Positions 1 to 64,000 of a stretch of DNA of 64,000 nucleotides are shown piece after piece. The first letter of the stretch is position 1; every line of letters begins with the position of its first letter. The DNA comes from Thermotomaculum hydrothermale. GTDB lineage: Bacteria > Acidobacteriota > Holophagae > Thermotomaculales > Thermotomaculaceae. Both the position numbers and the translations under genes were made by a program. The stretch spans positions 62,001 to 126,000 of the forward strand of contig NZ_AP017470.1 in NCBI RefSeq assembly GCF_016592575.1, written 5' to 3'. The notes under the pieces were generated by a model. It was not told the DNA's origin. It saw only the letters and a program-made list of their open reading frames with translations, and did not search any database.

Positions 1-1
1 T

Positions 2-508
2 GAAAAGCAAATAGAACAAACGGAACAATTAATACACTCTCAAATAAACAAAGATGCCGACTTTAAAGAAATGTACAATCTGCTATTAACCGTCCCCGGA
101 ATGGGGAAAATAACTTCTGCCGCATTTATCTCAAGGGTAGGAAAAAACATAGAAAGATTTAAAAATGTACGCAAACTCATATCCTACTTCGGCCAATGCC
201 CTAAAATAAGAGAAAGCGGAGGCAAAACAATAGGCAATCAGGGAATAACCAAACAGGGAAACGGAATGCTCAGGGGATACCTCTCACAGGTGGCAATAGC
301 TGCTTTAAGATCAAAAAGTTATAACTCCATACCGCTAAAAAAATGGTATGAAAACATAAAAAGAAGAAAAGGCTGGAAAAAAGCAAGAGTGGCATTATCA
401 AGAAAAATAGCGGCAATATGCTACGGGGTACTTATACACAAAAGGCCGTATAACCCAATGCTTGTAACGGGAGAAAACAAATGTGAGAAACCATTGATAA
501 CAACTTAA
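2..508 (+). CDS. IS110-family transposase, C-terminal part
   Basis: The reading frame is open from base 2 to the TAA at 506-508, so the gene is cut by the window edge and only about 168 residues are visible. They form the Transposase_20 (PF02371) region: a helix-hairpin-helix-like LLTVPGMGKITSA segment, then YFGQCPKIRESGGK and GITKQGNGMLRGYL. The Ser of the ESG motif sits where the catalytic serine of IS110 recombinases is expected; the N-terminal RuvC-like DEDD domain lies upstream of the window. Proteins of this family act with a structured RNA encoded in the same element to choose donor and target DNA. The visible part has no frameshift, so the element may be active. Confidence 0.88.
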   Translation, partial: EKQIEQTEQLIHSQINKDADFKEMYNLLLTVPGMGKITSAAFISRVGKNIERFKNVRKLISYFGQCPKIRESGGKTIGNQGITKQGNGMLRGYLSQVAIAALRSKSYNSIPLKKWYENIKRRKGWKKARVALSRKIAAICYGVLIHKRPYNPMLVTGENKCEKPLITT

Positions 509-510
509 AG

Positions 511-709
511 CAGGGAGCGGTTCGCCTTTCAATCAGGCGATTCCATTTAAGCCGGGACACCCTGTCAGAATTCATGTGCATATAAGCACTAAATTTTGTT
601 TAGGAACCGGCTTATGGAAAGCAAAGTGAGGCAATGACCTCGGATAAATGAATGAAGAATCCCTGATAATGCTAAAAAGCAAAGGTGAACCGATAGATAT
701 ATAACCTTT
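511..709 (+). ncRNA. Candidate bridge/seek RNA region of the IS110 element
   Basis: The non-coding stretch just 3' of the transposase holds an ordered series of stems. Arms 523-527/535-539 form 5 bp. Arms 548-555/607-614 form 8 bp and enclose two small hairpins (556-559/563-566 and 576-579/586-589). Further stems are 628-631/638-641 (4 bp) and 681-686/704-709 (6 bp). IS110-family elements are known to encode a guide RNA (bridge RNA or seekRNA) in a non-coding end, and in the IS1111 subgroup this lies 3' of the transposase. The structure is seen by eye; the guide function is inferred. The target-binding loops cannot be assigned without the left end and the empty site. Confidence 0.55.
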
Positions 710-740
710 AACCTGAATTCAAGAAAGGAGGTGAAACAAA

Positions 741-973
741 AAAATTATTTCCCCACTTGACTTTGTTTATAAATGAATTTTAGATTGAGGAAAGATTTTT
801 TTAATTAAATGATTTTTACCTTAATCCATAATTCAGCATCCAGAATCCAAAATTCATAATTTTTAATATTTATCCTGTCCTGAACCATGAACCTAAAACC
901 TTAACTTCTCTCTTTTTTGAAACATTTTTTATTTTTAAAAGTATATTTAGTTAAAATAAATGCGAGGGTGTCT
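741..973. other. AT-rich intergenic stretch without a gene
   Basis: There is no coding sequence between the IS110 tail and the ABC ATPase gene. A strong Shine-Dalgarno-like AAGGAGGTG at about 724-732 has no sensible reading frame behind it and may be a leftover of a gene cut by the insertion. Positions 820-870 show loosely repeated ATAATTC/CCAGAATCC words. A possible weak promoter (TTGAAA at 917-922, TATATT at 942-947, 19-base spacer) could serve the ABC operon. Confidence 0.4.
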
Positions 974-1888
974 ATGCTTGAAGTAAAGGAATTAAAGAAA
1001 TCTTATGGAAGTGTTCAGGCTTTGAAAGGGGTATCTTTCAAGGTTAATAAAGAGGTAATATTTGGTTTATTGGGACCAAATGGTGCAGGGAAAACAACCA
1101 CTTTTAAAATTATATCCACCCTTTTAAACCCTGATAGCGGAGAGGTTTACTGGAATGGAATGGGTATCTTTGAGAATAAGAAAAAATGGAAGAAGATAAT
1201 GGGTTATGTCCCTCAGGAGCTTGCACTTTACGATGAGTTGACTGGCCTTGAAAATATGATTTTAATGGCTGAACTATATGGGTTAAAGGGGAAGGATGCA
1301 AAAGATAGAAGTTTATTTTTGCTTGAAAAGATAGGCTTAAAAGAGAAGATGAATTTTAAGGCAAAAACTTATTCAGGCGGTATGAAGAGGAGATTGAATT
1401 TAATTATGGGAATTGTTCATAACCCTGAGATTATTCTTCTTGACGAGCCAACCGCTGGAATTGATGTTCAGACAAAGATAAAAATCTATGAGTTTATTAG
1501 AGAACTTGTAAATGAAGGAAAAACCATTCTCTATACCACACACATGCTAAAAGAGGCAGAGGAATTGTTTGATGTTGTTGGGATAATTGATGAAGGCAAT
1601 TTAAAGGCTATAGGGAAGGTTGACGATTTAATTTCAAAGTATGCACCAAATGTTATACTTGAATTAAGGTTGAGGGGCGATGATAAATCCCTTTCAGAGA
1701 TAGAGGGTTTGGGGGAATTTGATTCTGAAAAAAATTTGTTAAAACTTGAAATTCCCTCTCAAAAGGATATAGCAAAGGTTGTTGAAAATCTCAATTCAAA
1801 GAGGATTGTAATTGAGAGTATGGTGATTAAAGGCGCTTCCCTTGAAACAGTTTTTCTTAAGCTAACAGGCAAGGAGTTAAGGGATTGA
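974..1888 (+). CDS. ABC transporter ATP-binding protein (ABC-2 exporter type)
   Basis: This 304-residue ATPase would power the two permeases encoded directly downstream. The Walker A motif GPNGAGKT is at residues 34-41, followed by the Q-loop (YVPQE), the signature YSGGMKRR near 137, Walker B IILLDEPTAGID near 156 and the H-loop TTHML near 190. I chose the ATG at 974, preceded by GAGGGTG at 965-971, over an upstream ATG at 917 whose 19 extra residues do not resemble the family. The C-terminal 80 residues resemble the accessory region of drug or antibiotic exporter ATPases. The stop overlaps the start of the next gene, which suggests translational coupling. The substrate is unknown. Confidence 0.9.
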   Translation: MLEVKELKKSYGSVQALKGVSFKVNKEVIFGLLGPNGAGKTTTFKIISTLLNPDSGEVYWNGMGIFENKKKWKKIMGYVPQELALYDELTGLENMILMAELYGLKGKDAKDRSLFLLEKIGLKEKMNFKAKTYSGGMKRRLNLIMGIVHNPEIILLDEPTAGIDVQTKIKIYEFIRELVNEGKTILYTTHMLKEAEELFDVVGIIDEGNLKAIGKVDDLISKYAPNVILELRLRGDDKSLSEIEGLGEFDSEKNLLKLEIPSQKDIAKVVENLNSKRIVIESMVIKGASLETVFLKLTGKELRD

Positions 1889-3150
1889 GGGGATTTTTCA
1901 GGTTTCTGTTTTACGATTATAAATCTAAATGGGGAAACCTTATTACAATAGTTATTTTTATTGCATTGCCTATAGTTATGTCTCTTTTAATGACAGTTGT
2001 TTTTGGCAGGGGGAATAAAGAGGCTTCATTTGAACCCCCTAAAATTGCACTTGTAAACAAAGATGACGGTTTTTTGTCAAAGGGTTTTGTAAAGTTTCTT
2101 ACAAATGATGAGATGAAAAAAGAGTTTAACTTTGTTTTAACCGATTATGAAAAAGGCTATAAAGGAATGAAAGACCAGGATTACTCTGCAATTTTAATTA
2201 TTCCTGAGAAGTTTACCGATGATTTTTTAGAGGAAAAATCCCCGGAGGTTATTCTAATTAAAAACCCTTCCCAGGGGATTTATCCTGAAATGGTTGAGAC
2301 AATGCTTTCTCTAATGACAGAGGGGACAAATTATCTTTTAACCTATTACTATCCGCAATTTAAAGAGGCAAGTGAGATTTATAAGAGTATAAAAAATCAG
2401 ACAATTTTGCCAAAATTGATTTTTCTTGATTTCGGTAAGTTGAAAGATTTAGGGAAGGATTTTTTTAAAAAATCTAAAAACCTGATAGATGTGGTTAAAA
2501 ATCAATCCTTTGAGGTTAAATTTGAGAAAAGAGTAAAAGAGAAAAAGAGTAAAAGGTTTATAGATTCCCTTTTCCCCGGATATGCATTATTTTTTCTCCT
2601 GTTTTTTGCAAATATTGTTGCTGTTTCAATTGTTAAAGAAAGGGGAATGGGCATTAGCAAAAGGGTTTTGCTGACAGATTTTTCTGTAAACAAATACCTT
2701 TTAGCAAAGGTTGTATCTGGAGTTTTTTTTCTTTTCTCCCTTTCCATAGTTTTTGTTTTAAGCGGGTATTTTATTTTTCACATAAAAACTGATATGTTTT
2801 TTTTGTTGTTTTTCATTATTTTTCTTTCCTGCTTTTCCCTCTTTTCAGTATTCTTTTTAACCTCTTCCCTTGCAAAAAATGAAGCCTCTGCTTCAAACCT
2901 TGGAATGGTTGTTCTCTTTCTTATGGGTTTCACAGGCGGGGGAATGATTCCTTTAAATTTAATCCCTCAATTTCTAATTTCTTTTTCAAAGTTTTTGCCG
3001 TTTTACAGGTTAAATATGCTTTTTGCAGATTTGTTTAACAAATCAAGTTTTAATTTAGACAATGCACTTTACTCGCTTTTCTTTTCCCTTGTTGCTTATT
3101 CTTTAGGCTTTATTTTTTTTAGAAAAAAATTGATTTCAGGTGAGTTATGA
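1885..3150 (+). CDS. ABC-2 type permease, first subunit
   Basis: A 421-residue integral membrane protein with the ABC-2 layout: one N-terminal membrane segment (about 15-38), an extracytoplasmic domain of roughly 190 residues, then about five membrane segments from residue 230 to the C-terminus. It starts with TTG at 1885, overlapping the TGA of the ATPase gene; AAGGAG at 1871-1876 supports this start and no ATG lies nearby. It very likely forms a heterodimeric export channel with the next gene product. Relatives export drugs, antibiotics, sodium or wall precursors, and nothing here narrows the choice. Confidence 0.85.
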   Translation: MRGFFRFLFYDYKSKWGNLITIVIFIALPIVMSLLMTVVFGRGNKEASFEPPKIALVNKDDGFLSKGFVKFLTNDEMKKEFNFVLTDYEKGYKGMKDQDYSAILIIPEKFTDDFLEEKSPEVILIKNPSQGIYPEMVETMLSLMTEGTNYLLTYYYPQFKEASEIYKSIKNQTILPKLIFLDFGKLKDLGKDFFKKSKNLIDVVKNQSFEVKFEKRVKEKKSKRFIDSLFPGYALFFLLFFANIVAVSIVKERGMGISKRVLLTDFSVNKYLLAKVVSGVFFLFSLSIVFVLSGYFIFHIKTDMFFLLFFIIFLSCFSLFSVFFLTSSLAKNEASASNLGMVVLFLMGFTGGGMIPLNLIPQFLISFSKFLPFYRLNMLFADLFNKSSFNLDNALYSLFFSLVAYSLGFIFFRKKLISGEL

Positions 3151-4223
3151 GGGGATACTTCTTTCTTCTTTTTAAAGAGGTAAAATTAATGTTTAAAAAT
3201 AAAAGTTTTTACCTGTGGGTACTGTTTATGCCTATTTTGTTTCTCATAATTTTTTCAAGGATAGGGGGAGGGGATTCAAAAGTTAAAGTGATATTTATAG
3301 ACAAAGTGAAAAATGAGATAACGAAGGAGTTTAAGGAAAGGTTAAAAAGGGATTTTAAGATAATAATTGCGATGAAGCAATTAAAAGAGTATACCCTCAT
3401 TGAATTATCCGGTGATTTTCTGTTGAAAAACAAGGAAAATACAAAGGTAAAGGTTATTTTCCCTGAAAATATTTCAAAGGAAAGAGAGGTTTACACAAAG
3501 ATTGCAGTTTATAGAATAATGGCTGAGTTGGTTGCAAAGTATAAGTTGGGAATAAAGGATGTAAAAGAATTTGTGAGGATAAAAAAGCAGTGTGAAAAAT
3601 TACTTGAAATCCCCTGGGGAATAAGGCACACATTGCCTGCAATTATTCTAATGTTTATCCTGTTCAATGTGCTTTCAAAGGGGGTTGAAAAGTTTTTCCA
3701 ATTTAAAGAACAGGGTTTGATAGAAAGGTTTTCAGTACTCCCTCAAGGAACAAACGGGGTGTTAATATTTTTTCTTCTCTATCAGGTAACACTTGCTATG
3801 GTTGCGGTTAGTGTTATTTTTATACTTGGGGTTTTGTTTTTTAAATTTTCAATCGGGTTAAAGTATTTGATTTATCTTTATTTTATATTTTTGTTTTTTT
3901 CTATCTTTGTTGCTTCATTATCCCTTCTCATTTTCTCTCTTATTAAGAAAAAGGAAGCAGCTATTGGCTTTGGTGTTTTAATTGCAAATATACTCTGTGC
4001 ATTAGGGGGGTTATGGTGGCCTATTGAGATTGTTCCCCCATTTTTTAAAAAATTAGGGCTGGCCTTACCGACTGGTTTTACAATGAAAATTATTGACGGG
4101 TTAATTTATTACAAAATGCCTGTTAAAGAGTTGATGCCAATGGTTTTTGTTTTAATTGCAATATCTGTTTTATTCTTTTTAGCTGCAACCTTTTTCTTTT
4201 TTAAGTTTCAGGAGAAGGATTGA
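3147..4223 (+). CDS. ABC-2 type permease, second subunit
   Basis: A 358-residue permease with the same architecture as its upstream neighbour: a membrane segment near 22-38, an extracytoplasmic domain to about 155, then a cluster of hydrophobic segments to the end. The ATG at 3147 overlaps the upstream TGA by four bases. ATPase, permease and permease in one tight unit is the standard layout for heterodimeric ABC-2 exporters. No accessory membrane-fusion protein is nearby, so export probably crosses the inner membrane only. Substrate unknown. Confidence 0.85.
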   Translation: MRGYFFLLFKEVKLMFKNKSFYLWVLFMPILFLIIFSRIGGGDSKVKVIFIDKVKNEITKEFKERLKRDFKIIIAMKQLKEYTLIELSGDFLLKNKENTKVKVIFPENISKEREVYTKIAVYRIMAELVAKYKLGIKDVKEFVRIKKQCEKLLEIPWGIRHTLPAIILMFILFNVLSKGVEKFFQFKEQGLIERFSVLPQGTNGVLIFFLLYQVTLAMVAVSVIFILGVLFFKFSIGLKYLIYLYFIFLFFSIFVASLSLLIFSLIKKKEAAIGFGVLIANILCALGGLWWPIEIVPPFFKKLGLALPTGFTMKIIDGLIYYKMPVKELMPMVFVLIAISVLFFLAATFFFFKFQEKD

Positions 4224-4239
4224 GGCACAAGTATTTTTA

Positions 4240-4268
4240 TTGAAAATATATTTTTTTCAAGTAATAAT
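4240..4268 (+). promoter_or_regulatory. Probable sigma-70-type promoter of pepD
   Basis: TTGAAA at 4240-4245 is separated by 17 bases from AATAAT at 4263-4268. Each box differs from consensus at one position. The predicted start of transcription lies about 25 bases upstream of the ATG at 4300. Confidence 0.5.
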
Positions 4269-4299
4269 TAAATTGAACTTAATTTGTTAAGGAGGAGAT

Positions 4300-5757
4300 A
4301 TGAATAGAGTTTTAGAGGGTGTTAAGCCTGAAAGGTTATGGTATCACTTTGAGAATATTGCTCAAATTCCAAGGTGCTCAAAGCACGAGGAAGCGATAAG
4401 GGAATACATTATTAACTTTGCAAAGGAAAAGGGGCTTGAATACAGGGTTGATTCTATTGGAAATGTTGTGGTTATTAAGCCTGCAGATAGCGGTTATGAA
4501 AACAAGCCAACAGTTATTTTGCAGGGTCATATTGATATGGTTTGCGAGAAAAACAAGGATACAGAGCACGATTTTTCCAAAGACCCTATAAAACTGAAGG
4601 TTGAAGGAGATTGGCTTACCGCAGACGGCACAACATTGGGGGCTGACAATGGTATTGGAGTTGCTGCTGCCCTTGCTATCCTTGAGGATAAAGACTTTAA
4701 GACAGGCAGAATTGAAGCATTGTTTACAATTGACGAGGAAACTGGCTTAACAGGTGCATTCAATTTAGACCCGTCAAACCTTACAGGTAAAATCCTTATA
4801 AACCTTGATTCAGAGGAAGAAGGGGCAATTTACATTGGCTGTGCAGGTGGGAGAGATACAAAGTTTACAATGTTTGTAAGCGAAGAGGCTCCAACCTTTG
4901 AGGAAACAGGCCTTGAAGTAAAACTTACAGGGCTAAAAGGTGGGCATTCTGGATTAAATATTCACGAGGGAAGAGGGAATGCAATTAAAATGGCTGCAAG
5001 GATTTTATTTGAATTGAAAAAATCTGTTTCCTATAAGATTGCCTCTTTTGATGCAGGGGACAAGCACAATGCAATTCCAAGGGAATGCGTTTTTAAGATT
5101 GCTTTAAACAAAAATGCTGTTGGGTTGGCAAAGAGTATTATTGAATCAATGGCAAAGAAACTTCAGAACGAGTTTAAGATTGTTGAGCCTGATTTTACCT
5201 ATGAGATTAAAGATAGTAATTTACCTGAAACAACTGCTGACTTTGCATCAACAGAGGAGATGGTTAATTTGCTTATGACAATACCCCACGGTGTTTTAAT
5301 GATGAGTGCCGCTGTTGAAGGGTTGGTTGAAACTTCAACAAACCTTGCTGTTGCAAAGTTGCAGGATGACATTTTTGAGGTGCTTGCATCTCATAGGAGT
5401 TCAATTGCTTCTGCAATTGATTGGGTTGGTGATATGCACAGGGCAATTGGAGAAATCTTTGGGACAGAGGTTGAGCAGGATGAAGGGTATCCAGGCTGGA
5501 CTCCAAACCCTGATTCAGAGGTTTTAAAGCTTGCAAGGGAATCATTTAAAAAGGTTTTAGGTTATGAGCCTGAAGTTAAGGCTATCCACGCCGGGTTAGA
5601 GTGTGGAATTATCAGTGAAAAGTGTGGTGGATTGGATGCAATCTCCTTTGGACCAACAATTGAAGGTGCCCACTCACCTGATGAAAGGGTAAGCATAAAA
5701 TCAACTCAAGTTTTCTGGGATTGCCTTGTTGAACTGTTGAAGGATATAAATAAGTAG
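4300..5757 (+). CDS. pepD: Cytosol non-specific dipeptidase (M20 family, PepD-like)
   Basis: A 485-residue zinc aminoacyl-histidine dipeptidase that hydrolyses dipeptides in the cytoplasm. Metal-ligand motifs appear in the expected order: GHIDMV near residue 79, TLGADNGIG near 115, DEETGLTGA near 150, NLDSEEEG near 173 and the C-terminal HSPDERV. The inserted dimerisation (lid) domain lies between about 185 and 390 and carries GGHSGLNI. Length and motifs match the PepD/PepV-like M20C clade. The start is fixed by AAGGAGGAG a few bases upstream. The gene stands alone between the ABC operon and a terminator shared with the opposing DUF2339 gene. Confidence 0.93.
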   Translation: MNRVLEGVKPERLWYHFENIAQIPRCSKHEEAIREYIINFAKEKGLEYRVDSIGNVVVIKPADSGYENKPTVILQGHIDMVCEKNKDTEHDFSKDPIKLKVEGDWLTADGTTLGADNGIGVAAALAILEDKDFKTGRIEALFTIDEETGLTGAFNLDPSNLTGKILINLDSEEEGAIYIGCAGGRDTKFTMFVSEEAPTFEETGLEVKLTGLKGGHSGLNIHEGRGNAIKMAARILFELKKSVSYKIASFDAGDKHNAIPRECVFKIALNKNAVGLAKSIIESMAKKLQNEFKIVEPDFTYEIKDSNLPETTADFASTEEMVNLLMTIPHGVLMMSAAVEGLVETSTNLAVAKLQDDIFEVLASHRSSIASAIDWVGDMHRAIGEIFGTEVEQDEGYPGWTPNPDSEVLKLARESFKKVLGYEPEVKAIHAGLECGIISEKCGGLDAISFGPTIEGAHSPDERVSIKSTQVFWDCLVELLKDINK

Positions 5758-5772
5758 TCTTTGATAAAAAGT

Positions 5773-5802
5773 AAAAAAGAGGGGGAGTATCCCCCTTTTT
5801 TA
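5773..5802. terminator. Bidirectional intrinsic terminator between pepD and the DUF2339 gene
   Basis: An A-run, GGGGG at 5781-5785, a five-base loop, CCCCC at 5791-5795 and a T-run form a hairpin that reads as a rho-independent terminator on both strands, serving two convergent genes. Confidence 0.8.
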
Positions 5803-5817
5803 TTTCAAAATTTTTCT

Positions 5818-7629
5818 CTAATTTTCGTTTTTGTTTTCTTTTTTCCCGAATTTGTAATAGATGTACGAAGAAACTATTAGCACAATTCCTGTGATTAGAA
5901 ATGCCAGCACCCTGTACAAGGCTGAAAGGGAAATTATATCTATGAAAAACAGTTTAAAAAGCACAATGCCAAAAAGGACAAAAGCAAATATCCTGTATGC
6001 ATTGCTTGATTTTTTCAATCCTATAAAAAGGAGAATAAAGGCAAAAACAACCCACAGTGCTGTAATCCCCATTGATTGGCCTTTCTCAAATACTTTATAA
6101 AAGATAGTTGAAATCTCATAGGTTAAAAAAACTAAAATAGATAAACCTGTAAAAAAGGAACTGAATGCAGCGAATATTTTCGAATTTTTCCTTAATGCCA
6201 CCTTTGAGTTTATGCTAAATGCAGTTATTACAGCAAAGTATTCCATAATCCTTGAAGCAATGTTTTGATAATCCTTGAATGCAAAGTGGTTAAATTTAAA
6301 TCCAAGGTTTTCAAAAATGTCATAGGTTGTTGATTTAAAAAATAGCAGTAAAATCAGAGAACCGTTAAGTAAAAGAAGCCATTTTCTCTCTAAAATTCCA
6401 TAAAGGTAAATTGAAAGAATAAGGATTATGGAGAGAAATGCACTGAAATCTATAGACTTAAAGTTAAAGTAAATTCCAACAAATACAGTTAAAATTCCGG
6501 AGACAAATAAAAAGATTTTTTCTCTATTGTTAAATTTTTTCAAATAACTAATCCCTGTAAGAACTATTCCTGAAATTATGTAAAGGATTGAAGGCGAGAT
6601 TAAATGTATTCCTGAAAAAGACATTGCCTTAACCGATATTAGAGGATAGAAAAACGTTGCTATAAGGGGAGATAAAGCAAAAAGAGAATACTTTTCTTCC
6701 TCTTTAAAATAAAACAAAGCGGAAGCAAGAAATACAAGATAAAACCATATACCGAAGTAAATAAAATAAATACTTGCATTTGATTTAAAGTAAGAGTAAT
6801 ACCACATATAGAACCACATTGTTGTAAATATATTTGCGAGAATTACAATTGTGTTCCACCTTTTTTTGTATGCAAGAAAGACGGGGGCAAAGGAGAGAAC
6901 TAAAAGGTAAGAGAAAAATCCTATATCGTTTGTAATTGAGTTTTTTAGCGTTGTAAAGGTAAGGTAAGCACCGCCTATGCCAACAATAGAAACCCATTGG
7001 GAATTAAATTTAATTGCAAGAAACAAGGAAATTGCAACGAGAACAAGGTTAATTGCAAATGCCAGTAAGGTGCCGTAAAACTTATATAGAACGAAAGAGG
7101 CAAAGTTTGAGAAAAATAAAACAGCTATCCCGCCTGTTATTAAAATTACCCCAAAGATTCTATACTTTGACTTTAGATAGTATCCTATAAATGTGAGAAA
7201 CAATCCGAAAATTGCAGTAACCGTTACCCTGAAAACAGGGGTAAAAAGGTTTCTTTCAAAAGAGTATTTCAGGAAAAATGCCGATGCAAATAGAATTGCA
7301 AGAATTCCCACTGTTAAAAGGAATTTTTCTCCAAGAAATCTTTCAATAAACGGTTCTTTTTCCTTTTTTGCTGATTTTTGTATATGTTGAATCTTCACAG
7401 GTTTAACAATTTTTTCTCTCTGAATTTCTGGTAATGAAGATTCTATTTCACTTAAAGATTGTTCAATGTTAAAAATTGCCGTCTCAAAGTAATTTTTTAG
7501 ATTTTTAAGGTACTCCAAATTCTGTTTTATAAATAGAATTTGTGTATTTTCATCAGGCTTTGCATTATTGCAGTAAGGGCATTTTTGAAAATTGGAAGGA
7601 AAACTCTTCCCGCATTTAACACACTTCAT
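5818..7629 (-). CDS. DUF2339 polytopic membrane protein with N-terminal zinc ribbon
   Basis: The 603-residue product begins with a zinc-ribbon-like pair CVKC (residues 3-6) and CPYC (17-20). A charged, partly coiled stretch follows to about residue 85. From about residue 95 there are some 15 or more short hydrophobic membrane segments joined by very short loops. This matches the DUF2339 (PF10101) family of predicted membrane proteins, whose biochemical role is unknown. The gene is monocistronic and converges on pepD. The start is ATG with a G-rich segment (GGGGG) upstream on its strand. A transport or envelope role is possible but unsupported. Confidence 0.8.
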   Translation of the reverse strand: MKCVKCGKSFPSNFQKCPYCNNAKPDENTQILFIKQNLEYLKNLKNYFETAIFNIEQSLSEIESSLPEIQREKIVKPVKIQHIQKSAKKEKEPFIERFLGEKFLLTVGILAILFASAFFLKYSFERNLFTPVFRVTVTAIFGLFLTFIGYYLKSKYRIFGVILITGGIAVLFFSNFASFVLYKFYGTLLAFAINLVLVAISLFLAIKFNSQWVSIVGIGGAYLTFTTLKNSITNDIGFFSYLLVLSFAPVFLAYKKRWNTIVILANIFTTMWFYMWYYSYFKSNASIYFIYFGIWFYLVFLASALFYFKEEEKYSLFALSPLIATFFYPLISVKAMSFSGIHLISPSILYIISGIVLTGISYLKKFNNREKIFLFVSGILTVFVGIYFNFKSIDFSAFLSIILILSIYLYGILERKWLLLLNGSLILLLFFKSTTYDIFENLGFKFNHFAFKDYQNIASRIMEYFAVITAFSINSKVALRKNSKIFAAFSSFFTGLSILVFLTYEISTIFYKVFEKGQSMGITALWVVFAFILLFIGLKKSSNAYRIFAFVLFGIVLFKLFFIDIISLSALYRVLAFLITGIVLIVSSYIYYKFGKKENKNEN

Positions 7630-7703
7630 AAATCCCCCTTTTGAGACTTATTTTAAGTAGATTTTATCACAAAAAGGGGGACAAAAAAGAATATTGCCTT
7701 TTG

Positions 7704-8120
7704 TTAGGCCTCTATTATTTCGTACCTTGTTGTTATCTTTGCTGTTTTCCCTATCATAATTGATGCCGAGCAGTACTTTTCTTTTGAGAGTTTTATTGCC
7801 TGCTCAACAGCCTTCTCAGATATGTTTTCCCCGTAAATTTTATAGAGAATTTCAATCTCTGTAAAAACCTTTGGATGGGTGTCAGCCCTTTTGGCACTGA
7901 CTTCAACCTCAAAGTTTTTAACATTTTGCTTTTTCTTTTTCAAAATAACAACAACATCAAATGCGGTGCATCCGGCAGTGCCTAAAAGAACATACTGCAT
8001 AGGAGTTGGGGCTGTGTCGTCACCGTGAGAGGTTTTTGGAGCATCCATCTTAATTTTGTGCCCGTTCTCTGTTTCAGCCTCAAATTGCAGGTTTTGTATC
8101 CATCTGATTTTCCCCTTCAT
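7704..8120 (-). CDS. OsmC/Ohr family thiol peroxidase-like protein
   Basis: A 138-residue OsmC-family protein. The two redox cysteines expected in the family are present, Cys51 in GTAGCTAFDV and Cys117 in EKYCSAS, so the thiol peroxidase mechanism is likely intact. OsmC proteins are small cytoplasmic homodimers that reduce organic hydroperoxides. This one looks closer to the generic YhfA-like OsmC branch than to Ohr. An AGGAGGAATT ribosome binding site sits just before the ATG. The gene is followed by the separately transcribed DUF2339 gene on the same strand, about 75 bases away. Confidence 0.87.
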   Translation of the reverse strand: MKGKIRWIQNLQFEAETENGHKIKMDAPKTSHGDDTAPTPMQYVLLGTAGCTAFDVVVILKKKKQNVKNFEVEVSAKRADTHPKVFTEIEILYKIYGENISEKAVEQAIKLSKEKYCSASIMIGKTAKITTRYEIIEA

Positions 8121-8165
8121 AATTCCTCCTGAATTAATTTTTTACTACCTAACGATTATATAAGA

Positions 8166-8192
8166 AAACCTGCCTTAAATTAAGACAGGTTT
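8166..8192. repeat. Imperfect inverted repeat between osmC-like and biotin carboxylase genes
   Basis: AAACCTG at 8166-8172 pairs with CAGGTTT at 8186-8192. After one mismatch, CTTA at 8174-8177 pairs with TAAG at 8181-8184 around a 3-base loop. There is no T-run, so it is not a normal terminator. It lies in the promoter region shared by the divergent genes and could be an operator. The rest of 8121-8361 shows nothing else clear. Confidence 0.4.
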
Positions 8193-8361
8193 ATGGAAGG
8201 AGGGCGCTTTCTTTCGAAATGCAACTATATAGACGCCTTTTTTAGATAAAATGTTTCAAAAAAAAGTAAAAATAATCATTATTCTTAAAAAATTGCAAGT
8301 TGCGAAGAAATCAAAAATAGGCAATAATAAATTTGAACTTCAAAAGAGTAAAGAGGTGATT

Positions 8362-9849
8362 ATGTTTAAAAAGGTGTTGATAGCCAATAGAGGTGAAATA
8401 GCAGTTAGGGTTATGAGAACCTTGAAGGAAATGGGTATTAAATCAGTTGCTGTTTACTCAGATATAGACAGAAAAAGCCTTCATGTAAATGTTGCTGACG
8501 AGGCTTATCCGCTGGGAGGTAAAACCTCCGCTGAAAGTTACCTTGTAATGGAAAAGATAATTGAAGCTGCAAAAAAAAGCGGTGCTGAGGCTATTCATCC
8601 AGGGTATGGATTTTTGTCAGAAAATGAAAAGTTTGCAAAAATGTGTGAGGAAAATAACATTGTTTTTATAGGGCCGCCACCAAAGGCAATAGTCTCTATG
8701 GGGGATAAAGTAACTGCAAGAAGGATTATGCAGGAAGCAGGGGTTCCTATTATTCCAGGGTTAGAAAAAGATGGATTAAGTGAAGATGAGGCTTTTGAGT
8801 TTGCTAAAAAGGTTGGATTTCCGGTAATGATTAAGGCTTCAGCAGGCGGTGGCGGAAAGGGAATGAGAAAGGTTGAAAATGAATCTGACTTTTCTAAATT
8901 CTTCAGGCAGGCAAAGAGTGAGGCTTTATCCTCTTTTGGAGACGATAGGGTTTACATTGAGAAATTCCTTGAAGAGCCGAGGCATATTGAAATACAGATT
9001 TTAGGGGATAAACACGGAAATGTAATTTATTTAGGTGAGAGAGAATGCTCTGTTCAAAGAAGGCATCAAAAGGTTATTGAAGAATCCCCTTCTCCGTTTA
9101 TTGATGAAGAAATGAGAAGAAAAATGGGGGAAACTGCGGTAAAGGCGGCAAAGGCGGTTGGTTACTATAACGCAGGCACTGTTGAATTTTTGGTTGATAA
9201 GTATAAAAACTTTTACTTCCTTGAAATGAATACAAGGCTTCAGGTTGAACACCCTGTAACAGAGTGGGTAACAGGGATTGACCTTGTTGAGTATCAAATA
9301 AGGGTTGCGGCAGGAGAAAGGCTTGACATTAAACAGGAGGATGTAAAACTTAAAGGCCATGCAATTGAGTGCAGAATTTACGCAGAAGACCCAGAAAAAA
9401 ACTTTATGCCGTCTCCAGGCAAGATTGAAAGGCTTTTAACACCATCTGGTCCCGGTGTAAGGGATGATTCAGGGGTATTTGAAGGGGCTGAAGTATCATT
9501 ATACTATGACCCAATGATTTCAAAGCTAACCGTTTTCCACAGAAACAGGGATATGGCTATTAAAAGAATGTTGAGGGCGCTTGATGAGTATGTTGTTGCA
9601 GGGATAAAGACAAATATTGACTTTCACAAAAAGGTTTTAACTCATCCTGATTTTGTTAAAGGCAAATACGATACAACATTTATTGACAATAATATTGATT
9701 CCTTGCTTGAAAGGGATGATAAAGACAGGGATGTTGCCATAATTGCAGCATTGATTGAGTATTATTCAAAAGAGGATAAGCCGTCTAAAAAGCCTGTAAA
9801 CAAATCTTCCAGATGGAAGGATTACGCTAAAAACTGCTGGACAATTTAG
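8362..9849 (+). CDS. accC: Biotin carboxylase subunit of an acyl-CoA or acetyl-CoA carboxylase
   Basis: This 495-residue protein carries out ATP-dependent carboxylation of biotin on its carrier protein. The N-terminal KKVLIANRGEIAVRV is family-typical. The ATP-grasp glycine loop GGGGKGMR, RECSVQRRHQKVIEE, and the catalytic EMNTRLQVEHPVTE are all intact. The start at 8362, with AGAGGTG upstream, is preferred; the frame extends to 8251 but those 37 residues are low-complexity and unlike the family. At 495 residues it is longer than the roughly 450-residue AccC and closer to the carboxylase half of propionyl-CoA or pyruvate carboxylase alpha chains. The carrier gene follows 8 bases downstream. 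No carboxyltransferase is in view, so the acceptor substrate is undetermined. Confidence 0.92.
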   Translation: MFKKVLIANRGEIAVRVMRTLKEMGIKSVAVYSDIDRKSLHVNVADEAYPLGGKTSAESYLVMEKIIEAAKKSGAEAIHPGYGFLSENEKFAKMCEENNIVFIGPPPKAIVSMGDKVTARRIMQEAGVPIIPGLEKDGLSEDEAFEFAKKVGFPVMIKASAGGGGKGMRKVENESDFSKFFRQAKSEALSSFGDDRVYIEKFLEEPRHIEIQILGDKHGNVIYLGERECSVQRRHQKVIEESPSPFIDEEMRRKMGETAVKAAKAVGYYNAGTVEFLVDKYKNFYFLEMNTRLQVEHPVTEWVTGIDLVEYQIRVAAGERLDIKQEDVKLKGHAIECRIYAEDPEKNFMPSPGKIERLLTPSGPGVRDDSGVFEGAEVSLYYDPMISKLTVFHRNRDMAIKRMLRALDEYVVAGIKTNIDFHKKVLTHPDFVKGKYDTTFIDNNIDSLLERDDKDRDVAIIAALIEYYSKEDKPSKKPVNKSSRWKDYAKNCWTI

Positions 9850-9857
9850 GGGGAAAT

Positions 9858-10340
9858 ATGGAAGTTTCTGTGAAGTTTGGAAAGAATGAATTTGATGCAA
9901 ATATAGAGAAAAGGGATAACAGGTTTGAAGTTGAGTTTGAAGGAAAGAAATTTATTGCTGATTTTGAGCCTTTAAGCGAGAAAGATGGAAACCTTATTGT
10001 TGACGGTAAAAGTTATCATGTTATTTTTACCAATAATTCTGTTTATGTTAATGGGGTACACTTTGACATTGAAACAATTGACCCCCTTAAAAAAGAATTG
10101 CTTAAATCAACAATGCTTGAAAAAGACGAAGGGGCTATTGTTACTTCAATGCCGGGTAATGTAAAAAGGGTGCTTGTCCAAGAGGGGGAAGAAGTTGAGG
10201 CTGGCCAACCTGTTGTTGTTTTAGAGGCAATGAAGATGGAAAATGAGCTTGAAGCACCTAAAAGCGGGGTGGTTAAAAAGGTTAATGTAAAGGAAAACAC
10301 CCCAGTGGAGGCAAATACTGTTTTGGTTGAGATTGAATAA
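9858..10340 (+). CDS. Biotin carboxyl carrier protein
   Basis: A 160-residue protein whose C-terminal 70 residues are a biotinyl domain with the EAMKMEN motif; Lys126 is the expected biotinylated residue. The N-terminal half resembles the middle region between carboxylase and biotinyl domains in propionyl-CoA carboxylase-type alpha chains, so the pair looks like a split alpha chain rather than a classical AccB/AccC pair. GGGGAAAT precedes the ATG, and the stop overlaps the start of the TamB-like gene by one base. It transfers carboxybiotin to an unseen carboxyltransferase. Confidence 0.88.
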   Translation: MEVSVKFGKNEFDANIEKRDNRFEVEFEGKKFIADFEPLSEKDGNLIVDGKSYHVIFTNNSVYVNGVHFDIETIDPLKKELLKSTMLEKDEGAIVTSMPGNVKRVLVQEGEEVEAGQPVVVLEAMKMENELEAPKSGVVKKVNVKENTPVEANTVLVEIE

Positions 10341-13300
10341 TGATAGGAAAGATTTTTAAATTTATAGGTTATACAATTCTTATTTTAATTATTTCTTTGT
10401 TAATTTTTGTAAATACTGCTCTCTTTGATAAATTTCTTGAAAACAGACTTAAAGAACAGGTGCTTTTTACCACAGGCCTTGAGTTGAGCTTTTCAAAATT
10501 CTATGTTTCCTTTTTTAAAGGGAAGTTGTTGGCTGAAAATATTAAACTTTCAAATGCTTTAACAATAAAAAAGATAGATTTAGACATAAAAAGTAGCAGG
10601 CTTCTTTTTGCAAAGCTTGATATTGAGAGGGCAAGGGTTTACGGCGTTAGTGTAAATATTGACAGGGATTTTAAAATAAAATCTTTCTCAAAAAACCCCA
10701 AAAAGCTTGATAAAAGTGGTTTTGAAAGCTTGATAATAAGGGATTTCAGGCTTGAGAATGTTAGCGTTAAATTCAGTGATAGGGAGGGAAATGTTGCCTC
10801 TTTTGTAAGCAAGGATTTTTTAATTCAGGCAGGCTTTAATGCTAAGGATGGAACATATTCAGGGGTTATTGCCTTTAACAATGGCCAGGTGGTCTATAAC
10901 AACAACCCATATCTTTTAAATGTTGCCTGCTACTTTGATTTTAACGAAAATTCTATAACCATTAAAGAGTTGAGTATTTCAAGCGGTGGGTTAAAAATTA
11001 AATCAAAGGGTAAATTTGCAAAGGGGAAATCTGAAATTTCAATTAAAGGTAAGGCTGATTTGTTCAAACTTACAAAAGTTGAAGAGTTGAAAAATGTAAC
11101 TGTTGCATTTAACTTAAATGGAGATGTGAATGTATTAAAAGGGGATATTTTCCTTACAGACGGGAAGAGAAAAGCGAAAGGTTTTTTAACAATTAATATC
11201 CCTGAAAAAAAAGTAAGTGTTAAAAATCTTTCTGGAAATTTTAAAGACCACTTTATAAGCCTGGATGGAAATGTAAGTTTTAAAAAAAAACTTAAGATTG
11301 CTTTAGAAGCATCCATTAAGGGCAAGTTTCTCAAGAACTTTCATGTAAACCTTGATATAGAAAAAGCAAAAGAGTGGAATTATAATGCCCGCTTTTACGG
11401 GGTTGATTGCGGTAACGGGGTTTGCGGGGTAAAGGTTATTTCAGGGAAAATTCCAAAACTTTCCACAGTTAAGTTAAACCTACCAATTTTAAAAACAGAT
11501 ATTGAAAACAATTCTGGATGGATAGATTTAAATTTAAAGCAGGCAAGGGTTTTTGCCCATGGAGATTTTTTCAAAAATGGCAATTTATTTTCTGGTTTGC
11601 TTACCGTAAAAAAACTTAACCTTTTAGGGTTAAATTTTCCCAAGATGGATGCAAATCTTACGATAAAATCAAAAGATTATGTTGTTTTTGATTCAATTCT
11701 TTTAAAAGATGGTGAAGGTACAGCAAAATTAAAAGGGGAATTTAAAAACAACAAATTAAATATAAAGGCAAAACTTAACGATTTCCCGTTTAAAAAGGCT
11801 TTGTTTTTCCTGGATAAAGAGACATTAGACCAGATCGAAATTTTCGGAGCAGTTGAAGGAGATTTAAACATCTCAGGAAAATACGACAATCCTGAGGTTG
11901 AGGGTTCTGTAACCTTACTTCACTCAAACATATATGGACTTTATTTTTCCTCTGTCAACTCGGATTTTCTATACAAAAACTCTGTTTTAAAGCTTGATAA
12001 TACCATTCTTGAAGCTGGGGACGGTTTTATGAAAGGCGGGGGAAAGATAAACTTTGACAATGAAAAAATAGATTTAAAGTTTAAAGGGAAAGATATTGAG
12101 TTAAACTATATCCCTCTTGAAGACCTGTATGCTGAAAATTCAACCGGACAGGTTAAAATTTTTGGTACATTAAGCGATTTAAAGATTGATTCAAACTTTT
12201 CTATTCAAGATGTTGTTTTTTCAGACCTCTCTTTTGGTGCAGGAGATTTTTCCCTTTCAATGAGAAATAATGATATAAATCTTGATTTTATTTTGAAAAA
12301 TGGGCTTTCAGGAAAGGGGATTATAAAAAACGGTGAGGAAATGGACTTTAATTTTAAAGCTAATAAATTCATATACAATGATGGGGAAAACTCTGTGGTG
12401 GTTAGCGGAGAATTTGGGTTTACAGGAAAAACAGATGATTTAAATACTTTGAGTGGTAGCGGAAAAATAAACTCCCTTGAGGTAAAGAAAGGCGAATTAT
12501 TTAACCTACAAGCAAAAAATGCAGATTTTAAAATGCAGGGTATGGTTTTGACTTCCTCAAAATTAATTCTCACTCAGAGTTTTCCGCAATTAAGAATAGA
12601 TATGACAAATATTAATTTAAACATTGATAAGGATGAGATTTCTTCTGATTTAAAATTTTCAGGGGATGCAGCATTAGTAAATAACATACTAAAAGACCAA
12701 GAGATTGAAGGGGTTAGTGTAAATGGGGAGTTAAACGGCAATTTTAAGCTTTACGGAATTATTTATTCTCCGTTTTATTCCGGTGACTTAGGTTTTAAAG
12801 GCAGTGTTGATTTAAAAGATGCAGGGTACTTTGTTGAAAATGCAAATTTGAAAGTAACTGTTGATTACGATGTTTTTGAAATAAAGAATTTTTACGGAAA
12901 AATCAAAAATGGTTCTATTAATGTTAGCGGAACAATTATAGGCAGTAATATTGATTTACAGGCTAAAGTTGATAGTATCCCTGTTGACATACCTGGTTTT
13001 TATGCTGATGCATCAGGGCTTGTCTTTTTAAAGTCTCTCACTGAAGAGGGCAGATACTCTGCTTCAGGGTATCTTGAATTGAAAAACGGGGTTCTTAATG
13101 TGGAGCAGATGCTTTCAGGGGAAAGCGAGGAGAGTTTTCTTGATAATGTGGAGCTTGATTTAAAGGTGAGCCTTGAGGGGGTAACTTATTCAGACCCTGA
13201 TATTACCTTGCTATTTGGTAAATCTAATTTAAAAATGAGGGGTTCTGCTGCTAATCCTGTTTTAAGCGGAGTTCAATTGATAAGCAAAGATAGTTTTTTA

Positions 13301-13876
13301 AATATTGGAAACAACAGATTTTATGTTGAAAGAGGGAGGCTTGTCTTTAACAACCCTCTTGAGAATACTCCATATGTCAATATTGTTGCTTCAGCTGATT
13401 TAAATAATTACCGAGTAAGGTGTTTTTTAAAGGGAAGTGCAGATAAAATAAACATTAAGTTTGCTTCAGACCCGCCGTTAAGCCAGAATAAAATACTTTC
13501 AGTTCTTTTCGGCGGTGGGATAAATACTGGAATTTACGACTTTTTTCATACAGGGGCAGAGGAAAACCTGTCTGGAGTTGGTGCAGCCCTTGCATTGAAT
13601 ACTCTACTTTCATCATTTAATTCTAAAATGAGAAAAACTTTAAAGGTTGATAGATTTTTTATTTCTTCTCAAGTATTTGATGTTACAAGAAGCCCCTCAC
13701 CGGTTATGAGTTTTGAAAAGGATTTATCTTCAAGGTTATCCTTCCTTTATGCGCAATCCCTTGATACAGGTGGGAATTTAATTGAATTGAGTTATCACAT
13801 GGCAGGGAAGAGAAATATTTATATAAGAAATGAAATTGACGGAAGTGTTACCTTAGAGTTTGAAATAATAAAGTAA
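10340..13876 (+). CDS. TamB-like AsmA/DUF490 envelope protein
   Basis: A 1178-residue protein with an N-terminal membrane anchor (about residues 6-27), then hundreds of residues of alternating short beta strands of the AsmA/TamB type, and a C-terminal TamB (PF04357/DUF490) domain containing DPPLSQNKILSVLFGG near residue 1050. TamB-family proteins span the periplasm as long beta-sheet grooves and are linked to outer-membrane protein insertion and phospholipid transport. It is a good sign of a two-membrane cell. No TamA/BamA partner is adjacent. The one-base overlap with the biotin carrier gene suggests cotranscription, although no functional link is obvious. Confidence 0.85.
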   Translation: MIGKIFKFIGYTILILIISLLIFVNTALFDKFLENRLKEQVLFTTGLELSFSKFYVSFFKGKLLAENIKLSNALTIKKIDLDIKSSRLLFAKLDIERARVYGVSVNIDRDFKIKSFSKNPKKLDKSGFESLIIRDFRLENVSVKFSDREGNVASFVSKDFLIQAGFNAKDGTYSGVIAFNNGQVVYNNNPYLLNVACYFDFNENSITIKELSISSGGLKIKSKGKFAKGKSEISIKGKADLFKLTKVEELKNVTVAFNLNGDVNVLKGDIFLTDGKRKAKGFLTINIPEKKVSVKNLSGNFKDHFISLDGNVSFKKKLKIALEASIKGKFLKNFHVNLDIEKAKEWNYNARFYGVDCGNGVCGVKVISGKIPKLSTVKLNLPILKTDIENNSGWIDLNLKQARVFAHGDFFKNGNLFSGLLTVKKLNLLGLNFPKMDANLTIKSKDYVVFDSILLKDGEGTAKLKGEFKNNKLNIKAKLNDFPFKKALFFLDKETLDQIEIFGAVEGDLNISGKYDNPEVEGSVTLLHSNIYGLYFSSVNSDFLYKNSVLKLDNTILEAGDGFMKGGGKINFDNEKIDLKFKGKDIELNYIPLEDLYAENSTGQVKIFGTLSDLKIDSNFSIQDVVFSDLSFGAGDFSLSMRNNDINLDFILKNGLSGKGIIKNGEEMDFNFKANKFIYNDGENSVVVSGEFGFTGKTDDLNTLSGSGKINSLEVKKGELFNLQAKNADFKMQGMVLTSSKLILTQSFPQLRIDMTNINLNIDKDEISSDLKFSGDAALVNNILKDQEIEGVSVNGELNGNFKLYGIIYSPFYSGDLGFKGSVDLKDAGYFVENANLKVTVDYDVFEIKNFYGKIKNGSINVSGTIIGSNIDLQAKVDSIPVDIPGFYADASGLVFLKSLTEEGRYSASGYLELKNGVLNVEQMLSGESEESFLDNVELDLKVSLEGVTYSDPDITLLFGKSNLKMRGSAANPVLSGVQLISKDSFLNIGNNRFYVERGRLVFNNPLENTPYVNIVASADLNNYRVRCFLKGSADKINIKFASDPPLSQNKILSVLFGGGINTGIYDFFHTGAEENLSGVGAALALNTLLSSFNSKMRKTLKVDRFFISSQVFDVTRSPSPVMSFEKDLSSRLSFLYAQSLDTGGNLIELSYHMAGKRNIYIRNEIDGSVTLEFEIIK

Positions 13877-13948
13877 TTAAAAAATCAAATTGAAAATTAT
13901 CAAGGTAAAATCCTTTTTCTTTATTCTTTTTTTATTTTTACCTTTTCC

Positions 13949-13976
13949 TTGAAAAATTTTTTTTATTTCTGATAAT
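13949..13976 (+). promoter_or_regulatory. Probable promoter of hpt
   Basis: TTGAAA at 13949-13954, a 16-base spacer and GATAAT at 13971-13976, about 30 bases before the ATG. A loose 9-bp inverted repeat (13902-13910/13936-13944) just upstream may be a weak terminator for the TamB-like gene. Confidence 0.45.
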
Positions 13977-14006
13977 AAAAGAGAAGAAAGAAAAATTGGA
14001 GAAGGC

Positions 14007-14546
14007 ATGGCAAAGAAAGAGATTATAGAAAGGATTCTTATTCCTGAGAAAGAATTAATGAAAAGGGTTGAAGAATTAGGGGAAGAGATTAGCAGGGATT
14101 TTGAAGGACAGGAAGTATTGCTTGTGGGGTTATTAAAAGGCTCTGTTATCTTTTTAGCAGACCTTGCCAGGAAGGTTACCATCCCCTGCATGCTGGATTT
14201 TATGAGCGTTACAAGCTACGGAAATGATATAGAGTCATCAGGAGAAGTCAGGTTTTTAAAAGACCTTGATAGTGATATAAACGGGAAAAATGTTATTATT
14301 GTTGAAGATATTATCGATACCGGGCTTACTTTAAGAGAGGTGTTAAAGGTTTTGAAGGCAAGAAACCCTAAAACTTTAAAGGTATGTACACTGTTAAATA
14401 AAGTGGATAGAAGGCTTGTTGATGTTAATGTAGATTACAATGGATTTAATATTCCTGACGCCTTTGTTGTTGGTTACGGTCTTGATTACGCACAAAAGTA
14501 TAGGAATTTAAATTATATAGGGATACTTAAATTAGTTGAGGATTAA
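14007..14546 (+). CDS. hpt: Hypoxanthine phosphoribosyltransferase
   Basis: A 179-residue type I phosphoribosyltransferase that salvages hypoxanthine (and often guanine) to IMP (and GMP) using PRPP. The PRPP-binding loop VIIVEDIIDTGLTL lies near residues 96-109, and the N-terminal LVGLLKGSVIFLADL and DFMSVTSYG segments match bacterial Hpt. The C-terminal PDAFVVGYGLDYAQKYRNL is the usual purine-binding and dimer segment. The 3' end overlaps the opposing response-regulator gene by four bases. The nearby guaB and nucleoside phosphorylase genes fit an active salvage network. Confidence 0.93.
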   Translation: MAKKEIIERILIPEKELMKRVEELGEEISRDFEGQEVLLVGLLKGSVIFLADLARKVTIPCMLDFMSVTSYGNDIESSGEVRFLKDLDSDINGKNVIIVEDIIDTGLTLREVLKVLKARNPKTLKVCTLLNKVDRRLVDVNVDYNGFNIPDAFVVGYGLDYAQKYRNLNYIGILKLVED

Positions 14547-15682
14547 AACAGGGTATTTATCCCTAATTTTATTTTTACAAGGGTTATATCATCATCAAAG
14601 TGTGTTGTGAAAAATTTGATCTCTTTTAACACTGCGGCTAAATCATCTTTTCTTGTTAAAATTTCTTTTAATCTATTTACGCCGAAAAGTTCTCCAGCTT
14701 CGTTTTGAGCTTCTGTAATCCCGTCTGTGTAGAGGTAGATTATATCGTCTGGCATTACTGAAATTTTTTTCTCTGATATTAAAAGGTTATCAGTTATGCC
14801 AATTAAGAAACCGTCTCCCCCCAATTCAATAATTTTGCCCTGAGTTTTCAAGAATTGTTCCGGGTGTCCTGCTCTTATATACTTTAATTCCAAATTGGTT
14901 GGATCAACTACTCCGACGAACAATGACACAAATTGTTCATCAGTGGTTGTTTCAAGCAGATCTTTGTTTATTTTTTGCGCAATGTCATAGGGGGATGAGT
15001 ATTGGTCTGATGCCTGCACAAATGATAATTTTAGTATTGCTGCAATCAGTGCGGCAACAATACCGTGTCCTGTAACATCTGCTATAAAAAAGGCTACATT
15101 TCCGTTTGGTTGTTTCCTTATGTCAAAGATATCTCCCCCTATTTGAATAGCAGGGATATAAATGTGGTCTATTGAAATTTCTTCTGTGATTTTTCCTTTT
15201 TTAGGGATTAAAGATTTCTGAAATCTTGATGCCATATAAATTTCTTTTTCCATTTTTGTTTTGTACTTCTCAAGTTCTATGTTTTTTTCAAGAATTGTGT
15301 TCTGTAACTTCTTTATTCTTGCTCCTGCAAGTACCCTTGCAATAACCTCTTTTACATTAAAAGGTTTTGTGATATAGTCGTCAGCTCCTATTTTTAATCC
15401 TTCTATCTTGCTATCTATGGTTGTTTTGGCTGTAAGCATAATAAAGTAGGGATTTTTGTATTTTTCTTCATTCTTTACTATACGGCACAATTGTGTGCCG
15501 TCTACATGTGGCATCATCAAGTCGGAAACAATGACATCTACATTTATTTTTTCAAGTAATTCTAATGCTTCCTGTCCTGAAGTTGCTGTATAAACTTCAA
15601 AGTTCTGGTTTTCAAGATAAAGCTTTAAAATCTCTACAATTCGTTGTTCATCATCTACAACTAAAACCCTTGTTTGACCCAT
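14543..15682 (-). CDS. Response regulator with PP2C-type (RsbU/SpoIIE) phosphatase output
   Basis: A 379-residue, two-domain protein. Residues 1-120 form a receiver with acidic pocket D10-D11, phosphoacceptor Asp54 in IVSDLMMP and the conserved Lys of YITKPF. A short coiled linker (about 125-155) leads to a PP2C/SpoIIE phosphatase domain with metal-binding IGGDIFD and FIADVTGHG motifs. Such proteins dephosphorylate a STAS antagonist when their receiver is phosphorylated. The gene lies 2 bases after the STAS gene, so kinase, antagonist and phosphatase form one partner-switch operon. The sensor histidine kinase and the sigma factor are not in the window. Confidence 0.9.
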   Translation of the reverse strand: MGQTRVLVVDDEQRIVEILKLYLENQNFEVYTATSGQEALELLEKINVDVIVSDLMMPHVDGTQLCRIVKNEEKYKNPYFIMLTAKTTIDSKIEGLKIGADDYITKPFNVKEVIARVLAGARIKKLQNTILEKNIELEKYKTKMEKEIYMASRFQKSLIPKKGKITEEISIDHIYIPAIQIGGDIFDIRKQPNGNVAFFIADVTGHGIVAALIAAILKLSFVQASDQYSSPYDIAQKINKDLLETTTDEQFVSLFVGVVDPTNLELKYIRAGHPEQFLKTQGKIIELGGDGFLIGITDNLLISEKKISVMPDDIIYLYTDGITEAQNEAGELFGVNRLKEILTRKDDLAAVLKEIKFFTTHFDDDITLVKIKLGINTLF

Positions 15683-15684
15683 AA

Positions 15685-15993
15685 TTAATTAATCCCAAAA
15701 TATTTGTCTAACCCAGTTTGTTTCATTATTTTTTTAACCGTATCTGTAAGGTTTATCATACTGAATGTCCCATCTTTTCTAATCATAGTGTTTTTTATAG
15801 ATACAAGAAGTCCTAATCCGCTTGAGTCTATAAAAGAGACTTCTCCCATATTTAATATTAGCTCTTTTATACCTTCCTCTCTCAGAATCTCTTTCATCTT
15901 TTCCCTTATTTCTCCAGTATTTTCAAACGTAACTTTACCCTGCAAAGTAATTGTGATTTTGTGTCCGTCTTGAGATTTTTCCATGTGAATCAT
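15685..15993 (-). CDS. STAS-domain anti-anti-sigma factor (RsbV/SpoIIAA type)
   Basis: A 102-residue single STAS domain. FIDSSGLG near residue 57 holds the serine that a cognate RsbW-type kinase phosphorylates. I place the start at the ATG at 15993, one base after the stop of the kinase gene and preceded by GGGGG with a 5-base gap. A TTG at 16005 and a second ATG at 15984 are less likely. When dephosphorylated by the neighbouring PP2C protein, it should bind the kinase and release its target. Length is typical of the family. Confidence 0.88.
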   Translation of the reverse strand: MIHMEKSQDGHKITITLQGKVTFENTGEIREKMKEILREEGIKELILNMGEVSFIDSSGLGLLVSIKNTMIRKDGTFSMINLTDTVKKIMKQTGLDKYFGIN

Positions 15994-15994
15994 T

Positions 15995-16600
15995 TTAACC
16001 CCCAATATATTTGATTATTTTTAATGTTTTCCCGTTATTGTTAAAGGATATTTCATCTGCACTGTTTTTTATGATAAATATCCCTCTTCCAAACTCTTCC
16101 ATAGGATGGGGTGGTGAAGTTTTACTCAATATTGTTTTGTAATCAAAACCTTCTCCACTATCTGTAATTTTAAAAAGAAACTTTTCAGGCGATATAATGC
16201 TTTCAATTTCCACTTTTTTATCAAATAGCTGGGGGTTTGTTTTAGCTACATGCATCTCGTATTCCAGAATTGATTTTTCCTTTCTGAAGTCTTTGGGCAT
16301 TTTCAAATTCCCGTGATAAACTGCATTTGATAGAGCCTCACTTATTAGAAGCATTATATCAGTTTTTAAATCTTCGTTAATATAATCAAGTGTTTCAAGC
16401 AGTAATTCGTAAAGCATAACCACCTTTTCAATGTGTTGTCTTGTACTGTTTTGTACAATGCGGCATTCTATAGATTCAAAGTTGCTCTGTAAAAAATCAT
16501 CTTTCAATGTATTGAAAAAATTCTCATTTAAATTTAAGGTTTTTTCTATTTCAGTGTTTTGTTTTTTTGCAATTAATTGTATTTTAAATTCTTTTTTCAT
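15995..16600 (-). CDS. RsbW/SpoIIAB-type serine kinase (anti-sigma or switch factor)
   Basis: The first 75 or so of the 201 residues are not recognisable. The rest is a GHKL ATPase with N-box ISEALSNAVYHGN, G1-box ITDSGEGFD and GRGIFIIKN. This fits an RsbW-like protein kinase that phosphorylates the STAS protein encoded next and sequesters a target, usually a sigma factor. I chose the ATG at 16600 rather than an upstream TTG at 16627, because the TTG lies between the -35 and -10 boxes of a good promoter. There is no Shine-Dalgarno sequence, and the -10 box ends 6 bases before the ATG, so the mRNA may be leaderless. Confidence 0.85.
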   Translation of the reverse strand: MKKEFKIQLIAKKQNTEIEKTLNLNENFFNTLKDDFLQSNFESIECRIVQNSTRQHIEKVVMLYELLLETLDYINEDLKTDIMLLISEALSNAVYHGNLKMPKDFRKEKSILEYEMHVAKTNPQLFDKKVEIESIISPEKFLFKITDSGEGFDYKTILSKTSPPHPMEEFGRGIFIIKNSADEISFNNNGKTLKIIKYIGG

Positions 16601-16606
16601 ATACAC

Positions 16607-16634
16607 ATTATAAAACAAATGTGGCAAAAATCAA
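16607..16634 (-). promoter_or_regulatory. Promoter of the partner-switch operon
   Basis: On the minus strand: TTGATT (16634-16629), a 16-base spacer and a perfect TATAAT (16612-16607). Only 6 bases separate the -10 box from the ATG at 16600, so transcription should begin at or next to the start codon. Confidence 0.65.
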
Positions 16635-16709
16635 ACAGTACAGGTTTGCTTATGTAAAATTGATATGATAATATTTTAATACCAATATTGTAGTAAGGCT
16701 GGAGGAGTT

Positions 16710-18791
16710 ATGAAAGTTTATGAAACCAAGAACCTAAGGGTGGTTACCTTAGTAGGTCACGGAGACACCGGAAAAACATCTTTAACAAGTGCAATGTTAT
16801 TTAACGCTGGCGTAACAAATCGATTAACAAAGGTTGATGACGGAAACGCAATTACCGATTATGATCCTGAAGAAATTAAGAGAAAGATTTCATTAACAAC
16901 TTCATTGGCTTTTTTTGAGAGAAATAAAGTAAAAGTAAATATACTGGATACACCAGGTTATGGAAACTTTTTCCCGGAAGCAAGGGGGGCATTAAGAATT
17001 ACCGATTATGTTGGGTTTCTTGTTTGCGGAGTTTCAGGGGTTGAGGTTCAAACTGAAAAGGCATGGAAGATTGCAAAAGAGTTAGGTAAGCCAGGTTTTT
17101 TTGTGGTAAACAAACTTGATAGAGAAAATTCGGACTTTAACAAGGTAGTTGAAGGCATTCAGAAGAAGTTTGGAACTGAGGCTGTCCCGGTTGCAATTCC
17201 AGTGGGTAAAGAAAGTGGCTTTAAAGGAATGGTGGATATCCTTTCAAACACTGCGTATATTTACGAAGAAGAGGAAACAGGAAAATTCTCAAAAACCGAA
17301 GTTCCAGCAGATATGCAGGATGCTGTTCAGGAAGCAAGAGAAAAGTTAATGGAAACAATAGCTGAAAGTGATGAAGAGTTGATGGAAAAATTCTTTGAAG
17401 CTGGAGAGCTTTCTGACGAAGATATGAGAAAAGGGCTTGGAAAAGCGATTAAAAATAGAGAACTATTTCCTATTTTGCCTGCATCAGCTATAAAAAATAT
17501 TAATATTCATCAGCTAATGGATTTTATTGTTGATGTTCTTGATTCACCTTTTGGTCAGGAAAATGACGCGAAACTAAACGGTGAGGATATCAAGGTTAAA
17601 ATGGATCCTGAAGAAAAAACCAGTGTTTTTGTGTTTAAGGTAATTTCAGACCAGCATGCCGGAAGGATAAATATTTTCAGGGTAATGTCTGGTGTTTTAA
17701 ACGCTGATACTGTTTTAAGAAATACTGTAAAAGATATTGATGAGAAAATAGGCTCTATATTCCTATTGCAGGGTAAAGACCATGATAAAGTCGAAAAACT
17801 CTATGCTGGAGACATAGGCGGGGTTGCGAAGCTTAAAGAAACTTTTATTTCAGATACCCTTGCAGAAAAGGATTTTCCTGTTGTGTTTGAACCTATTAAA
17901 TTCCCTGAGCCTGCTATTTCTTTTGCAATTGAACCTAAATCAAAGGGCGACGAAGAAAAGATTTCAGCGGCTTTGAAAAAGATTAACGAAGAAGACCCGC
18001 TTTTAAAACTTGAAAGAGACCCGCAAACAAACCAGTTGCTTATTTCTGGTTCAGGTCAATTGCATGTTGAGGTTGCTCTGGCAAAGATGAAGGAAAGGTT
18101 TAAGGTTGATGCAGTACTATTGCCGCCAAAGGTTCCGTATAGAGAAACAATCAAGAAAAAGGTTGATGTTGAAGCCAAGTACAAGAAACAAACAGGTGGT
18201 AAAGGACAGTATGGCCACTGTAAGATTATTATGGAGCCACTGGAGAGAGGAAAAGACTTTGAATTTGAAGATAAGATTTTTGGCGGTGCTATTCCTAAAA
18301 CCTATATCCCTGCTGTTGAAAAGGGAATTCAGGAAGCGAGAATGAAGGGATATCTTGCAGGTTATCCAGTAGTTGATTTCAAGGTAACCTTATACGATGG
18401 TTCATATCATGAAGTTGACTCTTCTGAAATGGCTTTTAAAATTGCAGGTTCAATGGCCTTTAAAAAGGCTATGGAACAGGCAAAACCAACCCTTTTAGAA
18501 CCTATTATGCAGGTTGAAATTTATGCTCCCGAAGAGTTTATGGGCGATATTATGGGTGATTTAAATTCAAGAAGGGGAAGAATTCAGGGTATGGAAGCAG
18601 CAGGTGACAATCAGTTGATTAAAGCCCTTGTACCGATGGCTGAAATGCTTACCTATGAGTCTACTTTAAGGTCAATTACAGGAGGTAGAGGTACATTCCA
18701 TATGGAATTCTCCCATTACGAAGAGGTGCCTGCTAATATTCAGCAGAAGATTATTGAGGAGTATAAGAAACAGCAGGAAGAAAACGCTTAA
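16710..18791 (+). CDS. Elongation factor G paralogue (FusA2-type translational GTPase)
   Basis: A 693-residue EF-G-like GTPase. The G1 motif is GHGDTGKTS (residues 16-24) instead of the canonical AHIDAGKTT of FusA; G3 is DTPGYGNF and G4 is NKLDRE. Domains II to V follow with the usual RDPQTNQLLISGSGQLHVE and RGRIQGMEA segments. This G1 variant and the lack of a str operon mark it as the divergent EF-G-like paralogue found in several diderm phyla, whose exact function is unsettled. The canonical fusA is presumably elsewhere. GGAGGAG precedes the ATG. A small membrane protein gene follows after 15 bases. Confidence 0.88.
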   Translation: MKVYETKNLRVVTLVGHGDTGKTSLTSAMLFNAGVTNRLTKVDDGNAITDYDPEEIKRKISLTTSLAFFERNKVKVNILDTPGYGNFFPEARGALRITDYVGFLVCGVSGVEVQTEKAWKIAKELGKPGFFVVNKLDRENSDFNKVVEGIQKKFGTEAVPVAIPVGKESGFKGMVDILSNTAYIYEEEETGKFSKTEVPADMQDAVQEAREKLMETIAESDEELMEKFFEAGELSDEDMRKGLGKAIKNRELFPILPASAIKNINIHQLMDFIVDVLDSPFGQENDAKLNGEDIKVKMDPEEKTSVFVFKVISDQHAGRINIFRVMSGVLNADTVLRNTVKDIDEKIGSIFLLQGKDHDKVEKLYAGDIGGVAKLKETFISDTLAEKDFPVVFEPIKFPEPAISFAIEPKSKGDEEKISAALKKINEEDPLLKLERDPQTNQLLISGSGQLHVEVALAKMKERFKVDAVLLPPKVPYRETIKKKVDVEAKYKKQTGGKGQYGHCKIIMEPLERGKDFEFEDKIFGGAIPKTYIPAVEKGIQEARMKGYLAGYPVVDFKVTLYDGSYHEVDSSEMAFKIAGSMAFKKAMEQAKPTLLEPIMQVEIYAPEEFMGDIMGDLNSRRGRIQGMEAAGDNQLIKALVPMAEMLTYESTLRSITGGRGTFHMEFSHYEEVPANIQQKIIEEYKKQQEENA

Positions 18792-18806
18792 TATAAGAGG
18801 TGAAAT

Positions 18807-18977
18807 ATGGGAATTGTTGAATTAACAGTAATTTTTGTTTTAATCCTTTACCTGTTTGCTATTGATTGGAAAAGCTTTTTTGATTATGTCAAACAGGGTG
18901 CATGGTTTTTCATTGTGGTTTACTTTTTTTTAGGTCTTGCTATCTATAAATTCTTTTTGCATGGAATAGGCCATTAA
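18807..18977 (+). CDS. Small membrane protein, 56 residues
   Basis: ATG at 18807 with AAGAGGTG a few bases upstream, ending with TAA at 18975-18977; the last A is the first base of the next ATG. The product has two hydrophobic segments (about 4-18 and 32-50) separated by a polar loop (DWKSFFDYVKQGA). I do not recognise the family. A well-placed ribosome binding site and overlap with the next gene make it a real gene, cotranscribed with the EF-G paralogue and the lipoprotein. Confidence 0.7.
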   Translation: MGIVELTVIFVLILYLFAIDWKSFFDYVKQGAWFFIVVYFFLGLAIYKFFLHGIGH

Positions 18978-19510
18978 TGAAGAAACTGTTGCTTTTATTT
19001 GCTGCAACAATATTTTTGCTTTCGGGGGTTTCCTGTGAGAAAAAGGAGCCCCCAAAGGCTGCTTTAATTCTGAAAAAAGCAGATTATTTTTACGAGAAAG
19101 GTGATTTTAGAAAAGCGCTTTTACTGTATAAACATGTAATGGAGGCTTATCCGGAAACAAAAAGTGGAAAGATTGCTGCTGAAAACTATGTAAGGTATTC
19201 GCAGATGCTTCAATCTGAAATTGAGGCTAACAAAAAGATTAACTTTGACAGGACAAAGAAATTAGCAAGAGCGGTAGAGCTTTATTATAGAGACCATAGA
19301 AGATATCCCAATTCTGTAACTGATTTAATTCCAAAGTACATTCCCAAAAAGATTGTTGATGTTTGGGGAAATCCCATTGTGTACAAAAAGACAAAAGATG
19401 GCTATGTTGTTGCGTGTTTTGGTAAAGATGGAATTATCGGTGGTATAGATGAAGATACTGATTTTTTTATCCAAAATGGAGAGGTTGTAACAACACCTGA
19501 AATAAAATGA
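18977..19510 (+). CDS. Lipoprotein-like protein with TPR and pseudopilin-type C-terminus
   Basis: A 177-residue secreted protein. The N-terminus (MKKLLLLF to Cys20) is a signal peptide with a loosely lipobox-like GVSC. Residues 30-75 look like a tetratricopeptide helix pair (ADYFYEKGDFRKALLLYKHV). From about residue 90 comes an LARAVELYYRDHRRYP helix, then DVWGNPIVYKK and a GKDGIIGGIDEDTD segment. These mimic the globular domain of type II secretion major pseudopilins (GspG), including the calcium-loop region, but there is no prepilin leader. It probably sits on the outer-membrane periplasmic face. The function is unknown. Confidence 0.7.
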   Translation: MKKLLLLFAATIFLLSGVSCEKKEPPKAALILKKADYFYEKGDFRKALLLYKHVMEAYPETKSGKIAAENYVRYSQMLQSEIEANKKINFDRTKKLARAVELYYRDHRRYPNSVTDLIPKYIPKKIVDVWGNPIVYKKTKDGYVVACFGKDGIIGGIDEDTDFFIQNGEVVTTPEIK

Positions 19511-20562
19511 TTTTTAACTCTGCAAAAAAAGAGATTTTAAAAGAGATAAAAGAAAAAGGCGATATCCCGTTTAAGCGTTTCATGGAGATATGCCTTTATC
19601 ACCCTAAATACGGCTATTACAGAAATGTAAAAAAGTTAGGCAGGGAAGGGGATTTTTTTACCTCTGCACATTTAGGCACAATTTTAGGAAAGGTAATAGC
19701 TAAAGTAGCTGAAAATTATTTTGAAGATGACGAGACGGTTCAGGTTGTTGAGTTAGGTGCAGGGGAAGGTTTGCTTGCAAAGGATTTTCTTGATTTTTTT
19801 GTTGGGGAGAATATTGATAAGTATTCTAAAATAACCTACCACATTGTAGAAGGGAATCAATCTGTTTATAAGGAGATTGAAAAAAATCTTAAAGAGCATT
19901 CTTCAAAGTTTATAATTTATTCTTCAATTGAAGAATTGCCTGAATTACCAAAGGCTTTTATCTTTTCAAACGAGTTTTTTGATGCCTTTCCTGTGCATAT
20001 AGTTTCAAAGAAAAAGGGGATACTCTCCGAATTGTACATTGGTTACAAAGATGGGATGTATGTTAAAAGGTTTAAACTCCCTTCAAAAGAGGTTTTAAAA
20101 GAAGTTGAGGAATTAAAAATAGAGGTTTGTGAAGACTGTGAATTTGAAGTAAATTCAGATATTGAAGCCATTTATAAACTTTTAAGCAGTAAATTTAATA
20201 AAATAAAGATGGTCACTGTTGACTATGGCTATGGGCAGGAAGAGTTATACCACCCTGATAGAAAAAACGGCACAATAATGGGATATTACAAGCATAAGGC
20301 TTATGAAAATGTTTTCCAATTTGAGGGCGAAATGGACATAACATCCCATGTTAACTTTGATGCATTAATCCATTATGGGAGAAAATACGGAATAGAAAGT
20401 GTGTATTTCAAAAATCAGAGAACCTTTCTCCTTGATAATGGCCTTTTTGAGGTTTTAAAAGAGGGAGAAGAGTTGTCGTTAAAAGATTCCTTCCAGTTAA
20501 AAACCCTTTTGCTCCCCAATTCAATGGGAGATATTTTTAAAGTTTTAATTCAGGAAAAGTAA
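19507..20562 (+). CDS. MidA/NDUFAF7-family (DUF185) SAM-dependent methyltransferase
   Basis: A 351-residue protein. The family-specific N-terminus RFMEICLYHPKYGYY leads into EGDFFTSAHLGTILGK, the SAM-binding VVELGAGEGLLAKD (near residue 80), and FSNEFFDAFPVHIV. These match the DUF185 family, whose mitochondrial member NDUFAF7 methylates an arginine in a complex I subunit; bacterial targets are mostly unknown. The start overlaps the lipoprotein stop (ATGA). No NADH dehydrogenase genes are in view. Confidence 0.85.
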   Translation: MIFNSAKKEILKEIKEKGDIPFKRFMEICLYHPKYGYYRNVKKLGREGDFFTSAHLGTILGKVIAKVAENYFEDDETVQVVELGAGEGLLAKDFLDFFVGENIDKYSKITYHIVEGNQSVYKEIEKNLKEHSSKFIIYSSIEELPELPKAFIFSNEFFDAFPVHIVSKKKGILSELYIGYKDGMYVKRFKLPSKEVLKEVEELKIEVCEDCEFEVNSDIEAIYKLLSSKFNKIKMVTVDYGYGQEELYHPDRKNGTIMGYYKHKAYENVFQFEGEMDITSHVNFDALIHYGRKYGIESVYFKNQRTFLLDNGLFEVLKEGEELSLKDSFQLKTLLLPNSMGDIFKVLIQEK

Positions 20563-20596
20563 TTTTTTCAAAAATCACGGCTAAACAATTGAACTA

Positions 20597-20621
20597 TGGT
20601 TTATAATATTGGTATAAACCA
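20597..20621. promoter_or_regulatory. Palindromic operator overlapping a TATAAT box
   Basis: TGGTTTATA at 20597-20605 and TATAAACCA at 20613-20621 are perfect 9-base inverted arms around a 7-base centre. TATAAT at 20602-20607 lies inside the left arm, 34 bases before the ATG of the enoate reductase gene. This geometry is typical of a dimeric repressor site (for instance TetR-like) covering the -10 box. No obvious -35 box is present at the expected distance. Confidence 0.6.
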
Positions 20622-20640
20622 AAACTTAAAGGAGGGGTTT

Positions 20641-22551
20641 ATGATTTACAATAACCCTGTTAAATTAAAGAATTTATCTCTTAAAAACAGGTATATTATG
20701 GCACCTGTTAAAACAGCCTATGGAAATCTAAAGGGAGAGGTTACTGAAAGGCATTTAACTTACTATAAAAACATTGCAAACGGTGGTGTTTCCCTTGTTA
20801 TACTTGAGCCTGTCTCTGTTACTCAAAGCGGTAAGGAACACCCAAAGCAGATAACAATTCACCTTCCTGAAAGTGTTGAAAATTTAAAAAAGATAACAGA
20901 TTTACTCCACCAGCACGGCGTTTATGCATGCCTTAATTTAAACCATGCAGGAAGGGCTGCAAACCCAAAGGCAACCGGCATGCCAGTAAAAGCCCCATCT
21001 CCAATTCCCTGTCCAACGACAGGGCAAACGCCAGAAGAGTTAACTGAAAAAGAGATTAACGAGATTCTTGAAGGATACAAAACTGCTGTAATCAGAGCAA
21101 AGGAGGCCGGTTTTGATGCAATTGAAATTCAGGCAGGACACGGTTATTTAATTCATCAATTTTTATCAGACAGGTTGAACAAAAGAGATGGCGAATACGG
21201 TAAGGATAAAAGCCTTTTTATGAAAAAGGTGTTTGACATTGTGAAAGAAAACAGGGGAGATTTAGTTGTATTTGTCAGGATTTCTGCAAGTGAATTTGTT
21301 GAAGGCGGATTTAAGCCTGAAGATAACAAAATTATTCTTGATTTAGCAAAGGAATACGGGTTTGATGCAATTCACTGCGGGCTTGGAAATGCCTGTGATA
21401 CTCCACCATGGTATTACTCCCACATGGCACTTCCAGAGGAAAAGCAGATTGAGGCTTTAAAGACGATTAGAAAATTAACAGATTTGCCTATAATTGCTGC
21501 AGGAAGGATGGCGTCCATTGAAAAGTTAAAGTTGCTGGAAAAAGAAAAAATCGCAGATTTTATTGCCTTTGGCAGGCCTCTTGTTGCAGACCCAAATTTA
21601 CCTGAAAAACTTGTTGAGGACAAAATTGACGACATTGTTTACTGCGGTTACTGTTTGCAGGGGTGTCTGGCAAATGTAAAAAACGGAACAGGTTTAGGTT
21701 GCATTGTTAACCCTGAAATAGACAAAGAGCCTGTTGAACAGGTTGAAAAGCCCAAAAAAATTGCGGTTGTAGGAGGAGGCCCTGCAGGTATGAGTGCAGC
21801 AATCACTTTGGCAAAACAGGGGCACAATGTTACTCTATTTGAAAAAAAGGATAAATTAGGCGGTCAGTTCAGGCTTGCACCACTTGCTCCAGGTAAAAAA
21901 AGCATGGAAAGGCCTCTTAAATCTCTTGTAAAACAAACAGAAAAATTTGTAAAAGATATCAGGCTTAACACTAAATTTACAGTTGATATGGCAGATGATT
22001 TTGACGCTGTCATTGTTGCAACAGGGGCTATTCCAGAGTTCCCTGAAGTAATTAACCTTTCTTCTGTTTACCACATCACAGCTGTTGATTTCTTTGAGGG
22101 AAAGGCAGAGGTTAAGGGCAAAAGAATTTTAATAATTGGTGCTGGAATGGTTGGAATGGAAGTGGCAGAGTTGCTGGTAAACAAAGGCTATGATGTTGTT
22201 ATTACCAAGAGGACAGATACAATTGCAAATGACATGGAGGTGATTACTAAAAAGCTTATGTTTAAAAGGCTTGAAAGCAAAAACAATATCAAAATAATGC
22301 CAAATACCTATGTGCTTGAATTCCAAAAAGAAAGGGTTTATTGCAAGGTTGAGGGAAAGAATGTTTTTCTTGAACCATTTGACACAGTGATAATAGCATC
22401 GGGGATGAAACCGTTAAACACTCTTGCTGAGGAATTGAAAAACAAAGGAAATATTGAATATTACTTAATTGGAGACGCTGAAAAACCCTCAGACATTTAC
22501 AATGCCACCCAGAGGGGATATAATATTGCAATTGATTTAAGGGAGGAATGA
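20641..22551 (+). CDS. Old-yellow-enzyme-type enoate / 2,4-dienoyl-CoA reductase family flavoprotein
   Basis: A 636-residue multi-cofactor oxidoreductase. Residues 1-330 form an FMN TIM barrel (NRYIMAPVKTAYG, LNLNHAGRA, EIQAGHGYLIHQFLS). A 4Fe-4S ligand set follows, CGYCLQGC plus a Cys 12 residues on. Next come a FAD-binding Rossmann fold (AVVGGGPAGMSAAITLA) and an NAD-binding fold (RILIIGAGMVGMEVAELL). Electrons pass from NAD(P)H via FAD and Fe-S to FMN, which reduces an activated C=C bond; the real substrate is unknown. The start at 20641, with AAGGAGGGG, is chosen over 20596, which lies inside the operator. It is cotranscribed with the DUF1858 gene. Confidence 0.9.
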   Translation: MIYNNPVKLKNLSLKNRYIMAPVKTAYGNLKGEVTERHLTYYKNIANGGVSLVILEPVSVTQSGKEHPKQITIHLPESVENLKKITDLLHQHGVYACLNLNHAGRAANPKATGMPVKAPSPIPCPTTGQTPEELTEKEINEILEGYKTAVIRAKEAGFDAIEIQAGHGYLIHQFLSDRLNKRDGEYGKDKSLFMKKVFDIVKENRGDLVVFVRISASEFVEGGFKPEDNKIILDLAKEYGFDAIHCGLGNACDTPPWYYSHMALPEEKQIEALKTIRKLTDLPIIAAGRMASIEKLKLLEKEKIADFIAFGRPLVADPNLPEKLVEDKIDDIVYCGYCLQGCLANVKNGTGLGCIVNPEIDKEPVEQVEKPKKIAVVGGGPAGMSAAITLAKQGHNVTLFEKKDKLGGQFRLAPLAPGKKSMERPLKSLVKQTEKFVKDIRLNTKFTVDMADDFDAVIVATGAIPEFPEVINLSSVYHITAVDFFEGKAEVKGKRILIIGAGMVGMEVAELLVNKGYDVVITKRTDTIANDMEVITKKLMFKRLESKNNIKIMPNTYVLEFQKERVYCKVEGKNVFLEPFDTVIIASGMKPLNTLAEELKNKGNIEYYLIGDAEKPSDIYNATQRGYNIAIDLREE

Positions 22552-22552
22552 T

Positions 22553-22765
22553 ATGGTGCAGATAAAACCAGAGGATTTGGTGGAAGATGTTATTCAGAAG
22601 TATCCTCAAACAGTAAAGATTTTTATGGATTTTGATTTTCCATGTTTAATTTGCGGAGAGCCTGTATGGGGTACAATTAAAGAAAACGCCGATAGAAGTG
22701 GGGTTACTGGAGATAAATTTGACAAAATGATGGAGGCTCTCAATAAAGCGGTGGAGAATGAATAG
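22553..22765 (+). CDS. DUF1858 domain protein
   Basis: A 70-residue protein consisting of one DUF1858 domain (VEDVIQKYPQTVKIFMDF followed by CLICGEP). The two cysteines (C-L-I-C) are characteristic of members associated with anaerobic redox metabolism; the family's role is unknown. It begins one base after the reductase stop, so the two are translationally linked and the protein may help that flavoenzyme. A terminator follows. Confidence 0.82.
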   Translation: MVQIKPEDLVEDVIQKYPQTVKIFMDFDFPCLICGEPVWGTIKENADRSGVTGDKFDKMMEALNKAVENE

Positions 22766-22784
22766 ATATTGATTGAATAAAGGA

Positions 22785-22807
22785 GGGGGCATTAAGCCCC
22801 CTTTTTT
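22785..22807. terminator. Bidirectional terminator
   Basis: GGGGGC at 22785-22790, loop ATTAA, GCCCCC at 22796-22801, then a T-run; an A-run on the left lets it also end the convergent RND operon on the minus strand. Confidence 0.85.
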
Positions 22808-25800
22808 ATTTTCTAAACCATTTGTAAAATGATGGAATTATTAACAGGGTTAATACCGTTGAGGTTATTAGCCCACCTATCACGACAATTGCAAGAGGTT
22901 TTTGAACCTCGCTACCTGTTCCAGTAGATAAGAGCAGTGGGATTAACCCTAATGCAGTGGTTAAAGCAGTCATAAGAACAGGCCTTAACCTTAATGTTGC
23001 GCCTTTTACTGAGGCTGCATCAACCTCAATTCCTTCTTCTGTAAGCTGGTTTAGATAGCTTACAAGCACCATTGCGTTTTCAAGCGCAATTCCGAAAAGT
23101 GCAATAAATCCGACAGATGCAGGCACAGAAAGGTTTTGTCCTGTTAGGTATAAAGCCCATATGCCTCCCACAAGAGCAAGCGGGATGTTTAAGAGAATTA
23201 AAGTTGCATTTTTCATTGAGCCGAATGAAGAGTAAAGCAATAGAGTAACCAATAAAAGGGTTATGGGGATAACAATAGCAAGTCTTTTGTTTGCCTGTTG
23301 CTGAAGTTTAAACTGTCCTCCCCAGGTTAAAAAGTATCCTGGAGGGAGTTTTACTTTTTCCCCAATAATGCTGCTTGCCTCTTCAACGAAAGAACCTATA
23401 TCCCTGTCAACAACATTACACTGGATTGTAATAAACCTTTGCCCGTTTTCCCTGGTAATTTGCCTTGGCCCTATGATTTCTTTTACTGTTGCAAGTTCAG
23501 ATAGGGGTATTTTTATACCATTTGAGGAAGTAACTATAAGGTTTTTTATCTTGTTAACAGAATCTCTTTCATGTTTTGCAAATCTTACAAATATGTCAAA
23601 CCTTTTTGTTCCTTCAAATATTTTTCCTACAACCTCTCCACCTACAGCCGCTTTAATAAGAACCTGTATATCGTTAATGTTTATTCCATACCTTGCAATC
23701 TTTTTTCTATCAGGGACAATTACAATTTGCGGTGTACCTGAAACCTGGTCAACCTGTACATCTGTGGCTCCTTTTACTGTTTGAAGCACTTCGGCAATTT
23801 TGTCAGCCTTTTCTTTAAGTGTGTTAAGGTCTTCACCAAATAGTTTTAAGGCAAGTTCAGCTCTTACTCCTTCAAGCAGTTCGTCAACAGTCATTTCAAT
23901 AGGCTGTGTCAGGTTAACAAGGATACCCGGGATTTCCCCTAATTCACTTCTTATTGTTTTTTCAATATACTCCTGGTCTCCCTTCTTTCTCCACTGATTT
24001 TTAGATTTTAAAATTACATATATTTCGGCTGAGTTTATTGGGTCTGTGTGAGCACCAACTTCCCCTCTACCTATTCTGGTAATAACTTCTTTCACTTCTG
24101 GAATTTTTAATAGCCTTTTTTCAACAATCATTGCATATTTCTTACTTTGATTAAGAGATATTGAGGGGGGCATTGTCAATCTAACAATTATTGTTCCCTC
24201 TTTTAGTTCAGGAGTAAATTCTGACCCTAATTGCGGGAATATAATTATCCCGCTTAATAAGAGTATCCCTGCAATAACCAAAGCTAATTTTCTATGATTT
24301 ACAAACTTTTCAACAAGGGGTTTGTAAGAGTTTGACATTTTTTCAAGTAAAATTTCCCCTTTGCTTTTGCCTGTTCCAACTTTGTTTTTAAGAAGGAAGC
24401 TGGAAATTGTAGGAGCTAAAAACAGGGTATATATTAAAGAGCCTAACATTGCTAACGCCACTGTATAGGCAAGAGGCCTGAATGTTTTTCCTTCAACACC
24501 CTGCAATGTGAAAAGAGGTAGAAATACTATGATGATTATTGAAATTGCAAAGATAATAGGCTTGTAAATTTCAGCACTTGCTGTTTTTACTACCTCAAAG
24601 ATAGATTTTTTTCCTTCTCCACTTTTTAAATGCCTGTCAATGTTTTCCACCACAACAATGGTGCCGTCAACAAGCATTCCTATTGCAATGGCAAGGCCTC
24701 CCAGAGACATCAGGTTTGCAGACATCCCAAGTAATTTCATCCCTATAAATGTAAAAAGAATGGAAAAGGGGATAGAGCCTGCAACTACAATGCTTGGTCT
24801 GAATTCTCCCATAAAAATAAAGAGTATAAGAATAACAAGCAGTATTCCTTGAAGAAGTGCGTCTCTAACAGTTGAAACCGAGGCCTCAACAATATCTTTT
24901 TGCTGGTAATACGGTACAATTTCAATGCCTTTTGGAAGAGATTTGTTTATCTCTTTAATCTTTTCTTCAACATTTTTAATTACTTCGGAGGAGTTTGTGC
25001 CGTAAAGTTTTACAACCATTCCAGCAACAACTTCCTGAACACCGTTTCTTGTTTGAATTCCCCTTCTAATTGCTCCACCTATTTTAATTTTTGCAATATT
25101 TTTCAAGTATACAGGTCTTCCATCAAAGGTTTTGATTACAATATTTTCCATATCCTTAATGTTTTGAACAAGACCAATCGACCTGATAACAGCCTCTTCC
25201 CCATTTTTTTCAATAAAAGAACCGCCTACATTCAGGTTGTTTTCTTTAATTTTTTCTATAATATCCTGAAGAGTGATGTTGTAGGTAAGCAATGCCTGTG
25301 GGTTTATTATAACCTGATACTGTTTTTCAAATCCCCCTATGCCTAAAACTTCAGTTACTCCTTTAACTGTTAATAACTGGTATTTTATAATCCAGTCCTG
25401 AATAGTCCTTAAATCTGTTAAAGAGTATTTTCCTGTATTATCTTTTAAATAGTAGAAGAGAACCAATCCCATTCCTGTTGAGATAGGCCCCATTTTGGGC
25501 TCTCCAAAGCCTTCAGGGATTGATTCCTTTGCTTCCTGAAGCTTTTCTCCTACAAGTTGCCTGCAAAAGTAAATGTCCATTCCCTCTTTAAAGTATATGT
25601 TTACCACAGAAAGCCCAAAGTTTGATACTGATCGAATTTCCTCAATCCCCGGTAAGCCTGTCATTGCTGTTTCTATTGGGAATGTAATATACTTTTCAAT
25701 TTCTTCTGGGGCAAGTCCTTGAGTTTCTGTAAAAACCTGGACGAGATTGGGAGAAACATCGGGAAAAGCGTCCACAGGGAGCTTTTTGTATGAGTATATT

Positions 25801-25877
25801 CCCGCTCCCATAACAATTACAGCTAAAAGGAGAATAAAAAGCCTTTTTTCCAATAATATTTCAAGTATTTTTTTCAT
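22806..25877 (-). CDS. CzcA/CusA-family heavy-metal efflux RND pump
   Basis: A 1023-residue inner-membrane proton antiporter of the HME-RND group. It has the twelve-segment layout with two large periplasmic porter domains. The N-terminal PVDAFPDVSPNLVQV is typical of CzcA/CusA, and IGMLVDGTIVVVENID in TM4 carries the conserved Asp and Glu of the proton relay. The C-terminal STGTGSEVQKPLA repeats the HME signature. It drives metal ions (Cu/Ag or Co/Zn/Cd; not distinguishable by eye) through the adaptor and TolC-like channel encoded upstream. The gene is the last of a four-gene minus-strand operon. Confidence 0.92.
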   Translation of the reverse strand: MKKILEILLEKRLFILLLAVIVMGAGIYSYKKLPVDAFPDVSPNLVQVFTETQGLAPEEIEKYITFPIETAMTGLPGIEEIRSVSNFGLSVVNIYFKEGMDIYFCRQLVGEKLQEAKESIPEGFGEPKMGPISTGMGLVLFYYLKDNTGKYSLTDLRTIQDWIIKYQLLTVKGVTEVLGIGGFEKQYQVIINPQALLTYNITLQDIIEKIKENNLNVGGSFIEKNGEEAVIRSIGLVQNIKDMENIVIKTFDGRPVYLKNIAKIKIGGAIRRGIQTRNGVQEVVAGMVVKLYGTNSSEVIKNVEEKIKEINKSLPKGIEIVPYYQQKDIVEASVSTVRDALLQGILLVILILFIFMGEFRPSIVVAGSIPFSILFTFIGMKLLGMSANLMSLGGLAIAIGMLVDGTIVVVENIDRHLKSGEGKKSIFEVVKTASAEIYKPIIFAISIIIIVFLPLFTLQGVEGKTFRPLAYTVALAMLGSLIYTLFLAPTISSFLLKNKVGTGKSKGEILLEKMSNSYKPLVEKFVNHRKLALVIAGILLLSGIIIFPQLGSEFTPELKEGTIIVRLTMPPSISLNQSKKYAMIVEKRLLKIPEVKEVITRIGRGEVGAHTDPINSAEIYVILKSKNQWRKKGDQEYIEKTIRSELGEIPGILVNLTQPIEMTVDELLEGVRAELALKLFGEDLNTLKEKADKIAEVLQTVKGATDVQVDQVSGTPQIVIVPDRKKIARYGININDIQVLIKAAVGGEVVGKIFEGTKRFDIFVRFAKHERDSVNKIKNLIVTSSNGIKIPLSELATVKEIIGPRQITRENGQRFITIQCNVVDRDIGSFVEEASSIIGEKVKLPPGYFLTWGGQFKLQQQANKRLAIVIPITLLLVTLLLYSSFGSMKNATLILLNIPLALVGGIWALYLTGQNLSVPASVGFIALFGIALENAMVLVSYLNQLTEEGIEVDAASVKGATLRLRPVLMTALTTALGLIPLLLSTGTGSEVQKPLAIVVIGGLITSTVLTLLIIPSFYKWFRK

Positions 25878-25889
25878 TGTTTCACCCCT

Positions 25890-27089
25890 TTATTCTTCCT
25901 CATCAGCAAAGGAGTCTTTCGTCATCTGGGCTTTTAAAGTAAAGCTACCCTTATAAACGACTTCTTCTCCTTTTTTTACACCTTCAAGAATTTCGGCAAA
26001 TTTGTTGTTTGTTCTTCCAATTTTCACTTTTCTTGGCTCAAAATATTTTCCTTTTTTTACAAAAACATATTTTTCACCTTCAATTTCCTGAAAAGCAGTT
26101 AAGGGCACGGTTACTTCTGCTACTTTCCCAGGCAATTTTACTTCTGCGGTGAAAAACATTCCTGGTTTATAGTGTAATTTGGGGTTTTTAATTACAACTC
26201 TTGCCGTTGCAGTCCTTGTTTCTTCTCCTACAACAGGCGCTATAAAGTCAATTTTCCCCTTTACATCTTTTATCCCATTGTTGAATTTAATATATACCTT
26301 GTGCCCTATGTTTATATAATTGAGATACTGTGGATAAATAGTAATTATTGCCCAGACTGTTGATAAGTCTGAAATTGTGTAAATTTCAGTGTCTTCATTT
26401 ACATTTTCTCCAACAGAAATATTTTTGGTGAGTATAATTCCGTCAAAGGGTGCTTTGATTGTGTAAAGTGTCAAATCAGTATTTCCATCTTTTTCAAGGT
26501 TTTTTAATTCTGTGCCTTTTATGCCGAAGGAGTACAGTTTTTGCTTAATTGTTGTGTAATTTATTTTTGCTTCAGTGTAATTTTTTTGTGCTTCAAGGTA
26601 TTCTTGCTGGGATGTAATCTGTTTTTCCCAGAGTTTTTTCTCCCTTTCAAGCACTGTTTTTGCAAGTTTAAGCCTTTCAATTGATGCTAAATATTCGGCT
26701 TTTGCGTTTGCAAGTTCCCTGCTTGAAATAATTGCTAATGTATCTCCTTTCTTGACTTTGTCGCCTAATCCTTTCAATACTTTTACAGTTTTTCCCTTCA
26801 CCCTTGGAGAAATCCTTGCAGTTTTATCGTAATTTAAATTGATTTCACCTGGTAAATGGATTTCACTTTCAATTAAGCGGGAGATTGCCGGCACTGTTTC
26901 TATGCCAAATTCTTTGATTTCGTCTTTTGTTAAAGAGATTTTCTCTTCAAATTCTTTTTCTTTTTCTCCTGTCTCATTTTTCTCAATTTCAGTTTCATTT
27001 TTGTTGGATGCTTTCACCTGTTCATTAATAAAAAAGCCTGCCAACCCTACAATTAAGACAATCATCACAAATAATAATTTTTTTCTCAT
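25890..27089 (-). CDS. RND efflux periplasmic adaptor (CusB/CzcB type)
   Basis: A 399-residue membrane-fusion protein with an N-terminal signal/anchor (about 4-24), a Glu/Lys-rich spacer, split lipoyl-like halves (RISPRVKGKTVKVLKGLGDKV) flanking an alpha-helical hairpin (about 120-190), and a C-terminal beta-barrel domain. It bridges the CzcA-like pump and the outer-membrane channel. Its start lies in a 4-base overlap with the stop of the TolC-family gene. No His/Met-rich metal-binding extension is visible. Confidence 0.88.
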   Translation of the reverse strand: MRKKLLFVMIVLIVGLAGFFINEQVKASNKNETEIEKNETGEKEKEFEEKISLTKDEIKEFGIETVPAISRLIESEIHLPGEINLNYDKTARISPRVKGKTVKVLKGLGDKVKKGDTLAIISSRELANAKAEYLASIERLKLAKTVLEREKKLWEKQITSQQEYLEAQKNYTEAKINYTTIKQKLYSFGIKGTELKNLEKDGNTDLTLYTIKAPFDGIILTKNISVGENVNEDTEIYTISDLSTVWAIITIYPQYLNYINIGHKVYIKFNNGIKDVKGKIDFIAPVVGEETRTATARVVIKNPKLHYKPGMFFTAEVKLPGKVAEVTVPLTAFQEIEGEKYVFVKKGKYFEPRKVKIGRTNNKFAEILEGVKKGEEVVYKGSFTLKAQMTKDSFADEEE

Positions 27090-28384
27090 CTTTCACTCCT
27101 TATTTTTATTTTGTTTATGTATTTTTCAGAAAAATATGCGGATAATTGCATTAACTCTCCCAGTGATTCGATGTATTTTTCTTTTACTGAAAGGTATTCG
27201 TTTTCTATAAATATCAGTGTCCTCTGGGTGTCAAGAAGGTCAAGGTAACTTAATTTACCCTCTTTGTAAGCAGTAAGCACAGCTTTGTATGCCTTTTCTG
27301 CATCAGGTAGCATTGTTTCTTTATAGACTTTGTTTTGTTCCTTTACTGTGTAAAAAGAGTTTAAAATATTCTTACGGTAATTTATTAACTCAATCTGAGT
27401 TTGCTTTAATGAAAGATAAGCCATATCCCTTTCGGCAGACTTTTTCATAATTAACCCTTTATTTCTATTAAAAACAGGGAGATTAATTCCTAAAGACATT
27501 CCATAAGCGGTTTGGTCGGTGTCCCTAAATTTTCTCAACCCTACTGAAACTTTTAAATCAGGGATATTCAATGATTTTGTTAACTTCAATTCTGTTTCTT
27601 TGGATTTTTGCAAAAATTCTTTTTCTTTTATAGCAGGGGTTGAAAGGATTTTTGATTCTTTTGCGATTTTTTCCGCTTTTAATCCTTGTGGGATGAAATC
27701 TTTAAACAAAAGGTCTTCAGGTAATTTTTCAACGCCTAAAAGATTTGCCAATGTGTTTTTCATGTTTTTGAAATTTATTTTTGCTTCTTTTAGTTGAAGT
27801 TTTGCTTTCTCAAATTCAAGGTTGGCTTTAATTTTCTGAATAGGGGAAGTTTTCCCGTATTTTACTTTTTCGCTAACTACTTTTAAATTTTCTTTTGAGA
27901 TGTTAAATAGCTTTTCCGCAATATCCAGCCTTTTTTTTGCAACCGCTGTTTTGTTATATACAATAAAAAGGGTAGCTAATTTTTCATTAATTATTGATTT
28001 ATAATTTTCTCTTGATGCAAGCAGTTTTTCAAAGCTTGCCTTTTTTCGGAATTTTCTTTTTCCCCCTAACTCAATTTTCTGGCTAAGGTAAAAAGTCAAT
28101 TCAGAGTTTGAAAAAGTATGTTCCCCATAGCCTCTTCCAAAGTTTTCAACCTCAAATTCAACTTCTGGATTAGGTAGATATCCTGCCTGAATTTTTTCTC
28201 CCTCAATCCTTTTAAGGTTAAGGTATGCTTTTTTAATGTCAGGGTTTGATTTAAAAGCAATTTCTACTACTCTTTCAAACCCTTCCGAGTTATCAGAGGC
28301 TAACGCTGGTTGCTGTAAAGCCATAAGTCCAGTTAGAATTATTAATAAGTTAGAATAAAGCAATTTTTTGATAAATTTGTCCAT
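27086..28384 (-). CDS. TolC-family outer-membrane efflux protein (CzcC type)
   Basis: A 432-residue outer-membrane factor. A signal peptide ends near residue 30, followed by two repeated OEP (PF02321) units of long helices and beta strands. Typical segments include NPDIKKAYLNLKRIEGEKIQAGYLPNPE (split here as two motifs, NPDIKKAYL and AGYLPNPEVE), FYLSQKIELGGKR and LGINLPVFNRNKG. It forms the trimeric exit channel for the RND pump. Gene order channel, adaptor, pump is standard for czcCBA. The start has GGAG upstream on its strand. Confidence 0.88.
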   Translation of the reverse strand: MDKFIKKLLYSNLLIILTGLMALQQPALASDNSEGFERVVEIAFKSNPDIKKAYLNLKRIEGEKIQAGYLPNPEVEFEVENFGRGYGEHTFSNSELTFYLSQKIELGGKRKFRKKASFEKLLASRENYKSIINEKLATLFIVYNKTAVAKKRLDIAEKLFNISKENLKVVSEKVKYGKTSPIQKIKANLEFEKAKLQLKEAKINFKNMKNTLANLLGVEKLPEDLLFKDFIPQGLKAEKIAKESKILSTPAIKEKEFLQKSKETELKLTKSLNIPDLKVSVGLRKFRDTDQTAYGMSLGINLPVFNRNKGLIMKKSAERDMAYLSLKQTQIELINYRKNILNSFYTVKEQNKVYKETMLPDAEKAYKAVLTAYKEGKLSYLDLLDTQRTLIFIENEYLSVKEKYIESLGELMQLSAYFSEKYINKIKIRSER

Positions 28385-28442
28385 AGATACTCCTTTCCTA
28401 TACTTTTTTTTATTGAGATTTAATTTGTTTGGAAGGAAGATA

Positions 28443-28844
28443 TCAAATTCTAAGAACTATTGTAGATAGAATTTTTGTGGTATTTTGGCGGTATAAAAGT
28501 TTTATATTTTTCTTTTCAAATAGGTGTTTCTTGAAGTTATAGGCAATTAAATTTTGAGGGGTGGCTGTAGAAGCAATAATTGGCTTGCAGCACTTTTTAT
28601 TTGTAATATCAACGCTTATCTCAACATCTGAACATGTTTGCTTTTGCAGAGAAGGTGCTTTTTTGTTTTGGCTTTTAGTAGAATTTTTCTCAATACTGCA
28701 GGGAGATATTTTATATTCTAAAATGCATTTATTCCCTGGCTCAAAGCAAAGTACAAGCCCCTGAGAAACAAAAATAAAGTTAGCTAAAATTAGAATTATC
28801 AGGGTATTTAATACTGTTTTTCGTTTTTTGGCCGCTTTCTTCAT
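28443..28844 (-). CDS. Small secreted or anchored Cys-rich protein leading the metal-efflux operon
   Basis: A 133-residue protein with an N-terminal hydrophobic segment (about 13-33) and a Cys-containing exported part: LCFEPGNKC, SPCS, QTCSDVE and KKCCKP. I recall similar short LCF...GH...C...C.D proteins in front of czcCBA operons in other diderm bacteria; none has a firm name. It may bind metal in the periplasm. TAGGAGAGG precedes the ATG, and two plausible promoters lie within 28860-28950 on the minus strand. The residues after about 95 are basic and unlike anything I know. Confidence 0.6.
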   Translation of the reverse strand: MKKAAKKRKTVLNTLIILILANFIFVSQGLVLCFEPGNKCILEYKISPCSIEKNSTKSQNKKAPSLQKQTCSDVEISVDITNKKCCKPIIASTATPQNLIAYNFKKHLFEKKNIKLLYRQNTTKILSTIVLRI

Positions 28845-29003
28845 ACGCCTCTCCTATTACTTTGCAAATGAATTCTAACACGATTTTTTATTTTTACAAA
28901 AAAATAATATATTAAATTGTGAAGTTATTTTTTCAATTAAAAGGGATAATAAAAAGGTAGTCTTTAATGTTTCGAGGAAAATTTTAATTTTTTGCATTTT
29001 TTA

Positions 29004-29032
29004 TTGACAGATATAGTCCATTTTAATACCAT
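29004..29032 (+). promoter_or_regulatory. Promoter of the M23 peptidase gene
   Basis: A perfect TTGACA at 29004-29009, a 17-base spacer, and TACCAT at 29027-29032 (4 of 6). Transcription would begin about 12 bases before the ATG at 29051. Confidence 0.55.
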
Positions 29033-29050
29033 ACAAACTGGGGAAGGTTT

Positions 29051-29935
29051 ATGAAAAACAAGTATATTATTACCATTGTCCCTGCTGACAGCGGGAAAGT
29101 TAAAAAGATTACAGTATCCACAAAGGGATTCCGTTTTCTCGCAGTTGGTGGAGCATTTCTGGTAATATTCTTTTTATTCCTCTTCGTCCATTTTATCTAT
29201 ACAACTGCGCAAAATCAGCAGGTTGCAAGGTTAAAGCAGGAAGTGGAAATACTTAAAGAGGTTAATGCAAAATACCAGAAAACAGCGGACAATCTTGAGG
29301 AAAAATTAAATTATTTTTCCGATAAAGCAAAAAAACTTGCTTTGCTTGTAGGAGCTGATATTTCCATAGATGACGATCCTCTGGGTATTGGAGGCTCTGA
29401 CTATGTTTTTACCCCTTACGCAGAGTATTTAAATAAAGATTTAGACTCAATGAACGAGAGGGCTCAAAAGCTTTTTGAAGGTTATGAAAAACTTTCCAAA
29501 ATTTATAAGAATAAAAACGATGTTTTGAGGAAGACGCCATCAATATGGCCTGTAAAAGGGTTTATAACCGACGGTTTTGGTTACAGGATAGACCCCTTTA
29601 CAGGCAAAAGAGCTTTTCATAAAGGTATAGATATTTCAGCGAGAAGGGGTACCCCTGTTGTTGCCCCTGCAGACGGAATAGTTACAATGGCGGGGAAAAC
29701 AAAGGGGTATGGAAACTTTGTGGTTATTAATCACCAGAATAACCTGGAGACAAGATACGGGCATTTGAGGGATATTTTTGTTAAGAGAGGACAGATAGTA
29801 AAAAGAGGAGATGTAATTGGCACTGTGGGTAATACAGGTAGAAGTACAGGTCCTCACCTGCATTTTGAGGTTAGGGTAAACGGCAAGGCTGTTAACCCAA
29901 GAGATTACATTGTCAGTGAAATTATGCATTTCTGA
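29051..29935 (+). CDS. M23-family (LytM/NlpD-type) peptidoglycan peptidase
   Basis: A 294-residue bitopic protein. A membrane segment (about 27-50) is followed by a coiled coil (about 55-95) and a C-terminal LytM domain from residue 175. Zinc ligands are visible in HKGIDISA and GPHLHFEV, with the usual YGHLRDI and GNTGRSTG segments. Because the ligands are intact it should be an active endopeptidase that cleaves cross-links in the periplasm. The coiled coil plus LytM arrangement resembles the regulators of cell separation. It lies directly upstream of secA. Confidence 0.9.
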   Translation: MKNKYIITIVPADSGKVKKITVSTKGFRFLAVGGAFLVIFFLFLFVHFIYTTAQNQQVARLKQEVEILKEVNAKYQKTADNLEEKLNYFSDKAKKLALLVGADISIDDDPLGIGGSDYVFTPYAEYLNKDLDSMNERAQKLFEGYEKLSKIYKNKNDVLRKTPSIWPVKGFITDGFGYRIDPFTGKRAFHKGIDISARRGTPVVAPADGIVTMAGKTKGYGNFVVINHQNNLETRYGHLRDIFVKRGQIVKRGDVIGTVGNTGRSTGPHLHFEVRVNGKAVNPRDYIVSEIMHF

Positions 29936-29946
29936 TAACTCTTTTT

Positions 29947-29955
29947 TGATATAAT
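29947..29955 (+). promoter_or_regulatory. Extended -10 promoter of secA
   Basis: TG at 29947-29948, one base, then a perfect TATAAT at 29950-29955. This extended -10 element needs no good -35 box, and none is seen. It is 30 bases before the secA ATG. Confidence 0.5.
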
Positions 29956-29985
29956 CAATTTGAAAACTTTTTAGATGAGGTAAAT

Positions 29986-32673
29986 ATGTTTAATTCTATA
30001 GTTACTAAAATTTTTGGAACAAAAAATGACAGGTATATAAAATCAAGATGGCCTATTGTTGAAAAGGTTAACTCTTTGGAGCCTGAATATGAAAAGTATA
30101 CAGATGGTGAGTTAAAAGAAAAGATTCAGAATTTCAAGGAAATTGTTCAGCAAAGGTATAAAGAGGGGGAGAAACTTCAGAAAATTTTAGATGAAATACT
30201 TCCCGATGTGTTTGCTATTGTTAGGGAAACGGCTAAGAGAAAACTCAATATGAGGCACTTTGATGTTCAGGTTTTAGGAGGAATAGTCCTTCACGAAGGT
30301 AAGATTGCTGAAATGAAAACAGGTGAAGGTAAAACTCTTGTTGCAACCTTACCTGTTGTTTTAAATGCCCTTGCAGGCAGGGGAGTTCATGTTGTTACAG
30401 TAAACGATTACCTTGCACAGAGGGATGCTGAATGGATGGGGAAGGTTTACAATGCCCTTGGGCTTTCTGTTGGTGTAATTAAGCATGGCCTCGATGACCA
30501 GGAAAGAAAAGAGGCTTACAACTGTGATATAACATACGGCACAAACAATGAGTTTGGTTTTGACTACTTGAGAGACAACATGAAGTATTACCTTGAAGAC
30601 TGTGTGCAAAGGGATTATTACTATGCCATAGTTGACGAGGTTGATTCTATTTTAATTGACGAAGCAAGAACACCGTTGATTATTTCAGGGCCCTCTGAAG
30701 AGTCTACAGAGAAGTACTATGTAGCAAACTCATTAATTCCCAAACTTAAAGAGGGAGAAGATTACGAGGTTGATGAAAAGGAAAATACAGCAGTTTTAAC
30801 AGAAAAGGGTATTGCAAAGGCGGAAAAGATTTTAGGGGTTCCCAATCTTTATGACCCTTCCAATATTGAGTTGTTGCACTGTATTGAACAGGCTTTAAAA
30901 GCCCATACCCTTTTTCAAAAAGATGTTGATTATATTGTAAAAGACAATGAAGTAATAATTGTTGATGAATTTACCGGAAGGTTAATGCCTGGGAGAAGGT
31001 TTTCTGACGGCTTACACCAGGCTTTAGAGGCAAAAGAGGGTGTGAAAATCCAGTCTGAAAACCAGACACTTGCAACAATTACCTTTCAGAATTATTTCAG
31101 AATGTACGAAAAACTTTCTGGTATGACAGGTACTGCCGATACTGAAGCGGCTGAATTTAAAAAGATTTATGACCTTGATGTAATTGTTATTCCAACAAAT
31201 AAACCAATGATTAGAAAAGACTATCCTGATGTTGTTTACAGAACAGAGAGGGAGAAGTTTAATGCAATTGTAAAAGAGATAGAGCGATTGCACAAAAAGG
31301 GACAGCCTGTACTTGTTGGTACAGTATCGATTGAAAACTCTGAAAAATTGAGTAACTTACTTAAAAAGAAAGGGATTAAACACGTTGTTTTAAACGCAAA
31401 ACACCATGAGAAAGAAGCGGAAATTGTTGCTCAGGCAGGTAGAAAAGGTGCTGTAACAATTGCTACCAATATGGCTGGTAGGGGAACCGATATTGTTTTA
31501 GGCGGAAACCCTGAGATGCTTGCTAAGTCTGAAATTGAAAAACTTGAAGCGGCAGGCAAAGAGTTAACTGAAGAAGAAAAAAAAGAGATTTATGAGAAAT
31601 TTAAAAAGCAATGTGAAAAGGAAAAACAGGAAGTGCTTGAAGCAGGTGGGCTTTTTATTATAGGTAGTGAAAGGCATGAATCAAGGAGAATTGATAATCA
31701 GCTTAGAGGCCGTTCAGGAAGACAGGGAGACCCTGGTGCATCAAGGTTTTATCTATCCCTTGAAGATGATTTAATGAGAATCTTCGGTTCTGATAAGATT
31801 TCAGGCATAATGCAGAGATTGGGAATGGAAGAGGGAGTGCCTATTGAACATAACATGATTTCAAAGTCAATTGAAAGGGCTCAAAAACAGGTTGAAAACA
31901 GAAACTTTGAAATAAGAAAGCAGTTGCTTGAATATGACTCTGTAATGAATCAGCAGAGGGAAACATTTTATAAACTTAGAAGAAAGGTGCTTGAAGGCAC
32001 TGTCAGGGATTATGTCTTTGAACTTACAAAGGGAATTCTTGAATGGCTTGAAGACCAGTACATAGGAGACCCGAAGCATCCAAATGAATGGAATGCTGAA
32101 GAGTATGCAAAAAAGATTAAAGAGTACTTTGCCTACGATATTTCCCCTGATGAAGTAAGAAAAATTCCAAGAGAGAAATTAACAGAAGAGATGTATGAGA
32201 GGGTTACAAAGGCCTATCAGGAAAAGGTTAAAAAGATTGGCGACGAAGAGATGTTTAAAATGCATGAGAGGTTTGTTGCCCTGCAGTTTTTGGATAGGCA
32301 CTGGAAAGACCACCTGCTCAATATGGACCATTTGAAAGATGCAATTGGATTAAGGGGATACGGGCAGAAAGACCCAATTATTGAGTATAAAAAGGAGAGT
32401 TTTGCCCTATTTGAAGATATGATGTCAAGGGTGGAAGACAATATTATTAAAGTACTTTACTGGATTCAGCCGGCAAGTGAGGAACAGGTTAGAGAAGAAA
32501 AGAGAAAAGCAAAGGCTAAACAGAAAAGGCTGTTGCATGCAAGTGTAAAAGACAAAGAGGCACCTGTGGTTGCAACAGTTAAAAGGGATAAACCTAAGAT
32601 TGGAAGAAATGACCCCTGCCCCTGTGGCAGTGGTAAAAAATATAAAAAATGTTGTGGAAGGAATGAGAGGTGA
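29986..32673 (+). CDS. secA: Preprotein translocase ATPase SecA
   Basis: An 895-residue motor that pushes unfolded proteins through SecYEG. Walker [10 protein letters not shown] is near residue 107, the DEAD-like [15 protein letters not shown] near 213, and the preprotein cross-linking and helical scaffold domains follow. The C-terminus ends in the zinc-binding SEC-C motif [13 protein letters not shown], which contacts SecB or ribosomes. Length is normal and no part is missing. guaB follows after three bases. Confidence 0.97.
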
Positions 32674-32676
32674 TTA

Positions 32677-34152
32677 ATGCTTGATAGAATGCCTGATATA
32701 GCCTTAACCTTTGACGATGTCCTGGTGGTACCTGGATACTCAGAAGTTCACCCCAACGATGTTGATGTAACAACAGTTCTTTCAAAAAAAATCAAATTAA
32801 ATATTCCCCTGATTAGTGCTGCAATGGATACAGTAACTGAATCAAGGCTTGCTATTGCCATTGCTCAGTTAGGTGGAATAGGGATTATTCACAAAAACCT
32901 GTCAATTGAAGAGCAGGCTGAGGAGGTTGATAAGGTTAAAAGGTCTGAGTCTGGAATGATTGTTGACCCGATTACCATATCACCTGACGCATCTATCTAT
33001 CAGGCTGAAGAGTTAATGGCAAAGTATAAGATTTCAGGGGTTCCTGTTACACAATCCGGAAAGCCTGGGGGAAAGCTTGTAGGGATTCTTACAAACAGGG
33101 ATTTGAGATTTGTTACCGATTTCAGCAAAAAGGTAAGAGATTTAATGACAAAGGATAATCTTGTAACAGTTCCTGTTGGAACAACCCTTGAGCAGGCCAA
33201 AGAAATTCTTCATAAACACAGGATTGAAAAACTCCTTGTTGTTGACGAAGACTTTCATTTAAGAGGTTTAATCACTGTTAAGGATATTGAAAAGAAAATT
33301 CAATATCCCTATGCATGTAAGGATGAGTTGGGAAGGTTAAGGGTTGGTGCAGCGATAGGTGTTACAGGAGATTACCTTGATAGGGCAGATGAATTGATTA
33401 AAAAGAATGTTGACATACTGGTTATTGATTCCTCTCACGGCCATTCACAGGCTGTTTTGGAAGCCACAAGGATTTTAAAGAAAAAATACCCTGAAATGGA
33501 ATTTATAGTTGGAAACATTGCTACAGCTGAGGGAGCAGAGGCATTGATTAAAGCAGGGGCAGATGTGGTTAAGGTGGGAATTGGCCCTGGTTCAATCTGT
33601 ACAACAAGGGTTGTTACAGGGTGCGGAATGCCTCAGATTACCGCAATTGCAGAAGCATCCAAAGTTTGCAAAAAATATAACACTCCATTAATTGCAGACG
33701 GTGGGATTAAATTTTCAGGCGATATAACAAAGGCGTTGGTTGCCGGGGCAGACTCAGTAATGATAGGAAGCCTATTTGCAGGAACAGATGAAGCCCCGGG
33801 AGAGACTGTTTACTACCAGGGAAGAACTTACAAAACATATAGGGGAATGGGCTCAATAGGTGCTATGAAAAAGGGAAGCGCAGACAGGTACTTTCAGTCT
33901 GCTGATGTGGAGAAAACAAAGCTTGTTCCTGAAGGAATAGAGGGACAGGTACTGTACAGAGGAAGTTTGTCAGGAATAATCTATCAACTTATAGGTGGGT
34001 TGCGTTCAGGAATGGGGCTTGCAGGGTGTAAGAATATTCCTGAATTGCAGACTAAAGCAAGGTTTATAAGGATAACTAACGCAGGGTTAAGGGAAAGCCA
34101 TGCCCACGATGTTGTTATAACCAAAGAAGCACCAAATTACAGGTTAGATTGA
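32677..34152 (+). CDS. guaB: Inosine-5'-monophosphate dehydrogenase
   Basis: A 491-residue enzyme that oxidises IMP to XMP with NAD, the committed step of GMP synthesis. The N-terminal [15 protein letters not shown] is family-typical. A pair of CBS domains spans about 93-200. The catalytic Cys lies in [11 protein letters not shown] near residue 308, and the mobile flap [10 protein letters not shown] follows. It starts three bases after secA, and the unit continues into tolQ, so transcription probably runs through. There is no G-box or riboswitch-like leader. Confidence 0.96.
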
Positions 34153-34153
34153 T

Positions 34154-34753
34154 ATGTATCAATTTTTAGCTAAAGGTGGCCCCCTTATGATACCCATTAT
34201 AGGGGGCTTTGTTTTAGGGCTTGCGATAATTATTGAAAGATTTGTTAATTTAAGGTATTACAAGGTTGTAAACTCTGAGCTTTTTCTCAAAGTTAAGGAG
34301 TATATTTCAGACGGGAAATTTGACCTTGCACTATCTTATGTTAGAAAAAATGCAAATTCTGTGGTTAAGCCTATTCTTGTTGAAGCAATAGAAAACAGGG
34401 ATTTGCCTGAAGAAGATTTAAGAGAATTAATAGAAACAGTAGGTAAAAAATCTACAAAGATGCTTGAGAAAAACCTGCCTACACTCTCTACAATAGTTTC
34501 CATTGAACCTTTGTTAGGATTGTTAGGGACAGTTACCGGTATGATTAAGGTGTTTGCAGTAATATCTGCAAAAGGGTTGGGGCACGCTGATTTACTTGCA
34601 AAAGGAATTTCAGAAGCGCTAATAACAACCGCAGCAGGATTGAGTATAGCTATTCCATTTTTGATTTTTTACAATATTTTCAGCGAGAAGGTTGAGCACA
34701 TTATAATTGAACTTGAAACCGAAATATTTTCAATTTTTAAGAATTTAAAATGA
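34154..34753 (+). CDS. MotA/TolQ/ExbB proton-channel family protein
   Basis: A 199-residue protein with three membrane segments: one near the N-terminus (LMIPIIGGFVLGLAIIIERF) and two in the C-terminal half (about 115-140 and 155-175, with LLGLLGTVTGMIKVF). This is the TolQ/ExbB layout. With the ExbD/TolR protein encoded next, it forms a proton-driven stator that energises an outer-membrane or cell-division machine. TolA, TolB, Pal and TonB genes are not nearby, so the partner is unknown. Confidence 0.88.
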   Translation: MYQFLAKGGPLMIPIIGGFVLGLAIIIERFVNLRYYKVVNSELFLKVKEYISDGKFDLALSYVRKNANSVVKPILVEAIENRDLPEEDLRELIETVGKKSTKMLEKNLPTLSTIVSIEPLLGLLGTVTGMIKVFAVISAKGLGHADLLAKGISEALITTAAGLSIAIPFLIFYNIFSEKVEHIIIELETEIFSIFKNLK

Positions 34754-35160
34754 ATTTTCGCGAAGAAAACGGCAAAAAATCTACAAGGGTATTGATTGAT
34801 ATTTCCCCTTTAATAGATGTTGTTTTTATCCTTCTTTTGTTTTTTGCTGTATCCACTACCTTTAAAGAGGAAGTAGGGCTTCCTCTTACCCTTCCCACAA
34901 GCAAAGTAAAGGCAACAAAGGTAAAGCAAAAAAATGTAACTATTTACATAACAAAGGATGGGACTTATTATATAGGTAAGAAAAAGCTTGAGGACAGTAT
35001 GCTTGTAGATGAGATAAAAAAGCAGCTTGAAATAAGTGAGAAAAAAGAGGTTGTAATTAAGGCTGACAAGGGAGCGAAGTATGAAAAGGTTTACAAAGCA
35101 ATGGATGCTTCAAGGCAGGCTGGGGCAAAGGGTTTAATGGTGGCAGGAAGTGCCAAATAA
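34750..35160 (+). CDS. ExbD/TolR family protein
   Basis: A 136-residue bitopic protein. Its single membrane segment holds the conserved Asp of PLIDVVFILLLFF, the residue that carries protons in the channel with TolQ/ExbB. The periplasmic part ends with the typical EKVYKAMDASRQAGAKGL repeat fold. Its start overlaps the tolQ-like stop by four bases, so the two are coupled. Whether it serves TonB or Tol cannot be decided here. Confidence 0.88.
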   Translation: MNFREENGKKSTRVLIDISPLIDVVFILLLFFAVSTTFKEEVGLPLTLPTSKVKATKVKQKNVTIYITKDGTYYIGKKKLEDSMLVDEIKKQLEISEKKEVVIKADKGAKYEKVYKAMDASRQAGAKGLMVAGSAK

Positions 35161-35169
35161 GGAGGCATT

Positions 35170-35391
35170 ATGTCTAAATTTATTGAAATTAAAAGATTTT
35201 CAAAAAAAGACGAGGCTGAAATTGTAAAAGGGTTTCTGGAAAGTAACGATATTGAAGCTTTTGTAGAGGATAAAGGAACTCAGATGATTCCAGAGACATT
35301 TGGAGACCTTGCAGTGTACAGGCTTCTTGTAAAGGAAGAGGATTTTGATAAAGCGAAAAAATTGCTTGAGGATTTTGAGAAAGAAGATTGA
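35170..35391 (+). CDS. DUF2007 domain protein
   Basis: A 73-residue protein matching DUF2007 (IKRFSKKDEAEIVKGFLESNDIEAFVEDKG, recognised as two parts: DEAEIVKGFLESNDIEAFV and VYRLLVKEEDFDKAKKLL). These small ferredoxin-like folds are often called putative signal transducing proteins and may bind nucleotides or other regulators. AAGGAGG precedes the ATG. Its stop overlaps the SpoIID gene start. Confidence 0.8.
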   Translation: MSKFIEIKRFSKKDEAEIVKGFLESNDIEAFVEDKGTQMIPETFGDLAVYRLLVKEEDFDKAKKLLEDFEKED

Positions 35392-37415
35392 TGAGGTTTG
35401 TATTTAAAAAAATTCTTTTTGTTTTAATATTTTTAATTTCAGTTTTCCCCTCTTTCTCAAAAACCATTAAAGTTGGGATTTTCTTAAGGCAAAAAAGGGT
35501 TTTTGTTTCTTCAAAATCTACCATTCTTGTTTACAAGGGGGAAAGAAGAATTGCATATATACCACCCAATGCTAAATACTTTTTCTGGGTTAAGCATGGA
35601 AGAACTGTAAAAAATAATAATGGTGGCTGGTATATTCAAGTTGGTGTCTTTAAAAGAGATAAATCAATACAAAACTGCTCCAGATTGCTTGCGAAAGTGA
35701 CAGATTTAGAGCCTGTAATAGAAAGAACAAGCAAAGGGCTTTATGTGGTAAAGTTAGGCCCATTTGATAGTTTAAGTGAAGCAAGTGCTTTAAAGGATTC
35801 TCTCAAAATGAATGGCTTTCCGGATGTTTTTATTCTTTCAACCACTTCTAAAAAATCAAGAACTAAAATTTACCTTATAGATAATGAATACAATAAAAAA
35901 TTTATCTCACATTCAAAAGTTGTTTTAAAGTCAAAAAGCCTTATAAAAGTTAATGGGAAAAGGTACAGGGGAATTATTGAGATAGTTTCTTACAATGGCA
36001 AAATGAATGTAATTAATGTAATTGATATTGAGGATTATTTAAAGGGAGTTGTACCAGCCGAGATGAGCCCCAAACTTTACCCTGATATTGAGGCTCTAAA
36101 GGCTCAGGCTGTTGCGGCAAGAACCTATGTTTACTATAACCTTGGGCAGTTCAAAGAGATGGGCTTTGATATATGTGCAACCCAGAGCTGTCAGGTATAT
36201 AAAGGCTACGATGTTGAAAATGATTTATCAAGCGAAGCGGTTGATGAGACGGCTGGAGAAATAATTGTTTACAATAACAAACCTATAAATGCAATGTTTA
36301 CCGCTTACTGTGGAGGGCACACTGAGGATTTTGAAAATGTTTTCGGAGGCAACCCTGTTCCCTATTTAAAAGGGGTTAAATGTGAAGGGGAAGGAAGTTT
36401 CCCACATAAAACAATTTCGGCAAAAAAGGTTCTGGAGCCTGTTTCAACTCCCTACATATCAAGGCCTTACTTTGCTATTGCAGTATTAATGTCGAAAGGA
36501 TTGCTAAACGAAAATGAACTTAATGGGTTAAACGATTATTCTGGTAAAGGGTTTGCGCAAGCATACCTTAACAGGATTTTGAGGTATGTGGGGATAGATG
36601 TTAAAGAAATTCCCTTAAAATCAGGGAAATTATCGGATATAGGAGAATATCTTTCCATTCAGATTTTTAATACCGAGTCAATGAAGCCTCTTTTTGAAAG
36701 TGAGCTTATAACACAGGATTTGCCAGATATAGATGCCAAAAAGATAGACATTATAGGTATTGCCTATTCTCTCTTGAAAAACTTTGAAAACATAGACTAC
36801 TATGACCTTGATTTTTTGATAGTTGATAAGGATTTCTTAATGGGGCTTGAAGACCCTGAATTTTTATTTATAAACCAGGGAAGGACTGAGCTTTCAGTTC
36901 CTATTGCTACAATAAGGGTGGGGGACAGGTTGAGGATTATCTACGATGAGAAAAACATTCCCCTTGCAATAACTATTGTAACCCCTGAGTCCCAGTTGGG
37001 ATTGACAGATTCATTCCTGAGTGGCTATGTATGGTATAAGTTTCTAACCCTTGAACAATTACAGGAAAGGGCAGGGAAATTCGGTTTTAAAAAGGATATA
37101 ACCGATATTGAGATTGTAAAAAAGACAGATACTGGTAGAGTCGTAAAGATAAGAGTAAAAAGCGGGAATTATTCAAGAATTTACAGCGGGCTTAAGGTTA
37201 GGTGGTTTTTCGGTGTAAAGGAAAACAAGTTTCAACTTTATAAGCGTTTTGATGATAAAGGCAAACTAAAGGGAGTGTATATTGTCGGAAATGCCTGGGG
37301 GCACGGTGTTGGAATGTGCCAGATAGGTGCATTTGGCCTTGCTCTAAAAGGCTGGGATTATAAAAAGATTTTGAAACATTACTATACAGGAGTTGAAATA
37401 AAAGAGGTTGAGTGA
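35391..37415 (+). CDS. SpoIID/LytB-family protein with SPOR domain
   Basis: A 674-residue exported protein. A signal peptide (about 1-24) is followed by a SPOR-type peptidoglycan-binding domain at about 80-150 (GGWYIQVGVFKRD). A SpoIID/LytB domain begins at about 195, with GVVPAEMSPKLYPDIEALK and AVAARTYVYYN. The C-terminal WGHGVGMCQIGAFGLA motif completes it. SpoIID proteins are lytic transglycosylases acting on denuded glycan strands, and SPOR domains bind such strands at division sites, so a role in septal wall remodelling is likely. An insert of about 200 residues between 320 and 560 is not typical. ATG at 35391 overlaps the upstream TGA. Confidence 0.85.
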   Translation: MRFVFKKILFVLIFLISVFPSFSKTIKVGIFLRQKRVFVSSKSTILVYKGERRIAYIPPNAKYFFWVKHGRTVKNNNGGWYIQVGVFKRDKSIQNCSRLLAKVTDLEPVIERTSKGLYVVKLGPFDSLSEASALKDSLKMNGFPDVFILSTTSKKSRTKIYLIDNEYNKKFISHSKVVLKSKSLIKVNGKRYRGIIEIVSYNGKMNVINVIDIEDYLKGVVPAEMSPKLYPDIEALKAQAVAARTYVYYNLGQFKEMGFDICATQSCQVYKGYDVENDLSSEAVDETAGEIIVYNNKPINAMFTAYCGGHTEDFENVFGGNPVPYLKGVKCEGEGSFPHKTISAKKVLEPVSTPYISRPYFAIAVLMSKGLLNENELNGLNDYSGKGFAQAYLNRILRYVGIDVKEIPLKSGKLSDIGEYLSIQIFNTESMKPLFESELITQDLPDIDAKKIDIIGIAYSLLKNFENIDYYDLDFLIVDKDFLMGLEDPEFLFINQGRTELSVPIATIRVGDRLRIIYDEKNIPLAITIVTPESQLGLTDSFLSGYVWYKFLTLEQLQERAGKFGFKKDITDIEIVKKTDTGRVVKIRVKSGNYSRIYSGLKVRWFFGVKENKFQLYKRFDDKGKLKGVYIVGNAWGHGVGMCQIGAFGLALKGWDYKKILKHYYTGVEIKEVE

Positions 37416-37416
37416 A

Positions 37417-38139
37417 ATGAAAAACATACTGCTTGTAAACGATGACGGCCCATTCTCAGAAGGGGTTGAAAAACTTAAAGAGAGGTTTGAAAATAATGGA
37501 TTTTCAGTCTTTGTTTTTGTCCCCCATCAGGAAATGTCAGCCTGTTCTCACTCTCTAACCTTAACAAAACCCCTTCATGTTAAGGAGATTAAGAAAAATT
37601 ACTTTATAGTTGACGGCACCCCATCAGACTGCACCTATCTTGCCCTGTTTCACTTTTTAAAAGAAATAAAGATTGATTATGTTGTTTCTGGTGTAAACAG
37701 AGGCTATAACATGGGAGAGGATGTCTTTTACTCTGGTACCGTTGCAGGGGCTATGGAAGGCTTTTTTCATGGAATAAACGGAATTGCGGTTTCTGCAAAG
37801 GATTTTTCAAATATAGATAAAATTGTTACTCACTTTGTTGATTTTTTTAAAAAACTAATTGATGATAAACTTCCTTCTCCCTTTTTGTTAAACATAAACT
37901 ATCCTGAAGGTGATATAAAGGGGATTAAATTTACCTCTCTTTCTTCAAGACTTTACCCAGGCAATGTTGAAGAATGTGTTGACCCAAGGGGAGTAACAAG
38001 TTACTGGATAGGGGGGGTGCCTGCCGTCTGGAATGGGGAAGAAAATTCAGACATAAATGCAGTAAAACAGGGCTATGTTTCAATTACTCCATTGAAAGCA
38101 GATATTACAGATGATTCCCTCCTTGAGAAATTGAGATAA
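37417..38139 (+). CDS. surE: 5'/3'-nucleotidase SurE
   Basis: A 240-residue metal-dependent phosphatase that hydrolyses nucleoside monophosphates. The N-terminal LLVNDDGPFSEG carries the metal-binding Asp pair, and VSGVNRGYNMGEDVFYSGT and AGAMEG are SurE signatures. I chose the ATG at 37417, one base after the SpoIID stop and with GAGG upstream, over an in-frame TTG at 37408. The 3' flank to 38277 is AT-rich and holds no gene, then the IS256 element begins. Confidence 0.93.
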   Translation: MKNILLVNDDGPFSEGVEKLKERFENNGFSVFVFVPHQEMSACSHSLTLTKPLHVKEIKKNYFIVDGTPSDCTYLALFHFLKEIKIDYVVSGVNRGYNMGEDVFYSGTVAGAMEGFFHGINGIAVSAKDFSNIDKIVTHFVDFFKKLIDDKLPSPFLLNINYPEGDIKGIKFTSLSSRLYPGNVEECVDPRGVTSYWIGGVPAVWNGEENSDINAVKQGYVSITPLKADITDDSLLEKLR

Positions 38140-38269
38140 ATTTTTTAGGACTAAGATTTTTTTAATTTTTAGATTTAATGTTTTTTGTTTATTCGTTTTC
38201 CTTTTAATAAAAATTCTGTCAAAAATGTAACCTGAATTTACTATTTTTTATAAATTTCTATATATAGAG

Positions 38270-38277
38270 GTTGTAAT
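38270..38277. repeat. Left copy of the 8-bp target duplication
   Basis: GTTGTAAT directly before the left inverted repeat. The same eight bases follow the right inverted repeat, the hallmark of IS256-family insertion. Confidence 0.9.
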
Positions 38278-38303
38278 GGCAGTGTAACATTAATTGTGTC
38301 AGG
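38278..38303. repeat. Left terminal inverted repeat of the IS256 element
   Basis: Starts GGCAGTGT and ends AATTGTGTCAGG. It matches the reverse complement of the right end at 22 of 26 positions, the inner 14 without a mismatch. Confidence 0.9.
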
Positions 38304-38314
38304 GAGAAAAAAAA

Positions 38315-38370
38315 CTCCTTTCGGGAAGGAGAGGTTAAAATAACCTCAGAAGAAAAATTCCCGAAAGGAG
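38315..38370 (+). promoter_or_regulatory. Leader structure that can sequester the transposase ribosome binding site
   Basis: Bases 38315-38327 (CTCCTTTCGGGAA) are perfectly complementary over 13 positions to 38358-38370, which contain most of the Shine-Dalgarno AAAGGAGG used by the ATG at 38380. Between them a second hairpin forms from 38331-38337 and 38341-38347 (7 bp, 3-base loop). A competing local hairpin pairs 38315-38320 with 38326-38331. RNA read in from outside the element would carry the anti-Shine-Dalgarno arm and hide the start, as known for other IS elements. Confidence 0.7.
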
Positions 38371-38379
38371 GTACCACCA

Positions 38380-39514
38380 ATGAGTGATTTAATTTTCACT
38401 CAATTTAAAGAATTTTTCAAGAAAATGTTGCAGGAAATGTTGTTGGAAGAGAGGGAAAGATACTTAAAAGAAGCAAGAGGCCAAACAAGGGCAAACGGTT
38501 ATTATAAGCGAACGCCTAAAAGCTTTTTAGGAGAGATTGAATTGCAAATTCCAAGAACAAGAGACAGTCAGTTTAAGGTTAAATGGCTTCCCCAGAGAAA
38601 AAGGGTAATGTTTTTTCTTGAAGATATTGTAGAGGCAATGTTTATAGCAGGAGTATCCACAAGAAAGACAGCAGGGGTAATTAAAAATCTCATAGGAACT
38701 AACATATCAGCTCAATATGTAAGCAGAATAAGTGAAATATCTGAAGAAGTAATTGAAAAATGGAAAAACAGAAGATTAACAAAAACATACCCCGTGCTAT
38801 ATATAGACGCAACATACATTTCATTAAAAAGAGACAGTGTGGCAAAAGAGGCAGTATATGCAGTATTGGGCTTATCTGAAGACGGTAAAAGAGAAATTTT
38901 AGGATACTTTCTTCCTGGAGGAAACGAAAAAGCATCCCTCTGGCAGGAAATATTCAGGGATTTAAAAGAAAGAGGCTTAAAAGGAGTAAAACTGATTATA
39001 AGTGATGATTTAACAGGTTTATCTGAAGCGATAAAAGAAGAATTTCCTGAGACTATGCACCAACTTTGTTGGTTTCACCTGAAAAGAAACATAAAAAACA
39101 GAGTAAGAAAACATCATTTTGAGAAAATAAAAGAAGAATTAGACGAGATAATGAAATGCGAAAGCAGGGAAGAAGGGGAAACCAAACTTCTTGCATTTAT
39201 TGAAAAATGGAAAAAGATATACAGGTTTTTTAAAAAACATTGAGGCAAAAGTTGATAACTATACATTCTTTCTCCTTGCCCCTCATGAGATAAGAAGTTA
39301 CTTCAGGACAACAAACTGGATGGAAAGGTGTTTTAAAGAGTTAAAAGATTACATACGAATACGAGGATTTTTCCAGAATGAACAAAGCGCAGAGAAGTTT
39401 CTTTACATTTTCTTCACAGACAAGAATGAGAAGTATCAATCAAGGAGTTTGAGGTATTCTTCTTCTTTTAATCGCTTTTTTTCTTCTCTTTCCCGGAAGG
39501 CTTCCCATGCCTGA
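38380..39514 (+). pseudogene. IS256-family transposase, frameshifted
   Basis: The first frame (38380-39243, 287 residues) carries the N-terminal part and two catalytic aspartates, in VLYIDATYISL and LIISDDLTGL. It stops just after the homopolymers T6 (39226-39231) and A6 (39232-39237). The remaining C-terminal part, with the third catalytic residue (Glu in TNWMERCFKEL), continues in the next frame to 39514. Reading FFKNIEAKVDNY across the junction restores a normal mutator-type transposase of about 378 residues, so one extra base in the run explains the break. Programmed slippage at T6A6 is possible but the run is short. AAAGGAGG precedes the ATG. Confidence 0.85.
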
Positions 39515-39535
39515 CACAATTAACTTGACATTGCC
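39510..39535. repeat. Right terminal inverted repeat of the IS256 element
   Basis: CCTGACACAATT through ATTGCC. It also contains an outward-facing TTGACA at 39525-39530, which could act as a -35 box for a hybrid promoter. Confidence 0.9.
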
Positions 39536-39543
39536 GTTGTAAT
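39536..39543. repeat. Right copy of the 8-bp target duplication
   Basis: GTTGTAAT, identical to 38270-38277. It ends three bases before the first NrdR box. Confidence 0.9.
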
Positions 39544-39546
39544 ATG

Positions 39547-39562
39547 GCACAATATTTTGTGT
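39547..39562. promoter_or_regulatory. NrdR box 1
   Basis: The near-palindrome with core CACAATATTTTGTG matches the known NrdR-box consensus (ACACWATATATWGTGT) at 14 of 16 positions. It touches the -35 hexamer of the nrdD promoter. NrdR represses ribonucleotide reductase genes in response to ATP/dATP. Confidence 0.75.
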
Positions 39563-39590
39563 TGACAGGTGAGTAATGCCACAATATAAT
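39562..39590 (+). promoter_or_regulatory. nrdD: Consensus sigma-70 promoter of the nrdD operon
   Basis: TTGACA at 39562-39567, exactly 17 bases, TATAAT at 39585-39590: both hexamers and the spacing are perfect. The start of transcription is expected near 39597, which places an ATG at 39576 upstream of the mRNA and fixes the nrdD start at 39621. Both hexamers are covered by NrdR boxes, fitting a strong promoter that is held down by a repressor. Confidence 0.85.
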
Positions 39591-39594
39591 GTAA
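39579..39594. promoter_or_regulatory. NrdR box 2
   Basis: The sequence around ACAATATAATGT matches the NrdR consensus at 12 of 16 positions and covers the -10 hexamer. It begins exactly 32 bases after box 1, the three-helical-turn spacing typical of tandem NrdR boxes. Confidence 0.7.
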
Positions 39595-39620
39595 TCAAAT
39601 TTCAAAAACAGGAGAATAAA

Positions 39621-41687
39621 ATGGAAAGAGAAAAAAATGATGTGTTTGTGAGTTACGAGCCTGTTAAAGAAGTAATTAACAGGCAGGGTGATAAGGTTAA
39701 ATTTGACGATTTAAGGATTCTAAATGCAGTATTAAAAGCTGGAAAGGCTTCGGGGGAATTTTCTGAGGTTGAGGCAAACAGGATTACCTCAATGGTTGTG
39801 AGAATGGTTAACTATAAATTTCAGGGGCAAATTCCCACAATAGAGGATATTCAGGATTTAGTTGAAGAAGCCCTTGTAATGGCTGGCTACCTTGATACTG
39901 CAAGGAGATACATAAAGTACAGAGAAAAAAGGAGAGAGGCAAGGGAGGCAAAAAAAGCCCTTATTGAGGCTATATCTACAGTAAGCGAGTATGTTGAAAA
40001 AAGTGATTGGAGGGTAAACGCAAATGCCAATCAGGGCTACTCATTAGGCGGTTTAATACTGAACACAGCAGGAAAGGTAATTGCCAATTACTGGCTTAAC
40101 AAAATCTATCCTGAAGAGGTGGGAAAGGCTCACATTGAAGGTGATTACCATATCCACGACCTTGATATGCTCTCTGGCTACTGTGCAGGCTGGTCTTTGA
40201 AACAACTGCTAATTGAGGGGTTTAACGGAGTGCCGGGCAAGGTTGAATCAAATCCACCGAAGCATTTAAGCGCTGCTTTAGGACAGATGGTCAACTTTTT
40301 AGGTACATTGCAGAATGAATGGGCTGGTGCTCAGGCTTTTTCTTCTTTTGATACCTACCTTGCTCCTTTTATAAGAAAAGATAAGCTAACATACAGAGAG
40401 GTTTATCAGGAGATTGAGGGATTTATTTACAACTTGAATGTACCATCAAGGTGGGGAAGCCAGACCCCTTTCACAAACCTTACCTTTGATTGGGTATGCC
40501 CTGAAGATTTAAGGGAGCAGCACCCTATTATTGGCGGTAAAGAGATGGATTTTACCTATGGTGAATTGCAGAAAGAGATGGATATGATTAACAAAGCCTA
40601 TATGGAAGTTATGATAAATGGAGATGCAAAGGGAAGGGTTTTTACCTTTCCAATACCCACATACAACATTACAGATGACTTTGACTGGAATCACCCCAAT
40701 ACCGAACTGCTTTTTGAAATGACTGCAAAGTACGGTTTGCCATACTTTCAGAATTTTATAAACTCTGATTTAAAGCCTGGAATGATTAGAAGTATGTGTT
40801 GCAGGCTTCAACTGAATCTAACAGAATTGCTGAAGAGGGGAAATGGGCTTTTTGGTTCTGCCGAGCAAACAGGCTCAATTGGAGTTGTTACCATAAACAT
40901 GGCAAGGTTGGGGTACTTGTACAAAAATGATTACAATGGCTTTTTAAAAAGGCTTGGTTACTTAATGGAACTGGCAAAGATTAGCCTTGAGAAAAAGAGA
41001 AAAGCAATTTCAAAACTGCTTGATGAAGGTTTATTTCCATACACTAAAAGGTATTTAGGGGGATTGAGAAACCACTTTTCAACAATAGGCCTAAATGGTA
41101 TGAACGAGGCAATAAGAAATTTTACAAATGACAGGCACGATATAACAGACTCATTTGGTAAAAATTTTGCGAAGGATGTACTTGTTTTTATGAGGAACAA
41201 GCTTGTTGAATTTCAGGAAGAAACAGGGCATCTTTACAACCTTGAGGCAACCCCTGCTGAAGGAACCACTTACAGGTTTGCAAAAGAAGACAAAAAAAGG
41301 TTTCCAGATATAATTCAGGCAGGAACTGAAGATGCTCCATATTACACAAACTCAACTCAATTGCCAGTTGGATTTACTAATGACCCATTTCTTGCTTTAA
41401 AGCTTCAGGATGAGTTGCAGACTCTATACACAGGGGGAACGGTTCTTCATCTTTACCTGGGGGAGAGGGTATCTTCTTCTGAAGCCTGCAAAAGAATAGT
41501 TAAAAGAGCTCTTGAAAATTTCAGGCTGCCCTACCTTACAATTACCCCAACCTTTTCAACCTGTCCAAAGCATGGGTACATAAAGGGGGAGCATGAATAC
41601 TGCCCTATTTGTGAAAAAGAAGAAAAGGAAAAGATTTTAAAAGAAATAAAAGAGATTGAAGAAAAATTAAAGAAAGTGGAGGATTAG
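39621..41687 (+). CDS. nrdD: Class III anaerobic ribonucleoside-triphosphate reductase, large chain lacking the glycyl-radical tail
   Basis: A 688-residue enzyme body that reduces ribonucleotides to deoxyribonucleotides under anoxia. An ATP-cone regulatory domain spans about 20-105 (KFDDLRILNAVLKAG). The ten-stranded barrel follows, with HIHDLDMLSGYCAGW near 175 and MCCRLQLN near 394, which likely holds thiyl-radical chemistry. The zinc site is TCPKHGY plus CPICEK near the end. The protein then stops after a charged helix instead of running into the glycyl-radical loop, which is encoded by the next gene in the same frame. The start at 39621, with AGGAG upstream, is chosen because 39576 lies inside the promoter. 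Confidence 0.92.
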   Translation: MEREKNDVFVSYEPVKEVINRQGDKVKFDDLRILNAVLKAGKASGEFSEVEANRITSMVVRMVNYKFQGQIPTIEDIQDLVEEALVMAGYLDTARRYIKYREKRREAREAKKALIEAISTVSEYVEKSDWRVNANANQGYSLGGLILNTAGKVIANYWLNKIYPEEVGKAHIEGDYHIHDLDMLSGYCAGWSLKQLLIEGFNGVPGKVESNPPKHLSAALGQMVNFLGTLQNEWAGAQAFSSFDTYLAPFIRKDKLTYREVYQEIEGFIYNLNVPSRWGSQTPFTNLTFDWVCPEDLREQHPIIGGKEMDFTYGELQKEMDMINKAYMEVMINGDAKGRVFTFPIPTYNITDDFDWNHPNTELLFEMTAKYGLPYFQNFINSDLKPGMIRSMCCRLQLNLTELLKRGNGLFGSAEQTGSIGVVTINMARLGYLYKNDYNGFLKRLGYLMELAKISLEKKRKAISKLLDEGLFPYTKRYLGGLRNHFSTIGLNGMNEAIRNFTNDRHDITDSFGKNFAKDVLVFMRNKLVEFQEETGHLYNLEATPAEGTTYRFAKEDKKRFPDIIQAGTEDAPYYTNSTQLPVGFTNDPFLALKLQDELQTLYTGGTVLHLYLGERVSSSEACKRIVKRALENFRLPYLTITPTFSTCPKHGYIKGEHEYCPICEKEEKEKILKEIKEIEEKLKKVED

Positions 41688-41885
41688 ATGACTGAAAGGG
41701 AAATGCTTGAAAAAAGGCTTGAAGAGTTAAAGAGAAGGCTTGAAACAGTAAAGGGAGAGAAATGCGAAGTGTGGACAAGGGTTATGGGTTACCACAGACC
41801 TGTGTCAGAGTTTAACAAGGGGAAAAAGAGCGAGTTTAAAGAAAGGGTTTATTTTGAGGAAGACATTGCCTTAAAAAGACTGTAA
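41688..41885 (+). CDS. Detached glycyl-radical domain of class III ribonucleotide reductase
   Basis: A 65-residue protein. Residues 1-22 are a charged helix; from Cys26 it carries CEVWTRVMGYHRPV, FNKGKKSEFKERVYF, the C-terminal glycyl-radical segment of NrdD, with Gly34 as the radical site. The ATG at 41688 directly follows the TAG of nrdD in the same frame, and GGAGG at 41678-41682 gives an ideal 5-base spacing, so separate, coupled translation is likely. Its N-terminal helix and the C-terminal helix of NrdD are both Lys/Glu-rich and could pair as a coiled coil to hold the radical loop in the active site. Alternative readings are a nonsense mutation or UAG readthrough. Confidence 0.85.
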   Translation: MTEREMLEKRLEELKRRLETVKGEKCEVWTRVMGYHRPVSEFNKGKKSEFKERVYFEEDIALKRL

Positions 41886-41890
41886 ACTCA

Positions 41891-42568
41891 ATGGAAAAAC
41901 TTCATATAGGGGGAATAACCCCCTTTTCAACAATTGATTACCCTGAGAATCTCTCTGCTGTTTTCTTTTTTCAGGGCTGTGTTTTTAGATGCCCATTCTG
42001 CCATAATTCAGAGTTTCAGGAGGTAAAAAAGCCCTACTATTCATTTGAAAAATTTAAGAAGTTTGTTGAGGAAAGACAGGGCTTTCTTGATGCAATTGTT
42101 TTCAGTGGGGGAGAGCCTCTTCTTTTTGATAAAGAGTTAGTTTTTTTGGCAGAAGATTCAAAAAAATCGGGGTTTAAGGTTGGCCTACACACAACAGGTT
42201 ATAGCCCTGAAAGATTGAAGAATCTTTTGGACAAAAAATTAATTGATTGGGTAGGGATTGATTTAAAATCTGTAAAAGAAAACTATCCTTTTGCCTGTGG
42301 AATAGATAGAAATTACTTTGATGAAACTGTTGAAAGCATAAATGTTTTGAAACAAAGTGGAATAGAGTTTGAAGTAAGAACAACTGTGTTCAAAGAAATT
42401 GCAAATAGTGATTCTTTGAGGGAAATTCTGAATTTATACTCTGTTCTGGGAATTGAAACACCTGTATTTCAGGTTTTTTCTGTTGACGGAAAGCCTGATA
42501 AAGAAATTGAGTTAATCCTTGAAAAATTTAAATTGGAAAACAATGAGAATTTTATAATCAGGAAATAA
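41891..42568 (+). CDS. nrdG: Anaerobic ribonucleotide reductase activating enzyme (radical SAM)
   Basis: A 225-residue radical SAM protein. The cluster-binding GCVFRCPFCHN (C-x3-C-x2-C) is near residues 30-40 and the SAM-contacting FSGGEPLLF near 77. It generates the 5'-deoxyadenosyl radical that abstracts hydrogen from the glycyl residue on the preceding 65-residue protein. At 225 residues it belongs to the longer form (TIGR02495-like) rather than the 155-residue enterobacterial NrdG. It lies 5 bases after the glycyl-domain gene and ends the operon. Confidence 0.9.
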   Translation: MEKLHIGGITPFSTIDYPENLSAVFFFQGCVFRCPFCHNSEFQEVKKPYYSFEKFKKFVEERQGFLDAIVFSGGEPLLFDKELVFLAEDSKKSGFKVGLHTTGYSPERLKNLLDKKLIDWVGIDLKSVKENYPFACGIDRNYFDETVESINVLKQSGIEFEVRTTVFKEIANSDSLREILNLYSVLGIETPVFQVFSVDGKPDKEIELILEKFKLENNENFIIRK

Positions 42569-42570
42569 AA

Positions 42571-42593
42571 AAGCGGGGAATTTTTCCCCGCTT
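42571..42593. terminator. Terminator shared by nrdG and the octahaem cytochrome gene
   Basis: AAGCGGGGAA at 42571-42580 pairs perfectly with 42584-42593 around three T residues. It covers the stop codon of the minus-strand cytochrome gene; A- and T-rich flanks allow function on both strands, more convincingly for nrdG. Confidence 0.7.
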
Positions 42594-43911
42594 AAAAGTT
42601 TTTTGTTGTTCTTTCTTTTACTTTTTTTACCATCTTTTTAGCTTTATTTTTCATTTTTTTCATCATCATTTCATGCTTATGCTGCATCCTCAACTCTTTG
42701 TCAATCTTCTTAATTTCAACAAGGGTTTCTTTCAGTTTTGCATAACCATACCATGTTGTGTAATCAGGCATTAGGTGGAATGCAGCCTGATAGGTTTTCA
42801 TTCTGTAATCCATAAACATTTCATAGAGCAATTCTTCAATATGGTTGTCAACCTCATAGAAGTTTAAAAGGTCTGGATACGGCCATGTTGCCTGATTTGT
42901 TTTCTTCTGCAAAATTCCGTCTCTGTAAAGGTTAGCAACAATCTCAATAGCCTCTGCAAAAACCTTGTCTGCCGCTTTTATCATCATATCGGCATTGTGA
43001 AGGTTTTGTTTAACATAGTTTTCAGAGTGGCACTGCTTACATGTTTCAACCATTTTGTTTCTCTCTTTGTCGAAATCCTCTTTTGTAAGCCTTGCAAGGT
43101 TGGCTGCTTTTACAACATCAAGCCTTGCGGTGGGTTGTCCTTTGTCGTCAAGCACCCCTAATGCCTTTAAAATAGTTACTCTATATCCCATCCACTCTTT
43201 GTCCTGTTCTGGAAGCCTTAATGCAAGAAATCCCCATGCAGTCATTACCCTGTGGTCTCCGCCAGCCATATGGCAGTCCTGACAGGTTGGCCCTCTATGA
43301 GCCTTTCTGTTTGTTAGGTACGCAGCCCCGTGTTTTGAGTGTGACCACATCTCCCACTGAGCGTGGTCAAACCCTGTGTGGCACTGGTTGCATGCCTCTG
43401 GTTCCAATGCTTCTGCCTTTGAAAATGCATGCCTTGTGTGGCAGTTCTGGCAATCCATTCCGTATTTATAATAGCTTCTGTACTCCCCTGCCAGCCCATT
43501 TTTCTTTGCTTCGTCGTTTACAATGCCTAAATTATGGCAGCCGTTGCATCCCTTTTGCCCTGCAATATAAGCTTTTGGCTGTGAATGAGCAAATCCCGGG
43601 AAAGCGGTAATTGGAAGAAGCCCCATTGCATGCTTACCGCTTAAATACTGTTTTGCCTGTTTTGGGTGGCACTTTTGACAGGTTTCAATTGTCGGTAATT
43701 TTGCCTTGTCAACATCCTTTTTGCTCATGTGTCCGTTTCCGTGGCAGTCTTCACATGTTAGTGACTCTGCCATTTTGCCTCTGTTAAAATCCTTAACAAT
43801 CCCTGGGGTAACCTTTTTGTGGCACTCCTCGCACTTTGAGTTTACGGCATAAGAGTTCATGGCAAAACCCATGCACAATAATACCGCCGAAAAGAGAAAT
43901 AACTTTTTCAT
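42592..43911 (-). CDS. Octahaem c-type cytochrome of the hydroxylamine oxidoreductase family
   Basis: A 439-residue periplasmic protein with a signal peptide cleaved after SYA (residue 22) and eight CxxCH haem-binding motifs: CEECH, CEDCH, CQKCH, CNGCH, CQNCH, CNQCH, CQDCH and CKQCH. Spacing and the motifs GFDHAQWEMWSHSKHG and CHMAGGDHRVMTAWGF match the HAO family of octahaem cytochromes. In anaerobes these often work in the reductive direction on nitrite or hydroxylamine. Whether the Tyr that cross-links the P460 haem in true oxidising HAO is present cannot be settled by eye. The gene stands alone, with a perfect FNR-type box upstream. Confidence 0.85.
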   Translation of the reverse strand: MKKLFLFSAVLLCMGFAMNSYAVNSKCEECHKKVTPGIVKDFNRGKMAESLTCEDCHGNGHMSKKDVDKAKLPTIETCQKCHPKQAKQYLSGKHAMGLLPITAFPGFAHSQPKAYIAGQKGCNGCHNLGIVNDEAKKNGLAGEYRSYYKYGMDCQNCHTRHAFSKAEALEPEACNQCHTGFDHAQWEMWSHSKHGAAYLTNRKAHRGPTCQDCHMAGGDHRVMTAWGFLALRLPEQDKEWMGYRVTILKALGVLDDKGQPTARLDVVKAANLARLTKEDFDKERNKMVETCKQCHSENYVKQNLHNADMMIKAADKVFAEAIEIVANLYRDGILQKKTNQATWPYPDLLNFYEVDNHIEELLYEMFMDYRMKTYQAAFHLMPDYTTWYGYAKLKETLVEIKKIDKELRMQHKHEMMMKKMKNKAKKMVKKVKERTTKNF

Positions 43912-43996
43912 AAAACCTCCTGTTTCCTTAATCCTCTGATTATTATTAATGTTATCATTTTTCAGTTCTTTTTCCCATATTTTTTACTTTTTTTGT

Positions 43997-44010
43997 TTGA
44001 TTTACATCAA
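43997..44010. promoter_or_regulatory. FNR/Crp-type box upstream of the octahaem cytochrome gene
   Basis: TTGAT, four bases, ATCAA is a perfect match to the FNR/DNR consensus. It is centred about 92 bases before the cytochrome start codon on the minus strand and 111 bases before the propeller gene on the plus strand. It suggests activation under oxygen limitation or nitrogen oxides. Confidence 0.7.
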
Positions 44011-44073
44011 AAAATATAAAACTTAATTTGTTTTTTTTCCACTATTTTTTAAAAATCTGTTTGTTTTTTCGTC

Positions 44074-44082
44074 TGGTATAAT
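44074..44082 (+). promoter_or_regulatory. Extended -10 promoter of the propeller gene
   Basis: TG, one base, then a perfect TATAAT at 44077-44082. Start codon at 44115, with AAGGAG shortly before it. Confidence 0.5.
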
Positions 44083-44114
44083 GGTATAGGATTTTTGAAT
44101 ATAAGGAGTGAGTT

Positions 44115-46133
44115 ATGAAAAAGGCTATTTTTTTAAGCCTCTTGATAATTTCTTTTACCTGTTTTTCTACTACAACCCAAAAACAAAACTTTAAAGGGTT
44201 TTCAATACTTAAAATAGGCGAATTCCACAATGTTTCGTTAAGTATTGATGGAGAAATGTCAATATCAAGAGAGATAAAAAAGATTAAATCAATTAACGAT
44301 AGTTTTTCCTGGGATTTTGTCTATTACAACAATGCCCTTTATATAGCAGCAGGGGAAAAGGGAAAGGTTTATAAGTATGATTTTGCTACAAAGGAGATAT
44401 CCCTTTTAACTGCATTTCCTGAGGGCACTGTTTATGCAATAGCAATTTTTAATGGAAAACTCTATGCAGGTTTATCTCCACTTGGAAAGGTTTTTAAAGT
44501 AAATCTTGATAATGGTAAGTATTCAGAATTCTTTGATGCAAAGTGCCAGTATATCTGGGATATTAAGGTGAAGAACAATTCTCTATACATTGCAACTGGA
44601 TTGCCGGGGCAGTTAATAAAAATTGACTCAAACAAAATTTCAACAGTGCTCTCTAAAGACTTTGATAAACACTATGAAAGTATGGTTTTCAAAAAAAATT
44701 CAATCTATGTTGGCACATACCCTTCTGGTAGTATCGTTGAGGTAAAGAACGGAAAATCTTACCTTGTTTATCAATCCAAGTATAAAGAAGTGAAGGATAT
44801 GGTTTTCTTTAACAATAAACTCTATGCTATTTGTTACAGCGGGAATCCAGTATCTCCTGTGAAAACAAAGTCAAAACCTGCAAGAAAGGTACAAAAAGTG
44901 CAGAGTTTTAAAGGGGCAATTATTTCAATAGATAATAACAATGTCCCTCAGGTGTTGTACACATTGAGGACAGCAGCACCATACTGTATGAGTGTGTTTA
45001 AGAAAGCAATTTACATTGGTACTGGCCACAGCGGTAAAATTCTTTCACTTGACAAAGAAGAGAGGTTGTCAATTATTGGCGAGGTTGATAATGGTCAGGT
45101 TATGAAAATGCTAAATTTAAACAATTCACTTTATTTTATTACCTCAAACTCAGCTGAGATTTACAAAATGCTTCCAGATTACGCCCTTGAAGGGGAGTAT
45201 TTAAGCGATATATTTGTTGCAAACAACACATCAAACTGGGGCTCTTTTTACTTTGATTATTCAGCACCAACAGGTACAAGGATGGAATTTTATGTCAGGG
45301 GAGGAAACTCAGATAATCCAGACATATCCTGGGGAAACTGGATTAAAATTGATAACGGCTCAACTCCAGATATTCCGGCAACAAAAATGATTCAATTTAA
45401 AGCAAGGTTTATATCTCATGACCCAGCTTTATCACCTAAATTTAAGGGGTGTGAATTCTATTTTAGAGAGGCAAACCAGAAGCCTCTTTTAATGGCAAAA
45501 GTTCTTTCCCCTCAAGGAGTTAAGATTGCTAAAAAAGGAAAATCAAATGGAGTTATTACTCCAACTTACACATCTTTCATCTCTAATCATACCCCACCTG
45601 CTGGGATGCTTTTTATAAGGGATAAGAATTTTATTTCATTCTATGTAATTGCAAAAGACCCTAATTTAGATACTTTAACCTACTCCTTTTACCTTGTTTT
45701 TTCTTCAGGAACAAAGGTTGAATTGCAAAAGAATAAAAAGGAAAATTACATAACATTAAACACCCTTGCATACCCAGAAGGCAAATACAGGTTTTACTAT
45801 ACAGTTTCTGACAGGGAATCAAATTACCCTGATGGGTACACAATAGACGGTTACAGCAATTACTTTTACATAGACAATACCCCGCCGACTATTTCAGCTA
45901 TTTCATTCAACGGGAAAACCCTTTCCTTCACCGTTAAAGACAACAGAAACCCTGTTGAAATTGTTGAAATTTCAAAGGATGGCGGGAAGACATGGCAGAG
46001 AGTTTACTCAATTGACGGTATAAATGACCAGAGCATTGAAAGCTTTAATATTAGTTTTGATAAAAAAGCAGATTCAGTAATAATCAGGGCTTACGATTCT
46101 GTGGGCAACACTTCAACAAAACTTGCAAAATAG
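44115..46133 (+). CDS. Secreted beta-propeller protein of unknown function
   Basis: A 672-residue exported protein with an N-terminal signal (hydrophobic to about residue 18, possible lipobox FTC). From about 60 to 350 it has repeated blades of the form LY(I/A)A(A/G)...G.(V/L)(Y/I)K(Y/I)D, for example AAGEKGKVYKYD, AGLSPLGKVFKVN, ATGLPGQLIKID and GTYPSGSIVEVKN, which suggests a six- or seven-bladed propeller. The C-terminal part has beta-sandwich-like pieces, including SKDGGKTWQRV and AYDSVGNT near the end. I associate this architecture with large secreted proteins of Acidobacteriota. The function is unknown. Confidence 0.75.
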   Translation: MKKAIFLSLLIISFTCFSTTTQKQNFKGFSILKIGEFHNVSLSIDGEMSISREIKKIKSINDSFSWDFVYYNNALYIAAGEKGKVYKYDFATKEISLLTAFPEGTVYAIAIFNGKLYAGLSPLGKVFKVNLDNGKYSEFFDAKCQYIWDIKVKNNSLYIATGLPGQLIKIDSNKISTVLSKDFDKHYESMVFKKNSIYVGTYPSGSIVEVKNGKSYLVYQSKYKEVKDMVFFNNKLYAICYSGNPVSPVKTKSKPARKVQKVQSFKGAIISIDNNNVPQVLYTLRTAAPYCMSVFKKAIYIGTGHSGKILSLDKEERLSIIGEVDNGQVMKMLNLNNSLYFITSNSAEIYKMLPDYALEGEYLSDIFVANNTSNWGSFYFDYSAPTGTRMEFYVRGGNSDNPDISWGNWIKIDNGSTPDIPATKMIQFKARFISHDPALSPKFKGCEFYFREANQKPLLMAKVLSPQGVKIAKKGKSNGVITPTYTSFISNHTPPAGMLFIRDKNFISFYVIAKDPNLDTLTYSFYLVFSSGTKVELQKNKKENYITLNTLAYPEGKYRFYYTVSDRESNYPDGYTIDGYSNYFYIDNTPPTISAISFNGKTLSFTVKDNRNPVEIVEISKDGGKTWQRVYSIDGINDQSIESFNISFDKKADSVIIRAYDSVGNTSTKLAK

Positions 46134-46142
46134 GAGAGAAAT

Positions 46143-47318
46143 ATGTTTGATAGATTTATTGTTATTGTAATGGACAGCGTTGGCATCGGAGAAATGCCGG
46201 ATGCTGAAAAATTCGGAGACAAAGGTGCAGACACTTTAGGGCATATAGACTCTTTAAGAGGCTTAAATGTTCCCAATATGGAAAAGTTGGGGCTTGGTTT
46301 ACTTCGCGATTTTAAAACAATAAAGAAAAATCAAATCAAAGGTGCCTATTCAACAACAATGTTTGAATGCTCAAAGGGTAAAGACACCACAACGGGACAC
46401 TGGGAAATGATGGGGGTAATTTTAGAAAAATCTTTTCCAACCTATCCAGACGGATTTCCAAAAGAGGTAATGGATAAATTTACACAGGAGACAGGTTACG
46501 GATACCTTGGAAACAAACCGGCATCCGGCACTGTAATAATAAACGAACTTGGCGATGAACATGTTAAAACAGGCAAGCCTATTGTTTACACATCAGCAGA
46601 CTCTGTTTTCCAGATTGCAGCACACGAAGATGTTATCCCTGTTGATGAACTATACAGGATTTGCGAGATAACCAGAAATAGGGTCTGTGTTGGAGAGCAT
46701 GCTGTTGCCAGGGTAATTGCAAGGCCTTTTATTAAAGAAGGTGATAAATATGTAAGAACAGAGAGGAGAAAAGATTTCTCTTTGGAGCCACCCTATCCAA
46801 CCGCAATGGATTTGTTAAAGGAAAATGGCTATCAGGTTGGTGGTATAGGCAAAATAGAGGATATATTTGTTTATAGAGGGCTAACCGCTTCAATCCACTC
46901 CCACAATAACTATGAATCTTACAGGGATTTAAAAAAGATGATGAATGATTTAAAGGGAGAAAAAGGGCTTGTGTTTGCTAATTTCATAGACTTTGATATG
47001 CTTTATGGACATAGAAGAAATGTTGAAGGTTACGGAAAAGCACTTGAAGAGTTTGACAATTATCTTGAAGATATTATGGATAATTTAGGTGAGAAAGATT
47101 TATTGATGGTAACCGCAGACCACGGGAATGACCCTTCTTTCAAGGGAAGTGACCACACAAGGGAAAGGGTGCCCCTTTTAATGTTTTCTAAATTATTGAA
47201 AGAAAATGGAAGGATTGAAGATTTGCATTGTTTTTCCTCAATTGCAAAAACTGTATGCGAAAACTTTTCAATAGAAAACAAATTTAAAGGGGAAAATATC
47301 CTTGAGTATTTGAAATAG
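46143..47318 (+). CDS. deoB: Phosphopentomutase
   Basis: A 391-residue alkaline-phosphatase-superfamily enzyme that interconverts ribose/deoxyribose 1- and 5-phosphates. The N-terminal metal site IVMDSVGIGEMPDA, the nucleophile Thr region KGKDTTTGHWEMMG, and the C-terminal TADHGNDPSFKGSDHTRE are complete. It runs into a pyrimidine-nucleoside phosphorylase gene 8 bases later, a classical nucleoside catabolism pair. GGAGAG precedes the ATG. Confidence 0.96.
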   Translation: MFDRFIVIVMDSVGIGEMPDAEKFGDKGADTLGHIDSLRGLNVPNMEKLGLGLLRDFKTIKKNQIKGAYSTTMFECSKGKDTTTGHWEMMGVILEKSFPTYPDGFPKEVMDKFTQETGYGYLGNKPASGTVIINELGDEHVKTGKPIVYTSADSVFQIAAHEDVIPVDELYRICEITRNRVCVGEHAVARVIARPFIKEGDKYVRTERRKDFSLEPPYPTAMDLLKENGYQVGGIGKIEDIFVYRGLTASIHSHNNYESYRDLKKMMNDLKGEKGLVFANFIDFDMLYGHRRNVEGYGKALEEFDNYLEDIMDNLGEKDLLMVTADHGNDPSFKGSDHTRERVPLLMFSKLLKENGRIEDLHCFSSIAKTVCENFSIENKFKGENILEYLK

Positions 47319-47326
47319 GAGGCTAA

Positions 47327-48625
47327 ATGGACATTGTTTCAATAATCAAAAAGAAAAGGGATAAACAAGCTTTAACAAAAGAAGAAATTTACTTTTTTAT
47401 AGAAGGTGTTACAAACGGCACAATTCCAGATTACCAGATATCAGCACTTTTAATGGCAATTGTTTTAAACGGAATGAACGAAGAGGAGACCTTTTATTTA
47501 ACCGAAGCAATGATGAAGTCTGGAGATATTCTTGATTTGTCAGAGGTTGAGGGGTTTAAATGCGACAAGCACTCAACAGGGGGAGTTGGGGATAAAATTA
47601 CAATGATAATTGCCCCCCTTGCTGCATCACTTGGAATAAAGGTTCCAATGTTTTCAGGGCCTGGTTTAGGCCACACAGGGGGAACAACAGATAAACTTGA
47701 TTCAATCCCGGGGTTTAAGACATTGTTGACAGAGGACGAATTTATAGAGAGTTTAAAGAAGGTAGGAATTGCAAACTCTATCCAGTCTAAAAACATAACC
47801 CCTGCTGACAAAAAACTTTATGCTTTGAGGGATGTAACTGGAACAGTTGAATCAATCCCCCTGATTACAGCCTCAATTATGAGCAAGAAGTTGGCCTGCG
47901 GGGCAGATGGCCTTGTTTTAGATGTTAAGTTTGGCAAAGGTGCATTTATGAAAACAAAGGAAAGCGCTGAAATTTTAGCAAAAAGCCTCTTGAAAATGGC
48001 TCCTGTAAGGGGAATAAAGGCTGTTGCTTTAATTGACGATATGAATGAACCATTAGGTTACAATATAGGAAATGCCCTTGAAATAATTGAAACATTTGAG
48101 GTTTTAAAAGGGAAAAAGGTTCATGATTTGTTAGAGGTAAGTGTTGAAATTGTAAAACAGATGCTTATTTTAAGCGGGGATGGGGAGAACGCTGAAGAAA
48201 GAATCTATAAGGCTATTGAAGACGGAAGTGCATTGAAAAAGTATACAGAGTGGATAGAGTTTTCAGGTGGCAACCCTGAGGTAATAAACGATTATTCATT
48301 ATTTCCTTCTTGCGAAAACAAGCTTGAGATAAAGTCTGAACAAAGAGGTTATGTTAAAGAGATAAACTCCTACAACCTTGGAATGGCAGGAGTGTATTTA
48401 AAAGCAGGAAGGTTGAAGAAAGAAGATAAAATAGATTACGGTGCTGGGATTGTTTTAAATAAAAAGGTTGGAGATTTTGTTGAAAAGGGAGAAACTCTTT
48501 TAACAATGTATTTTAACGATACAAGAATACCCTTAAATGAAATAGAAGCGCTTGTAAAGCAATCCTTTGAGTTTTCAAAAGAAGAGGTTTCAAAGACAAA
48601 GAGAATTCACAATGTAATTAGATAA
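47327..48625 (+). CDS. Pyrimidine-nucleoside (thymidine) phosphorylase
   Basis: A 432-residue enzyme that splits thymidine or uridine with phosphate into base and (deoxy)ribose 1-phosphate, which DeoB then converts to the 5-phosphate. The signature DKHSTGGVGDKITM (phosphate binding), SGPGLGHTGGTTDKLDS and LACGADGLVLDVKFGKGAFM are all present, and the C-terminal biotinyl-like domain is intact. By eye it cannot be assigned to DeoA or Pdp. Its 3' end overlaps the opposing GAF gene by 8 bases. AGGAGG precedes the ATG. Confidence 0.94.
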   Translation: MDIVSIIKKKRDKQALTKEEIYFFIEGVTNGTIPDYQISALLMAIVLNGMNEEETFYLTEAMMKSGDILDLSEVEGFKCDKHSTGGVGDKITMIIAPLAASLGIKVPMFSGPGLGHTGGTTDKLDSIPGFKTLLTEDEFIESLKKVGIANSIQSKNITPADKKLYALRDVTGTVESIPLITASIMSKKLACGADGLVLDVKFGKGAFMKTKESAEILAKSLLKMAPVRGIKAVALIDDMNEPLGYNIGNALEIIETFEVLKGKKVHDLLEVSVEIVKQMLILSGDGENAEERIYKAIEDGSALKKYTEWIEFSGGNPEVINDYSLFPSCENKLEIKSEQRGYVKEINSYNLGMAGVYLKAGRLKKEDKIDYGAGIVLNKKVGDFVEKGETLLTMYFNDTRIPLNEIEALVKQSFEFSKEEVSKTKRIHNVIR

Positions 48626-49073
48626 GTTTGACAATCTCTTCAAGGTATTTTGCGTCAATTTGATCAAAAGAGTTTAATTTATCTGAGTCAACATCCAAAA
48701 CAGCGTAAACCTCGTTTCTTTCATTAAAAAGAGGAATTACAATCTCTGATTTTGACCTTGAATCGCAGGCAATATGCCCGGGAAATTTTTCCACATCAGG
48801 GACGATTACGGTTTTCTTTGTATTCACAGCATGCCAGCAAACCCCCCTGTCTTTCTCAAGTACCTGACATGCAACCGAGCCCTGATATGGCCCGACAATT
48901 AACTCTCCATCTACAACTCTATAAAAACCACACCAGAAAAAATGTGGCTGCTTTGCCTTTAACACAGCTGCAACAGTTGCCATCTTTGCAATTTTATCCT
49001 CTGTTTTTGTTAAAAGGGATTTTAATTGCTCTAAAATTCTTAAATACCTTTGTTCTTTAAGGTTTTTTGCCAT
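48618..49073 (-). CDS. GAF-domain protein, free methionine-(R)-sulfoxide reductase type
   Basis: A 151-residue single GAF domain of the fRMsr (MsrC/YebR) family. Typical motifs are FFWCGFYRV, VGPYQGSVACQVLEKDRGVCWHA and FPGHIACDSRSKSEIVIPL. Cysteines sit in all the positions used for catalysis and resolving in characterised members. It reduces free methionine-R-sulfoxide with thioredoxin. It is transcribed toward the nucleoside phosphorylase gene with an 8-base overlap, so expression of the two may interfere. The nearby ferritin-like gene fits an oxidative-damage theme. Confidence 0.85.
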   Translation of the reverse strand: MAKNLKEQRYLRILEQLKSLLTKTEDKIAKMATVAAVLKAKQPHFFWCGFYRVVDGELIVGPYQGSVACQVLEKDRGVCWHAVNTKKTVIVPDVEKFPGHIACDSRSKSEIVIPLFNERNEVYAVLDVDSDKLNSFDQIDAKYLEEIVKLI

Positions 49074-49102
49074 ATTTAAGCCTTTTTTTGTGGATAAAAA
49101 AA

Positions 49103-49179
49103 TGGTGCACCTGGCAGGACTCGAACCTGCGACACCAGGATTAGGAATCCTGTGCTCTATCCTGCTGAGCTACAGGTGC
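49103..49179 (-). tRNA. tRNA-Arg (anticodon CCU)
   Basis: The minus strand folds as a full cloverleaf. The acceptor GCACCTG pairs with CAGGTGC, the D arm is AGCTCAG-based, the anticodon stem CAGGA/TCCTG encloses the loop TTCCTAA (anticodon CCT), and the T stem GCAGG/CCTGC encloses TTCGAGT. Discriminator A is followed by an encoded CCA. 77 bases. Confidence 0.96.
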
Positions 49180-49192
49180 ACGCCGCTTTAAA

Positions 49193-49221
49193 ATAATAGA
49201 TATTTTTGGAAAAAATGTCAA
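49193..49221 (-). promoter_or_regulatory. Promoter of tRNA-Arg
   Basis: On the minus strand: perfect TTGACA (49221-49216), a 17-base spacer, TATTAT (49198-49193). It lies 13 bases before the mature tRNA 5' end. Confidence 0.75.
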
Positions 49222-49239
49222 CCGAATTTAGCATTTTGA

Positions 49240-49268
49240 TTGACAAATAAACTTTTTCTCTTGAAAAT
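49240..49268 (+). promoter_or_regulatory. Promoter of the ferritin-like gene
   Basis: Perfect TTGACA at 49240-49245, a 17-base spacer and GAAAAT at 49263-49268 (4 of 6). The ATG follows 30 bases later. Confidence 0.5.
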
Positions 49269-49298
49269 AAATAATGAATTCATAATAAGGAGGAAAAA

Positions 49299-49757
49299 AT
49301 GAATTTTAAATCAGTAGATGAAGTTTTAGAATTTGCAATTATTGAAGAAGAAAAAGCCCACGATTTTTATATGGAACTTGCTAAAAAAACAAAAAAAGCA
49401 TGGATGAAAAAAACCTTTGAACAGTTTGCTCAGGAAGAGATGGAGCATAAAGCGTTGCTTTTAAATGTAAAAGCAGGCGGCGAGTTAAAGCCAGTTGAAG
49501 GTAAAATCCTTGATTTAAAGATTCTTGAAACTCTAAAAGAAGACGATATTACCAACTTAGAAGAAATTGATTACGAAGACGCTTTAAAAATAGCAATGCA
49601 GAAGGAAAAGGAAGCCTACATGCTCTATATGAACCTTGCAGAGCAGGTTGAAGATTCAAACATTAAAAATCTTTTTATAAGGCTTGCTCAGGAAGAGGCA
49701 AATCACAAACTCCGCTTCGAAATGGAATACGACGATTATGTCTTAAGGGACAATTGA
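49299..49757 (+). CDS. Ferritin-like diiron protein (rubrerythrin-type, no rubredoxin domain)
   Basis: A 152-residue four-helix-bundle protein. Iron ligands are visible as E-x-K-A-H (EEEKAHDFY), E-E-x-x-H (QEEMEHKALL), E-x-E-A (KEKEAYMLY) and E-E-x-x-H (QEEANHKLRF). There is no C-terminal rubredoxin domain. Such proteins reduce peroxide or store iron in anaerobes. AAGGAGG is well placed before the ATG, and a strong terminator follows, so it is a single-gene unit. Confidence 0.87.
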   Translation: MNFKSVDEVLEFAIIEEEKAHDFYMELAKKTKKAWMKKTFEQFAQEEMEHKALLLNVKAGGELKPVEGKILDLKILETLKEDDITNLEEIDYEDALKIAMQKEKEAYMLYMNLAEQVEDSNIKNLFIRLAQEEANHKLRFEMEYDDYVLRDN

Positions 49758-49779
49758 TATAATTTTAAATGCAATGAAT

Positions 49780-50178
49780 TCAAGCCCCTTTACGGGGCTT
49801 TTTTTGTTCAATAAACTCAAAAAATTTATTTTCAATTATTTTCATTCTTTTATTAAACTCTTTTGAATGCTGAGGGTTTCTTCCGTGCATGTAAAGGTGA
49901 TAGTGGGTCACTTCGTGCAGATAAGTGCCGAGAATTTCATAGTCTTCAAGAAAGCCTCCCTCTCTTGCCTTTGTATAAAGAACAATGCATTCTCCCTTGA
50001 AGGCAAAAAACTCGTGGGGCTCAAACTCCCCTGCAATTTGGCAATTCCCATTAATTTTAATCTCTTCGCTAAAGTACAGGTCAATCTCCGGTAAGCCTAA
50101 AAAATCCATAAATTCTCTGTGGGTTTTTAACAAAAACTCTTTAAATTTTTCAAGACTAATACCATTACTTTTTCCCAT
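49780..50178 (-). CDS. SprT-like zinc metalloprotease-fold protein
   Basis: A 132-residue cytoplasmic protein. HEVTHYHLYMHGR (about residues 89-101) is an HExxH zinc-protease motif, followed by HSKEFNKRM, an arrangement seen in SprT-like and related minimal metalloproteases. The first 45 residues contain LLKTHREFMDFLGLP with no clear match. Substrate and role are unknown. TAAGGAGGTC precedes the ATG at 50178. Its stop codon region overlaps the terminator of the opposing ferritin-like gene, and 50179-50370 holds nothing else recognisable. Confidence 0.7.
   Translation of the reverse strand: MGKSNGISLEKFKEFLLKTHREFMDFLGLPEIDLYFSEEIKINGNCQIAGEFEPHEFFAFKGECIVLYTKAREGGFLEDYEILGTYLHEVTHYHLYMHGRNPQHSKEFNKRMKIIENKFFEFIEQKKPRKGA
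49782..49805 (+). terminator. Intrinsic terminator of the ferritin-like gene
   Basis: AAGCCCC at 49782-49788, loop TTTAC, GGGGCTT at 49794-49800, then TTTTT. It overlaps the 3' end of the opposing SprT-like gene. Confidence 0.85.
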
Positions 50179-50370
50179 AAGACCTCCTTAAAGGGATTTA
50201 AAGACACCTATGGAACTAAAAAGTTTCACCACTAAATTTTTCAGGGATTACACAACTATTCTAAATTAAATCTCGTTTTTCTTCAACCTATTTCTTCTTT
50301 AAGTTTTTGCCAAAAGTGTTTTTAGTTATGAAAATTAATGTGATTTAATTGTATTAAAGCCTTATATCCC

Positions 50371-50399
50371 TTGACTTTGGGGGGGATTTTTGCTAATTT
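50371..50399 (+). promoter_or_regulatory. Promoter of tRNA-Val
   Basis: TTGACT at 50371-50376, a 17-base spacer rich in G, TAATTT at 50394-50399; the mature tRNA begins 11 bases later. Confidence 0.65.
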
Positions 50400-50409
50400 T
50401 TAACCACAT

Positions 50410-50484
50410 GGGCACATAGCTCAGTGGGAGAGCACTTCCTTGACGCGGAAGGGGTCGGAGGTTCGATCCCTCCTGTGCCCACCA
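50410..50484 (+). tRNA. tRNA-Val (anticodon GAC)
   Basis: The acceptor GGGCACA pairs with TGTGCCC; the anticodon stem CTTCC/GGAAG encloses TTGACGC (anticodon GAC); the T stem GGAGG/CCTCC encloses TTCGATC. Discriminator A is followed by encoded CCA. 75 bases. A T-run follows directly, and thrS starts 24 bases downstream. Confidence 0.96.
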
Positions 50485-50507
50485 TTTTTTTTATCAGGAG
50501 TTGAAAC

Positions 50508-52451
50508 ATGGCAAAAATAAAGATTACACTGCCTGACGGGAATGTTTTAGAGGTTGAGAAGGGTTCAACCCCTCTTGATGTTGCTGGCTCTATTTCCGAG
50601 GGACTAAAGAGAAGCACTATAGCGGCTAAGTTTAACGGAAAGTTGATTGATGCATATATTCCTTTGAACGAAGACGGTACACTTGAATTGATAACAGAGA
50701 AAAGTGGAGAAGTGGCACTTGACATTTTAAGGCATTCAACAGCACACCTTATGGCTCAGGCTGTTAAAAGACTTTTCCCTGAAACACAGGTAACAATTGG
50801 CCCCACAATTGAAAACGGCTTTTACTACGACTTTGATAAAAAGGATGGATTTTCCCCTGAAGACCTTGAAAAGATTGAAGCAGAGATGAAAAAGATTGTT
50901 AAAGAAAAGATTGATATTAGAAGGGAAGAGGTTTCAAGGGAAGATGCGATTAAGATGTTCAAAGAGATGGGGGAAAACTACAAGGTTGAGTTAATTGAAG
51001 AGTTACCTGAGGGTGAAACTATAAGTATTTACAGGCAGGGGGATTTTGTTGATTTGTGCAGAGGGCCTCATGTGCCGAATACCTCTTTCTTAAAGGTTTT
51101 CAAACTCCTTTCAGTTGCAGGTGCATACTGGAGAGGGGATGAAAAAAATGCAATGCTTCAGAGGATTTACGGTACAGCATTTTTCAAGAAGAGTGATTTG
51201 AAAGATTATCTCAATATGCTTGAAGAGGCAAAGAAGAGAGACCATAGAAAATTGGGAAAAGAATTAGAACTTTTTGCCTTTGAAGATATTGTTGGCGGTG
51301 GCCTTGTTTTCTGGTATCCCAACGGGGCAATTGTTAGAAAGCAGATTGAAGATTTTATGTACAAAGAGCTTGTTAAGAGGGGATACCAGTGGGTAATCTC
51401 TCCCCACATTGCAAAATCGGATTTGTGGAAGACTTCAGGCCATTATTACTATTACAAAGAGAATATGTACAACTTTGAAATTGACGAAGAAGAATTTATT
51501 GTAAAGCCAATGAATTGCCCGTTTCATGTAATGATTTACAAGAGCAAAAAAAGAAGTTACAGGGAATTGCCTATAAGGTATGCGGAAAACGGAACTGTTT
51601 ACAGATACGAAAAATCAGGCACTTTGCACGGGCTTTTAAGGGTTAGAGGCTTTACTCAGGACGATGCGCATATAATCTGCACCCCTGAGCAGGTTCACGA
51701 AGAAATAGAAAAATTAATTGACCTTGCATTGTACATTTATAAGATTTTCGGTTTTGACAAATACAAATTTGAGCTTTCTGTAAGGGATATGAGCAAAAAA
51801 GACAAGTATGCGGGAAGCGATGAAGAGTGGGAAATGGCTGAAGATTCACTTATTAAAGCACTTGAAAAGAAGGGGCTAACATTTGAGAGAATGGAAGGGG
51901 AAGCTGTATTTTACGGCCCAAAAATTGATGTTAAGCTATTCGACTGCTTAAACAGAAAGTGGCAGACAACAACAATACAGTTTGATTTTAACCTTCCAAG
52001 AAGGTTTGGCATGACCTATAAAGGCTCAGATGGGGAAGAGCATACCCCATTTATGATTCACAGGGCTATTTTCGGTTCATGGGAGAGATTTTTTGGAATG
52101 CTTATTGAGCATTATGCTGGTGCTTTCCCAATGTGGCTTGCCCCTGTTCAGGCTGTTATTATTCCAATAACAAGGGATAACAACGAATATGGTGAGAAAA
52201 TCTTTGAAAGACTTACAAACCTTGGATTCAGGGTTAAACTTGACGATAGAAATGAAAAGATGGGCTATAAAATAAGAGAAGCCCAGATGCAGAAAATACC
52301 TTATATGCTAATTGTTGGTAAAAACGAAGCGGAAAACGGAACAGTTTCTTTGAGAATTAGAGGCAAGGGAGATGTGGGAGAGATTTCAGTTGATGAGCTT
52401 GTGGTTAAAATGGAAGGGCTTGTAAAGGCAAGGGCTATAGAATTAACTTGA
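50508..52451 (+). CDS. thrS: Threonyl-tRNA synthetase
   Basis: A 647-residue class II synthetase in the full bacterial form. A TGS domain (1-62) is followed by the editing domain with HSTAHLMAQA and CRGPHVPNT, and the catalytic core with NCPFHVMIY and GFTQDDAHI. The core zinc ligands (Cys of NCPFH plus two His) appear intact. The anticodon-binding domain follows from about 545. TCAGGAG precedes the ATG. There is no T-box leader; the tRNA-Val gene sits just upstream and may be cotranscribed. Confidence 0.97.
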   Translation: MAKIKITLPDGNVLEVEKGSTPLDVAGSISEGLKRSTIAAKFNGKLIDAYIPLNEDGTLELITEKSGEVALDILRHSTAHLMAQAVKRLFPETQVTIGPTIENGFYYDFDKKDGFSPEDLEKIEAEMKKIVKEKIDIRREEVSREDAIKMFKEMGENYKVELIEELPEGETISIYRQGDFVDLCRGPHVPNTSFLKVFKLLSVAGAYWRGDEKNAMLQRIYGTAFFKKSDLKDYLNMLEEAKKRDHRKLGKELELFAFEDIVGGGLVFWYPNGAIVRKQIEDFMYKELVKRGYQWVISPHIAKSDLWKTSGHYYYYKENMYNFEIDEEEFIVKPMNCPFHVMIYKSKKRSYRELPIRYAENGTVYRYEKSGTLHGLLRVRGFTQDDAHIICTPEQVHEEIEKLIDLALYIYKIFGFDKYKFELSVRDMSKKDKYAGSDEEWEMAEDSLIKALEKKGLTFERMEGEAVFYGPKIDVKLFDCLNRKWQTTTIQFDFNLPRRFGMTYKGSDGEEHTPFMIHRAIFGSWERFFGMLIEHYAGAFPMWLAPVQAVIIPITRDNNEYGEKIFERLTNLGFRVKLDDRNEKMGYKIREAQMQKIPYMLIVGKNEAENGTVSLRIRGKGDVGEISVDELVVKMEGLVKARAIELT

Positions 52452-52477
52452 CATATTGCTGTTTTTTAGTTTATATT
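52448..52477 (+). promoter_or_regulatory. infC: Promoter of the infC operon
   Basis: Perfect TTGACA at 52448-52453 (overlapping the thrS stop), an 18-base spacer and TATATT at 52472-52477. The leader to the infC start would be about 25 bases. Confidence 0.7.
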
Positions 52478-52509
52478 TAAGAGCTGATTTTTATGTAGGA
52501 GGTGTATTT

Positions 52510-53055
52510 ATTAGTAGCAAAGGAAAACCGAAAAAGGGTAAAGGCGTAAGGGTTAACGAAGAGATCAGGGGAGACCGTTTAAGGGTTATTGACAGTGACG
52601 GTACTCAACTGGGGATCCTGTCAGCGGAGGAAGCGCTGGCAGCAGCCGAAGCAAGGGGATTAGACCTTGTGGAAGTGGCTCCCGATGCTGATCCACCTGT
52701 TTGCCGAATTATGGATTACGGGAAATATCTGTACACAGAGCAGAAGAGAATGCAGGCGGCCAAGAAGAAGCAGAAAAAGATAGTGGTTAAAGAGATGAAA
52801 TTCAGGCCTAAAATTGACGAACACGACTACAACTTTAAAAAGAATCACATAATCCGGTTTCTCAAAAACGGCGACAGGGTAAAGGTTACAATCAGGTTCA
52901 GAGGTAGGGAGTTGGCACACAAAGACAAGGGTTTTGAAATCCTTGAAAGGCTGAGAGAGGAACTGGAGGAGTTTGGTTATCCTGAAGGGAAACCGACATT
53001 TGATGGTATTAACATGGTTCAGGTATTTATGCCACATAATTCAAAATCAAAATAA
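52510..53055 (+). CDS. infC: Translation initiation factor IF-3
   Basis: A 181-residue IF-3 that binds the 30S subunit and checks start codons. The N-domain VRVNEEIRGDRLRVID and C-domain VKEMKFRPKIDEHDYNFK are intact. No ATG, GTG or TTG fits: AGGAGGT at 52497-52503 is followed after 6 bases by ATT at 52510, so translation starts at AUU, the classical IF-3 start that allows autoregulation. A TTG at 52456 in the same frame lies inside the promoter and is rejected. rpmI and rplT follow, the usual operon. Confidence 0.93.
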   Translation: MSSKGKPKKGKGVRVNEEIRGDRLRVIDSDGTQLGILSAEEALAAAEARGLDLVEVAPDADPPVCRIMDYGKYLYTEQKRMQAAKKKQKKIVVKEMKFRPKIDEHDYNFKKNHIIRFLKNGDRVKVTIRFRGRELAHKDKGFEILERLREELEEFGYPEGKPTFDGINMVQVFMPHNSKSK

Positions 53056-53067
53056 TCGGGAGGAATC

Positions 53068-53265
53068 ATGCCAAAGTTGAAAACTCACAGAGGGGCAGCG
53101 AAGAGATTTAAGATAAGCGCTAAAGGTAAAGTGATTATCAATCACTGCAACAAAAGCCACATTCTTACAAAAAAAGATAGAAAAAGAAAGAGAAGATTAA
53201 GACAGCACGATGTTGCTTTTGCCGGAGATGCAAAGGTAATCAAGAGATTGTTGCCATACGTTTAA
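53068..53265 (+). CDS. rpmI: Ribosomal protein bL35
   Basis: A 65-residue 50S protein with the typical [15 protein letters not shown] start and [15 protein letters not shown] segment; length is normal. GGGAGG precedes the ATG. It lies between infC and rplT in the conserved order. Confidence 0.97.
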
Positions 53266-53292
53266 CACTAAAAAAAATACAGGGGTGATAAA

Positions 53293-53649
53293 ATGACAAG
53301 AGTAAAAAGAGGACCGAGAAAAAAGAATAGAAGAAAAAAGATTTTAAAATTAGCGAAGGGTTATTATAGCTCGAGGGGTAATCTCTATAGAACCGCTAAA
53401 GAGACTGTTGAAAGAGCGCTTGTTTTTGCATACAGAGACAGAAAGAGAAAAAAGAGAGATTTCAGGTCTCTCTGGATTGCAAGGATTAATGCAGCAGCAA
53501 GAATGTATGATATGAAGTATTCAAACTTTATACACGGGCTTAAGCTTGCTGGTATTGAACTTGACAGAAAGGTTCTTGCTGACATTGCGGTAAACGACAT
53601 TGATGCTTTTGGCAAACTTGTTGAAAAGGCAAAAGAAGCATTAAACTAA
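53293..53649 (+). CDS. rplT: Ribosomal protein bL20
   Basis: A 118-residue 50S assembly protein; [19 protein letters not shown] and [17 protein letters not shown] are typical. In other bacteria L20 represses its own operon by binding the leader or the infC-rpmI region; no obvious L20-binding fold was recognised here. AGGGGTG precedes the ATG. pheS follows after one base. Confidence 0.97.
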
Positions 53650-53650
53650 A

Positions 53651-54682
53651 ATGAAACAGGTTCTTGAAAAAATAGAAGAATATAAAAAACAATTTGAAGA
53701 AGAGCTAAACAAGATAGAATCCCTCAAAGCTTTTGAAGAGCTTAGGGTTAAGTATTTAGGAAGAAAGGCAGGGATTGTAAAATCCCTGCTTGACCTTTTA
53801 AGGACAGTTGACAGAGAATTTAAGCCTAAATTAGGCCAGGAGATAAACAAGTTTAAGGTGTTTGTTGAGCAGTCTCTAAAAGAGGCTGGGGAAACAATTA
53901 AGAAAAAACAGCAGGAATTAGAAGAGAAGAAAAAATTCTTTGACATAACCCTTCCAGGTTTCAAAGGCCTTGAAGGGGGGAAACACCCCTTAACAATAAC
54001 AAGGGAATTGATTGAAGAGATTTTTGTATCAATGGGTTATGATATTGCTTCAGGGCCTGAGGTTGAAAGCGACTGGTACAACTTTGAGGCTTTAGGAATC
54101 CCTAAAACCCACCCTGCAAGGGACACTCAGGACACATTTTACATATCAGAGGATGTTGTTTTGAGGACTCACACTTCAAATGTTCAGATTCATGTAATGA
54201 AGACAAGAAAACCCCCGTTTAAGGTAATTATGCCTGGCAGGGTTTATAGAAAAGACGCAGATATTACCCACTCCCCTATGTTTCATCAGATTGAAGGGCT
54301 TGTTGTAGGTGAGAATATTACATTTCAGGATTTAAAAGGCACCCTTGATACATTCTTGAAAAAGCTTTTTGGTGAAAAAGCGAGGCTAAGGTTGAGGCCT
54401 TCTTTCTTCCCTTTCACAGAGCCTTCAGCAGAGGTTGATGTATCATGCATTATGTGTGGTGGAGAAGGGTGCAGGGTTTGCAAAGGAAGTGGCTGGCTTG
54501 AAATTTTAGGGGCAGGGATGGTTGACCCTGTGGTTTTTGAAAATGTTGGCTATGACCCTGAGAAGGTTACAGGTTTTGCCTTTGGTTTAGGTGTTGAGAG
54601 AATTGCAATGCTTAAATACGGCATATCTGACATAAGGCTATTCTTTGACAATGATATAAGATTTTTAAAGCAATTCAGGTAG
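53651..54682 (+). CDS. pheS: Phenylalanyl-tRNA synthetase alpha chain
   Basis: A 343-residue catalytic subunit. An N-terminal coiled coil (1-85) precedes the class II core with HPARDTQDTFYI, LRTHTSNVQIHVM, HQIEGLVVGE and GFAFGLGVERIAMLKYGI. A zinc-ribbon-like CIMCGGEGCRVCKGSG near residue 264 is present. Its start codon is separated by one base from the rplT stop, so translation is probably coupled. Confidence 0.96.
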   Translation: MKQVLEKIEEYKKQFEEELNKIESLKAFEELRVKYLGRKAGIVKSLLDLLRTVDREFKPKLGQEINKFKVFVEQSLKEAGETIKKKQQELEEKKKFFDITLPGFKGLEGGKHPLTITRELIEEIFVSMGYDIASGPEVESDWYNFEALGIPKTHPARDTQDTFYISEDVVLRTHTSNVQIHVMKTRKPPFKVIMPGRVYRKDADITHSPMFHQIEGLVVGENITFQDLKGTLDTFLKKLFGEKARLRLRPSFFPFTEPSAEVDVSCIMCGGEGCRVCKGSGWLEILGAGMVDPVVFENVGYDPEKVTGFAFGLGVERIAMLKYGISDIRLFFDNDIRFLKQFR

Positions 54683-54691
54683 GGAAAAACT

Positions 54692-56737
54692 ATGGAATTC
54701 AGTGTAAAGTGGCTAAAAAGGCATATTAAAACAGATTTAGGGCATGAAAAGATTGCAGAGATTTTAACTGAACAGGGGTTAACTGTTGATTCAATAATTG
54801 AAAAAGAAAATGATGTGATTTTTGACATAGATATTACAACAAACAGGCCTGATGCTATGAATTATTTAGGCCTTGCAAGGGAGATTGCTGCATCGGGGCA
54901 TGGGGAGATTGAATATCCGGAAATTTCTGTTGAGGAAAACTCTTCATGCAAAGCTTCAGATTTTGTCTCTGTTGAGATTGAAGATTCAAGGTGCAAAAGA
55001 TATGTGGCAAGGGTTGTGAAAGATGTAAAAATAGGGCCTTCTCCTGACTGGATGGTTGAATTGCTTGAATCGGTAGGCATTCGCTCTATAAACAATGTTG
55101 TGGATATAACAAACTTTGTTCTGTGGGAAATGGGGCATCCCCTTCATGCCTTTGACTACAGGTTTATTGAAGGTAAAAAGATAATTGTAAGAAGCGCAAA
55201 ACAGGGGGAGAAATTCATTACCCTTGATGGAGTTGAAAGGGAATTAAATCCATCAGATTTGCTAATTGCCGATGCCAAAAGGGGCATTGCACTGGCAGGC
55301 ATTATGGGTGGAGAAAACTCTGAAATCAGGGAAGATACAAAGGATGTTGTAATTGAGTCAGCATATTTTGACCCTGCAACAATAAGAAAAACCTCTAAAA
55401 GACTTGCTCTTCATACAGACTCTTCATACAGGTTTGAGAGGGGCGCAGATATTGAGGTGTTGAAAAAGGCGGCCGACAGGGCAGCTCAGTTAATGGTTGA
55501 GTATGCCGGCGGTACACTTTGCTCTGAGACGATTGATGTTTATCTGGAGAAGTTTGAGCCAAAAAGGGTAAGGCTTTACCTTGACAGGGTAAACAAAATT
55601 CTCGGGAGAAGGATTGAACCAAACTTTATCAAAAAAACCCTTGCTAACTTAGGATTTGACCTTATTGACGAGGGAGAAAATTACTTTGATTATTCAGTTC
55701 CCTCATACAGAGTGGATGTGTGGAGGGAGATTGATTTAATTGAAGAAATTGCAAGGATGTACGGTTACAACAGGTTTGATTCAACATTGCCTTTAATTGT
55801 AACTCCCGGGAAAACAAAAACAGACAGGGATAAAGCAATTGAAGTTGCCTCTGAAGAGTTGATTAAAGCAGGTTTCTTTGAGGCAATTTCTTACTCTTTT
55901 TGTTCAAAAGAGGACAATTTAACTTTAAACCCTGCTGTTGAAGATATGGTTCAAATCTCAAATCCACTTTCTGAAAATATGTCTGTAATGAGAACAACTG
56001 TTTTTGCGTCCTTGTTTTATCCATTTGCAAAAAATGTAAACTATGGCAATAGAAATGCAAGGCTTTTTGAGATAGGCAAAACCTATGTGAAAGACGGAGA
56101 ACTTGCAAAAGAAGAATACTTTGTTTCCGCAATTGCAGTTTCAGGTGAGCATGGCAAAGACTGGAATGGGACAGAGTACACTATTGATTTTTACAGATTA
56201 AAAGGGATAGTTGAAACTATAGTGGAAAGGCTTAATGGTAAAAAGGTTGAGTTTGAAAATATTGATTGGCCTTGCTTTAAGAAAGGTCATGGAGCACGGA
56301 TACTTTTAGATAATGAAGAGATAGGGGCAATAGGTGATTTTTCAGAAAATGTTTTAAATCACTATGAAGTTGATTTGCCTGCAGTTGGCTTTGAATTAAG
56401 CATTGACAGGATTATTGGAAAAGGCTTAAAAGAATTTAAGTACAAGCCTTTCAGCTTATTCCCTAAAGTTGAAAGGGATTCTGCTTTTATCATTGACAAA
56501 ACTATAAAATTTTCCGATATTGAGAAGGTAGTACATTCTCTTGACATTCCATACCTGGTAGATTTCAGGTTGTTTGATAGGTATGAAGGGAAGGGAATAC
56601 CTGAGGGTAAGGTAAGTTTAGCTTTGAATTTTGTTTTTCAGGCTGATGATAGGACTTTAAGCAGTGACGAGGTAAATCAATTGCACGAAAAAATTATTAA
56701 GGCAATTGTTGAAAACTTTGGGGCAGAATTGAGATGA
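54692..56737 (+). CDS. pheT: Phenylalanyl-tRNA synthetase beta chain, short form
   Basis: A 681-residue beta subunit. The N-terminus FSVKWLKRHI passes directly into DVIFDIDITTNRPDAMNYLGLAREIAA within 65 residues, where most bacterial PheT carry an inserted tRNA-binding OB-fold of about 110 residues (usual total near 790-800). The B3/B4 editing region, the B5 domain, the catalytic-like core and the C-terminal anticodon-binding FDX-ACB domain (RDSAFIIDKTIKFSDIEK) are present. The coding frame is unbroken, so the short form is natural and not a deletion by frameshift. Confidence 0.93.
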   Translation: MEFSVKWLKRHIKTDLGHEKIAEILTEQGLTVDSIIEKENDVIFDIDITTNRPDAMNYLGLAREIAASGHGEIEYPEISVEENSSCKASDFVSVEIEDSRCKRYVARVVKDVKIGPSPDWMVELLESVGIRSINNVVDITNFVLWEMGHPLHAFDYRFIEGKKIIVRSAKQGEKFITLDGVERELNPSDLLIADAKRGIALAGIMGGENSEIREDTKDVVIESAYFDPATIRKTSKRLALHTDSSYRFERGADIEVLKKAADRAAQLMVEYAGGTLCSETIDVYLEKFEPKRVRLYLDRVNKILGRRIEPNFIKKTLANLGFDLIDEGENYFDYSVPSYRVDVWREIDLIEEIARMYGYNRFDSTLPLIVTPGKTKTDRDKAIEVASEELIKAGFFEAISYSFCSKEDNLTLNPAVEDMVQISNPLSENMSVMRTTVFASLFYPFAKNVNYGNRNARLFEIGKTYVKDGELAKEEYFVSAIAVSGEHGKDWNGTEYTIDFYRLKGIVETIVERLNGKKVEFENIDWPCFKKGHGARILLDNEEIGAIGDFSENVLNHYEVDLPAVGFELSIDRIIGKGLKEFKYKPFSLFPKVERDSAFIIDKTIKFSDIEKVVHSLDIPYLVDFRLFDRYEGKGIPEGKVSLALNFVFQADDRTLSSDEVNQLHEKIIKAIVENFGAELR

Positions 56738-56949
56738 TAGAAAATCTTTTAAAAGAGCTTGAATACAAATTAAATGCAGTTATAGATCAGAACGGGAAAT
56801 TAAAACAGGAAGTTGAATCTCTCAGAAGTGAAGTTGAAAGGTTAAGGATTGAAAACGGAGAGATGTTAAAAAAGATTGAAATTTTGAAAAACGCTGAAAA
56901 AACAGTTGAGGGTTTAATTGAGAAGGTAAACAGGCTCATTGAAAACTAA
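56734..56949 (+). CDS. Small coiled-coil protein, ZapB-like
   Basis: A 71-residue protein predicted to be one long coiled coil with heptads (LKQEVESLRSEVERLRIENGE). Its ATG overlaps the pheT stop. Location directly before zapA and its size suggest a ZapB-type cell-division factor, but the low-complexity sequence gives no firm homology. Confidence 0.65.
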   Translation: MIENLLKELEYKLNAVIDQNGKLKQEVESLRSEVERLRIENGEMLKKIEILKNAEKTVEGLIEKVNRLIEN

Positions 56950-56961
56950 AGAGAGATAAAA

Positions 56962-57267
56962 ATGACACTAAATAAATACAACATAGAAGTATTTGGAAAA
57001 GAATTTACTATATCCTCAAAAGAAAAAGAAGAGCATGTTTACAAGATTGTAAATTACCTTGACGCAAAAATGAGGGAGGTTTCATCCCAGACCGGGGTGA
57101 TAGACTTTTACAATGTTTTGTTGTTAACTTCCATTGTCCTTGTTAACAACTATTTAACATTGTTAGGAGATTGTAATAAAAAAGAAAAAGACTTAAAGTA
57201 CGCCAAAAAGATTAAAGAGTTAATTAACCTGATTGACAGTTCTTTGGAAAGAAAAGATTTCCTGTGA
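56962..57267 (+). CDS. zapA: Cell division protein ZapA
   Basis: A 101-residue protein: the N-terminal beta part with YNIEVFGKEFTISSKE and the long C-terminal helix fit ZapA, which cross-links FtsZ filaments at the division site. The typical LLTSIVLVNNYL stretch precedes the helix. 6S RNA follows at once, an arrangement known in many bacteria. Confidence 0.88.
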   Translation: MTLNKYNIEVFGKEFTISSKEKEEHVYKIVNYLDAKMREVSSQTGVIDFYNVLLLTSIVLVNNYLTLLGDCNKKEKDLKYAKKIKELINLIDSSLERKDFL

Positions 57268-57424
57268 AACCCGTGATGGTGGGCAAATTTTGAGCCAACA
57301 CCATATTTTAGGGAGTCAGATATTCCAGGGGCGAGCAGGCCTGATTGTTACAGGAAGCCCGAACTGGAATAGAGACGCCCACCTGACGAGGTCAGGGTCA
57401 AATATTGCCGCCACACGGTTTCAC
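57264..57424 (+). ncRNA. ssrS: 6S RNA
   Basis: The closing stem pairs GTGAAAC-CGTG (57264-57275, one bulged C) with CACG-GTTTCAC (57414-57424), 11 pairs. Inside, GGTGGGC at 57278-57284 pairs with GCCCACC at 57377-57383, and the sequence contains the usual TGAGCCAACACC and CACCTGACGAGGTCAGGGT-like parts with a large interior asymmetric bubble. 6S RNA binds the housekeeping RNA polymerase and lowers transcription in stationary phase. Position between zapA and rny supports this. A perfect TTGACA at 57233-57238 may be its -35 box, although the -10 region is poor. End points are accurate to a few bases. Confidence 0.88.
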
Positions 57425-57458
57425 GGGGTTTTTCGTGGCGTAAGATGGGGAGGTTGAA

Positions 57459-59024
57459 ATGACTATTGTACCGTGGATTATTGCAGGAGCTCTTTTCCTG
57501 ATTCTGCTGGGTTTGATAGGTTTTATTGCCTATAAATCCAGAAAAGACAGACAGCTTCTTGAAACTGCCGAATATAAAGTAAAAAATATCATTGAAAGCG
57601 CAAAAAAAGAAGCAGAGCAGATAAAAAAAGCGGCAGAGATTGAAGTAAGAGAAATCAAACAACAGATTAGAGACAAGATTGAAAAAGAATTAGAAGGCAA
57701 AAGAAGACATCTTGAAGAGTTAGAGAAAAAGTTAGACAAGAAAGAGGACATTTTAGAGCAAAGGTCTAATTACCTTGACAAGAAAGACCTTGAATTGCAA
57801 CAGAAGGAAAGAGAATTAAAGCAGTTGCAGGAAGGCCTTATTAAAGACAGAGAAGAATTGCAGAAATTAATTTCCAAAGAGATGGAGACTTTGGAGCAGA
57901 TTTCAGGTTATTCAAGGGAAGAGGCTAAGAGAGAGTTAATGAGGTTGCTTGAAGAAGACGCTAAAAAGGATATTGTTAAAAAGCTCAGAAAAATGGAAGA
58001 AGAAGCTGAGTTTACAGCCAAAAACAAGGCAAGGGAAATTATCAGCCTTGCTATTCAAAAATCTGCCTCAGACTATGTTTCAGAATCCACAGTTTCTGTT
58101 GTGGATTTGCCTAACGATGAGATGAAGGGTAGAATTATTGGTAGAGAGGGAAGAAATATCAGGGCAATTGAAAAGGCAACAGGGGTTGATTTAATTATTG
58201 ACGATACCCCTGAGGCTGTAATTTTATCCTCATTTGACCCAATAAGAAGGGAAGTTGCAAGGCTTGCACTTGAAAAACTTATTGCAGACGGCAGAATTCA
58301 CCCTGCGAGAATTGAAGATGTTGTAGAAAAGGTAAAACTTGAGCTTGATGCAGAAATCAAAAAAGAGGGTGAAAACACTGTATTTGAATTAGGAATAGGA
58401 GATATTCACCCTAAACTTATAAAATTAATTGGAAGGTTGAAGTACAGAACTTCTTATGGCCAGAATATTTTGCAGCACTCTAAAGAGGTTGCATACATTG
58501 CCGCTTTCATGGCTCATGAGTTAGGGGCAAATGTTAAGGTTGCAAAGAGGGCTGCACTTCTCCACGATATAGGAAAGGCTATTGACAAAGAGGTTGAGGG
58601 AACACACGTTGAAATAGGTGTTGATTTGTTGAGGCGTTTCGGCGAATCTGAAGAGGTTATCCATGCTGTTGAGGCACACCACGGAGATGTTGAACCAAAG
58701 ACAGTTGAGGCGGTTATAGTTCAGTCTGCGGATGCTTTAAGCGCAGCAAGGCCTGGCGCAAGAAGAGAAATTCTGGAAAGTTATATAAGAAGGCTTGAAA
58801 AGCTTGAAGAAATTGCTTCCTCTTTTGAAGGGGTACATAAATCCTATGCTATTCAGGCAGGAAGAGAAATCAGGGTTATTGTTAACAGCGACCTTGTTGA
58901 CGATGATAAAATCTACTGGCTTTCAAAAGAGATAGCAAGAAGGATTGAAGAAGAGTTAGATTATCCGGGACAGATTAAGGTAACCATTATAAGGGAAACA
59001 AGGGCTGTTGAGTACGCAAGGTAA
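57459..59024 (+). CDS. rny: Ribonuclease Y
   Basis: A 521-residue membrane-anchored endoribonuclease that starts mRNA decay. There is an N-terminal membrane segment (about 3-24), then a very long coiled coil (to about 200), a KH domain ([20 protein letters not shown]), and an HD domain with metal-binding LLHDIGKAI and [14 protein letters not shown] lies before the ATG. It is followed by ymdB as in many bacteria. Confidence 0.96.
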
Positions 59025-59027
59025 AAA

Positions 59028-59825
59028 ATGAAAATTCTCTTTATTGGTGATATTGTCGGAAAAACAGGCAGGGCTTCGGTAAAGGAAGTTCTGCCTGTTC
59101 TTTTTAAGAAAGAAAATATCGATTACACAATTGCAAACTGCGAAAACCTTGCCCACGGCAATGGAATTACAGAGGAAACAATTCAGGAGATGAGGCAGGC
59201 AGGGATTAACTGTTTTACCTCTGGAAACCATATATTTGATAAAAAGGCTGCTTTAGAATTTATTGAAGACTATCCAGATGTTTTAAGGCCGTTAAATTAT
59301 CCCCCTTCAGTTCCCGGCAATACATACAGGATTGAAAAACTGCCTGGTAACAAAACACTTTTAATAACAAATTTGCTTGGAAGGGCTTTTATGCCTCCAA
59401 TTGACTGTCCTTTCAGGGCTTTAGAAAGGTTGCTTGAAGAAAAAAAAGCTGATTACATTTTTGTTGACTTTCATGCAGAGGCAACGGCAGAAAAGGCAGC
59501 TTTTGCAAATTACTTTGATGGTAAAATCGATATTGTTGTTGGCACCCATACCCATGTTCAAACTGCAGATGAGAGAATGCTTCCCAATGGCACCCTTTTT
59601 ATTACCGATGTTGGAATGTGCGGTGCGTCAGACTCAATAATAGGGGTAAAGAAAGAGGGTGCAATAAAGAGAATGGTTACAGGATTGCCTCAAAGGTTTG
59701 AGCCTGCCGGAGGAGACTGGTGGTTTTGTGCAGTTATTGTTGAATTAGATGATAATATAAGAAGCATAAAAAGAATTTTCTTTAAATCAAAAAAGGAGTT
59801 TGAGGAATGGAGATTGAAGAATTAA
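59028..59825 (+). CDS. YmdB/TIGR00282-family metallophosphoesterase
   Basis: A 265-residue protein with metal-site motifs LFIGDIVGKTGR, NCENLAHGNGI, SGNHIFD and VGTHTHVQTAD in the family order. Bacillus YmdB is a phosphodiesterase acting on cyclic nucleotides and linked to RNase Y; the rny-ymdB pairing here fits that. It starts three bases after rny, and its 3' end overlaps the next gene by 19 bases. Confidence 0.9.
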   Translation: MKILFIGDIVGKTGRASVKEVLPVLFKKENIDYTIANCENLAHGNGITEETIQEMRQAGINCFTSGNHIFDKKAALEFIEDYPDVLRPLNYPPSVPGNTYRIEKLPGNKTLLITNLLGRAFMPPIDCPFRALERLLEEKKADYIFVDFHAEATAEKAAFANYFDGKIDIVVGTHTHVQTADERMLPNGTLFITDVGMCGASDSIIGVKKEGAIKRMVTGLPQRFEPAGGDWWFCAVIVELDDNIRSIKRIFFKSKKEFEEWRLKN

Positions 59826-60082
59826 CTATAGAATGGTATGACAATGGCGAATTGGTTGTTGAGGAACTTGATAAGTTTGTACTGTCAAAGGGTGGTGCAT
59901 GGGTTACCGTTGTTTACCTTTACAGGGAAAAGGGTAGGGACGGTGAATTTGGAGAAAAGAAGATAAGGCTTGTAAAGTACCAAAAGAGAAACGGGAAATA
60001 CAATGTCCACTCTAAATTTAACATTACAAATGAAAAACAGGTAAAAAAGCTTGTTGAGAAGCTTGAAGAGTGGTTTAAATAG
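59807..60082 (+). CDS. Small conserved protein of unknown function
   Basis: A 91-residue soluble protein, compact and charged, with EWYDNGELVVEELDKFVLSKG (seen in two pieces: IEWYDNGELVVEEL and FVLSKGGAWVTVVYLYRE), KYQKRNGKYNVHSKFNI and a final KKLVEKLEEWF helix. I recall similar hypothetical proteins in sulfate-reducing and related diderms but no named function. AAGGAG at 59793-59798 supports the ATG inside the end of ymdB; overlap suggests coupling. Confidence 0.65.
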   Translation: MEIEELTIEWYDNGELVVEELDKFVLSKGGAWVTVVYLYREKGRDGEFGEKKIRLVKYQKRNGKYNVHSKFNITNEKQVKKLVEKLEEWFK

Positions 60083-60091
60083 GATTTTAAA

Positions 60092-60847
60092 TTGAGGAAG
60101 AAATCCTTAGGCCAGCACTTTCTCACAAACCCACAGATTGCAGAGAAAATTGTTTCATATTTGAATAGCGGGATAACCTGCGTTGAGATTGGTGCAGGCG
60201 AGGGGATTTTAACCAAACATCTTATTGAAAAATTTGAAAAAGTTATAGTTATTGAAAAAGATAGTGAATTAATCCCTTTTTTAAAAGATAAATTTAAAGA
60301 AAAATGTGAGGTTATAAACGGCGATGTTTTAACTGATGGGGAAAAAATCTTTTCAAAGCTTGAAAGTTTCTATGTTGCTTCAAACCTTCCATACAATATT
60401 TCTTCGCCTGTAACAATTTTACTTTTGAAATTTTACAAAAAAATTCCGCAAATGGTGTTAATGTACCAGAAAGAGGTTGCTGACAAGATTTCAAAAGAAG
60501 TCTCCCTTCTTTCCTGTGCAGTTTATCCCTATTATAATGTAAAAGAGGTATTAAAATTAAAGCCCGGTGCTTTTTCCCCACCCCCCAAGGTGGATTCGGC
60601 TGTTCTGTTTTTTGAGAGAAAGGAAAATATTTTAGATTTTAATTTTAAAAAGTATCTTAATTTTCTTAAAGTTGCTTTTCAAAACAGGAGAAAGGTTTTG
60701 TTTAAAAAATTAATGGGAATGATGGAAAGGGATAGGCTAAAAGTTATTTACTTGAAAATGAATTTAAGGGAAGATATTAGAATAGATGGTATGAGCATTG
60801 AGGAAATTTTTAAGTTGTACCTTGAGGTGTCAAATGAAAAAAATTAA
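60092..60847 (+). CDS. rsmA: 16S rRNA dimethyladenosine transferase RsmA/KsgA
   Basis: A 251-residue methyltransferase that dimethylates two adenines in helix 45 of 16S rRNA. It starts at TTG (60092) because the family's KSLGQHFLTNPQIAEKIV follows at once. SAM-binding VEIGAGEGILTKHL and the catalytic SNLPYNISSP are present, as is FSPPPKVDSAV. Spacing from the previous stop is 9 bases, and its last bases overlap the next gene. Confidence 0.94.
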   Translation: MRKKSLGQHFLTNPQIAEKIVSYLNSGITCVEIGAGEGILTKHLIEKFEKVIVIEKDSELIPFLKDKFKEKCEVINGDVLTDGEKIFSKLESFYVASNLPYNISSPVTILLLKFYKKIPQMVLMYQKEVADKISKEVSLLSCAVYPYYNVKEVLKLKPGAFSPPPKVDSAVLFFERKENILDFNFKKYLNFLKVAFQNRRKVLFKKLMGMMERDRLKVIYLKMNLREDIRIDGMSIEEIFKLYLEVSNEKN

Positions 60848-61991
60848 ATTTTTTCTTTTATCTCTTTTTCTGGTTTTATTTATTTCCTGCGGTGGTGGAA
60901 GTGCAAAAATTTCAGCAAATTTAAATCCACAAAATTACCCATTTTTAGGAAGCGGTAAATTTGAAGGCAGTTACTTCCCAACACAATCTTTCAGGGAATG
61001 CACCCCTGAAGAGGTGGGGATGGATTCAAAAAAACTCGTTAAGGTTTACAATTACGCAGCCAACCCAAACATAAAAACAGAAGGTTTAATAATATTGAGG
61101 CACAACTATATCGTTTTTGAAACATACTTGAATGGTTTTACCCCAGACACTTTGCACGAAAGCTACTCTATTGCAAAGAGCATATCGTCTTGTTTAACAG
61201 GGATTGCAATAGACAAAGGCTATCTTACAGATGAAAATGTATTTGTGAAGGATTTTTACCCCCAATGGGATGACCTTCCAGATTCAGATTGCAGGAATAA
61301 AATTACTGTAAAAAATCTGCTTACAATGACAAGCGGGCTTGAATGGAACGAACACGATTACTATGGAGATACATCTCAAAACGACGCTTTTATAATGTAC
61401 CAGAGCGCAGACAATTACCTTGAATATGTTTTAAGCAAAAACTGTATTCACCAACCTGGTTCCTTTTTCAACTATTCAAGCGGGGATTCAATGCTTTTAA
61501 GCGGAATATTGAAAGAGGCAACAGGGGAAGATGTTGAACAGTTTGCCGTTGAAAACCTCTTTGACAAAATTGGGATAGAGAGACATTACTGGCAGAGGGA
61601 TAATGCAGGAAATGTTATTACAGCGTGGGGGATAGGTTTAACCTTAAGGGATTATGCAAGGTTTGGTTTGCTTTACCTTCATAAGGGTAACTGGGATGGC
61701 AATCAGATTGTAAGTAGAGAGTGGGTTGAAAAATCAACATCTCCAGCCTATCAAAACATTAACTGGTACGGTTATTCATTCTGGCTAATGCCTGTTTTCT
61801 CTGATTATCAAAATTATAACCTTCCCTCTGATATTTACCTTGCATGGGGTATTCATACCCAGCAGATTTTTGTAATCCCTGATTATGACATTGTTGCGGT
61901 AAGGCTTGGGAACGACAATGACCCTGAGCATGATGACTGGGTTGAAACAGAGTTTTTAAAACTTGTAATAGATTGCGTGAAGGATAAATAA
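60834..61991 (+). CDS. Serine hydrolase of the class C beta-lactamase family, probable lipoprotein
   Basis: A 385-residue exported protein: signal peptide ending in a lipobox-like FISC (residue 19), then the beta-lactamase/DD-peptidase fold (PF00144). The catalytic S-x-x-K is SIAK in HESYSIAKSI, and the Tyr motif is in FFNYSSGDSM. A KTG-like third motif appears as IHT in AWGIHTQQ. Relatives include esterases and D-peptidases; the substrate is unknown. The ATG at 60834 is chosen because it begins a signal peptide; the upstream ATG at 60798 would put 12 residues before it. It overlaps the end of rsmA. Confidence 0.82.
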   Translation: MKKIKFFLLSLFLVLFISCGGGSAKISANLNPQNYPFLGSGKFEGSYFPTQSFRECTPEEVGMDSKKLVKVYNYAANPNIKTEGLIILRHNYIVFETYLNGFTPDTLHESYSIAKSISSCLTGIAIDKGYLTDENVFVKDFYPQWDDLPDSDCRNKITVKNLLTMTSGLEWNEHDYYGDTSQNDAFIMYQSADNYLEYVLSKNCIHQPGSFFNYSSGDSMLLSGILKEATGEDVEQFAVENLFDKIGIERHYWQRDNAGNVITAWGIGLTLRDYARFGLLYLHKGNWDGNQIVSREWVEKSTSPAYQNINWYGYSFWLMPVFSDYQNYNLPSDIYLAWGIHTQQIFVIPDYDIVAVRLGNDNDPEHDDWVETEFLKLVIDCVKDK

Positions 61992-61992
61992 A

Positions 61993-62829
61993 ATGAAGCA
62001 TAAGAAAAATTTAAAACCAGTTAGAAAAAACATGTTTAGTTGTTATGTTGAAAAGGAAAGGTTTTTAGGCCAGCCTACAAAAGACCTTGCTGATTTTGTT
62101 GCATGCAAAAAGGGAAGTTTAAGGAAAACTCTTATCCTTTCCCTTGCAAGTTTGCTTGAGAGTGTTGACCATATAAATGACTTTGACTGTTTCAGGGCAT
62201 CCGGGAAGTTAGACGAATTTTTGAGAATGCTTGAGTTATCAAAAGAGGATTCAATAACCTTAAAGTTTTTAATACTGGCATTTTTTGAAAAACACAGTGA
62301 AAATTCAAGCGGAATTGAAATCCCGCAGGACGATGTGATTTCACTGAGAAAGGGCAGGCTTTTTGAGGAGATACTCTATAGAATTGGGCCTGTAAAAAGG
62401 GGTGATGTTGATTTATTATCCATGCATTGCCAGCCTATGCTTAACAGAGAGGTTCTTGAGATAAAGTGTGGAAGAGATACTGTGACAGGGAAAAACCTTG
62501 ATGTCGTTTTCTGGGGTAAGGATTATATTGAGGGGTATGAGTGCAAATCATGTGTAAATTACTTTATTGATTTAGGTAAATCTCATGCTGAAAAGGGCAA
62601 AAAGGTAAGAGAAAAAATCAGATACTTAAACCAGCTTGCAAAAACATTGAAAAACTATTTCAAAGAGGTACACATTATTCTTGCAAGTTTTTCACCTGAA
62701 GAAGATTTAAAAAGACAGATACCACTTTTAAGGCAGTGGGTTTCTGAATGTGATGGAGATTCAACATTATACTTCAAAGTTATGGGAATAGAGAAAATAA
62801 TTGATTGTATAGATAAAAAATCCTTTTAG
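61993..62829 (+). CDS. Uncharacterised protein with PD-(D/E)XK nuclease-like core
   Basis: A 278-residue cytoplasmic protein of unrecognised family. A helical N-terminal part (1-120, LILSLASLLESVDHIN) is followed by a segment with KNLDVVFWGKDYIEGYECKSC near 175-195, where Asp (LDVVFW) and E-C-K 11-13 residues on match the D...ExK active site of PD-(D/E)XK nucleases; an upstream GRLFEEILYRI helix fits the fold's first helix. Four to five cysteines occur, without an obvious cluster motif. AAGGAT lies before the ATG. It sits between an extracellular hydrolase and kup with no phage or restriction genes near, so its role is open. Confidence 0.5.
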   Translation: MKHKKNLKPVRKNMFSCYVEKERFLGQPTKDLADFVACKKGSLRKTLILSLASLLESVDHINDFDCFRASGKLDEFLRMLELSKEDSITLKFLILAFFEKHSENSSGIEIPQDDVISLRKGRLFEEILYRIGPVKRGDVDLLSMHCQPMLNREVLEIKCGRDTVTGKNLDVVFWGKDYIEGYECKSCVNYFIDLGKSHAEKGKKVREKIRYLNQLAKTLKNYFKEVHIILASFSPEEDLKRQIPLLRQWVSECDGDSTLYFKVMGIEKIIDCIDKKSF

Positions 62830-62838
62830 GGGGCTTTA

Positions 62839-64000
62839 ATGGAGAAAAAAGACAACCTTTTTAAGCTTTCAATAGCAGCATTGGGGATTGTTTTCGGGGA
62901 TATAGGTACAAGCCCTCTCTATGCAATAAAAGAGTGTTTTTACGGTGAATATGGAATTAAGGTTGATTCTTTAAATATTTTAGGGGTGTTATCCCTTATA
63001 TTCTGGGCATTAACCCTTGTTGTAAGTATTAAATACCTTGCTTTTGTTTTAAATGCCAACAACGATGGTGAAGGCGGTATAATGGCTTTAACCTCTTTGG
63101 TTAATCCAAGAGACCCTAAAAGAACAGGTAGAAAGAGGCTTATTCTTATAACAATTGGGATTTTTGCTGCTTCTCTTTTGTACGGAGACGGAATGATTAC
63201 CCCGGCAATTTCTGTAATGAGTGCTTTAGAGGGTCTTGAGGTTGTGACAGATAAATTTATCCCCTATGTTGTGCCTATGACTATTGCTATTCTTGTTATT
63301 CTATTTATGTTTCAAAGTAAGGGCACGGCAAAGGTTGGCGGCCTTTTCGGGCCAATTGTTTTTATCTGGTTTATAGTTCTTGCGATTTCAGGGGCTTACC
63401 ATATAGTTGATAATTTGCATGTTTTTAAGGCGTTAAACCCCTATTACGGGATAAGCTTTTTTATTAGGAACAAACTTCACGGTTTTATGGTTTTAGGCTC
63501 TGTATTCCTCGTTGTAACCGGTGCTGAAGCAATGTATGCGGATATGGGGCATTTTGGAAAAACACCAATAAGGCTAACATGGGGAACAATTGTTTTTCCT
63601 GCTTTGGTGTTAAATTACTTTGGTCAGGGGGCACTGCTATTGAATCACCCTGAATTTATTAAAAACCCGTTTTTTTCAATGATGCCTTCCTATCTTTTAA
63701 TACCCTCTGTAATTCTTGCAACAATGGCAACAATAATCGCTTCTCAGGCTGTAATTACAGGCTCTTTTTCCCTTACAATGCAGGCGGTTGAAATGGGTTA
63801 TCTTCCAAGGTTAAAGATAATTCACACCTCAGCAGCTCAGGAAGGGCAAATCTATGTTCCCATTGTAAACTGGATTTTAATGATTGCCACAATAGGGCTT
63901 GTTATTGGGTTTGGCTCTTCAACAAAGCTTGCAGGTGCATACGGTGTGGCTGTAACCTCAACAATGCTTGTTACCACAATTCTCTTTGCCGTTGTGGCAA
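62839..64000 (+). CDS. kup: KUP-family potassium uptake protein, 5' part
   Basis: The gene runs off the window end; 387 codons are visible. GIVFGDIGTSPLYAIKE in the first membrane segment and NANNDGEGGIMALTSLV are KUP/HAK signatures, followed by many hydrophobic segments (LLYGDGMITPAISVMSALEG near 100). It is a proton-coupled potassium importer. AGGGGGC precedes the ATG at 62839, 9 bases after the previous stop, so it may be cotranscribed. Confidence 0.93.
   Translation, partial: MEKKDNLFKLSIAALGIVFGDIGTSPLYAIKECFYGEYGIKVDSLNILGVLSLIFWALTLVVSIKYLAFVLNANNDGEGGIMALTSLVNPRDPKRTGRKRLILITIGIFAASLLYGDGMITPAISVMSALEGLEVVTDKFIPYVVPMTIAILVILFMFQSKGTAKVGGLFGPIVFIWFIVLAISGAYHIVDNLHVFKALNPYYGISFFIRNKLHGFMVLGSVFLVVTGAEAMYADMGHFGKTPIRLTWGTIVFPALVLNYFGQGALLLNHPEFIKNPFFSMMPSYLLIPSVILATMATIIASQAVITGSFSLTMQAVEMGYLPRLKIIHTSAAQEGQIYVPIVNWILMIATIGLVIGFGSSTKLAGAYGVAVTSTMLVTTILFAVVA

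Follow-up and report, generated by a model that had tools for sequence, protein, structure and literature searches.

A predicted guide RNA in the right end of an IS110-superfamily insertion sequence with IS1111-type anatomy

Published seekRNAs of IS1111 elements occupy the same position, and carry their guides in the same order, as the RNA that we predict here (PMC11187229; PMC11208160); in IS110-type RNAs the guide order is reversed (PMC11187229). A promoter created by the joining of the ends has been described for these elements (PMC11187229), and regulation has been shown by experiment in ISPpu9, which has a related arrangement (PMC8450116). The window, i.e., the whole stretch of 64,000 bases that was analysed, comprises bases 62001–126000 of a single contig of 2,317,141 bases. 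Judged from the sequence, its region 511–709 is very probably the guide RNA (a bridge RNA or long seekRNA) of an insertion sequence that belongs to the IS110 superfamily and has the anatomy of the IS1111 type, because the sequence beside the insertion sites can be read in two of its short segments. The element is complete and present in multiple copies, is inserted precisely at a TG core in arrays of 7-bp units, and carries two guide segments, one for each side of the target, arranged in the IS1111 order. It is a new example among the RNA-guided transposons, a kind discovered only recently.

Anatomy of the element and its target

The transposase belongs to the IS110 superfamily but departs from the typical IS1111 protein. 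The left side of the element is cut off by the window edge, and the DNA to the left of the window was added to reconstruct the whole element. The 3′ part of the DEDD transposase gene, with a match to Pfam PF02371, lies at 1–508 on the forward strand; the whole gene spans contig positions 61390–62508 (G000:C1, as for all contig positions below), starts left of the window, and encodes 372 aa. Over its full length, the protein matches PF01548 (2.9e-22) and PF02371 (8.3e-19), the domain content that defines the superfamily, and in the alignment its D, E, D, and D residues and the serine of its SG motif are in register with those of IS621. Its motif GQCPKIRESG fits only the broader pattern G--P----SG and not the IS1111 pattern GL-P----S(t)G, and its length lies outside the 330–350 aa of IS1111 transposases. 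In a tree of 18 proteins built to examine the IS110/IS1111 split, the branching around this protein is not resolved. Outside the genus, the closest transposases share about 30–33% identity with it; the named genomes that we searched for close relatives yielded only transposases with ~30% identity, apart from a same-genus Acidobacteria MAG (JALWHA010000140.1), and none was found in the viral contigs searched.

The complete element and its other copies, the recovery of which had been proposed as a check of the original prediction, were obtained. Counted from the left TG to window base 773, the element is ~1517 bp long, and the genome holds six full copies that are 95–99% identical, with identical and sharply aligned ends: c1 (61–62 kb, the window's own), c2 (1255 kb), c3 (608 kb), c4 (319 kb), c5 (605 kb), and c6 (438 kb). 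The ends read (TG)TTGC-TATAAACAAAGTCAAG on the left and CTTGACTTTGTTTATA-AA(TG) on the right. Here TATAAACAAAGTCAAG (contig 61263–61278) and CTTGACTTTGTTTATA (756–771, forward strand, with a −35-like TTGACT inside) form 16-bp subterminal inverted repeats, within the 7–17 bp of IS1111 elements. These repeats are separated from the ATG by ~127 nt of non-coding DNA and from the stop codon by 263 nt; the longer end is downstream of the transposase gene, as in IS1111. The transposase frame ends at 508, and the non-coding right end occupies 509–773. Within it, a near-perfect Shine-Dalgarno-like stretch, AGAAAGGAGGTGA (722–734, forward strand), has no gene behind it; its segment GAAAGGAGGTG is kept in three of the four same-genus relatives in the alignment, and AGAAAGGAGG is present in the transposase leader too.

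Related contigs of the same-genus genomes break inside the element. A shortened relative in a sister species (L065, G003:C153, ~3025–3409) has lost most of the gene with both ends kept and resembles a non-autonomous derivative. Two copies of the element in inverted orientation enclose a single 525-aa gene (contig 604733–609530), presumably an AAA-ATPase/nuclease of a type often repeated in genomes.

All six copies sit between genes in an AT-rich array whose 7-bp units read RATTNTG and which lies next to the palindrome ATTGAGGAA...TTCCTCAAT, and many unoccupied copies of this target repeat exist in the genome. The right half of the target, at 776–870, consists of the array and the palindrome of this dispersed intergenic repeat, and the same sequence occurs at many unoccupied places; the repeat was also seen at contig 601860–602050, 1059460–1059660, and 1256970–1257140, among others. 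The array pattern RATTNTGRATTNTGRATT occurs on the contig 18 times on the reverse strand and once on the forward strand. The TG core lies at 774–775 (forward strand) at the right junction and at contig 61257–61258 at the left, and the 7-bp phase is kept only with a single TG: when the flanks are joined with one TG, the lag-7 identity pooled over the six copies is 0.81, and other offsets give at most 0.48. Uninterrupted relatives of the joined c2 site align without gaps across the junction (e.g., 601857–601962 at 87%). The preserved phase and the ungapped uninterrupted sites indicate that insertion is precise around the TG core and, as in IS1111, without target duplication beyond the shared core. 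Related elements in two further same-genus genomes have ends that border either AAATTTTG, or a sequence close to it, at the left or ATGRATT at the right.

A structured RNA region with predicted guides for both target strands

The region downstream of the transposase gene is strongly structured. At 506–715, the fold energy is −65 kcal/mol (z = −5.0); the corresponding value for 200 dinucleotide shuffles is −44.4 ± 4.1 kcal/mol, and no shuffle folded as well. Folding is strong on the reverse strand too (z = −4.2), which is usual for inverted repeats. The minimum-energy fold of the predicted RNA (511–709, forward strand) is enclosed by an outer stem that pairs 518–529 with 681–692, the latter in a region found at 76–83% identity in the genomes G001 and G003. 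An 8-bp stem of TAAGCCGG (548–555) and CCGGCTTA (607–614) closes the putative target arm and contains an internal stem and one clear hairpin, GUGC/GCAC at 576–589, which lies between the target guides in both the minimum-energy and the guide-constrained folds. The second clear hairpin (628–641) is outside the 8-bp stem, within the outer stem. The structured non-coding region after an IS110-family transposase is therefore as originally predicted; of the 8-bp stem said to enclose two small hairpins, the stem and one enclosed hairpin stand and the other hairpin has to be placed elsewhere. Among the six copies, 511–709 differs at positions 513, 568, and 572 only, and same-genus relatives carry just the 3′ third of the RNA. 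A search of the element's right end against Rfam, at gathering and relaxed thresholds, returned no known family. Elsewhere in the window, a 6S RNA gene is located at 57256–57433 (Rfam RF00013, 91.7 bits).

Two segments flanking the 576–589 hairpin match the target. The top-strand target guide UCAGAAUUCA (565–574) complements TGAATTCTGA, the right flank of c3, and the bottom-strand target guide UAAAUUUUG (590–598) is identical over 9 nt to the left flank, TG core included, in c1, c3, and c5; the left-flank match falls to 7 nt in c6, 6 nt in c2, and chance level in c4. The TG and the right target are complementary to the first guide, and the left target with the TG is identical to the second, so that the predicted target-binding loop matches both target sides including the core, as in bridge RNAs. 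At c3, the two guides account for 10 + 9 = 19 matched bases, a score reached by none of 5000 dinucleotide shuffles (maximum 16) and none of 2370 control pieces of the window (maximum 15). The top-strand match lies 5′ of the bottom-strand match, which is the IS1111 order. Loops that match the flanks are what was anticipated for a likely guide RNA, and the 16-bp subterminal repeats, the longer downstream end, and the leading top-strand guide agree with the 3′ position proposed by analogy with the IS1111 subgroup. When the guide test was applied to relatives, matches with the top-strand guide first, at scores seldom attained by shuffles, were obtained for a Klebsiella element and for most copies in G276; the relatives in G349, G055, and Haloarcula gave nothing usable.

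Of the three positions at which the RNA differs among the copies, two lie in the top-strand guide. The variant UCAUAAUCCA, carried by c4 and c6, combines 568 G>T with 572 T>C and is a perfect 10-nt complement of TGGATTATGA, the right flank of c2 and c5. However, the guide present in c2 and c5 is the other variant, and the sites occupied by c4 and c6 are of the AATT type, so that in these four copies the own right flank is better fitted by the variant that they do not carry. In c2 and c5, one of the two mismatches at the variant positions is a G-U pair, and the flanks of c4 match the guides poorly on both sides. This discordance between variant and flank could reflect trans action, gene conversion among the copies, or a guide that tolerates mismatches. 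As the better-matching variant for c2 and c5 is borne by other copies, the RNA of one copy may also act in trans on another. The two natural variants in one genome, each perfectly fitting a real site, preserve a modest record of retargeting in nature, and through them trans action becomes testable.

The layout of guide, hairpin, and guide recurs at 620–650, where both sides of the circle junction are matched over just 5 + 7 bases. The possible donor guide AGCAA (620–624) complements the left-end TTGCT, and AUAAAUG (644–650) equals the right end TTTATAAATG; the hairpin GAGG-CAAUGA-CCUC (628–641) lies between them. Both matches are weak, the joint score being equalled by 115 of 5000 shuffles (about p = 0.02), and the 5-nt guide omits the core; this segment is a plausible, weakly supported candidate for a donor loop. 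Another donor guide considered, GCAA at 631–634, was set aside because AGCAA at 620–624 matches one base more, both matches being weak. Joined with a single TG, the ends would give the circle junction TTTATAAATGTTGCTATAAAC and a TTGACT-17-TATAAA promoter (−35/−10 with a 17-bp spacer), which integrated left ends lack; a promoter score of this size is not rare, as 98 of 2000 shuffles reach it. We propose that the element excises as a circle, in which the joined-end promoter would drive the transposase gene and the downstream RNA. After processing, the RNA would be bound by the DEDD transposase; the first arm of the RNA would pair with both strands of the array around the TG and the second arm with the circle junction, and strand exchange at the TG would insert the element.

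Possible regulation and other readings of the structure

The transposase leader is structured as well (z = −4.6 for the sense and −3.8 for the antisense strand). Two hairpins, GAGGTCTATGCCTC and GAGGTCTGTGCCTC, lie within a GGGCCTATT/AATAGGCCC stem of the leader outside the window (contig ~61283–61355), and same-genus relatives have one such hairpin only. The stretch 623–642, which includes the donor-arm hairpin, recurs twice in antisense in the left end: the antisense of the two leader hairpins resembles it at up to 18 of 20 bases, a match found in 0 of 300 shuffles. Because of this near identity, the guide RNA could pair with the transposase leader, which we treat as a lead from the sequence rather than a result. 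A structure that solely regulates transposase expression, as an mRNA 3′ structure or as a small RNA acting on the 5′ leader, would draw on the same match, and the small RNAs that flank the ISPpu9 transposase gene on both sides do regulate it (PMC8450116). That the guide matches are incidental to such a function is nevertheless improbable, since it leaves 19 target-matched bases and guide substitutions that fit other sites unaccounted for, and regulation may coexist with guiding.

Guide and target are both AT-rich and the repeat is common in the genome, which would suit a match that arose as a by-product of base composition or from a captured piece of the target repeat, the stems being merely part of the DNA ends. 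We regard this as very improbable: neither the dinucleotide shuffles nor the 2370 window pieces ever attained the observed score, and a captured repeat would not give opposite-strand matches, both reaching the TG core, around one hairpin. The position after the transposase stop codon is also that expected of a rho-independent terminator or another ordinary end-of-transcript structure, but a branched structure of ~190 nt with guide matches and no Rfam family makes this explanation barely credible. For the guide RNA predicted at 511–709, a dual role can be envisaged, in which it both guides and regulates the transposase, by pairing with its own mRNA or competing for the transposase, and its guide variants act in trans; we consider this combination unlikely. 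If it were true, the trans variants would each place other copies at the second version of the target, and a near-identical family would spread over a degenerate repeat.

Comparison with known systems

The locus provides an RNA-guided insertion sequence that is complete and multi-copy, comes from a host that is most likely thermophilic, and has its guide, target, and core mapped at single-base resolution; a heat-stable relative of the programmable recombinases could find use as a laboratory tool. By anatomy the element is of the IS1111 type, and by protein it is atypical. Like the IS1111 elements with described seekRNAs (ISEc11, ISPa11, ISKpn4, and ISPst6; PMC11187229), it has its predicted RNA downstream of the transposase gene, subterminal inverted repeats, the top-strand guide first, insertion without target loss, and a repeat-like target (attC and REP there). 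It differs from them in its transposase (372 aa with GQCP here, 330–350 aa with GL-P there), its target of a 7-bp repeat array, the extra antisense hairpins in its left end, and the finding of no close relative outside the genus (best ~33% protein identity).

With IS621 and its bridge RNA (PMC11208160; PDB 8wt6), the element shares a DEDD transposase that has the serine of the SG motif, a pair of guides that cover both DNA strands on either side of a core dinucleotide, and intergenic repeat targets (REP in IS621). In contrast, the IS621 RNA is upstream with the reversed guide order, the core is CT instead of TG, long inverted repeats are lacking, and the donor loop is clear where ours is weak. 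ISPpu9 of Pseudomonas putida (PMC8450116) also inserts into intergenic repeats and has an RNA downstream of the transposase gene, a structured transposase leader, and complementary left-end and right-end RNAs. There, a left-end antisense RNA is complementary to the downstream RNA, whereas here the predicted downstream RNA resembles the antisense strand of the left end. We classify the element, on the basis of its IS1111-type anatomy, as a new IS110-superfamily member and not as a new system.
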